This document shows positions 1-30,531 of a stretch of 30,531 nt of DNA, one piece after another. The first letter of the stretch is position 1. Every line of letters begins with the position of its first letter. The position numbers were made by a program, and so were the translations under genes. The stretch covers positions 1 to 30,531 of IMG/VR virus record IMGVR_UViG_3300031758_000375; one strand, given 5' to 3'. The DNA comes from a virus. The notes under the pieces are model-generated. The model did no database searches. It had not been told where the DNA came from and was given only the letters and a program-made list of their open reading frames with translations.

Positions 1-999
1 AAGATTAAATCAATTGAAGAATTAAAGAGTTCTGTTGAAGGTGGAATAAAATGTGAACACTGTGGAATTGACTTAATGATGGCCTCAATTACACAATCTA
101 AAATTGCCGAACTTGATGGTTATATCCTGCAAAAAGACCAAATTTATACCACAATGCAGGTTTTAACTAGCACAGAACAAACATTTGTTAGACTTAAAAA
201 AGAATTTGATGAATACGAAAAGAATAAGTTAATCTTTGAAAAGTATCAGGCAACTATTGAGAGTATTGAAAGTAAGAAGTTATTACTTGAAGATAAACTC
301 AAAAGATATGATGAGGTTCAAGACATAATTCTAAAGAACAACAATACAGATAGTTTGATTGTTAAAGCTGATATGAGACTTAACGAACTCAAAACTGAAC
401 TTACAACCGTAGAAAGAGCAATCTCTAATGCCAATTTTGAGGTTACGACCAACAACAATAAGGTAATTAAAAACCTTGAACTCATTGATACGATTAAAGA
501 AGAGCAGATTAAAGAGGGTAAGTATAAAACATATTTGGAATTGTTTGGTAAGAATGGAATCGCCAAAAAGATTATGAAGAATATGATGCCACTCATCAAC
601 TCTGAACTCCAAAGACTTCTACAGGACTCTTGCTACTTTAGACTTGAGGTTAGAATATCTGAAAAGAATGAGGTTGAGTTTTGGATGATTGACAACAATA
701 CTCAGATTGAAAAACTTATGGTTTCAGGCTCAGGATATGAAAAGACAATTGCTTCATTAGCTCTAAGAGCCGTCCTTTCAAAGGTTTGTTCCCTACCTAA
801 ACCAAACATCGTTGTGTTCGATGAGGTATTTGGTAAGATATCCAACGACAACCTTGAAATGGTTTATGAGTTCTTTATAAAGATTAAAGAATATTTTGAA
901 AATATTTTGGTTATTACACATAATCCACTAATTTCGCAGTGGGCTGATAACACAATCAAAGTAAAGAAGGTCGACAACATCAGTAAGATTGTTAATTAA
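1..999 (+). CDS. 46: Recombination endonuclease subunit, gp46/SbcC/Rad50-like (5' truncated)
   Basis: This is the C-terminal 332 residues of an SMC-like ATPase that pairs with a gp47/Mre11-type nuclease to process DNA ends in phage recombination-dependent replication. The frame is open from base 1, so the gene starts upstream of the window; the ATG at 76 is internal. Visible parts are a zinc-hook CxxC (CEHC, fragment residues 18-21), a Glu/Lys-rich coiled coil to about residue 180, an ABC signature SGSGYEK near 242-248, a Walker B strand NIVVFDEVFG near 270-280 with the DE catalytic pair, and an H-loop ITHNP near 305. The order hook, returning coil, signature, Walker B, H-loop is that of the Rad50/SbcC/gp46 family. 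The N-terminal Walker A lobe lies outside the window. It is followed by a 50-nt gap holding a host-type promoter. Confidence 0.9.
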   Translation, partial: KIKSIEELKSSVEGGIKCEHCGIDLMMASITQSKIAELDGYILQKDQIYTTMQVLTSTEQTFVRLKKEFDEYEKNKLIFEKYQATIESIESKKLLLEDKLKRYDEVQDIILKNNNTDSLIVKADMRLNELKTELTTVERAISNANFEVTTNNNKVIKNLELIDTIKEEQIKEGKYKTYLELFGKNGIAKKIMKNMMPLINSELQRLLQDSCYFRLEVRISEKNEVEFWMIDNNTQIEKLMVSGSGYEKTIASLALRAVLSKVCSLPKPNIVVFDEVFGKISNDNLEMVYEFFIKIKEYFENILVITHNPLISQWADNTIKVKKVDNISKIVN

Positions 1000-1003
1000 T
1001 ATT

Positions 1004-1035
1004 TTTGGAGTGTATCAGTTTTAGTTTTAAATTTG
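1004..1035 (+). promoter_or_regulatory. Bacteroidota-type promoter upstream of the 1050 gene
   Basis: TTTG at 1004-1007 and TAAATTTG at 1028-1035 are separated by 20 nt. This matches the Bacteroidota housekeeping consensus (TTTG about 19 nt before TAnnTTTG). The ATG at 1050 lies 14 nt after the -7 element, giving a leader of about 10 nt. It would drive the unknown gene and the sigma factor together. Confidence 0.6.
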
Positions 1036-1049
1036 TAGAAAATTAAAAT

Positions 1050-1610
1050 ATGAAATACCTTTTATTTGTTTACGGAAATTATTCAGAACACGAATTCGTC
1101 CTTAAAGGAATTGCAAAAATTCTTGGGACTATTGCGTGTAATGATGTAAAATATCAGTATGGTGATAGTGGTGGTATATTCCACTTTACAACCCTTGAAA
1201 AACCTGGTAAGGTTAAGAAAACACTTGGAGTTCAATTGCAAGGATTTTCAGCGATGTATTTCTTGGTTCCCTTTAATAAGAATGTAAATTTCTATATTGG
1301 TGACCCAAAAGTTGAGACTCACCTGTTCACACAAAGTGAAGAAACTGACAATATGTCAGAGTCTACAAAATTGGAATACAATTTGGAAGATATGCAGAGT
1401 GAAATGTCTGACATTGATATGGAAGTTTTTATGAAAAATCTGTCAAACTTTATTGGAGTTGACCTCACTCAAATTGAGGTTGATGAAGAACAAGTTGAAA
1501 TTGTAAGGGAAAAAACTTTGGATGAGATTTTAGATAAAATCAGCGAATGTGGCATTGAATCATTAACACAAACCGAAAAACAATTATTAGATGAATATGC
1601 TAAAGGATGA
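1050..1610 (+). CDS. Conserved phage protein of unknown function
   Basis: A 186-residue soluble protein with no family that I recognise. The N-terminal half (about 1-95) alternates hydrophobic strands and looks like a compact alpha/beta domain (MKYLLFVYGN, then several short strands with Gly turns). The C-terminal half is strongly acidic, with Met/Glu/Asp-rich helices and a final helical segment resembling a hairpin (TLDEILDKI, then LTQTEKQLLDEYAKG). It overlaps the sigma-factor start by 20 nt, so the two are probably translationally coupled and share the promoter at 1004-1035. Its place between gp46 and the sigma factor hints at a role in transcription or recombination control, but nothing in the sequence proves this. 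Confidence 0.75.
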   Translation: MKYLLFVYGNYSEHEFVLKGIAKILGTIACNDVKYQYGDSGGIFHFTTLEKPGKVKKTLGVQLQGFSAMYFLVPFNKNVNFYIGDPKVETHLFTQSEETDNMSESTKLEYNLEDMQSEMSDIDMEVFMKNLSNFIGVDLTQIEVDEEQVEIVREKTLDEILDKISECGIESLTQTEKQLLDEYAKG

Positions 1611-2409
1611 AAATCAGGACAAAAGTGTGTCCGCAATTAACCAAGACGAAATTCAATACTATTTGAAAGAACTTCGTCGTATTAAAGTAATGACCCCTGA
1701 CCGGGAGAAAGAACTTTCTCGAAAGATTCAGAGTGGAGAAATTACTGATAGTGAAAAGAATGAGATAGAACAAGAACTACTCCAAGGTAACCTTCGTTTT
1801 GTAATTACAATTGCAAAACAATACCAAAATCAAGGCGTTGATTTATCTGACCTTATTGCCGAAGGTAACATTGGTCTTATGAGAGCGATTAAAAACTTTG
1901 ATTGGACTAAGAACCTTCGTTTTATATCATACGCTGTATGGTGGATTCGTCAGTCTATTCTTCAGTCTTTGAACGAACACTCTCGTACCATTCGTATCCC
2001 TGTAAATGTGGTTCAAGACCTACACAAGGAAAAGAAACGTATTGAAAAGACTGGTGGGGAACTCGATAATCGATTTGTTAATCTTCCATCAGTTATTAAC
2101 TTGGAAACAAACATCAACGAGGATGGTGATACTTTGATTGACCTTATTGAAAACAAAGACTCATTACGTCCTGACCATTCATTTTATAGTGATAAACAAA
2201 TTAAAGAGGGCCTTACTGAAATCTTGAATATTCTTGATTCTCGTGAAAAACAGATTATTATGGATTATTATGGTCTTTCAGGGACACCAAGAACTCTTGA
2301 AGATATTGGACAGGACTTCAATCTAACAAAGGAAAGGGTTCGTCAAATTAAAGAGAGAGGACTTCGTAAACTTAGAAATGAGTCATCGTCTTTGTTTGAT
2401 TATCTATAA
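1591..2409 (+). CDS. RNA polymerase sigma factor, sigma-70 family (RpoD-like, no region 1.1)
   Basis: A 272-residue sigma factor that would redirect host RNA polymerase to phage promoters. A region 1.2-like segment (about 18-50) precedes region 2 (about 67-123: NLRFVITIAKQY, DLIAEGNIGLMRAI, RFISYAVWWIRQSI with the -10-recognising aromatics). Region 3 begins at HSRTIRIPVNV (130-140). Region 4 (about 204-268) ends in a helix-turn-helix TLEDIGQDFNLTKERVRQIK. It resembles the primary sigma of Bacteroidota but lacks region 1.1, so it may be free to bind DNA or core without autoinhibition. Start: ATG at 1591 (MNMLKDEN), with a second in-frame ATG at 1597; either overlaps the upstream gene. Its position after the gp46-like gene is where T4-like genomes carry the late sigma gp55, making it the best candidate reader of the TATTTATA motifs. 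The family call is firm; the late role is inferred. Confidence 0.95.
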   Translation: MNMLKDENQDKSVSAINQDEIQYYLKELRRIKVMTPDREKELSRKIQSGEITDSEKNEIEQELLQGNLRFVITIAKQYQNQGVDLSDLIAEGNIGLMRAIKNFDWTKNLRFISYAVWWIRQSILQSLNEHSRTIRIPVNVVQDLHKEKKRIEKTGGELDNRFVNLPSVINLETNINEDGDTLIDLIENKDSLRPDHSFYSDKQIKEGLTEILNILDSREKQIIMDYYGLSGTPRTLEDIGQDFNLTKERVRQIKERGLRKLRNESSSLFDYL

Positions 2410-2414
2410 ACTGA

Positions 2415-2422
2415 TATTTATA
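2415..2422 (+). promoter_or_regulatory. TATTTATA putative late promoter
   Basis: Octamer TATTTATA followed by an A-rich stretch, 13 nt before the ATG at 2436. It is the same arrangement as at 5958, 15799, 23502, 27246 and 30459. Confidence 0.6.
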
Positions 2423-2435
2423 TAAAAAATATAAA

Positions 2436-2711
2436 ATGGAAACAGTAAAAAAATATCTGCCACTAGCAACATTTATTTTAGTATTTTTGGTATTCTTCAA
2501 AAGCTGCGGAACATCATCCAAAGTTAGTAAACTTGAAAAACAAAATGAGAAATTAATGGTTATGTTGGATTCTATATATTCCAACACGGCTAAAACAAGT
2601 GAACTAAAGCCAATTCTTGAGAACACGGTTCTATGGAGAACTCTTGAAATTGAAGAATTATCTGATAAGAACAAAATGCCAATAAACCACTATAAGAATG
2701 AAGTTAAATAA
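2436..2711 (+). CDS. Small membrane-anchored coiled-coil protein
   Basis: A 91-residue protein with one N-terminal membrane segment (about residues 6-21, LPLATFILVFLVFF) preceded by two lysines. A short SCGTSS linker follows, then a Lys/Glu heptad-like helix (about 30-50). The KSCGTSS motif resembles a lipoprotein cleavage region, but the residues before Cys24 (FFKS) do not fit a good lipobox, so a plain signal anchor is more likely. The hydrophilic part should lie in the periplasm. The stop overlaps the next start by one base (TAATG), suggesting co-translation with the multi-pass membrane protein at 2711. It is driven by the TATTTATA box at 2415. No family recognised. Confidence 0.75.
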   Translation: METVKKYLPLATFILVFLVFFKSCGTSSKVSKLEKQNEKLMVMLDSIYSNTAKTSELKPILENTVLWRTLEIEELSDKNKMPINHYKNEVK

Positions 2712-3652
2712 TGAAAAAACTTTTTCAGTGGGTTAAAGATAATCCGAATAGGGCCATGTTTTTGGTCCCTATTCTTTTGGTTGCAGGTATATCCATATCT
2801 CACGTTGTGTCGTGGTATGACATTGCAAATCCAATTAACTGGGCAATCTATCTTTCGATTGCAATTGAGGTTGCGGCCATGACAGCACTTGTTGCGGCAA
2901 CCAATAGAATTAAAGGAGGGGTTTGGTTCATGTTTATTCTTGTAACCATTATCCAAATGATTGGTAATATCTTCTTTTCATTTAAGGAGATTGATGCAAA
3001 CGGAGACCTATTCAAGTCTTGGATGGAATTAACATCCCCACTATGGGAACTGCTCGGTTCAGACCCTACTGATATATCCTCACAGAAAAGATGGCTTGCA
3101 TTTTTAGAAGGAGGTCTTCTTCCAATTATATCTTTAACATCACTACACTTCTTTACAAAGTACGATAAAAATAAAAGTGGTAGTAAAGTTGAAGAAATAC
3201 CACAAATTACTGAACCCGATGAGGATATTAGTGACGAAGAATATGAAGAAGTGTTACAAAATTTTGTTAGAAAACAAAAAGAACAAGAAGAAAAATTAAA
3301 GTATACCCCAACCCAAGAAGATTTAGATAAACTTGATAACTTTCTTAAAAATTTGAATTATGAAGGACCAAAAGAAGTTTTGAATGAAGATGAAAAATAT
3401 ACCCCAAACGAACAGGAGTTAAATAAAATTGAGGAAATATTATCCACTTATCCTAAACCTGAAACTGTTGAAATTAAAGAAGAACAAATTCAATATAATA
3501 ATGAAGACGCTCAAAAAGTTATTTATGAACCAATTGAAGAGTATGTTGATAGTACTGAAGAAGTTCAAACAGTGGAGGATGTTGAAGAAATAGAAGTTAA
3601 ACCTGAGCCAGTAGAGGAAAGAAAAAATAAAGTTTTGAACTACTTTAAATAA
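2711..3652 (+). CDS. Multi-pass membrane protein with acidic repeat tail
   Basis: A 313-residue protein with about four membrane helices (roughly 15-36, 44-64, 70-91 and 132-149) and a long cytosolic-type acidic tail (155-313). The tail carries two copies of a 17-residue unit, YTPTQEDLDKLDNFL at about 198 and YTPNEQELNKIEEIL at about 230. They are separated by a short linker and followed by Glu/Val-rich low complexity. The N-terminus MKKLFQWVKDNPNRA is basic, which favours N-in topology. Cotranscribed with the small anchor protein upstream, it may form a membrane complex with it, for example in lysis timing, superinfection exclusion or host-membrane remodelling. It has no holin-like size and no recognised domain, so the function is open. 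Confidence 0.8.
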   Translation: MKKLFQWVKDNPNRAMFLVPILLVAGISISHVVSWYDIANPINWAIYLSIAIEVAAMTALVAATNRIKGGVWFMFILVTIIQMIGNIFFSFKEIDANGDLFKSWMELTSPLWELLGSDPTDISSQKRWLAFLEGGLLPIISLTSLHFFTKYDKNKSGSKVEEIPQITEPDEDISDEEYEEVLQNFVRKQKEQEEKLKYTPTQEDLDKLDNFLKNLNYEGPKEVLNEDEKYTPNEQELNKIEEILSTYPKPETVEIKEEQIQYNNEDAQKVIYEPIEEYVDSTEEVQTVEDVEEIEVKPEPVEERKNKVLNYFK

Positions 3653-3655
3653 TCG

Positions 3656-4246
3656 ATGGAAATCGTAAAGTTTGGAGAATTTGATTATTTCGAAAAAAAC
3701 AAAAACAAGAAACAAATTGTACTTTGTAATTCCTTTAGAAATAGTCATAACTATTTAATTTCTCTAAAAAACAGAAATAATGGAAGGTATAAAAAAATAC
3801 CCAATTACTTAATTACCAGAGATGGTAAAATTATTAATTTGATTCCTGATGATGAATTTTCTACTTTTTTTAATGATTATGATATAGACAGGAATGTTAT
3901 AATAATATCTTTAGAAAATCTTGGGTGGTTGCAAAAAACCCCACTGAGAAGTGAATATTTTAATTGGATTGGGGAAAAGGTAGTCTCCGATGTCTTTGAA
4001 CGAAAATGGAGAGATAAGATTTTTTGGCAAGAGTATACTGAAGGCCAAATGGAATCTTTAATTGAACTATGTCAAAAACTCCTCAAAAAATTCTCTATTC
4101 ATAAAACTTTTATAGGTCACAACACAAAAGTTGATGGTATTAAGATATTTAATGGTATAGTGTGCCGTAGCAACTATAATAATAAATTTACCGATGTTAG
4201 TCCTTCTTTTGATTTTGAAGGATTTAAAACTAAAATAGAACAATGA
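3656..4246 (+). CDS. N-acetylmuramoyl-L-alanine amidase-like protein (Amidase_2/PGRP fold), altered zinc site
   Basis: A 196-residue protein with the order of elements of the T7-lysozyme/PGRP amidase fold: IPNYLITRDGKIINLIPDDE (48-67) matches the central beta hairpin, VIIISLENLGW (81-91) the following strand, YTEGQMESLIELC the helix before the second ligand, and FIGHNTKVDG (152-161) the GH ligand motif. TDVSPSFDFE (179-188) matches the terminal D/C-P-G-P-FDW motif. His155 and Asp180 are therefore present. The first zinc His, normally in a VIHHT/VIHcS strand, is replaced here by IVLCNSF (Cys24), with a nearby His31. The protein may use Cys24 as ligand, have shifted the site to His31, or be a non-catalytic peptidoglycan binder. 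There is no signal peptide, so export would need a holin. It overlaps the next gene by 4 nt (ATGA). Confidence 0.65.
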   Translation: MEIVKFGEFDYFEKNKNKKQIVLCNSFRNSHNYLISLKNRNNGRYKKIPNYLITRDGKIINLIPDDEFSTFFNDYDIDRNVIIISLENLGWLQKTPLRSEYFNWIGEKVVSDVFERKWRDKIFWQEYTEGQMESLIELCQKLLKKFSIHKTFIGHNTKVDGIKIFNGIVCRSNYNNKFTDVSPSFDFEGFKTKIEQ

Positions 4247-4836
4247 ATGAAATTGAAATCATAAAGAATCAAATAAAAATTCTTAATGAACTACGCCAAA
4301 ATAATAATCCCTTGGTTAGAGAACACGTAAATCAAATTAGAGAAAAATATAGAATTGTGGAAGAAGACTCACCAAGAGATATTAGTAGATATAATGTTCC
4401 CGACGCAACTGAAGATGAAATTGAAAATAATGAAGGTAAACCTGATGATACTAGTCAAGGATATAGAATATCAGGAGGTATTTTGGTTTTACACGGGGAT
4501 AGTTCAAAAGACGTTGAGCTAACAACTGACGACAAAATAGCTTTCCAAGAGACTATGGATGAATTTGTAAATGAAGTTTCTGACCTTGCAAATTTTGGGC
4601 AGCTAAATGTTTATAAAAATAATGTTGATTGGTCTGGACTTGTGGTTGATTTTGACGTTGAGTTTTATCTAACTATCGGTGAAAGTAATGGAATTTATTT
4701 GTCAGGTGAAATGACAAAGATTGATGAAAATTACTTAGACATGATATCTAAACTCCAAACATTTTATGAAAAATTTAAATCAAAATGGGCTAAGATTTTA
4801 GCCGGCAGAAAGAAAACAAAACAAACTAATAAATAA
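4243..4836 (+). CDS. Hypothetical acidic phage protein
   Basis: A 197-residue protein with an N-terminal helical segment (1-36, MNEIEIIKNQIKILNELRQ onward), an acidic disordered linker (about 37-70) and a compact C-terminal domain. The sequence around 74-85 (YRISGGILVLHG) and 125-150 (VDWSGLVVDFDVEFYLTIGE) suggests a small beta-rich fold closed by a long helix and a basic tail (GRKKTKQTNK). It starts inside the amidase stop (ATGA overlap) and shares one base with the next gene (TAATG), so it is part of a co-translated block leading to probable virion genes. A virion or assembly function is plausible from context only. Confidence 0.7.
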   Translation: MNEIEIIKNQIKILNELRQNNNPLVREHVNQIREKYRIVEEDSPRDISRYNVPDATEDEIENNEGKPDDTSQGYRISGGILVLHGDSSKDVELTTDDKIAFQETMDEFVNEVSDLANFGQLNVYKNNVDWSGLVVDFDVEFYLTIGESNGIYLSGEMTKIDENYLDMISKLQTFYEKFKSKWAKILAGRKKTKQTNK

Positions 4837-5084
4837 TGGCACTCACCACAACTGAAAAAAAAGAAATAGAAGTTATAGTTAGGAAAGAACTAAAAGACTT
4901 TCTTGGTTCTAATACTATGAAACAGTTTGAAGAAAAAATGCTTGAACTAATTATAAAAGAATTAAAAAGAGGGAAAGTCGGAACTGAAGTTAGAGATATT
5001 GTTGTTAAAATTTTTTCAGAATTTTATCAATTTATGTGGATGCAGAGAAGTTATTGGGAACCTAGATTAAAAAATGTAAGATGA
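4836..5084 (+). CDS. Small helical phage protein
   Basis: An 82-residue, almost wholly helical protein with mixed charge. It has three predicted helices (about 5-22, 26-45 and 50-72) and an aromatic C-terminus (FYQFMWMQRSYWEPRLKNVR). It has no Cys and no membrane segment. One-base overlap with the gene before (TAATG) and a 4-nt overlap with the gene after (ATGATGG) imply tight co-translation. The size and charge pattern would suit a small head, neck or chaperone component, but no family is recognised. Confidence 0.7.
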   Translation: MALTTTEKKEIEVIVRKELKDFLGSNTMKQFEEKMLELIIKELKRGKVGTEVRDIVVKIFSEFYQFMWMQRSYWEPRLKNVR

Positions 5085-5956
5085 TGGACTTAAAACAATC
5101 GGCAATTAAAGCAATTAATAGAGCTTTTTCATCTGAGGGTGAAAAATTAAATAGTTTAGAAGCCTCTAACGCTAAAGATAGTATTGTAAAACAAATTCAA
5201 AAATCAGAACAATCAGAAGCAACAGCTTCAGGTGCTGCAGGAGTATTTGTGGGTCCTATGTCAGGTGAAATGGAAGAAAAATGGTCCGAGAAGTATAAAA
5301 AAAGTATTGATTGTAAAAATCCTAAAGGATTTAGTCAGAAGGCTCACTGCCAAGGTAGAAAGAAAAAAATGCAAGAAAGTTTAAATGAGGCTGTAAGAAG
5401 TGAAATGGCTCAACTAAAAGACCTTGCAAGAAAATATGCTAAAGTCGAAAAAGAAGGGGAAAACGAGAAAGATAAGTTAGAAAAAATGTTATCCACCCTT
5501 CAAAAACAATTCAGAAAGGGAATGAAGGTTGAGATGGAACATAAGATGGGTATAACAAAGGCGAAACAAATTGCTTTAGACCACCTTAAAGAGAACCCTT
5601 TATATTATGATGATTTAGAAAAGGTTGAAAAACCAAAGAAGACTGAAACAAAGGAGGCAACCGGAGCATCCTCAGCGGGACAATATTCTACACCGGCTTT
5701 TGGGGCTAAATCAATGAGCCCAAAACATTGGAGGGGTAGAGCAAAAACACAAATACCAGGTGGTGCATTCGTACAAGTTAAAAAGAAATGTAAGACCTTC
5801 CCATATTGTAACCAAGGGGACATTAATGCCCTTGAAATTTCAAGAAACCCTGTTGTTAAAAAGAAAAAGAAAAAACTATCTGAACAATACGGTGTTTCAG
5901 AAGAACTGATTATGCAAATTATTCTTAACGAGTTATATAAAAACCTCGAAAAGTAA
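5081..5956 (+). CDS. DUF5661-type phage protein, probable virion or head-assembly component
   Basis: A 291-residue Lys/Glu-rich protein built from several short conserved blocks. The first is GPMSGEMEEKWSEKYKKSID at about 58-77, running directly into CKNPKGFSQKAHCQGRKKK (78-96), a Cys/His block of a kind that recurs in phage structural proteins. The second is MEHKMGITKAKQIALDHLKE at about 152-171 followed by NPLYYDDL, which matches the DUF5661 signature (HxxG...A..IA.DHL.E.P.YY..L). The third is IPGGAFVQVKKKCKTFPYCN near 226-245 followed by QGDINALE. The C-terminus (SEELIMQIILNELYKNLEK) is amphipathic. The start is the ATG at 5081 or the adjacent one at 5084; the first gives the ATGA overlap. 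The DUF5661 match is from memory of the family pattern; the role is inferred. Confidence 0.75.
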   Translation: MMDLKQSAIKAINRAFSSEGEKLNSLEASNAKDSIVKQIQKSEQSEATASGAAGVFVGPMSGEMEEKWSEKYKKSIDCKNPKGFSQKAHCQGRKKKMQESLNEAVRSEMAQLKDLARKYAKVEKEGENEKDKLEKMLSTLQKQFRKGMKVEMEHKMGITKAKQIALDHLKENPLYYDDLEKVEKPKKTETKEATGASSAGQYSTPAFGAKSMSPKHWRGRAKTQIPGGAFVQVKKKCKTFPYCNQGDINALEISRNPVVKKKKKKLSEQYGVSEELIMQIILNELYKNLEK

Positions 5957-5957
5957 G

Positions 5958-5965
5958 TATTTATA
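5958..5965 (+). promoter_or_regulatory. TATTTATA putative late promoter
   Basis: TATTTATA directly after the stop of the preceding gene, with TAAAAAAA after it, 15 nt before the ATG at 5981. Spacing and flanks match the copy at 15799. Confidence 0.6.
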
Positions 5966-5980
5966 TAAAAAAATATCCAA

Positions 5981-7246
5981 ATGAAAGAAATCGATAACAT
6001 AGTAAAAAAAGTTTTATTGGAGTCTCTAAACGAGAAGGCTGATGAAATTACACAGAAAATACAAGAGAAAATTTCAGGTGAAATGGAAGAAGCTGAATGT
6101 AAGGAAGGTGACTGCGGTGAAATGAAAGAGATAGGATTTAAACAAGGTCTTGCAAAAGCTGCTCGCAAAAAATTCGGCAAAACTCCAAAAAGTTTAGAAG
6201 ATAAATTTCATTTGTCTGATTTTGAAGATGACGACGATATGACTGATATTATGTCAGGAGAGTTTGATTATGTTGCCGAGGATGAATGCACGGAAGGTAA
6301 TTGCGGTGAAATGGAAGAAGAACTTCACGGAAATCAAAGTAAAATAGATGTTGCGCCACCAAAGGGTAAGATTACAAAAGCTGATTTTGATAAGTTAAGA
6401 GATATGAAGGAAGATTACACTGAAATGGAAGAAGGTAATGCTTTTTTGAAGAAACTTAAAGATACCCCAAAGGGAGGAGAGTTTAAATTAGGAGGTAAAA
6501 CTTATACTGATACATCTGATTTAGAGGAGTCTTTCAAATACTCAATTCAGTTTGATGGTGAGGAATTAGTTTTAACTGAAAATGAACTTATTACAATGAT
6601 TGAAGAAATTGTTCTCGAAGAAAAGAAAACTAATCTAAAATCACCTGGTAAGTCAAAGGGTATGGTTGAATACGATAGAGTTCACAAAAAAGATGAAGAT
6701 ATCAATAAGAAGGCTAACAAAGAATCTTTCAAAAAAATGAAAGAGTATGTCGAAGCCGGCTCAAAGGGTAGTTTTGAGACCAATCCAAAACACTTCCCAA
6801 AAGGTAATGGTGAACTTGCTAAGATGGATAAAAAGGCTTATAAAGCTTCAGAAGCCGTTGAGGAATATGTTGATACATTTGCATATGGTGGTGGTATGTT
6901 GGATTTAGACCCGGGTGAAATTGGTTACAATGAAGATTGGTTGGAAAAAACAATCGAAGGTTCGTCTATGACTGGTAACTCACCTGAATACGCAAATGCG
7001 GTTGATACAGGTTATGGTAAAAAATTAAATAAGAGAAGAAAGGAAAATCTTTACAACAAAGAAAAGAGACAAAATAGTTATAAGAGATTTAATCAACCTG
7101 TTGATGTTGCTGGTGAAAAAACAAAATCAGGTAAATTAGATAAAATGTTTAAATCACTTGGAGAATCGGAAGAAAAAGAAGAGATTGTATCTGAAGAGAT
7201 GATAAGAATGAAAGAACTTTTATCTTATAACAAGAAAACACAATAA
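5981..7246 (+). CDS. Acidic repeat-containing protein with candidate capsid-targeting leader
   Basis: A 421-residue, highly charged protein. The N-terminus MKEIDNIVKKVLLESL is a basic amphipathic helix ending in L12-L13-E14, matching the [L/I]-x-E consensus of T4-type prohead protease sites. Two diverged repeats follow at 32-50 (SGEMEEAECKEGDCGEMKE) and 92-113 (SGEF, then ECTEGNCGEMEE), each with a CxxxxC pair (C40/C45 and C103/C108) that could bind metal or form disulfides. The same SGEMEE string occurs in the preceding protein, hinting at common ancestry or assembly. The C-terminal part (about 225-400) is Lys/Gly/Asn-rich with YAYGGG-like turns and is probably extended. Its acidic, low-complexity character recalls prohead core (scaffold) or internal proteins. 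It has its own promoter at 5958 and ends before the hairpin terminator at 7274. Confidence 0.75.
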   Translation: MKEIDNIVKKVLLESLNEKADEITQKIQEKISGEMEEAECKEGDCGEMKEIGFKQGLAKAARKKFGKTPKSLEDKFHLSDFEDDDDMTDIMSGEFDYVAEDECTEGNCGEMEEELHGNQSKIDVAPPKGKITKADFDKLRDMKEDYTEMEEGNAFLKKLKDTPKGGEFKLGGKTYTDTSDLEESFKYSIQFDGEELVLTENELITMIEEIVLEEKKTNLKSPGKSKGMVEYDRVHKKDEDINKKANKESFKKMKEYVEAGSKGSFETNPKHFPKGNGELAKMDKKAYKASEAVEEYVDTFAYGGGMLDLDPGEIGYNEDWLEKTIEGSSMTGNSPEYANAVDTGYGKKLNKRRKENLYNKEKRQNSYKRFNQPVDVAGEKTKSGKLDKMFKSLGESEEKEEIVSEEMIRMKELLSYNKKTQ

Positions 7247-7273
7247 TAGTTACAAATTAATATTATCTATTAT

Positions 7274-7308
7274 ATTCTCCATATGTAACCATATGGAGAA
7301 TTTTTTTT
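7274..7308 (+). terminator. Perfect 12-bp hairpin with T-tract, overlapping the next start codon
   Basis: ATTCTCCATATG (7274-7285), loop TAAC, then the exact complement CATATGGAGAAT (7290-7301) and seven Ts. It has the form of an ideal intrinsic terminator for the 5981 transcription unit. The ATG of the next gene (7293) lies inside the 3' arm, and the T-tract encodes its Phe-Phe. Read-through RNA would therefore hide that start codon. Confidence 0.85.
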
Positions 7309-7772
7309 CATACATATCAAAACCTGTTGATAAGGAAGACTTACAAATTTGGATTGACTCAAATAACATTTGTTATAATAAATTTGAGTTATATAGCGAT
7401 TTTGTTTCATCTTTAGTTAATCTCATTTACGATACTTATCTTGGGAATGAGATGGATAAATCAACAAAAATTAGTCTAAATGAGGATGATAATAAAAAAC
7501 ACTTCGACTGGTGTTGGAATAAAACAATAGAGAATTATAATAAAGAAGAAATATTTTTTATTGAAAAAGGTGAACACTATAATTTCTTCAGTAATTTCAT
7601 AACCGAAACTTTTTATAACCAAAGTATACCTGAAGTCAAATATTCACTTAACAGATTTTTTAGTGAAATTTTTAATTTGGACGGGCTACACACTATGTCT
7701 GATTTAGATTTACTTAAAACAATTTACAAATCACTGGATAAAAATTTAGAAAATAATAATTTACAAAATTAA
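7293..7772 (+). CDS. Hypothetical protein, start codon inside a terminator hairpin
   Basis: A 159-residue acidic protein rich in Phe, Tyr and Asn, predicted mostly helical (LYSDFVSSLVNLIYDTYLG at about 32-50; YSLNRFFSEIFNL near 116-128). No family recognised. The ATG at 7293 is the only start that keeps the N-terminus; the next in-frame Met is about 50 residues in. There is no upstream ATG, GTG or TTG in frame within the intergenic gap. Because the ATG sits in the 3' arm of the hairpin at 7274-7301, efficient expression would need a transcript starting within the hairpin, or unfolding by a ribosome or another factor. This gives a possible way to keep it off while the upstream gene is transcribed. 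Confidence 0.7.
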   Translation: MENFFSYISKPVDKEDLQIWIDSNNICYNKFELYSDFVSSLVNLIYDTYLGNEMDKSTKISLNEDDNKKHFDWCWNKTIENYNKEEIFFIEKGEHYNFFSNFITETFYNQSIPEVKYSLNRFFSEIFNLDGLHTMSDLDLLKTIYKSLDKNLENNNLQN

Positions 7773-7821
7773 AAAAACCTTTATTCTTGATATTGTAATA
7801 AACAATTTTTTATATAGATAA

Positions 7822-7998
7822 ATGGAAACTGTAGGAAAAATTAAAGAATTGACAGAAGTTTTATCAGTGGACGCTGAAAAATTCTATAAGGGTAATAAGA
7901 GTGCGGGTACAAGAGCACGTAAAACCGCCCAAGAGTTGAAAGCTTTACTACAAAACTTTAGAGTTGAAATTTTGGAAGAAAGAAAAGAAAATGCTTAA
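7822..7998 (+). CDS. Hc1-like histone H1 homologue
   Basis: A 58-residue protein (METVGKIKELTEVLSVDAEK, then FYKGNKSAGTRARKTAQELK and a last helix). The block K-G-N-K-x-A-G-T-R-A-R-K-x-x-x-E-L is the hallmark of the small histone H1-like Hc1 proteins abundant in Bacteroidota, which bind DNA through the basic central helix. Length is normal for the short bacterial versions. It would compact or mark DNA in the nucleoid or during packaging. It overlaps the next gene by 8 nt. An AT-rich stretch TTTTTTATATAGATAA precedes the ATG but does not match either promoter motif. The presence of a Bacteroidota-type Hc1 in a phage operon points to the host phylum and to acquisition from it. Confidence 0.85.
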   Translation: METVGKIKELTEVLSVDAEKFYKGNKSAGTRARKTAQELKALLQNFRVEILEERKENA

Positions 7999-8173
7999 TA
8001 GCAATACCATCTTTATATTTCTACTTATTTTCAACACTTTATATGTTGTCAATGTAGTCTTTAAATTAATAAGAGCCCTGATGAAGCCTGAAAGATTTGT
8101 TTTAAGCGCAACAGGGCTCTTGTTTTTAGGTTTGTCTTTATCTTATATTATCACATTTATAATACAACACTAA
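7991..8173 (+). CDS. Small two-helix membrane protein
   Basis: A 60-residue protein with two membrane segments (about 5-23 and 38-57) joined by a basic loop (KLIRALMKPER), so both termini are expected on the same side. I chose the ATG at 7991, inside the end of the histone-like gene; a TTG 27 nt upstream would add nine charged residues and is less likely. It shares one base with the next start (TAATG). A perfect 10-bp inverted repeat (8071-8080 with 8112-8121) lies within the coding sequence. The size and topology fit a holin or a small membrane effector, but there is no other evidence for either. Confidence 0.7.
   Translation: MLNSNTIFIFLLIFNTLYVVNVVFKLIRALMKPERFVLSATGLLFLGLSLSYIITFIIQH
8071..8121. 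repeat. Perfect 10-bp inverted repeat inside a coding sequence
   Basis: AAGAGCCCTG (8071-8080) and CAGGGCTCTT (8112-8121) are exact complements around a 31-nt loop, followed by GTTTTT. The GC-rich arms stand out from the AT-rich background. It could be a weak intragenic terminator or an RNA processing or protein-binding stem. Confidence 0.6.
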
Positions 8174-8610
8174 TGAGTCTTAATTTACAACTTACCCCAA
8201 TCTTGAAATATCTTCATCAAATAAGAAAAATCGAAGATTATTTGGTTTTTGATATATATTTTCCTAGTTCTTGGAAAATACTAAAAAAGTTTGTTATAGA
8301 AGATAAATTCGTTAACATGGGTACAGTTGATGAAGGTTTGATTGGGATGTCTTTTGTGAGTGAATTAGCTGAAGATAATCTGAATTTAACCCAAAACAAC
8401 ATCATAGGTATTATTAATTACAACTTGGAAAGAGAACAGAAAGAAACTCTTCTTGAAACAAAGATTAATGAACTTAAAGGTATTTTTGAAAAACAATCAC
8501 TTGATAGTTTGAAATCTTTGAAGTTTGATATTAAAAGTAATGAATTAAATTATAAACAAAATGGAAAGTCAAAACCTAGCGAAATGGTTGGAGAAATCCA
8601 AGAAGAGTGA
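8173..8610 (+). CDS. Hypothetical phage protein
   Basis: A 145-residue soluble protein. The N-terminal part (1-85) alternates strands and helices (LVFDIYFPSSWKILKKFV; MGTVDEGLIGMSFVSEL). A long charged helix follows (about 90-120, NLEREQKETLLETKINELKG), and the tail is Lys/Ser-rich. It starts with a one-base overlap and its 3' end overlaps the 59-codon gene at 8561 by 50 nt in another frame. No family recognised. Position in a run of co-translated small genes suggests an accessory role. Confidence 0.7.
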   Translation: MSLNLQLTPILKYLHQIRKIEDYLVFDIYFPSSWKILKKFVIEDKFVNMGTVDEGLIGMSFVSELAEDNLNLTQNNIIGIINYNLEREQKETLLETKINELKGIFEKQSLDSLKSLKFDIKSNELNYKQNGKSKPSEMVGEIQEE

Positions 8611-8740
8611 TGAACTTGAAATTGAACTCCATAAGAAGCAAATTATAAATCAAATAAGAGGTTTGTCAGTTAAAGATATTATACCTGAAGAAAAAAAGTT
8701 AACATTATGGCAGAGAATAAGAAAAGCCCTGAATTTCTAA
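8561..8740 (+). CDS. Small overlapping gene, 59 residues
   Basis: The predicted product begins MESQNLAKWLEKSKKSDELE and ends with LTLWQRIRKALNF. It is basic-acidic and helical with an amphipathic Trp-containing C-terminus, a pattern typical of real small phage proteins. The frame overlaps the upstream gene by 50 nt and the downstream gene (8707) by 34 nt. It fills the otherwise non-coding 8611-8706 gap, which argues that it is translated. There is no Shine-Dalgarno sequence; A-rich TATAAACAAA precedes the ATG. Function unknown. Confidence 0.6.
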   Translation: MESQNLAKWLEKSKKSDELEIELHKKQIINQIRGLSVKDIIPEEKKLTLWQRIRKALNF

Positions 8741-8928
8741 AAAGACTGGCAACATTCACCGACGAGGTCGAAAGTATATTCAATGCAAAGACAACCCTTA
8801 TCCTTGAGTTAAAAGAAAATGATTATAGAAGAGTTGTTTTGGAGCTTGAAGATGTACCAGACCCAAACCAAAAACAATTCAAAATAGAAATTTCAGGAAC
8901 TGACTTTATCTTCCTTTTGGATGAGTAG
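8707..8928 (+). CDS. Small conserved-looking phage protein
   Basis: A 73-residue acidic protein: an N-terminal helix (PEFLKRLATFTDEVESIFNA) and then three strands (TTLILELKEND, RRVVLELEDV, KQFKIEISGTDFIFLL). It looks like a small alpha/beta domain that could mediate protein contact. It overlaps the preceding 59-codon gene, and its last 23 nt are convergent with the minus-strand gene ending at 8906. No family recognised. Confidence 0.65.
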   Translation: MAENKKSPEFLKRLATFTDEVESIFNAKTTLILELKENDYRRVVLELEDVPDPNQKQFKIEISGTDFIFLLDE

Positions 8929-9547
8929 TTGATGTTCTATATAAGAAATCTATATCGTATCCCTTACCCACAAGCAAGTCGTACAAGTATTTTCTTTGAG
9001 GAGAAGTAAAATCTCTTACAATAATAAAATTTTTCTTATCCACTTTATTCTCCACTAATCTTAAAAATCTCTCGCAGTCATCCTCTGTCTTTAGTGAGAA
9101 CAAAGAATAGTTATCATCTTCTTGCACCACGACTTTATTATTTAGTTTAGATAACATTATTGTCTTATCCTTATCCAAATATTTTTTTACAAACTTAGGA
9201 AACGAGATTTTCTTATTCTCTTGGACATCATATAGTTTTTCTTCTTTATTAAACATATCGACTTTTTTTATATATAAGTTATCTGAAATTTTGGGGTCTA
9301 TAGACACATTCCTCCCAATTTCATCTGTGTAATACAATTTTTCTAACTCACAGGTTTTACTGGTGAGTGCTATTTTATACTTACATCGAGAACCATTTTC
9401 GTACTCTTTATCAAAAATAACTTCACTTGATTCTTTTAGTTTTTTATTGTAATATTCAAGAGCCTTCTGTTCACGAACAAAGGATTTGAGTATCTTCCTT
9501 TTTTTGTTATTTTTAAATAAAATTACAGTAAAGTTGGGTTCACTCAT
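8906..9547 (-). CDS. Hypothetical protein, minus strand
   Basis: A 213-residue Lys-rich protein. The N-terminal 60 residues (FTVILFKNNKKRKILKSFVR, then REQKALEYYNKKLKESS) resemble a small alpha/beta module. The centre is strand-rich, and the C-terminus (FIIVRDFTSPQRKYLYDLLV, KGYDIDFLYRTSTTHPKG) forms a further compact unit. The basic character would suit nucleic-acid contact, but no catalytic motif is visible. It stands alone on the minus strand, convergent with 8928 and divergent from dnaJ (37-nt gap). The shared gap 9548-9584 is very AT-rich without a clear copy of either promoter motif. Confidence 0.75.
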   Translation of the reverse strand: MSEPNFTVILFKNNKKRKILKSFVREQKALEYYNKKLKESSEVIFDKEYENGSRCKYKIALTSKTCELEKLYYTDEIGRNVSIDPKISDNLYIKKVDMFNKEEKLYDVQENKKISFPKFVKKYLDKDKTIMLSKLNNKVVVQEDDNYSLFSLKTEDDCERFLRLVENKVDKKNFIIVRDFTSPQRKYLYDLLVGKGYDIDFLYRTSTTHPKGR

Positions 9548-9584
9548 ATATTGAAAATAATAAAACTTTTAAAATAATATAGAC

Positions 9585-10520
9585 TTGGAAAATTATTATA
9601 ATGTATTGGGAGTTTCTGAAAATGCAACTCAAGATGAAATCAAAAAGGCTTTCAGAAATAAATCTAAAGAACATCACCCTGATAGAGGTGGTAATGAAGA
9701 AGAGTTTAAAAAAATAAATGAAGCTTATTCCGCAATTGGTGACGAAGAAAAAAGAGCTCAGTACGATAACCAAAGAAACAATCCATTCGGTGGTGTGGGA
9801 GGTAATCCATTCGGCGGGGACCCATTCGATATATTTGCAAATATGTTTGGTGGTGGAAGACAACAAAGAAGGGCCCCCGATAGAGTTATGGACTTAAAAA
9901 TTGGAGCAGTTGATTCTTTTATAGGTAAGAGGATAGATGTCAATTTCACAAGAAAAAAGAATTGTGACCCTTGTGGCGGACAAGGTGGGGAAAGACAAAC
10001 ATGTTCAACTTGTGGAGGTAGTGGTGTGATTATGCAAAAAATTGGAAATGCGTTTTTCCAAAATATTATGCAAACAACATGTGGTTCTTGTGGTGGAAGA
10101 GGATATAGTTTAACAAATGTTTGTAATGTTTGTAATGGTGAAGGAAGACAAGATGAGAATATGAGTGTTAGTATTAATGTTCCGATTGGACTTTCTGATG
10201 GGCAGATGATTAAAGCTGGAGGAATGGGAGATTTTGCAAATGGAATGTTCGGAGACATCATCTTCAAAGTTGAGATAGTTAACCAAGATGGATTTGAAAA
10301 ATCAGGAGGGGATTTACTTTATACTAAGTATATGTCAATTGATGAGTTAAATAATGATACTATTGATGTACCTCATCCACACGGTAATATAAAAATTACA
10401 TTACCTGAGACTATAGATACCAATGTACCATTGAAAGTACGTGGAAAAGGATATCAAAATGAAAGGGGGGATATGTATGTTAAATTACACGTAAAACACA
10501 AACGTACTGTTACTGTATAG
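9585..10520 (+). CDS. dnaJ: DnaJ (Hsp40) co-chaperone with TTG start, shortened C-terminus
   Basis: A 311-residue type I J-protein that stimulates DnaK ATPase and delivers substrates. The J-domain spans about 1-65, with the HPD motif at 31-33. A Gly/Phe region follows (about 66-92: NPFGG, NPFGGDPF), then a complete zinc-binding domain of four motifs: CDPCGGQG (127-134), CSTCGGSG (140-147), CGSCGGRG (166-173) and CNVCNGEG (180-187). A client-binding domain runs to the end. It is some 60 residues shorter than cellular DnaJ (about 370-380), lacking most of the dimerisation region. The start must be TTG at 9585: it gives the canonical MENYYNVLGV N-terminus and there is no ATG between it and an upstream in-frame stop at 9570. 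Likely used for virion assembly or for hijacking host DnaK. Confidence 0.95.
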   Translation: MENYYNVLGVSENATQDEIKKAFRNKSKEHHPDRGGNEEEFKKINEAYSAIGDEEKRAQYDNQRNNPFGGVGGNPFGGDPFDIFANMFGGGRQQRRAPDRVMDLKIGAVDSFIGKRIDVNFTRKKNCDPCGGQGGERQTCSTCGGSGVIMQKIGNAFFQNIMQTTCGSCGGRGYSLTNVCNVCNGEGRQDENMSVSINVPIGLSDGQMIKAGGMGDFANGMFGDIIFKVEIVNQDGFEKSGGDLLYTKYMSIDELNNDTIDVPHPHGNIKITLPETIDTNVPLKVRGKGYQNERGDMYVKLHVKHKRTVTV

Positions 10521-10524
10521 TTTG

Positions 10525-10532
10525 TATTTATA
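10525..10532 (+). promoter_or_regulatory. TATTTATA putative late promoter (4 nt before ATG)
   Basis: TATTTATA immediately after the dnaJ stop, followed by GTTA and the ATG at 10537. This is the close-spacing class, also seen at 22501, 23450 and 30463. Confidence 0.55.
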
Positions 10533-10536
10533 GTTA

Positions 10537-10866
10537 ATGGCTAGTATATGTTATGCTTGGGATGATGCTCCTTATGCTTGGTTAGACACACCTTTTACTT
10601 GGGCTGAAGGGTGTGTAATTGAGAAACTTCTTGCTAATGGAGGAATTGCTATTCCATCCTATAAGATAAGAGAAAGATTAGATGCTCTACCCGAGGAGGA
10701 TAAAGAAGTATTAATAGGTCTTTTTGTTAGACTTAATGTCGATGAGATAGAGTTTGAAACCAAGGCAAATAAAAACAAAAATACTAAAGTCAAAATTAAA
10801 TTAAAAGATATAGAAGTTTCTCTAAAAGAGCAGAGAAATATAAATGTCAATATATTTATAAAGTGA
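10537..10866 (+). CDS. Trp-heptad repeat protein, possible virion component
   Basis: A 109-residue protein opening with three tandem heptads [YF]-x-W-x-x-x-[P/C]: YAWDDAP (6-12), YAWLDTP (13-19), FTWAEGC (20-26). The DNA shows them as 21-nt repeats from 10552. A helical middle follows (IPSYKIRERLDALPEEDKEV; VLIGLFVRL), then a Lys-rich strand region (NKNKNTKVKIKLKDIEVSLK). Similar aromatic motifs occur at the N-termini of small phage structural proteins, and the close TATTTATA promoter favours late expression. The assignment to the virion is a guess from this context. It ends one base before the ATG at 10868. Confidence 0.7.
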   Translation: MASICYAWDDAPYAWLDTPFTWAEGCVIEKLLANGGIAIPSYKIRERLDALPEEDKEVLIGLFVRLNVDEIEFETKANKNKNTKVKIKLKDIEVSLKEQRNINVNIFIK

Positions 10867-10867
10867 T

Positions 10868-11332
10868 ATGGCTTATAAATTATATACTGACAAAGCAAAC
10901 AAATTCAACTGTAATATTGAGGTTGAAGGAACATCACTAGCAAAGTCTCAAGTTAGACTAGTGATTGAATCTGATGAAATGACCTATATGTTTAAAGGTT
11001 CGATTCAGAGTAATGGAGAGTGTGAAGTTACTATTCCAAAAACAAAATCATTTTTATCTGAAGGAACTACTGGTAATATGAGATTGGAAGTAATTGCCGA
11101 TGATGTATACTTTGAGCCGTGGTCTTCAGATTTTTCGGTAGCAACTAATAAAAAAGTAACGGTTCAAATTGCCGAACAAGAAGAGGACAAACCAAAAATG
11201 AAAGTTCAGGTTGCTGAGCAAAAAGAAGAACCTAAGGTTGAAAAACCAAAGGTTCAAGAATCAAAGATTGTAAAAAAGTCACCAAATACTTTGACTAAGG
11301 AAGATATCCTAAAAAAATTACTTGGAAAATAG
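10868..11332 (+). CDS. Predicted beta-sandwich protein with Lys/Glu/Val-rich tail
   Basis: A 154-residue protein. Residues 1-100 form a strand-rich domain (NCNIEVEGTSL, QVRLVIESDEMTYMFKGSI, ECEVTIPKTKSF, MRLEVIADDVYFEPWSSDF) of Ig-like or small beta-sandwich appearance. Residues 100-154 are low complexity, with near-repeats KVQVAEQKEE/TVQIAEQEED and KVEKPKVQESK. They end in a helix TKEDILKKLLGK that could be an assembly or protease-recognition tail. It follows the Trp-repeat protein by one base and is probably cotranscribed with it. A prohead-core or virion role is plausible. Its last 15 nt overlap a convergent minus-strand gene. Confidence 0.7.
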   Translation: MAYKLYTDKANKFNCNIEVEGTSLAKSQVRLVIESDEMTYMFKGSIQSNGECEVTIPKTKSFLSEGTTGNMRLEVIADDVYFEPWSSDFSVATNKKVTVQIAEQEEDKPKMKVQVAEQKEEPKVEKPKVQESKIVKKSPNTLTKEDILKKLLGK

Positions 11333-11527
11333 AACAATCATATCTTTTACAAAGGTAACAATCCCGTAGATTGCAAATCCAAAAAAAACTAAGGAAACTA
11401 TTAGAATCGGTAATATGTTCTGTTGTGCTTTTTTACATTTAGAACATTTTTTTTCTTCATTTGTATTTTGTTTTTTTGCACCACATTTAGTACAACTTTT
11501 TACTTCTTGAGCTTCTGTCTTATCCAT
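11318..11527 (-). CDS. Zinc-ribbon membrane protein
   Basis: A 69-residue protein with an N-terminal zinc ribbon (C12-x2-C15 and C28-x2-C31: SCTKCGAKK, KKCSKCKKA) and one membrane helix (about 39-61, ILPILIVSLVFFGFAIYGIV). The ribbon would face the cytoplasm. Such ribbon-plus-helix proteins are common small membrane adaptors; the partner is unknown. It stands alone on the minus strand, convergent with the gene ending at 11332. Its upstream region (11528-11602) is AT-rich and shared with the divergent outer-membrane protein gene. Confidence 0.75.
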   Translation of the reverse strand: MDKTEAQEVKSCTKCGAKKQNTNEEKKCSKCKKAQQNILPILIVSLVFFGFAIYGIVTFVKDMIVLFSK

Positions 11528-11602
11528 AATTTACTTTATAACTTTCTTTTATTAAAATTGTTTGATATTTAATATTATAAAATAAACCAAAATAAATCAA
11601 TA

Positions 11603-12409
11603 ATGAAAAAAATTTTAATTCTTTTTATGCTTACTTTGGTATCGTTAGCCGGCATGTCACAAATTACCCTAACTAAAGATACCGCTTTTGTCGACACAAC
11701 TAGAGGAAAGGGATTCTTCTATAAACCAAAGAAAAAACAAAGCCCATTCTATGGTGACTTTGGATTGGCCTCTACAAACCTTTGGAGAGGTGTTGACGTT
11801 GGTAAGCAAACCGGCGTTGTAGTCGACATGGAATATGAACCATGCCGCTGGTCTACTTTTGGATTTAAATCGTATGTGGTTGCAAACCAATTTAGAGCTG
11901 GTATCGGTAATCAAATGATAACAAGTGCTAAAGTAAATATATATAACGTATCACTCGGAGTACAAGACGTTTATTTCCAAAATCAAGTTTTAGCGTCTGA
12001 CACTGACTATTTTGTATTCGATAAATCTAGAACTAATCACTTTTTTGAAGCAACCTTTAACTATAAAGGTGATGCGAATACTAGGTTGGATTTATTCTCA
12101 AGTCTTGTATTCTACCAAAATCAAAAATATGATAGAGGTGCTGTTTATTTCCAATTCACATATCACCCAACTTACAATACGGAAATGTTTATGGGTTATG
12201 TAACTGGACCATCAGCAGTAAACTTCCAAGAAAAGGCAGGATTTACAAACGTAGGTTTAACTATTAAGAGATACATTGAGTTCTCATCTAAGTTTGCCGC
12301 TAAGGCAAGACTTACAGTTAGTGTTAATCCTAATTATAAGTTCATTACTATTCCTAATCCTGGTGTTTCAGGAAGACCTGTTAACACAGCTCTTACTATG
12401 ATTTTCTAA
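11603..12409 (+). CDS. Secreted outer-membrane beta-barrel protein
   Basis: A 268-residue protein with a clear Sec signal peptide (MKKILILFMLTLVSLAGMSQ, cleavage near 18-20). Alternating amphipathic strands rich in aromatics follow, for example YGDFGLASTNLWRGVDV, TFGFKSYVVANQF, VNIYNVSLGVQDVYF, NHFFEATFNYKGD, RLDLFSSLVFYQNQK and AVYFQFTYHP. The chain ends in LTMIF with a terminal Phe, as required for BAM-dependent insertion. About 10-12 strands can be drawn. It would sit in the host outer membrane, so it may block superinfecting phages, replace a porin or change surface properties. It has its own intergenic region (11528-11602) and a strong terminator (12430), so it is a single-gene unit. It resembles Bacteroidota outer-membrane proteins in style and is likely host-derived. 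It has no plug domain and no OmpA domain. Confidence 0.8.
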   Translation: MKKILILFMLTLVSLAGMSQITLTKDTAFVDTTRGKGFFYKPKKKQSPFYGDFGLASTNLWRGVDVGKQTGVVVDMEYEPCRWSTFGFKSYVVANQFRAGIGNQMITSAKVNIYNVSLGVQDVYFQNQVLASDTDYFVFDKSRTNHFFEATFNYKGDANTRLDLFSSLVFYQNQKYDRGAVYFQFTYHPTYNTEMFMGYVTGPSAVNFQEKAGFTNVGLTIKRYIEFSSKFAAKARLTVSVNPNYKFITIPNPGVSGRPVNTALTMIF

Positions 12410-12429
12410 TTATTATTAATTTTTTTTAG

Positions 12430-12456
12430 AAAAGGGTCCTTTTAGGGCCCTTTTTT
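12430..12456 (+). terminator. Intrinsic terminator after the outer-membrane protein gene
   Basis: AAAAGGGTCC (12430-12439), loop TTTTA, GGGCCC plus TTTT completing the 10-bp stem with one G-U pair, and a six-T tract. It closes the 11603 unit immediately before the promoter at 12458. Confidence 0.9.
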
Positions 12457-12457
12457 A

Positions 12458-12488
12458 TTTGCCTTTTAAAAAACTTGCTTTATCTTTG
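12458..12488 (+). promoter_or_regulatory. Perfect Bacteroidota promoter for the 12494 methyltransferase
   Basis: TTTG (12458-12461), 19 nt, TATCTTTG (12481-12488): an exact match to TTTG-N19-TAnnTTTG. The ATG at 12494 is 5 nt beyond the -7 element, so the transcript is expected to be leaderless or nearly so. The start is adjacent to the end of the preceding terminator. Confidence 0.85.
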
Positions 12489-12493
12489 TAGTT

Positions 12494-14941
12494 ATGAAAC
12501 TATCAGGACAAACTGTTGTTAATTTATCCCTCGCTGTGAACGAGATGGATGTTGGTTATCATTACCGTGAATTCTTCTCAAGAAAAATTCAAGGATTAAA
12601 TTTCACGTCGCCATTTAAATGTGATGGATTTGGTGAACACCAAAATCTAAAAATTAGACTTCTTTGTGAGTTTAAGGAAGATGTTGATTTTAAGAAGAGA
12701 TTAGATTTTGCTGCGGTTTTGGCACAGGCAATTTACTATGTCAAAAAATTTGAGTTAACAGGTATTAAGTTACCATCAACGATTCTTCTTGGAGACAGAG
12801 ATGAATGCTGCGTACTTCACACAAATGATATTATTGAGTATCTGGCAATGCCTTTTGATTGGGAAATTGCTCCGTCAAGTGTGGAAAAAAACAATTTGGA
12901 ACTTATTAAGATGATTTCAGAAAATGAAAAGATAAATCCTTTCATTTTTTCTGTTACACAACTTGATGATGTTTTGGAAAAAATCGCCGATTTAACAGAT
13001 AATGTTAAAAGGTTGATTCCAATTACCAATCACAATATTACTGAGGTATTTGATTATTTTCAAAAACACATTTTGGGTAAAACAATTTTAAATACTAATG
13101 AACTTGCAAATTTGTTTGTACAGATTTTGGTTAACCCATTTGAGAATTATTTACATCCAGTTAGTAAAGTATCTGCTTTAGTTACCAAAAACTTCAATCA
13201 AGTACCTGTAAAAAATAGAAAGGCTTACCAATCGTTCTTCGAACACTTTAAGTCAGAATACAGCCCAAGAGAAAAAGAAGTACTAACATCAATTGTTGAC
13301 CGTTTGGTTGAAGATGCAACACGTCGCAAGCAAGGAGAGTTTTTTACTCCGACAATTTGGGTAGATAAAGCCCATGAATATATTGCATCAGTATTTGGTG
13401 ATGATTGGAAGGAAAAATATGTGGTGTGGGACCCGGCTTGGGGAACTGGTAACTTAACAAGGGATTATAGATTTAAAGAGTTATATTGCTCAACATTAAA
13501 TCAATCGGATATTGATACGGCTAATCAGATGGGATACAATCCTGAATCTGTTAAGTTTCAGTTTGATTTTTTGAATGACCCTGATGAAAAACTTCCACAA
13601 GGTTTAAGAAATGCTATTGATAGTGGTAGGGAGATTATTGTGTTTATGAATCCGCCATACGCCACAGCAAATGTCATGGGTAATAACTCAGACCATAAAG
13701 AAGGAGTTGCAAAAACAAAAATGAATAAACTAATGATTGGTGAAGGTTGGGGAAAATCTTCACAAAATCTATATTCACAATTTTATTTTAGATTGACAAA
13801 ATTACAAGAAATTAATAAGAAAATTAAACTTGGAGTGTTTACCCCACCACTTTATTTGACCGGAGATGCATACAGGGAGTTTAGGACAAACTTCCTAAAA
13901 AGTTTTGGGTTTGAAAAAGGATTTTTGTTCGAGGCATCCAATTTTTCGGATGTTGCAAAAGGTTGGGGAATAAATTTTGGAATTTTCAGTGAGAAAACAA
14001 ATGAAATTAGAACCTATTTTAAACATGATTTGATTAGACTTAATGAAGAAATGAGTTTGGTAAATTATGGCTCAAAAAATTTGTATAACACAGATGGTGT
14101 AAAACAAGCTAGCAAATGGGTAAGAGAAGAATTAAAAGGTTTGAAAACATTTGATGCTCCTCAGATTAGTTCTGCGACTATTGTTAAAAATGATGGTATA
14201 GGTACTATAGTTGATAGTGCTTTAGGGTATTTACTTAATAATGCGAATAATGTTGGAAGTAATAATCAACAAGTGTGTTTTTTTACAGGTACTTGTTCTA
14301 AAGCCCACGGATTATCGGTCATAAAAAAAAATATATTTAAATGTTGTAATTTATTTTTGGCTCGCAGGGTTATATCTGGTCAGTTTGCAAATTGGGTAAA
14401 TTGGAACGATGAATACCTTGAACCAAAAGAAGAACATGAACAATTTGAACAATTCAAATATGATTCAGTAGTTTATTCTTTATTTGAATCAAAGTCCAAC
14501 CAATCAAGTCTTCGTCAAATAACTTATAAAGATAAACTTTGGGATATTAAAAACGAATTCTTTTGGGTGTCAAAAGAGGAGATGTTGAATCTATCAAATG
14601 AGAATAATTACTCAGACCTTTATAATGACGCTCGAACTGATTCAGATAGACACGTTTATAAATTATTGTTCGGAGAAGAAAGAATTTACGATAGACTTTC
14701 ACCTGACGCAAAACTAGTGTTAGATAAGGCAACAGAACTTGTTAGGAAATCAATGTCGATGAGAGAAGTTTTTGCTAACGATGAAAACCATTTGAAATCT
14801 TGGGATGCGGGTTATGCCCAACTTAAACTTCTTTGGAAACAATACTATGCTGAGGACTTCAAAGAATTCAGAGAACTTTATAAGAATTTAGAAGACAGAA
14901 TGAGACCACTTGTTTATGAACTTGGTTTCTTAATGAAATAA
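12494..14941 (+). CDS. Large N6-adenine DNA methyltransferase, type I/IIG-like
   Basis: An 815-residue protein transferring a methyl group from SAM to adenine in DNA. The catalytic core carries GEFFTPT (281-287, typical of HsdM/IIG enzymes), SAM motif I DPAWGTGN (313-320) and catalytic motif IV NPPY (386-389). The C-terminal part (about 560-800) is probably the target-recognition region. The N-terminal 270 residues have no visible PD-(D/E)xK nuclease signature, so a solitary methyltransferase is more likely than a complete type IIG enzyme. No HsdS or HsdR gene is next to it. It has its own host-type promoter with a leaderless start and is followed after 15 nt by a Dam-like methyltransferase. 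Early expression by unmodified host polymerase and protection of phage DNA from restriction are the expected role. Confidence 0.9.
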   Translation: MKLSGQTVVNLSLAVNEMDVGYHYREFFSRKIQGLNFTSPFKCDGFGEHQNLKIRLLCEFKEDVDFKKRLDFAAVLAQAIYYVKKFELTGIKLPSTILLGDRDECCVLHTNDIIEYLAMPFDWEIAPSSVEKNNLELIKMISENEKINPFIFSVTQLDDVLEKIADLTDNVKRLIPITNHNITEVFDYFQKHILGKTILNTNELANLFVQILVNPFENYLHPVSKVSALVTKNFNQVPVKNRKAYQSFFEHFKSEYSPREKEVLTSIVDRLVEDATRRKQGEFFTPTIWVDKAHEYIASVFGDDWKEKYVVWDPAWGTGNLTRDYRFKELYCSTLNQSDIDTANQMGYNPESVKFQFDFLNDPDEKLPQGLRNAIDSGREIIVFMNPPYATANVMGNNSDHKEGVAKTKMNKLMIGEGWGKSSQNLYSQFYFRLTKLQEINKKIKLGVFTPPLYLTGDAYREFRTNFLKSFGFEKGFLFEASNFSDVAKGWGINFGIFSEKTNEIRTYFKHDLIRLNEEMSLVNYGSKNLYNTDGVKQASKWVREELKGLKTFDAPQISSATIVKNDGIGTIVDSALGYLLNNANNVGSNNQQVCFFTGTCSKAHGLSVIKKNIFKCCNLFLARRVISGQFANWVNWNDEYLEPKEEHEQFEQFKYDSVVYSLFESKSNQSSLRQITYKDKLWDIKNEFFWVSKEEMLNLSNENNYSDLYNDARTDSDRHVYKLLFGEERIYDRLSPDAKLVLDKATELVRKSMSMREVFANDENHLKSWDAGYAQLKLLWKQYYAEDFKEFRELYKNLEDRMRPLVYELGFLMK

Positions 14942-14944
14942 AAC

Positions 14945-14952
14945 TATATTTA
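14945..14952 (+). promoter_or_regulatory. Possible host-type -7 element before the Dam-like gene
   Basis: TATATTTA (14945-14952) ends 4 nt before the ATG at 14957, the same geometry as 12481 and 17528. The expected -33 position (14922-14925) reads TTGG, so this is a weak match inside the upstream gene's end. Confidence 0.35.
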
Positions 14953-14956
14953 CAAC

Positions 14957-15796
14957 ATGCTATCATACATTGGAGGTAAATCAAAAATTGGTAAATGGAT
15001 AGTTCCGTATTACCCAAAGGACATGGAAACATATGTTGAAACATTCGGCGGAATGTTTTGGTGCTTCTTTAATATGGATTTGAAAGAGTATCCAAATCTA
15101 AAAAGAGTTGTCTATAATGACTTCAACCCATTAAACTATAACTTGTTTATGTGTCTTCAGAACCCTGAAGTATTACTTTCAGCGGTTAACAGGATTCCTT
15201 GTCAACAACAAGGAGAAGAAGTTACACCGGCAATATACAAAGAGCAATTTAACGAGTTCCAACAAGAAATATTTGGGGATGGTTTTACAATCAACTATCC
15301 TGACTATGATGTTGCAGCTAAATATGCCTATGTCCTAACACAAGTGTTTAGCGGCTCAAAACCTGAGACGAGTTCCTTCATTGATTTAAAGGGTAAATAC
15401 AAATCAAAGTATCTTACTTTTAGAGACAAGTTATCAAAACTTGATTGGGTGGAACACTTTAATAGGATAAGTCATTTTAGATTGGGTGATTTTGAAAATG
15501 TAATTACGGAGTTTGATAGTCCGACAACTTATTTCTATTTGGACCCGCCGTATTGGAAAACTGAAAACTATTACTCAAACCACGATTTTGATAGAGACGA
15601 CCACGAACGACTTGCAAATGTGTTGAAAACTATTGAAGGAAAGTTTTCGTTATCTTACTATGATTTCGTACTTTTGTCGGAGTGGTTCCCACAAGACCAA
15701 TATAGATGGGAAAAGAAGGAATTTGCTAAGGCGGCCGCAGCTAAGAAAGGCAAGGCTCAAAATATGGGAGAGGAGCTGTTAATTATGAATTATTGA
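14957..15796 (+). CDS. D12-class (Dam-like) N6-adenine DNA methyltransferase
   Basis: A 279-residue alpha-type adenine methyltransferase. The N-terminal YIGGKSKIGKWIVPYYP (4-20) matches the SAM-binding YxGGKxK motif of Dam/DpnM enzymes. ETFGGMFWCFFNM (28-40) is the motif I region, VVYNDFNP (51-58) follows as in the family, and DPPY (196-199, FYLDPPYWKTENYY) is catalytic motif IV. Length is typical (260-290). In D12 enzymes motif I usually reads F.G.G; the bulky FGGMFWCF here is a modest departure. It lies 15 nt after the large methyltransferase, so a shared transcript is likely in addition to the weak internal promoter. The last 40 residues are Lys/Ala-rich. Probable role: anti-restriction modification or timing of replication and packaging. 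Confidence 0.92.
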   Translation: MLSYIGGKSKIGKWIVPYYPKDMETYVETFGGMFWCFFNMDLKEYPNLKRVVYNDFNPLNYNLFMCLQNPEVLLSAVNRIPCQQQGEEVTPAIYKEQFNEFQQEIFGDGFTINYPDYDVAAKYAYVLTQVFSGSKPETSSFIDLKGKYKSKYLTFRDKLSKLDWVEHFNRISHFRLGDFENVITEFDSPTTYFYLDPPYWKTENYYSNHDFDRDDHERLANVLKTIEGKFSLSYYDFVLLSEWFPQDQYRWEKKEFAKAAAAKKGKAQNMGEELLIMNY

Positions 15797-15798
15797 TA

Positions 15799-15806
15799 TA
15801 TTTATA
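15799..15806 (+). promoter_or_regulatory. TATTTATA putative late promoter
   Basis: TATTTATA three bases after the Dam-like stop codon, followed by TAAAAAAG, 15 nt before the ATG at 15822. Confidence 0.6.
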
Positions 15807-15821
15807 TAAAAAAGTTTAAAA

Positions 15822-17183
15822 ATGAAATTTACCAACATTTTAAAGTCTATTATCTTAGAAAACTCAAGATTCAAGGTTCTTTACGATAGTCTCGTACAAC
15901 AACCATCACCTGAAGGAAAGTTTAAACCGGACCCAAAGAAAATACCTTTTGAAACTTTAAAAGCGTTAATCTTTGCTGACCCTACAACTATTGTCCCAAG
16001 AGGTGCTGAGTTCGATGTTGATACTGCGGCAGTTGCAGATATGGAAAAAGTGAAAGTTGGTAAATACACTAACTGGCTCATTAAGAATTTTATGAAGCCT
16101 GTTAATATCGAGGCGAATCCTGAAGACCCAAGAGCATATGCTCAAGCCCTGAAAGCTTATCAGAATTTGTTTATGGAGGACCTTTACAAAGTAACAGGTG
16201 ACCTTAAAAAATACGAAAGGTTTAAGAATACATTCCCACAAGAGAAAAGGGATATTGCAAAACTCTCAAAAGAAGATGTTTATCAACTTACAAAAGATTT
16301 GAGTTTAGATAAAACTAAGGCATCTAAAGCTGAGAAAGAAGAGGCTAAGAAAAGTTACGAACACCCTGGTTCCACTGTTGTTTTCCGTGGCTCAACTTGG
16401 ACCGTAATTAAAATTGAAGGTACTTCTGAACTTCAAAAAGATGCGGCTTGTTTCTATGGTGGTTATCACCAACCTGAGAAAGGGGAATCAAGATGGTGTA
16501 CTTCATATACATTAGAAGGTTCTGAGTGGTGGAAGCGATATTTGTCAAAAGGACCACTTTATGTAATCCTTCCAAACGAATCTTCAGAAGTTGGGCAAAT
16601 GACAGGTCTTCCAGTTGAAAGATATCAGTTCCACTTCCCTGACCAGCAGTTTATGGATAGACACGACGTTCAACAAAATTTGGTTGATTTATTAAATGGT
16701 AAACTTAAAGAGCTTAAAGATTACTTCAAGCCTGAGTTTGCAAAAGGTCTTGTTTCTAAAGGAGAAAAGAAAGTAAACATCCAAATCCCTGAGGGTGCCG
16801 CTGGTAAGTTCATCGCTCTTTATGGGGCTGAAGAAATTTTTGATAATCTTCCAGATGACATCGTAAGTATGATTATTGAAAACAAAAAGACTAACGCAAC
16901 AATTAAAATCCCACCATCAATTTCAAGATTCCAAAACTTGGAAACTCTTATGTTGGATAATGTTATTGATAGTTTACCTGATGAAGTTTCTTATTGTAAG
17001 TCACTTAACTTCTTGTCATTACCAAATAATAAGTCTTTGAAATCACTTCCTGATAGTATTGGAACAATGGATAATCTTTCGTTTGTTAATATCTCAGGTT
17101 GTGACCCATCACTTAGAATTCCTGATTCGATTGCTGATAAGTTTGACGACATTGGTAACGGTTTATATTTCAAGAAGGACTAA
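15822..17183 (+). CDS. LRR-containing protein with RWCTSY/QFMD domain and candidate capsid-targeting leader
   Basis: A 453-residue three-part protein. The N-terminus MKFTNILKSIILENSRF is a basic amphipathic leader with I11-L12-E13 as a possible prohead-protease site. The middle domain (about 180-290) contains RWCTSY (224-229), GPLYVI (244-249) and YQFHFPDQQFMDRHD (268-282). I have an impression of this block from other large phages but know no function for it; the invariant-looking Trp-Cys and His/Asp residues could form an active site. The C-terminus (about 355-440) has at least three leucine-rich repeats (LETLMLDNVIDSLPDEVSYC, LNFLSLPNNKSLKSLPDSIG, LSFVNISGCDP), a protein-binding solenoid. 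Its own TATTTATA promoter suggests late expression. A packaged or injected effector with an LRR recognition module is one reading; a head accessory protein is another. Confidence 0.75.
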   Translation: MKFTNILKSIILENSRFKVLYDSLVQQPSPEGKFKPDPKKIPFETLKALIFADPTTIVPRGAEFDVDTAAVADMEKVKVGKYTNWLIKNFMKPVNIEANPEDPRAYAQALKAYQNLFMEDLYKVTGDLKKYERFKNTFPQEKRDIAKLSKEDVYQLTKDLSLDKTKASKAEKEEAKKSYEHPGSTVVFRGSTWTVIKIEGTSELQKDAACFYGGYHQPEKGESRWCTSYTLEGSEWWKRYLSKGPLYVILPNESSEVGQMTGLPVERYQFHFPDQQFMDRHDVQQNLVDLLNGKLKELKDYFKPEFAKGLVSKGEKKVNIQIPEGAAGKFIALYGAEEIFDNLPDDIVSMIIENKKTNATIKIPPSISRFQNLETLMLDNVIDSLPDEVSYCKSLNFLSLPNNKSLKSLPDSIGTMDNLSFVNISGCDPSLRIPDSIADKFDDIGNGLYFKKD

Positions 17184-17222
17184 TTTGTTGTATATTAGCA
17201 GTCCTAAAAAAAAACTATTGTT

Positions 17223-17513
17223 ATGAAGAATAATGTGGATTGTGAAATTTATATTTCTGGTTTTATAAACTTCTTTGAGAAGAACCCAAATGATTTGAGT
17301 AATCTCATAGGGGAAATGAATAAAGAGAAATTCTTTATGGAGGTTAGAATTACTGTTTATCAGAATTTTGACAAAGGTGAAGAAATAACTCTTACTCAGC
17401 AACAACTTTTAGATATTCTAATTAAACTTCACGGCAAAGAAAAGAAGGCCAAGGAAATCGAAGTTATGGTCCCCATCCATAGGACAAAATGGGGTGAATT
17501 TATTTTGAACTAG
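17223..17513 (+). CDS. Hypothetical small protein
   Basis: A 96-residue protein with mixed alpha/beta pattern: CEIYISGFINFFEKNPND (7-24), VRITVYQNFDKGEEITLT (41-58), a helix QQQLLDILIKLHGKEKK, and KEIEVMVPIHRTKWGEFIL at the end. No family recognised. A TATATTAG at 17191-17198 with TTTC 19 nt upstream is a weak host-type promoter candidate that would give a 20-nt leader ending in A-rich sequence. It is followed by the leaderless-type promoter of the 17540 gene. Confidence 0.65.
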   Translation: MKNNVDCEIYISGFINFFEKNPNDLSNLIGEMNKEKFFMEVRITVYQNFDKGEEITLTQQQLLDILIKLHGKEKKAKEIEVMVPIHRTKWGEFILN

Positions 17514-17535
17514 TCAAACTTTTTTACTATCTTTA
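17504..17535 (+). promoter_or_regulatory. Bacteroidota-type promoter for the 17540 gene
   Basis: TTTG (17504-17507), 20 nt, TATCTTTA (17528-17535), then TAGC and the ATG at 17540. It is one mismatch from consensus in the -7 element. The 4-nt gap implies a leaderless mRNA. Confidence 0.65.
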
Positions 17536-17539
17536 TAGC

Positions 17540-19204
17540 ATGGAAACAATTGATAAAATTGTCTATGAAAGAATTTGGGTAACTGAATATGAGGACACAT
17601 GCCCTGTTCGTGAACCATCTCCACCCATAGATGACTCAACTTACCCGGTTACGGACCAACTATTTAATTATGGATTTCTTATCTATAAACAAAAGGAATG
17701 GGTCTTTAAACGTAGGTATTTGGATGTTGATAAAGAACTTAAAGATTTTGGTAATCCACTTTGCCGTGTTGAAATTAACAGGTATACTCTTTGCTTGGAG
17801 GAGGATGAGAATAAGGTAGCTCTAAAATTATTCATTACAAACAAAATAAGAAAACCTGGTGTTGTTTGGTTTACAAGAAAGAGTGATGTTTACTTTATAA
17901 CCTTTAATAAAAAAACTAAAAATGTCTATCACGGATATATTTCAGGTTACAACAAAAGGAAAAAGACTCGAAAAATACACTGTAATCATTTTTACAACAG
18001 TTTAAATCAAATTTACGGTCAAGTAATTCCTCTTACCACAACAGTAGAAAACCCTGAGTACCCACAAGCAGAGGTTTTAGATTTACAAAAGGTGAACGAG
18101 ACATTTGGAAAGTTTTTTTCCATAATGGGAATCGAGCCTAAGGTAAACTATTTTGACATTACTGGTGACCTCCACTTCAAGTACCTAACTAATAAGGGTA
18201 TAAAGTTTCCAAATAATTACGAGGCGTATAAACACGCAGGTAACAAACCACCTCAGAGACTTTTCAAAAAGAATGGGATGAAACTTGTTGAAACCTATAT
18301 GCAACACTATGGGTTAAAAGGGGATAAGTTTCGTAAAATATTGCATCAGTCAAGTAAGATTGATTTTTATGACCTGCAATTTTGGATTAAAGTATTCTCC
18401 ATTGATTTTCTGATTCAAAGACCTGAAAGTGAACTAAAGACACTTGTCGAGAATAAACACGGGATTTACTCTAGCTCGCTTGGAAAGACGGCTCTTCATT
18501 TTTATGATGACCTAACTAAAAAAGAAAAGATGAATTTTTATTCAACCCTTCTAACTCATTATGAAGCTGGGTATAATTTTTTTAGTATAAACGACCATAT
18601 TAGATTCTATCAAGAAATTTCAAAACACGAAAAAGTTAGATGGAATGCGAACAATGTTTCTAATTTCAAAAAAGAACACATAGATTTTACAGAGAAATAT
18701 GATTTTTATACCCAAGGTCACTATGATAGAGAGTTTGACGAAAACTTTGTAAACCACATAGAAAAACCTTTTATTGTTAATGGAGTAAGATACACACCAT
18801 CACTATTTCAAAAGAATAATCAATACATCGAAGAAAGTTCCCACCAGTCAAACTGTGTAAAGACCTATAATTCAAATGTTGGTTCGATTATAGTTTCACT
18901 TAGAAACGAAAAGGAGGGAAGACTCACAATGCAATTTAAACCAAGTAAATTAAGTGGCGGGAAAGTTATTTGGAAAAACGCTCAGACAAGGGCTAGATTT
19001 AATGATAATCCATCTGACGATTGGACAGATGCGATTGAAGTTATGGAAAACAAATTTTCAGTTGTAACTGATTTTACCCTTCCAAAAATGTGGTTCATTA
19101 ACTATAATTCTAGAACCCCTGTGGAATTAATTTGGGGTGTTAACGGACATATAACCTCATTAACATCGATTAATCAAGAAAATTATGGACTTCCCGAGTT
19201 TTGA
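17540..19204 (+). CDS. PcfJ-like protein
   Basis: A 554-residue protein. Residues about 380-500 hold a block resembling the PcfJ family of plasmids and phages: a strand and turn VNGVRYTPSLFQKNNQYIEE (413-432), then HQSNCVKTY (435-443, the family's H-C-V-x-x-Y), SIIVSLRNEKEGRLTMQF (449-466) and, later, NAQTRARFNDNP. PcfJ proteins occur beside conjugation and phage genes; their biochemical role is not established. The N-terminal 380 residues are not recognised; they contain a strand-rich segment (about 95-165) with repeated basic residues and a long helical region (about 250-365). It is transcribed from the leaderless host-type promoter at 17504 and overlaps the next gene by 20 nt. The same C...Y pattern in the 15822 protein (RWCTSY) may mark a distant relation. 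Confidence 0.7.
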   Translation: METIDKIVYERIWVTEYEDTCPVREPSPPIDDSTYPVTDQLFNYGFLIYKQKEWVFKRRYLDVDKELKDFGNPLCRVEINRYTLCLEEDENKVALKLFITNKIRKPGVVWFTRKSDVYFITFNKKTKNVYHGYISGYNKRKKTRKIHCNHFYNSLNQIYGQVIPLTTTVENPEYPQAEVLDLQKVNETFGKFFSIMGIEPKVNYFDITGDLHFKYLTNKGIKFPNNYEAYKHAGNKPPQRLFKKNGMKLVETYMQHYGLKGDKFRKILHQSSKIDFYDLQFWIKVFSIDFLIQRPESELKTLVENKHGIYSSSLGKTALHFYDDLTKKEKMNFYSTLLTHYEAGYNFFSINDHIRFYQEISKHEKVRWNANNVSNFKKEHIDFTEKYDFYTQGHYDREFDENFVNHIEKPFIVNGVRYTPSLFQKNNQYIEESSHQSNCVKTYNSNVGSIIVSLRNEKEGRLTMQFKPSKLSGGKVIWKNAQTRARFNDNPSDDWTDAIEVMENKFSVVTDFTLPKMWFINYNSRTPVELIWGVNGHITSLTSINQENYGLPEF

Positions 19205-19514
19205 TAAAGAAAGTGTAATTTATGCTGATAAACCAAATGCTAGTGTCCTCATATATAATGACACCCACGGATTTACACCTGAAATTCTGGTAACAAAAAA
19301 GAATGTTGTTGGAATATATCAAAATTCTACAATCAAAGATAAAAAAGAATTGATTTTGGAGTATATTTGTAGAGTCCAAGGAATGTATTACATATACTTG
19401 ACATTGGATACAACAATCAAGTTAGAGGATGGGAATAGTTATAAAATGAGACTCTATTATGATTATAATGATAGGCAACAAATAAATTTATTATTAACAA
19501 GTTTAAAGAAATGA
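19185..19514 (+). CDS. Hypothetical small protein
   Basis: A 109-residue beta-rich protein (SVLIYNDTHGFTPEILVTKK, VVGIYQNSTIKDKKELIL, MYYIYLTLDTTIKLEDGN, KMRLYYDYNDRQQINLLLTS). No known motif. It starts 20 nt inside the PcfJ-like gene and overlaps the thioredoxin gene by 4 nt (ATGA), so it belongs to a co-translated run of five genes ending at 20603. Confidence 0.65.
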   Translation: MDFPSFDKESVIYADKPNASVLIYNDTHGFTPEILVTKKNVVGIYQNSTIKDKKELILEYICRVQGMYYIYLTLDTTIKLEDGNSYKMRLYYDYNDRQQINLLLTSLKK

Positions 19515-19810
19515 AAGAAATATCAGTTAGTGAATTAAAACAAAAAATTCAAAATAAGGAGACCATGCTTGTTAGCTTCAGTGCTAGCTGGTGTGGCCCC
19601 TGCAAGATGCTCAAAGAAGAATTAAAGAAGGTAGAATCATCAACCCCCATCTATAAAATTGATGTTGAGGAAGATATTGATTTTTCAAGACAGTATAGTG
19701 TTCGTTCAGTCCCAACTATGAAAATGTTTAAAGAAGGTAGTGTTATTAGCACAACAGTTGGACTTAGAAGTGCCCCTGAGATTAATAAACTTATAACAGA
19801 AAGTGTATAA
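19511..19810 (+). CDS. trx: Thioredoxin
   Basis: A 99-residue thioredoxin-fold protein with the classical active site WCGPC (27-31) after the strand MLVSFSAS, and the cis-proline in SVPT (P68). Length is close to the family minimum of about 105, with a shortened first helix. It reduces disulfides in the cytoplasm. In phages it can serve ribonucleotide reductase or act as a DNA polymerase processivity partner. The adjoining glutaredoxin favours the first role, although no reductase gene is in this window. It has a 4-nt overlap upstream (ATGA) and a 1-nt overlap downstream (TAATG). Confidence 0.93.
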   Translation: MKEISVSELKQKIQNKETMLVSFSASWCGPCKMLKEELKKVESSTPIYKIDVEEDIDFSRQYSVRSVPTMKMFKEGSVISTTVGLRSAPEINKLITESV

Positions 19811-20079
19811 TGAAACAGCTTGTAGTTTTCTCAATGGAGGGATGCCCTCATTGTCAAGAATTTAAAAAAATCTTGTCTGAAAATAGTGTAGAATATGTGA
19901 ACAGAGATATCCACGAACACTCAGAAGAATATCAAATGTTTGCAAGAGTTAAAAATGATTTGGTACCGGCATTTATGATTGTCGATGGTGACGATACAAC
20001 AAAATCAGGACTCTTCGCACCCGACCAAGATTATGCAACATTAGAAGAAGCGTTGAACATTATCAAAGAAAAACTTTGA
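19810..20079 (+). CDS. Glutaredoxin-like protein
   Basis: An 89-residue glutaredoxin-fold protein with the dithiol site CPHC (12-15) after LVVFSMEG and the cis-proline segment LVPAF (51-55). The length is typical of NrdH/glutaredoxins. It would supply electrons to ribonucleotide reductase or reduce glutathione-free thiol substrates; CPHC is unusual for NrdH (CxQC) and closer to Grx/DsbA-like sites. Overlaps by one base upstream and by four bases downstream (TTGA). Confidence 0.9.
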   Translation: MKQLVVFSMEGCPHCQEFKKILSENSVEYVNRDIHEHSEEYQMFARVKNDLVPAFMIVDGDDTTKSGLFAPDQDYATLEEALNIIKEKL

Positions 20080-20603
20080 AAGAATTAATTTTTAGAAGAA
20101 AAGGTATTACACACGAGCCCGTTAACCATTGGAAAATGGAAAACGGGGTCGTTGTTGCCATTTATCAAGGGGCAAGAGGGGCAAGACCTGACCTTGATTT
20201 TATTGTTAAGTATAAACAACAGGGAAAGAGACTTAGGGCTCCTTCTCACACCCATTGGATTGTGGACTTACTCATCAAGTCTGAATACCACTCTCATCTT
20301 GTTTGTCAGTATATTACAGAATGGATTGAACTTTACGAACAGCTTGAACCATTCCAAAGCGTAGATGAAAGGAATACTTACAAGTTGATTTATAATCTAA
20401 ATCATGCAACAAAGTATGAGGAACTTAGTTCAGAAGGTGGATATCCGATTGAGATTCTATCAACCTTTATTGAACTGTTTATCCGTTGCGAGAAACAAAC
20501 ACCTGGTGCCTTTATGTTTAAAGGACTCCTCAAACTTATGAAAGAGTATTGTGAGGGTAAAAAGGACTTCTACCAGGTTGTTGGACACTCAAAAAGAGTT
20601 TAG
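20076..20603 (+). CDS. Hypothetical protein with TTG start
   Basis: A 175-residue protein that begins at TTG 20076, forming a TTGA overlap with the glutaredoxin stop in the same way other pairs here use ATGA. The first in-frame ATG would remove 20 residues, including the strand KELIFRRKGITHEPVNHW. It has conserved-looking basic and aromatic residues (GARGARPDLDFIVKYKQQGK, RLRAPSHTHWIVDLLI) and is helical after residue 60. Two histidines in SHTHW and another in SEYHSHLV could be metal ligands, which might mark a nuclease, but no complete catalytic signature is present. Its stop is convergent with the minus-strand gene at 20600 (4-nt overlap). Confidence 0.7.
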   Translation: MKELIFRRKGITHEPVNHWKMENGVVVAIYQGARGARPDLDFIVKYKQQGKRLRAPSHTHWIVDLLIKSEYHSHLVCQYITEWIELYEQLEPFQSVDERNTYKLIYNLNHATKYEELSSEGGYPIEILSTFIELFIRCEKQTPGAFMFKGLLKLMKEYCEGKKDFYQVVGHSKRV

Positions 20604-21307
20604 ATTACTCTAAACTCCGAATTCTCTTTAATAATAAACCAAGGTGAATTTTGTATAGAGTAAGAGAGTTCTCTTACTAAGTCCTGTTCTTTAATTAATT
20701 CATTAATCTCTGAAACATTCATTTCGAAATTATCATAGATTATGGACTTTAGAACGGTAGGTGGGTAAACTGAGTTAGATAGAATATCAACAATTTTAAC
20801 ACCTCCTCTAATATCTTCTTCTACCGTAAGTTCAATGAACGTATATCCAAAATGGTCCTGTACGTTATAAATAATATGTTCTAAATAGAAATAAAGATTC
20901 TTTAAATAGTTCTTAGAAAAACCATAAGGAAACTCAGAAGACACAATCGGGGTATTAACCACATTCATATCAAATTTTGGAAATTGAACGTCCCTCTCGA
21001 AATGAAATTTTAATCTTTTTTCTTTAAACTTCTTTTCTTCACCAAATGTTATCATATCCAAAGTACTAACCTTCTGTAAGTCTGTAAATGAAAATTCGGA
21101 CCAGTATTTTGAAATGAATTTGTTAACAATGTCTTTAACATCAACAATGTCCTCTCTTTTTGTATAACCTTTAATTAGGATTAATGTGTCACAATCTGAA
21201 ACGGAAATCATTGTCTCATATTTTCCATTTTGACTTATTTCTTCTGAAACGTATTCGGCAAATAAATTGCAAAGACCTTGTCTCGAGTTAGTTTTGTATC
21301 TTCTCAT
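20600..21307 (-). CDS. Hypothetical protein, minus strand
   Basis: A 235-residue protein. The N-terminus (RQGLCNLFAEYVSEEISQNG, MISVSDCDTLILIKGYTKRE, VDVKDIVNKFISKYW) has the feel of an S-adenosylmethionine-synthetase-like alpha/beta unit, but the key MetK motifs (HPD, GDQG) are absent, so I do not assign it. The C-terminal half is mixed, with FGYTFIELTVEEDIRGGVKI near 160. Upstream on its strand is CATTTATA (plus 21337-21344), one mismatch from the late motif, 29 nt from the ATG. It ends convergently with the 20076 gene. Confidence 0.7.
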   Translation of the reverse strand: MRRYKTNSRQGLCNLFAEYVSEEISQNGKYETMISVSDCDTLILIKGYTKREDIVDVKDIVNKFISKYWSEFSFTDLQKVSTLDMITFGEEKKFKEKRLKFHFERDVQFPKFDMNVVNTPIVSSEFPYGFSKNYLKNLYFYLEHIIYNVQDHFGYTFIELTVEEDIRGGVKIVDILSNSVYPPTVLKSIIYDNFEMNVSEINELIKEQDLVRELSYSIQNSPWFIIKENSEFRVI

Positions 21308-21348
21308 AAAACAATTTTAATAAAGAAAATCGAGACTATAAATGAAAT

Positions 21349-22497
21349 TTAGAAATAACTTTCCACATTCTCACTCATACACTTATTCATTTTACTCCAA
21401 TCAGGATAATCATCTAATCTTGGAACATCAAGCCAATCCATTGGACCATATTCCATTGCATCTTTTATTAATGATGTGTAACTACCAAAATACTCTATTG
21501 TATTATTATTGTAACCATTTTTAAAGTTATTTTCTTTAAGCCATCCAGTTATAATATCTTTTAAACATTTGGTTACTTTGTATCTTCGACCATAAGCGGT
21601 CTTAGTTCCCCTTGTTCCATCTTTTTGCCAAACAGATTTTTGATATGAATAATCCTCACCATCTTTACTATCCACAACTACACCAACAAGTTCACCCCAT
21701 AACTCGTTATGCCATTGACTAATTAAAATATCACCATAACAAGTCGAATAAATACTATTTAAATTACCTCTAAATTCGTCTAATTCTCTATTAATTAAGT
21801 ATTCTAAACTTTTTTCGTCGGTCATCAAACGAGTTATTACTTCATCTGTTAATTTAATTTCCTTTTCAGTTCCTTGTTCTTCGGCAATCTCCTCAAATAA
21901 ATCGGGTGTTCTCTTATACTGAGAAAATTTCAGAGTTCCCATCGATTTTAATTCATTGACGATATATTCATCGACAACACTTTTAGCGTAGTGGTCTAAA
22001 TTACTATATACATCATTATACTCATCATCAGTATCATAACCTCCATAACTCCAAGGGTCATACTCACCACTTAATATGCTTTCAATTGTACCTGTTCTAA
22101 AATCTCTAGTTCTGAATAAGTCCTCAAGTTCTGAATAATCAGCATCATAATAATAATCCTCACCAATTTTGGTAATACCATTTAAATAAGTTAAAGCAAT
22201 TGAATAAACAAAGTCAGGGTCATTTTGAGCAAAGGCATGTAATAATAAATTTTGAATGTCCTCAAACTCACGCTTGAATGGGTCAAGATTATACAAAAAT
22301 CCCTTTTTAGTAATAAAAGAAATAAATGACTCAAGTGAACCAAAAAGTCTTGCAACTGTATCAAGTTCCATATCACCATCATTGATTTTGTTAATCATAT
22401 TCAAAACCTTTAAATCTGACGGAGACATTTTCTTTTCTTCTTCTTCACGTAAAACTCTAATAATTGTTTCTTTAAGATTACTCTTTTTCAAATTCAT
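21349..22497 (-). CDS. Acidic protein with candidate capsid-targeting leader, minus strand
   Basis: A 382-residue, strongly acidic protein (many D/E/Y, for example EDYYYDADYSELEDLF and GGYDTDDEYNDVYSN). The N-terminus MNLKKSNLKETIIRVLREEE is a basic amphipathic helix ending in L16-R17-E18, as in the other leader-bearing genes. The remainder is mostly helical to residue 260, then a compact region with TCYGDILISQWHNELWGELV and a basic strand segment before a final aromatic stretch. No family recognised. It has its own TATTTATA box 3 nt before the ATG, preceded by a terminator, so it is an independent unit. Surface acidity suits a DNA-mimic or internal head protein, which is speculation. Confidence 0.7.
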   Translation of the reverse strand: MNLKKSNLKETIIRVLREEEEKKMSPSDLKVLNMINKINDGDMELDTVARLFGSLESFISFITKKGFLYNLDPFKREFEDIQNLLLHAFAQNDPDFVYSIALTYLNGITKIGEDYYYDADYSELEDLFRTRDFRTGTIESILSGEYDPWSYGGYDTDDEYNDVYSNLDHYAKSVVDEYIVNELKSMGTLKFSQYKRTPDLFEEIAEEQGTEKEIKLTDEVITRLMTDEKSLEYLINRELDEFRGNLNSIYSTCYGDILISQWHNELWGELVGVVVDSKDGEDYSYQKSVWQKDGTRGTKTAYGRRYKVTKCLKDIITGWLKENNFKNGYNNNTIEYFGSYTSLIKDAMEYGPMDWLDVPRLDDYPDWSKMNKCMSENVESYF

Positions 22498-22500
22498 ACT

Positions 22501-22508
22501 TATAAATA
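22501..22508 (-). promoter_or_regulatory. TATTTATA putative late promoter for the 22497 gene
   Basis: Reads TATAAATA on the plus strand, TATTTATA in coding direction, 3 nt before the ATG. It directly follows the T-tract of the terminator at 22511-22535. Confidence 0.6.
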
Positions 22509-22510
22509 TT

Positions 22511-22535
22511 AAAAAAGGGGGAAATTTTCCCCCTT
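22511..22535 (-). terminator. Intrinsic terminator fused to the downstream promoter
   Basis: On the minus strand: AAGGGGGAAA pairing with TTTCCCCCTT, then a TTTTTT tract that runs straight into the TATTTATA box. It ends the short unit carrying the 11-codon ORF. Confidence 0.8.
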
Positions 22536-22565
22536 AGTAATCTAGATTAAATTTTGTGTTTGGAA

Positions 22566-22601
22566 TTACTTTCCACAACCACAACCACCACCTTTTTTCA
22601 T
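22566..22601 (-). CDS. Candidate 11-codon ORF, Cys/Gly-rich micropeptide
   Basis: The minus strand encodes MKKGGGCGCGK and then TAA. It is the only ORF in a unit that has its own TATTTATA box (22631-22638) and its own terminator (22511-22535), giving a predicted transcript of about 110 nt. The leader of 29 nt is longer than for the other TATTTATA genes. The GCGC core is echoed in the neighbouring small protein (MSCGCK), which supports a real peptide, possibly metal- or thiol-active. The alternative is that the unit makes a small non-coding RNA and the ORF is incidental. Confidence 0.45.
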   Translation of the reverse strand: MKKGGGCGCGK

Positions 22602-22630
22602 AGTACTATATTTTTTAATGGTTTATTACT

Positions 22631-22638
22631 TATAAATA
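22631..22638 (-). promoter_or_regulatory. TATTTATA putative late promoter for the short unit
   Basis: TATATTTATA in minus orientation, immediately after the T-tract of the terminator at 22640-22665 and 29 nt before the 11-codon ORF. Confidence 0.55.
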
Positions 22639-22639
22639 T

Positions 22640-22665
22640 AAAAAAAGAGGGAATAATCCCTCTTT
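22640..22665 (-). terminator. Intrinsic terminator, possibly bidirectional
   Basis: AAAGAGGGA (22644-22652), loop of 4, TCCCTCTTT (22657-22665). A seven-T tract follows on the minus strand and a broken T-tract on the plus strand. It ends the transcript of the 22698 gene and adjoins the next promoter. Confidence 0.8.
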
Positions 22666-22688
22666 CTTTTTGACTAGTCTGAAATATA

Positions 22689-22709
22689 ACAAAAGGTTTA
22701 ACCTTTTGT
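22689..22709. repeat. Perfect 10-bp palindrome over the stop of the 22698 gene
   Basis: ACAAAAGGTT, one base, AACCTTTTGT, followed on the plus strand by TTTTTT. It includes the minus-strand stop codon (22698-22700). It may act as a plus-strand terminator for antisense transcription or as a protein-binding site. Confidence 0.6.
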
Positions 22710-22841
22710 TTTTTGTTGGTAGTATTTCTCGATAGTCTGGTTAACAGCTTGTTGAACGTTCTCGTTCTGCTGTTGTGGAGCTTGTTGGCCTTGTGGCTGA
22801 ACAGGCTGTGTTTGTTGGTTGTTTTTGCATCCGCAAGACAT
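22698..22841 (-). CDS. Small Cys- and Gln-rich protein (MSCGC...)
   Basis: A 47-residue protein that opens MSCGCKNNQQTQPVQ, continues with a Gln/Pro-rich tract (about 9-30) and closes with a helix NQTIEKYYQQKTKG. The C3/C5 pair next to the start and the Gln-rich linker suggest a tethered or metal-touched N-terminus followed by a helical binding tail. I have an impression of similar MSCGC peptides in other large Bacteroidota-type phages, but no function is known to me. It follows the GIY-YIG gene on the same strand (16-nt gap) and is terminated at 22640-22665. Confidence 0.7.
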   Translation of the reverse strand: MSCGCKNNQQTQPVQPQGQQAPQQQNENVQQAVNQTIEKYYQQKTKG

Positions 22842-22857
22842 AGACAATTTATTTATT

Positions 22858-23445
22858 TTAGTTTATTATTTCAAACTTGTGTTTATAACAAGTTTTTCTT
22901 ATACTACCTTTGTGCCCATTATTTAATTTCACTCCTCTGAGGCTCGAAGATAATTTCATTCTAACACTACGTTTCTTTCCTTTTGAAAACCCGTTATCAA
23001 TTAAATAGTTTGCGGCATCTACTAAGTTATCAAACTCATTTATTTTATCAGTTTCTATTTCGATAAGTCTGAACTTATTAAAATTTCCATTTTTATTTAA
23101 ATTGTGTTTTGATAAATTTTTTTTAACAATCTCATTTAAATTATTTCTTCTTGATTCTGTCACCTTTGCAAGGTTAAATCCAAATTCACTATCAATTGAT
23201 TTATATTTTTCAATATAATAATTTTCTTTTTCAACTAATAAGTCGTACTCACAATTCTCTAAAATTTCAAATTTAAAGTTTTCTTCACCAAATTTATTGT
23301 AAGAATTTTGTAGATGTTGATTATCGTGTATTCCCCTTTCCAACATCCAAAAATGTTTATATCTTCTATCCTTTAAATTTATAGAACTGCCAATATAGAC
23401 TTTATCATCTAAAATATTTTTTATTAAGTAAATTCCTGAGTCCAT
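22858..23445 (-). CDS. GIY-YIG homing-type endonuclease
   Basis: A 195-residue free-standing GIY-YIG nuclease (Seg/I-TevI-like). The catalytic module spans about 1-95: GIYLIKN (4-10) and VYIGSS (16-21) form the GIY-YIG signature, the basic KDRRYKHF (25-32) carries the conserved Arg, and the metal-binding Glu is probably in LVEKENYYIEKY (70-81). The C-terminus (about 130-195) has a NUMOD-like DNA-binding pattern (FDNLVDAANYLIDNG, then RSVRMKLSSSLRG). Such enzymes cut related genomes and spread themselves; no intron is apparent around it. It has its own TATTTATA box 4 nt before the ATG, unusual for a mobile gene, and is lower in G+C by eye than its neighbours. Confidence 0.92.
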   Translation of the reverse strand: MDSGIYLIKNILDDKVYIGSSINLKDRRYKHFWMLERGIHDNQHLQNSYNKFGEENFKFEILENCEYDLLVEKENYYIEKYKSIDSEFGFNLAKVTESRRNNLNEIVKKNLSKHNLNKNGNFNKFRLIEIETDKINEFDNLVDAANYLIDNGFSKGKKRSVRMKLSSSLRGVKLNNGHKGSIRKTCYKHKFEIIN

Positions 23446-23449
23446 ACTA

Positions 23450-23457
23450 TATAAATA
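23450..23457 (-). promoter_or_regulatory. TATTTATA putative late promoter for the GIY-YIG gene
   Basis: TATTTATA in coding direction, followed by TAGT and the ATG (23445). It is divergent from the copy at 23502. Confidence 0.55.
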
Positions 23458-23501
23458 TTTTAATTATCCTTTCAAAAGGAAATAGTATATCTATTTTTGT
23501 A

Positions 23502-23509
23502 TATTTATA
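23502..23509 (+). promoter_or_regulatory. TATTTATA putative late promoter for the 23522 gene
   Basis: TATTTATA, then 12 A-rich nt to the ATG at 23522. The 76-nt divergent region also holds a 7-bp inverted repeat (ATACTAT/ATAGTAT). Confidence 0.6.
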
Positions 23510-23521
23510 AAGAAAAGATTA

Positions 23522-24835
23522 ATGAACTTACTTAAAACTATCCATAAGATATTAAAAGAAGAAACTGAAGGAGACGATATAGTAAAAGTTACTCCTGATG
23601 ACATTTATCATTACGCGAAAATAATGTCAGGTAATCTACAAGGATTATCAAAGGTACCCGCATATAGAGGTAAAAAGTTAGTTGTTGTTGGGAAACTTGA
23701 TTTATCCGACTTTCCGAAGGTAAAAAATTTAGGACCAATTATAGAAGTAACAGGAGGGTTAGATATCTCTGATACGGAAATTGCTTCTTTAGAGGGAGTT
23801 AAAACTCACGGATATGTTAGAGACTATAACTCTAAAATGTATAGAATAAGAATTACAAAAATAGAAGCTGAAATTAGAGCAAAAGCTCAGTCAAGAAGAG
23901 AAAGTGGAGAATGGGATGATATTACTGATGGATATAATGCAAAAGCACGAGCTCTTTTTGAATACCTAAAAGGTAGAGACGACCTACAAGATAGACCTGA
24001 AAATTTACAAGAAAAGATTGATGAGTTAGAAGATAGAAAATCACAACTTGAGCAGATGCAAGCTCAACTTGATGATAATAGTGAAGAATATGATAGACTA
24101 GAAGGTCAAATAGCCGCTGTAGAAACTGAAATTGAAGAACTTAACGATGGAAAATTTGGTGATGTTTATGATTTAATACCTGATGGAAATATGTATGGAC
24201 TTGCATCATTCCAATCAAAACTCCCCGAGTCACTTAATGAAGAATATTTTATTGGAACAGAAAGAGAAGTTGAAAGGGCGTTTGAAGATTATTGGGAACA
24301 ATATGTTAATGATGTTGGAGTTGAAGGATTCAGTGAATGGGTAATTAAAGATAATTTGGATGAAGATAGATTAAGAAGTGATATTGAAGATGTTTATGAA
24401 AATGATATTAGAGATAATCCCGAGTCATATCTTGATGAGTCTGACAGAGAATTAAGTAGTTCCCAAGAAGAAGAAATACAAAGATTAGAGCGAGAAAAAG
24501 ACGAACTTGAAGAACTTAATGATGGAAATGAAGAAACCACAGATAGAATTTCAGAAATAGAATCTGAAATTGAAGAAATTAATGATTCACCAGAAGGTGA
24601 TTTTAAAGAAGAGGCTATAGAATATAAGATAGCTGATACGGTTGACTATTATATGAACAACTACGATGAATATTTTAGTAATATGGGTAGTAGTATTGGT
24701 GATTATCTTGACAAAGATAGTCTTGTTGAGTATCTTGTTAATAACGAGGATTATGGTCAAATGTCAAGCTATGACTCAAGTTACGACACTGAAAGATTTA
24801 ATGACAAACTATATTACATTTTTAGACACAACTAA
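23522..24835 (+). CDS. Coiled-coil protein with short LRR-like segment and candidate capsid-targeting leader
   Basis: A 437-residue very acidic protein. The leader MNLLKTIHKILKEETEG is basic and amphipathic with L11-K12-E13 as a possible prohead-protease site. Residues about 50-95 (KKLVVVGKLDLSDFPKVKNL, VTGGLDISDTEIASLEGV) read as two or three leucine-rich or beta-helix turns. Two coiled coils follow (about 160-205 and 310-350), each with a near-repeat IEELNDGKFGD/LEELNDGNEETT. Between them lies a helical, Asp/Glu/Tyr-rich stretch. Leader, solenoid and strong acidity link it to the genes at 15822 and 21349. It shares one base with the next gene (TAATG). Function unknown; an internal virion protein is the working idea. 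Confidence 0.72.
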   Translation: MNLLKTIHKILKEETEGDDIVKVTPDDIYHYAKIMSGNLQGLSKVPAYRGKKLVVVGKLDLSDFPKVKNLGPIIEVTGGLDISDTEIASLEGVKTHGYVRDYNSKMYRIRITKIEAEIRAKAQSRRESGEWDDITDGYNAKARALFEYLKGRDDLQDRPENLQEKIDELEDRKSQLEQMQAQLDDNSEEYDRLEGQIAAVETEIEELNDGKFGDVYDLIPDGNMYGLASFQSKLPESLNEEYFIGTEREVERAFEDYWEQYVNDVGVEGFSEWVIKDNLDEDRLRSDIEDVYENDIRDNPESYLDESDRELSSSQEEEIQRLEREKDELEELNDGNEETTDRISEIESEIEEINDSPEGDFKEEAIEYKIADTVDYYMNNYDEYFSNMGSSIGDYLDKDSLVEYLVNNEDYGQMSSYDSSYDTERFNDKLYYIFRHN

Positions 24836-25587
24836 TGAATGATGTTGAGACAAATAGGGTTAAGAAAGAAAAGTCCCTTTTTAAAATGGGACCAGAGTGG
24901 ATTTATATGCAACCCATCGACCTCGAACACAAACAATATGTGTTAATGGATTTCTTAAAACATTGTGATAAAAAGATAGACAAGTTTGAAGTCTACCCAA
25001 CCTATACAGAACTTTCAATTCACCTTGCAAATCTCCAATCAATATCGAGTGAGTTTAAAACTCTATATTTTGAAAAGAAATTATTCAATGTTGATGATGA
25101 GATTTTAATTTCAGATTTAAAATTCAAACCAGTTCCAATTATAGACGAAAAAGATTACGATGAATTTACTGAGATTGTAAAATTCTCAGGTCAAAAAGTC
25201 TTGGATTATTTCAATATGATGAAAGCGGTTTGGAACATTGTATATGATTCAATTAGTTTAAAGATTATTAAAAATGAAAAGAATATTGGAGAATTAACTG
25301 GATATTTTTATTCAGACTTTGAAACTGGAAAAAAAGTTTGGAAATACCAAATAGAGAAGAAAGAAAGACTGACAATTGATACTAAAATGAATGTAATTGT
25401 GGTTAAACAATCAGAAGATAATTTTGTTTTTAACTTTGATATAGATAAAAAATTACCTATATTTGAGTTGAAAGCAGTTTATGATTTTCCACTTGAATCT
25501 TCATTATTACCGGCATTCAAAAGAAAAATACTCAATTACATAATACAAAAAAACACTATAAAAAACTTAAAACAAAATGGGATTTAG
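24835..25587 (+). CDS. Hypothetical phage protein
   Basis: A 250-residue protein whose N-terminal 80 residues (LEHKQYVLMDFLKHCDKKID, YPTYTELSIHLANLQSISSE) look helical and well conserved in style. The C-terminal part (about 140-225) is strand-rich (IGELTGYFYSDFETGKKVWK, MNVIVVKQSEDNFVFNF). No family recognised. It is co-translated with the coiled-coil protein and overlaps the next small gene by 11 nt. Confidence 0.7.
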   Translation: MNDVETNRVKKEKSLFKMGPEWIYMQPIDLEHKQYVLMDFLKHCDKKIDKFEVYPTYTELSIHLANLQSISSEFKTLYFEKKLFNVDDEILISDLKFKPVPIIDEKDYDEFTEIVKFSGQKVLDYFNMMKAVWNIVYDSISLKIIKNEKNIGELTGYFYSDFETGKKVWKYQIEKKERLTIDTKMNVIVVKQSEDNFVFNFDIDKKLPIFELKAVYDFPLESSLLPAFKRKILNYIIQKNTIKNLKQNGI

Positions 25588-25750
25588 TAAAAAAATAGTT
25601 GGAAAGACAGTTATCCAAGAAATAACTTCGTGTTTGGGAATTATTGAATTATATTTGCGAGCAGACTCCTTAATTTTTGAAGATGAAGAAAGTGAAAAAA
25701 AGTTCCAAGAGCTCAGAGATGAATTCCTCAAGAATAACACTATTAGCTAA
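25577..25750 (+). CDS. Small overlapping gene, 57 residues
   Basis: The product begins MGFSKKIVGKTVIQEI, contains LGIIELYLRADSLIF and ends in a charged helix (SEKKFQELRDEFLKNNTIS). Codon pattern and helix-forming composition look like a real protein. It overlaps the upstream gene by 11 nt and the downstream gene by 32 nt in different frames, closing the gap 25588-25718. No function can be assigned. Confidence 0.6.
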   Translation: MGFSKKIVGKTVIQEITSCLGIIELYLRADSLIFEDEESEKKFQELRDEFLKNNTIS

Positions 25751-25904
25751 GCTAAGAAGACCAATTCATATAACCTACATTTCCAAACATTTGGTTAGAC
25801 TACCAATGGAACAAACTATGAAAATTATTAATGAAATGGTTGAAGAAGATTTAATTAAGGAAAGTAAATACGGAAAAGGTTATTACGTAATCAAACAAAA
25901 ATAA
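25719..25904 (+). CDS. Small winged-helix-like protein
   Basis: A 61-residue protein from the ATG at 25719. The layout RITLLAKLRRPIHITYISKH, LPMEQTMKIINEMVEEDLIK, SKYGKGYYVIKQK is a helix, helix, recognition helix and a two-stranded wing, as in compact winged-helix DNA-binding domains. Longer forms from the ATG at 25683 or the TTG at 25677 would add a Lys/Ser tail overlapping the previous gene more deeply. It may be a small transcription regulator. The 81-nt gap after it holds a long hairpin. Confidence 0.6.
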   Translation: MNSSRITLLAKLRRPIHITYISKHLVRLPMEQTMKIINEMVEEDLIKESKYGKGYYVIKQK

Positions 25905-25906
25905 AA

Positions 25907-25970
25907 AGGGTAGTTGGAGGCCTAATCTAAACCATGGTGTAAATTAATCCAACAGCACACCAACTACCCT
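25907..25970 (+). promoter_or_regulatory. Long-range RNA stem between the winged-helix and DUF3310 genes
   Basis: AGGGTAGTTGG (25907-25917) pairs exactly with CCAACTACCCT (25960-25970) around a 42-nt loop. Inside, TGGTGT (25935-25940) can pair with ACACCA (25957-25962), which competes with the top of the outer stem, and GTTGG can instead pair with CCAAC (25949-25953). No T-tract follows, so it is not a standard terminator. It may be a structured leader of the DUF3310 gene (ATG at 25986). Confidence 0.5.
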
Positions 25971-25985
25971 AATATTAAAAAAACT

Positions 25986-26210
25986 ATGAATAAAGAAATG
26001 GTAAATCATCCTGACCATTATGGGGGTGAAGAAAATACATATGAAGTTGTGAAGGTATGCGAGGCTTGGGACCTCGATAAGGACGCATACCTATTCAACG
26101 TAGTCAAGTATGTTGCAAGAGCTGGTAAGAAAGATACAGACAAGGAATTACAAGACCTTAAAAAGGCGGCTTGGTACTTAGATAGAAAAATTAAAAATCT
26201 AGAGAAGTAA
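25986..26210 (+). CDS. DUF3310 (SaV-like) protein
   Basis: A 74-residue protein matching the DUF3310 pattern: VNHPDHYGG (6-14), YEVVKVCEAW, LFNVVKYVARAGKKDTDKEL (37-56) and LKKAAWYLDRKIKNLEK. The family is widespread in phages and has been annotated as nucleotide-kinase-like, though its activity is not well established. It is complete and of normal size. It follows a structured intergenic region and is one base from the next ATG. Confidence 0.9.
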   Translation: MNKEMVNHPDHYGGEENTYEVVKVCEAWDLDKDAYLFNVVKYVARAGKKDTDKELQDLKKAAWYLDRKIKNLEK

Positions 26211-26211
26211 T

Positions 26212-26361
26212 ATGACTTTTATTTGGTGGTTATTTATATTTGCAATATTATTTTATCCATCCTTTATAATTCTTGTAATTTTTACTGAAAAATATCCTAA
26301 CACAAAATTTAGTAAGTGGTGGAAAAAACATATCATCGATAATAATGAAGAATATGATTGA
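26212..26361 (+). CDS. Small single-pass membrane protein, 49 residues
   Basis: The product starts MTFIWWLFIFAILFYPSFII, forms one long membrane helix (about 4-24) and ends in a basic-aromatic tail (FSKWWKKHIIDNNEEYD). The FSKWWKKHI motif after a membrane helix looks conserved in style and suggests an interfacial amphipathic segment. It follows DUF3310 by one base and overlaps the methyltransferase start by 17 nt. Function unknown. Confidence 0.65.
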   Translation: MTFIWWLFIFAILFYPSFIILVIFTEKYPNTKFSKWWKKHIIDNNEEYD

Positions 26362-27223
26362 AAACTATATAAATAAAGTAATCAACGGAGACTGTATTGA
26401 GGTAATGAAAGAAATGCCTGAGTCATTCGTCGATTTAATTGTTACATCCCCGCCATACGGAGTTAACATTAATTATGATGTTCACGATGACGATATGGAA
26501 ATTAACCAGTACTTGGATTTTACTCGTGACTGGATGACAGAAGCGTATAAGGTATTGAAAGATGATGGTCGTATTGCTCTTAACATTCCCTATGAGATTA
26601 ATCGTCAAGAAAAGGGTGGTAGAATATTCTTAGTTTCTGAAGTATATCAGGTAATGAAAGAAATTGGGTTTAAGTTTTATGGTATCGTTGACCTTGAGGA
26701 AGATAGTCCACACCGTAGTAAGACAACTGCGTGGGGTAGTTGGATGAGTCCATCAAGTCCTTATATTTATAACCCAAAGGAATGTGTAATTCTTGCTTAC
26801 AAGAAACACCACATTAAAAAGGTAAAAGGAGAACCACAATGGAAAGGAGTTCCAACTCAAATAGAACAAGAGGATGGAACATTCAAGAACAAAATTGTTT
26901 ATCAGGAAGAGGATAAGAGAGAGTTTATGGAGTTAGTGTTTGGTCAGTGGAAATATCTTAATGATAGTAGACCAATGACTAAAGCAACATTCTCAATGGA
27001 TATTCCGACCAAGGCAATTAAGATTCTAACCTATAAGAATGACATTGTTCTTGACCCATTTAATGGAAGTGGAACAAGTTGCGTAGCCGCTGAAATATTA
27101 GACCGAAGATGGATTGGAATTGAACTCAGTCCAAACTATACAGAAATTGCTAGGGAAAGAATACAAGCCTTTGTGGATAAAAAGAAACAACAAGAAATAG
27201 TATTTGAAAATGGGGGTCAATGA
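26345..27223 (+). CDS. DNA methyltransferase, beta class (probably N4-cytosine)
   Basis: A 292-residue SAM-dependent enzyme with the circularly permuted beta-class order: motif IV TSPPYG (34-39) near the N-terminus and motif I DPFNGSGTS (237-245) near the C-terminus, followed by RRWIGIELSPNYTEIARERI. SPPY favours N4-cytosine methylation, though N6-adenine enzymes of this class use DPPY or, rarely, SPPY. Two close starts exist (26345 and 26354); both precede the NGDCIEVMKE substrate-proximal motif. It is the third methyltransferase in the window and is about 11 kb from the other two. No restriction nuclease gene is adjacent. The hairpin terminator at 27207 overlaps its stop. Confidence 0.93.
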   Translation: MKNMIENYINKVINGDCIEVMKEMPESFVDLIVTSPPYGVNINYDVHDDDMEINQYLDFTRDWMTEAYKVLKDDGRIALNIPYEINRQEKGGRIFLVSEVYQVMKEIGFKFYGIVDLEEDSPHRSKTTAWGSWMSPSSPYIYNPKECVILAYKKHHIKKVKGEPQWKGVPTQIEQEDGTFKNKIVYQEEDKREFMELVFGQWKYLNDSRPMTKATFSMDIPTKAIKILTYKNDIVLDPFNGSGTSCVAAEILDRRWIGIELSPNYTEIARERIQAFVDKKKQQEIVFENGGQ

Positions 27224-27234
27224 CCTCCATTTTT
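27207..27234 (+). terminator. Intrinsic terminator spanning the methyltransferase stop
   Basis: AAAATGGGGGTC (27207-27218), loop AAT, GACCTCCATTTT with one G-U pair, then a further T. The TGA stop lies in the stem. The next TATTTATA box begins 12 nt later. Confidence 0.75.
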
Positions 27235-27245
27235 GTTTTGGGTTA

Positions 27246-27253
27246 TATTTATA
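27246..27253 (+). promoter_or_regulatory. TATTTATA putative late promoter
   Basis: TATTTATA followed by TAAAAAAATATT and the ATG at 27266 (12-nt gap). Directly downstream of the terminator at 27207. Confidence 0.6.
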
Positions 27254-27265
27254 TAAAAAAATATT

Positions 27266-27661
27266 ATGAAACATTTATTGAATGATTTATCTGACGAAGA
27301 AAAAAACGGAATCCGTGAACAACATTCAGGAGGAAAAAAAATCGTAATTGAGAATTTTAACAAACTTATTAATACAAAACTTGGTGATGCAAAACCTTAT
27401 TTGAATGAACAGCAACGACCTAAAGTTGGGGATAGTTGTGAAAGTGGTCAATATGTTTTACCAAATGAAAATTATGTTGTTGGAGAAACAAAAGTTAAAG
27501 AACATATAAAAAAACAAAAAGGAGGTCCACTCCTAACTCAATTATTATTCTGTAAGAAAATTAAAAATGAAACTAAAATGGTTGCCGGAACATGTAGGTG
27601 TAACACAGAAGATTGTAAAGGAAAACTCGACTGTTTCGAAGCGGAAGGAAAAGATATATAA
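27266..27661 (+). CDS. Small Cys-rich protein with candidate capsid-targeting leader
   Basis: A 131-residue protein. The leader MKHLLNDLSDEEKNGIREQH contains I16-R17-E18, again fitting the [L/I]-x-E cleavage pattern. The next block (IVIENFNKLINTKLGDAKPY) is amphipathic. The C-terminal half has six Cys (VGDSCESGQYVL, LLFCKKIKNE, GTCRCNTEDCKGKLDCFEAE) that could form a small disulfide or zinc domain. No family recognised. It is the first gene of a unit that continues with the ferritin-like and DHH genes. Confidence 0.7.
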   Translation: MKHLLNDLSDEEKNGIREQHSGGKKIVIENFNKLINTKLGDAKPYLNEQQRPKVGDSCESGQYVLPNENYVVGETKVKEHIKKQKGGPLLTQLLFCKKIKNETKMVAGTCRCNTEDCKGKLDCFEAEGKDI

Positions 27662-27696
27662 TAGTTTATTAAATTTAGATACAATAATTGATTAAT

Positions 27697-28068
27697 ATGG
27701 AAAATTCAGATATCATCAGAAAATTAGTTGAGGCTCAAATCCAACTAAAATTTTTACACTGGCAGACAAAATCTTATGCCAAACACCAAGCTTACGGTGG
27801 TCTCTATGGCGATTTAGATGAACTTATCGATGATTTTGTGGAAGCTTGTATGGGTAAACACGGAAGACCATCCTACCAAGGAGGTTATACAATACAAGGA
27901 CAGGACATATCTGAAATATCAGTACAAAGTTTTGTTGATGGAGTTTGTATTTTTTTAATTCAGCTGACAGAGGTATTCGACCCACAAGAAGATTCTGACC
28001 TTTTAAATTTAAGAGACGAAATGTTGCATGGGTTTAATAAACTCAAATATCTTTTGACTTTAGAATGA
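27697..28068 (+). CDS. DUF5856-type ferritin-like (Dps-fold) phage protein
   Basis: A 123-residue helical protein from the ATG at 27697; a TTG 9 nt upstream would add three residues. Key blocks are LVEAQIQLKFLHWQTKSYAK (about 9-28), HQAYGGLYGDLDELIDDFVE (29-48), ACMGKHGRPSYQGGY and a C-terminal helix pair. The spacing of HWQ, H-x6-Y-x2-L-D-E-L-x-D-x-F-x-E resembles the DUF5856/Dps-like pattern, in which His, Asp and Glu bind metal. The family identification is from memory. A role in protecting packaged or replicating DNA from iron and peroxide is possible. It overlaps the DHH gene by 4 nt (ATGA). Confidence 0.75.
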   Translation: MENSDIIRKLVEAQIQLKFLHWQTKSYAKHQAYGGLYGDLDELIDDFVEACMGKHGRPSYQGGYTIQGQDISEISVQSFVDGVCIFLIQLTEVFDPQEDSDLLNLRDEMLHGFNKLKYLLTLE

Positions 28069-29471
28069 GAAAATTAATATCTGAATCTGGTATTAGAAAT
28101 ATTAGAGAACTCTCTGATAGGTACAAAAAGGCAAAAATTTATTTCCACCAAGACTTAGACGGTGTAACTACGGCAATAGCAATGAGAGACTACCTACAGT
28201 CAAATGGAATTGATGTGGTTGACACTGAAGTTATTCAATATGGAGACAAAGAATGGTCTGTGAAGAAACCTGATGCAAGAGGTGAAGTTATGCCGGTTTT
28301 AGTTGATTTTGCCCACGGTAAACCGATGTTCGTTATTCATACAGACCACCACGATAGACAAGCTGGAGCCGAAGAAACTGGCTCTAAGTCATTCAGACAA
28401 TCAAGGTCAAACGTGGAGACATTATCTCAGATTATACCAAAGACAGATTTATTCCCAACAGAAGATGTTGCAACAATTTCAATGGTTGACAGTGCTGATT
28501 TTGCCAAAAACGAAATTACACCAGAGACTGTAATGAACTATGTTTATAAATTCGATAAAGATGTATCTGCGAAAAAGAATAGAATGTTACTTGGACTTGT
28601 AACAAACAAACTGTTACTTGCTTTTAAAAACAAACCAAACTTCTTAGAAAGATTGGTTGCTGAGGCGAAACCATCCCTCCTTAATTTATTTCTTAAAATA
28701 AAAGAAATAATGGAGGAACAAAACTATGCACCAATTGAGTCATTAGAGAAAAACAAAGCGGACTATATCGAAAGAATGAAAGACTACCCTGACGTTAAAG
28801 GTAATGTCATAGTTCAATATGGTGGTGGTAGCATGATGAAACCAGGTTCTTATGATAGATATACTCCATTTAAGAACAACCCTGAGGCTGACTTCTTAGT
28901 TATTGCATGGCCTCTTGGACTCCTTCAAGCTTCTTGTAATCCATTTAAAAAGGAAAGAGAATTAAAAGGTGTTAATCTTGGAGAAATTGCTCAAGAGGTA
29001 TTATCAAAATGGGAAGGACAACTAAAAGATAGAAAAGTACCACTATCTACAATCAAGTGGGTATCTGAAGGAAAGATAGGTGAAGAATCAGTAGGATTTA
29101 CGTTTAAAGATTTCGCCGCAATCTACGGAGAAAAGTTTTTGGATATGGAAGGTGGTGCTAAGTACCTAGTTGAAATTAAGAGTTTGATGGAAAAACCATC
29201 TGAGACTTTAACTGAAGAAGAATGGGCTATACTTGATAAAATAACTGTTCCAGCTTGGGATATCATTCAGGCAAACAGTGGGGGTCATAAGTGTATCACC
29301 AATATATCTGGTCTTAACTTCTTTGGAAGAGGAAAGAGACCACCACAAGGAAAATACAAATATGACCCCGAGAAAGAAGATTCTGCTTACATTAAGTTCT
29401 TAAAGATGTTACAGAACGAATTTGTTAGAGTTCTGCAAGAAAAAATCGAGTCTTCGAAGAATCAAGGTTAA
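28065..29471 (+). CDS. DHH-family phosphoesterase (RecJ/NrnA/cyclic-nucleotide PDE-like)
   Basis: A 468-residue metal-dependent phosphoesterase. Motif I is HQDLDG (28-33, canonical HxDxDG). D81 in VLVDFAHG is the motif II position, TDHHD (93-97) is the DHH motif III, and VDSADF (141-146) supplies motif IV Asp. SGGHKC (405-410) resembles the GGGH substrate loop of DHHA1 domains. A 200-residue insert separates the two lobes, making it longer than NrnA (about 320) and shorter than RecJ (about 570). Substrates in the family include ssDNA, nanoRNA and cyclic dinucleotides; the sequence does not decide among them. The start MRKLISESGIRN carries a very short leader with I5-S6-E7. It has a 4-nt overlap upstream and a 47-nt convergent overlap with the transglycosylase gene. 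Confidence 0.88.
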   Translation: MRKLISESGIRNIRELSDRYKKAKIYFHQDLDGVTTAIAMRDYLQSNGIDVVDTEVIQYGDKEWSVKKPDARGEVMPVLVDFAHGKPMFVIHTDHHDRQAGAEETGSKSFRQSRSNVETLSQIIPKTDLFPTEDVATISMVDSADFAKNEITPETVMNYVYKFDKDVSAKKNRMLLGLVTNKLLLAFKNKPNFLERLVAEAKPSLLNLFLKIKEIMEEQNYAPIESLEKNKADYIERMKDYPDVKGNVIVQYGGGSMMKPGSYDRYTPFKNNPEADFLVIAWPLGLLQASCNPFKKERELKGVNLGEIAQEVLSKWEGQLKDRKVPLSTIKWVSEGKIGEESVGFTFKDFAAIYGEKFLDMEGGAKYLVEIKSLMEKPSETLTEEEWAILDKITVPAWDIIQANSGGHKCITNISGLNFFGRGKRPPQGKYKYDPEKEDSAYIKFLKMLQNEFVRVLQEKIESSKNQG

Positions 29472-30003
29472 CCCAGTGTTTAACGAAGTTCAAATTATTT
29501 CCACAAAACTTTGCATACTTGTTTAGAACAGGTTGACCTGTATTGTAAGCTCCACAAGCAGTTGCCCAATTTTTATATTTAGAATAGTGTTGGGAAAGTA
29601 TTTTCATAGATAACCAAACATTAGTTTCTAAGTCGTGCATCAATTCTGTTTTTGTAACTTTTCTACCGGCAAAATATGATGCGTATCGGGGCATAATTTG
29701 CATTGCTCCAACAGCACCAGCGTGGGAGGTAAGAAATGGATTGTATAAAGTATCCAAAGGACCACGATATCTTGTTTCCTTATACGCCACACCGTAAGCA
29801 ATATACTTTGGAACACTGAAACTGTCAGAGTAAGTCTCAATGAGGTAATACATCCTTTCACAAGGTAGAGCGGATTCGTTGGACCCAATTTCATATAATT
29901 CTTCGTTAAAGGATTTTGGTTTATTAGAAATGTTCCAACAAAGCAAAGAACAGGTTAACAAAAAAAGAAACGTAATCAAAAAAATCTTTAATTTCATTTT
30001 CAT
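29425..30003 (-). CDS. SLT-type lytic transglycosylase, membrane-anchored
   Basis: A 192-residue enzyme cleaving the glycan backbone of peptidoglycan with 1,6-anhydro product. The N-terminus (MKMKLKIFLITFLFLLTCSL) is a signal sequence or anchor; LLTC does not fit a good lipobox. The SLT/goose-lysozyme-like domain follows: the catalytic Glu in AYKETRY (E76), GAVGAMQIMP (96-105, the GLMQI-like motif), and AYNTG (152-156). The domain is complete. Export by Sec to the periplasm would allow host lysis, or entry if virion-borne. The start is ATG 30003; a second Met two codons later is equally possible. Upstream are a host-type TATCTTTG and a TATTTATA, adjacent to each other (30034-30049). Confidence 0.92.
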   Translation of the reverse strand: MKMKLKIFLITFLFLLTCSLLCWNISNKPKSFNEELYEIGSNESALPCERMYYLIETYSDSFSVPKYIAYGVAYKETRYRGPLDTLYNPFLTSHAGAVGAMQIMPRYASYFAGRKVTKTELMHDLETNVWLSMKILSQHYSKYKNWATACGAYNTGQPVLNKYAKFCGNNLNFVKHWVNLDSSKTRFFLAEL

Positions 30004-30033
30004 AGTTTTAAAAGTTTATTGGTTTAAGTCCTA

Positions 30034-30049
30034 CAAAGATATATAAATA
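30034..30049 (-). promoter_or_regulatory. Adjacent TATTTATA and TATCTTTG elements for the transglycosylase
   Basis: On the minus strand TATTTATA (plus 30042-30049) is followed at once by TATCTTTG (plus 30034-30041), 30 nt before the ATG. The nearest TTTG is 22 nt upstream of TATCTTTG, three more than ideal. This could be a dual host/phage promoter. Confidence 0.45.
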
Positions 30050-30111
30050 AGACCAATAAGACCCAAAAGAAACCCGAATATATTTTTTTAGGAGTTCCTT
30101 AACAAAATAAT

Positions 30112-30459
30112 TTATATATCAAAGGAACAAACATCCCCGGCAACTATGTTGTTTTTTTGACAGAATCCACCAGGTAATTCAAGTACATATTCCCCTGAGG
30201 AACAATAGTTAGGACAATTATCAGTCTTACAAGGCTCACAGTCATTAAAAATATCGACTATGTTAAGGTTAGAATCTATAAAAATGATATCCAAAGGGAT
30301 GATACAATTTTTCATATACATACAATGACTACCCGAGCCCATAAAGAATAACATTCCATCAAAATTGGTGAAAGTTTTTCTCATCATTCCCTCTTCTCTA
30401 CTTATTTTTGTAAGACAAGTTTTAGTTTTTAGGTTGATATCATTTATTCTAACAAACAT
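30112..30459 (-). CDS. DUF192 family protein
   Basis: A 115-residue protein that matches DUF192: GMMRKTFTNFDGMLFFMGSG (24-43), CMYMKNCIIPLDIIFIDSNL (46-65, the family's W/Y-M-K-N-T-x-I-P-L-D), and YVLELPGGFCQKNNIVAGD (91-109). It carries extra Cys in EPCKTDNCPNYCSSGEY (75-91) at the place where family members have a Cys/Pro-rich loop. Bacterial members are usually secreted; this one lacks a signal peptide. The function of the family is not settled. The ATG is 3 nt after a TATTTATA box. Confidence 0.88.
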   Translation of the reverse strand: MFVRINDINLKTKTCLTKISREEGMMRKTFTNFDGMLFFMGSGSHCMYMKNCIIPLDIIFIDSNLNIVDIFNDCEPCKTDNCPNYCSSGEYVLELPGGFCQKNNIVAGDVCSFDI

Positions 30460-30470
30460 ATTTATAAATA
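30459..30470. promoter_or_regulatory. Palindromic divergent late promoter
   Basis: Within ATATTTATAAATAT the plus strand has TATTTATA at 30459-30466 (13 nt before the ATG at 30480). The minus strand has TATTTATA at 30463-30470 (3 nt before the ATG at 30459). One 20-nt gap thus serves both genes and shows both spacing classes. Confidence 0.6.
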
Positions 30471-30479
30471 TAATAACAA

Positions 30480-30531
30480 ATGAAACAAACCGCAGGTATA
30501 ATAGTATTAAGTGATGATAAAGTTTTACTTT
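30480..30531 (+). CDS. Nudix hydrolase, N-terminus only (truncated by window end)
   Basis: The visible 17 residues (MKQTAGIIVLSDDKVLL) match the first strands of Nudix hydrolases (A-G-[IV]-[IV]-x-x-x-x-x-[KR]-[VI]-L-L). The Nudix box itself lies beyond the window, so the call rests on a short match. It is transcribed divergently from the DUF192 gene. Confidence 0.6.
   Translation, partial: MKQTAGIIVLSDDKVLL

Follow-up and report, generated by a model that had tools for sequence, protein, structure and literature searches.

An ultra-short microprotein gene of uncultured phages and its possible link to a small CGC protein encoded next to it

The window, that is, the whole stretch of DNA that was analysed, is a 30.5-kb IMG/VR virus record, and it is a fragment. 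It contains a unit which consists, from 5' to 3', of a promoter-like box, an unstructured leader of ~25 nt, 11 codons and an intrinsic terminator (Table 1). The ORF reads ATG AAA AAA GGT GGT GGT TGT GGT TGT GGA AAG TAA. The two terminators, the box and the 11-codon ORF that a sequence-only reading had described on the minus strand are all present where it had placed them, and the protein starting with MSCGCK (F1), in which it had seen an echo of the CGC core, proves to be the conserved upstream neighbour of the micropeptide. That the unit is self-contained holds for the subclade of the window and does not extend to every relative: the upstream terminator is missing in L013, L018 and others, and in the group that has a 13-aa peptide there is no box before the micropeptide, whose ORF starts 24 nt past the F1 stop and is probably co-transcribed with F1.

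The gene order F0 (divergent), F1, micropeptide, F2, F8 and then, on the opposite strand, F10, glutaredoxin and thioredoxin is found in more than 70 loci, a synteny which, among related phages, does not count as independent evidence. The fold search with the model of F2 gave no PDB match at E ≤ 0.001. F8 (model pLDDT 71) models as a short MetK-like protein, the top Foldseek matches (E ~1e-5) being all MetK/MAT; several DNA methyltransferases are also encoded in the window. A GIY-YIG endonuclease gene lies between F0 and F1; relatives such as L005 do not have it there, which makes it a likely mobile insertion. Several otherwise unrelated proteins share a similar amphipathic N-terminal stretch (e.g. 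LKETIIRVLREEE), possibly, by analogy with T4 internal proteins, a capsid-targeting N-terminus.

Table 1. Position of the micropeptide unit and of other features in the window
Feature	Position	Strand	Basis or remark
Micropeptide gene, 11 codons, MKKGGGCGCGK, ATGAAAAAAGGTGGTGGTTGTGGTTGTGGAAAGTAA	22566..22601	-	sequence, IMG/VR family, core codons that vary at third positions only
TATTTATA box, putative -10 element of a phage promoter	22631..22638	-	enrichment, placement upstream of genes, kept in most relatives
Leader element TAATAAAC, ~27 nt 5' of the ATG, common to the F1 leader	22621..22628	-	
Downstream intrinsic terminator, hairpin + U-tract	22515..22535	-	conserved via compensatory changes
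Upstream terminator, hairpin + U-tract, ends the F1 transcript	22640..22669	-	not in all relatives
Second TATTTATA box, directly 5' of F2	22501..22508	-	
F1, 47 aa, MSCGCK start, Q/N-rich linker, helix-like C-terminal VNQTIEKYY	22698..22841	-	partner candidate
F0, conserved gene next to the cassette, divergently oriented	23522..24835	+	
F2, 382 aa, conserved downstream protein, no family	21349..22497	-	confident model, pLDDT 88.5
F8, 235 aa, conserved, anchor of the ORF-independent search	20600..21307	-	short S-adenosylmethionine-synthetase-like fold
Thioredoxin (PF00085)	19511..19810	+	Pfam
Glutaredoxin (PF00462)	19810..20079	+	Pfam
GIY-YIG endonuclease gene	22858..23445	-	
Sigma-70-like factor gene	1591..2409		
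Proteins with an amphipathic start	21349..22497, 23522..24835, 5981..7246, 15822..17183		

The window holds 17 copies of the box TATTTATA where 4.8 would be expected, and none of 100 shuffles gave as high a count. Its TATTTAT core is found at most 60 nt upstream of 12 of the 46 genes of the window, versus 2 of 46 for the reverse complement. No box was seen within 120 nt of gp23, so we refrain from calling it the late promoter. Two kinds of element recur at many gene starts of the window, the box 3–40 nt and AATAAAC ~17–30 nt before the ATG (8 of the 18 copies of AATAAAC precede genes); a sigma-70-like factor is among the proteins that the window encodes. The leaders of F1 and of the micropeptide are alike in many loci (TATTTATA..GTAATAAAC, ~25–30 nt before the ATG).

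Six further contigs came up in a first search, made with a degenerate back-translation of the peptide, but this search presupposes the peptide, and the case for coding rests on two other sets of relatives. In the first, only the leader was searched (TATTTATARGTAATAAAC, 5–30 nt, ATGAAAAA), the peptide not being used: all of the 22 contigs found run on into an ORF of 11–18 codons that reads MK...CGCGK-stop. The second is anchored on F8, ~1.3 kb downstream, through an alignment of 11 relatives whose identity to the copy of the window goes down to 28%. Of the 61 loci fetched in this way, two end before they reach the site; in the 59 that are usable the micropeptide, its 23-aa form included, is always the first short ORF past F1. 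Recognition of F1 in these loci required the CxC motif, but no untruncated locus lacked F1.

Together, these sets hold 22 distinct ORF sequences and 12 distinct peptides: MKKGGGCGCGK, MKNGGGCGCGK and MKGGGGCGCGK (11 aa), MKNGGGGCGCGK, MKNNNGGGCGCGK, MKNNGGGGCGCGK, MKNGGGNGGGCGCGK, MKNGGGNNGGGCGCGK, MKNGGGNNNGGGCGCGK, MKNNGGGNNNGGGCGCGK, MKKMKNNNGGGCGCGK, and the 23-aa form MKNNGGGNNGGGNNGGGGCGCGK. The ORFs are 11–18 or 23 codons long, with lengths that differ by whole codons, and the last eight residues, GGGCGCGK, are invariant. In the eight codons of this core, all eight third positions vary among the 22 ORFs, while the 16 first and second positions are constant; if the eight variable sites were placed at random the chance of this would be 1.4e-6, a naive figure as regards relatedness and base composition. 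The choice of codons (AAC for 85% of Asn, GGT for 72% of Gly) is like that of gp23, the capsid gene of these phages (70% and 67%), and unlike the average of the window (33% and 49%), which suggests strong expression.

As for RNA structure, RNAalifold applied to 12 diverse units returns the terminator stem only, with compensatory changes at four of its eight pairs, and no conserved structure in the leader or in the ORF. There is no Rfam match in the window, and a tRNA search of it found nothing. The sequence-only reading had hesitated between a micropeptide and a regulatory RNA; synonymous variation in the codons was expected to speak for the former, compensatory changes in stems for the latter, and conservation in relatives for either. 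The micropeptide is strongly supported: core variation is confined to third positions and the ORF is kept in 59 of 59 loci. The small RNA is unsupported, as the compensatory changes occur in the terminator stem alone. Variation at third positions only, changes of length by whole codons and retention in every usable locus together indicate that it is the peptide, not an RNA, that is preserved, and, judged from sequence, the unit is thus almost certainly a true gene that encodes an ultra-short phage microprotein.

When IMG/VR is searched for any ORF that ends in GGCGCGK-stop, 84 of the 89 stretches found are this micropeptide, a set in which the conservation of the tail is imposed by the search pattern. 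Unrelated short basic proteins of 22–54 aa (L036, L083, L046, L065 and L075) have the same end. A link to GroES, which L036, L083 and L011 had brought up, is not general: an independent search for GroES found it in 2 of 74 loci, in the same two phages. Nothing was found in support of a likeness of GGCGCGK to a Walker A motif (GxxxxGK without Ser/Thr). Five large carrier contigs encode a Gp23-type major capsid protein (E ≤ 2.4e-62), which indicates that the carriers, whose contigs reach 322 kb, are large T4-like phages. The cassette region, F1 and F8 gave no match in the cultured phages searched, be it as DNA or as protein, a short-query blast with the leader and ORF returned chance-level matches only, the 23-aa form has no match in PHROGs, and the string GGGCGCGK was not found in the literature searched. 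The single match in GTDB genomes (L095, from a Phascolarctobacterium MAG) ends in TSCGCGCGK, but this tail belongs to a longer Cys-rich ORF, which we take to resemble FeoB-associated Cys-rich membrane proteins, and the match is probably a coincidence or a convergence. It may be that the micropeptide family is present, unnamed, among the small genes of uncultured phages that Fremin et al. 2022 (Cell Rep 39:110984, cited in PMC11323111) reportedly predicted from sequence on a large scale.

The proteins of the F1 family, 41–49 aa long, start with M(G/S/A)C(G/S)CK and finish in a helix-like segment, V..AV..TI.KYY, with a linker rich in Q and N in between; none of the 32 distinct members lacks either cysteine of the N-terminal C(G/S)C. 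One F1 relative gives a single weak match in PHROGs (phrog_831, function not assigned, E 0.006). F1 is more widespread than the micropeptide and, among the matches listed for MGCGCK proteins, relatives of F1 in the same F0/F2/F8 setting with no adjoining micropeptide are common. Small proteins that start with MGCGCK (L188–L298) are, among the matches listed, very widespread in uncultured phages and in several gene contexts, including beside terminase and ClpP-like genes; those tested show no clear PHROGs family. In L253, L262 and L294, a second MGCGCKK peptide of 28–33 aa is encoded in tandem just upstream of F1, as though this subclade, too, had gained a second CGC peptide.

In the tree of F8, whose root is set by midpoint only, the loci with an adjoining micropeptide form one clade (support 100/97) that requires one change, and the simplest reading is that the micropeptide had one origin in this group of phages. 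G001, G003 and G004, which represent one phage type, have F1 and F8; in the stretches read (G001, G003), there is no micropeptide between the two. In all three contigs the micropeptide lies ~44.5 kb from F1, among different neighbours (for G003, this distance holds if the map is circular or permuted). L201, whose F1 has the same sequence as that type, has an F8 that falls outside the micropeptide clade. The relocated unit is 95% identical to those of clade members in the leader and 94–97% in the ORF, and ~60% in the 3' part. The presence of a nearly identical leader and ORF in a phage type outside the clade suggests that the unit has probably moved between phages. Horizontal transfer of the bare cassette, followed by its retention, is the best reading of these sequences, and speaks for a unit that functions by itself.

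Regarding function, we propose that the invariant C-terminus GGGCGCGK would be the working part of the peptide, and that the N-terminal MKN/GGG/NNN repeats would be a flexible spacer of variable length. The cysteines of its CGC motif and those of the N-terminal CGC of F1 may form a shared thiolate site, either a metal clasp with four cysteines or a disulfide between the chains, by which the micropeptide would join, cap or tune an assembly of F1 during infection; the site might be kept reduced by the phage thioredoxin and glutaredoxin. Invariant cysteine pairs are present in both candidate partners, and two CGC motifs bring four thiolates, enough for a site that binds zinc or another metal. We infer metal binding from the motif, and a link based on a disulfide is equally compatible with the sequence. 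A coding micropeptide gene with GGGCGCGK as its working part and a CGC thiolate site linked to F1 is, overall, what we consider the best explanation, with a probability of roughly 0.7. Taken by itself, docking on F1 through the paired CGC motifs is the likeliest of the mechanisms weighed, but a tentative proposal. Many related phages have F1 with no adjoining micropeptide, which shows that F1 does not need it, and the relocated copy implies that the two genes need not be neighbours. A full two-component system, in which a peptide of 11–23 aa with a C-terminal CGC and a protein of 41–49 aa with an N-terminal CGC would be held by a metal–thiolate joint, the peptide gene being mobile as a promoter–ORF–terminator cassette, is an idea that we regard as doubtful.

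The C-terminal GGCGCGK may also serve as a tag for docking on another protein of the phage or of the host, the peptide acting as an inhibitor, a virion cement or an assembly factor. Only the N-terminal part of the peptide is free to vary, the tail being fixed, and similar tails on short basic proteins of phages without F1, unrelated to the micropeptide (L036, L083, L046, L065), indicate that the tail may have another partner; however, the cases next to GroES are not general, and we regard this alternative as doubtful. It is unlikely that the CGC is instead a reactive dithiol which functions independently of F1, as a disulfide carrier, a scavenger or an isomerase-like cofactor with the phage thioredoxin or glutaredoxin. 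A member of these families is encoded within 3.5 kb in 28 of the 33 F1 loci (~2.5–3 kb in the window), and one phage type keeps the unit away from F1; on the contrary, the three glycines and the final lysine are as invariant as the cysteines, which goes beyond the needs of a generic thiol, and the thioredoxin/glutaredoxin neighbourhood may be plain inherited synteny.

The succession of an ORF, a terminator and a gene is also that of an attenuator, in which pausing at Cys and Gly codons of a leader peptide would control read-through into F2. We reject this mechanism as very improbable: past the terminator, F2 is in general preceded by a TATTTAT box of its own, the relocated copy keeps the unit with quite different downstream genes, the codons vary freely and the residues do not, and there is no conserved alternative anti-terminator structure. 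Least probable of all is a non-coding small RNA with an ORF that arose by chance, which a short unit with a promoter-like box and a terminator would fit, but which is at odds with the third-position-only variation, the in-frame changes of length, the retention in all 59 loci, the terminator as sole conserved structure and the lack of an Rfam match.

The micropeptide gene is a case of a very short coding gene backed by selection that is strict at the level of codons and holds in divergent genomes. Its length is below the limit of ordinary gene callers, so that annotations probably lack it, and searches anchored on a leader or on synteny can establish such genes in uncultured phages. The micropeptide also ties to the very widespread, uncharacterised family of MGCGCK proteins, and the pairing of cysteines makes possible a sharp biochemical test with synthetic peptides.

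Free-standing genes of a few codons have already been described: mccA encodes the 7-aa precursor of microcin C (PMC6495379). The sequences are unrelated and, unlike what we describe here, the product of mccA is modified at its C-terminus with a nucleotide by dedicated enzymes (PMC6495379); no genes for enzymes of this type were seen near the micropeptide unit. As for the proposed site, the CD4/CD8–Lck zinc clasp and the zinc-bridged CD4 homodimer belong to animal signalling proteins that have no homology to the phage pair, and the analogy is mechanistic only: in these complexes, short unstructured CxC tails of different molecules are bridged by a metal, in an intermolecular zinc site coordinated by cysteines (PMC12198760).
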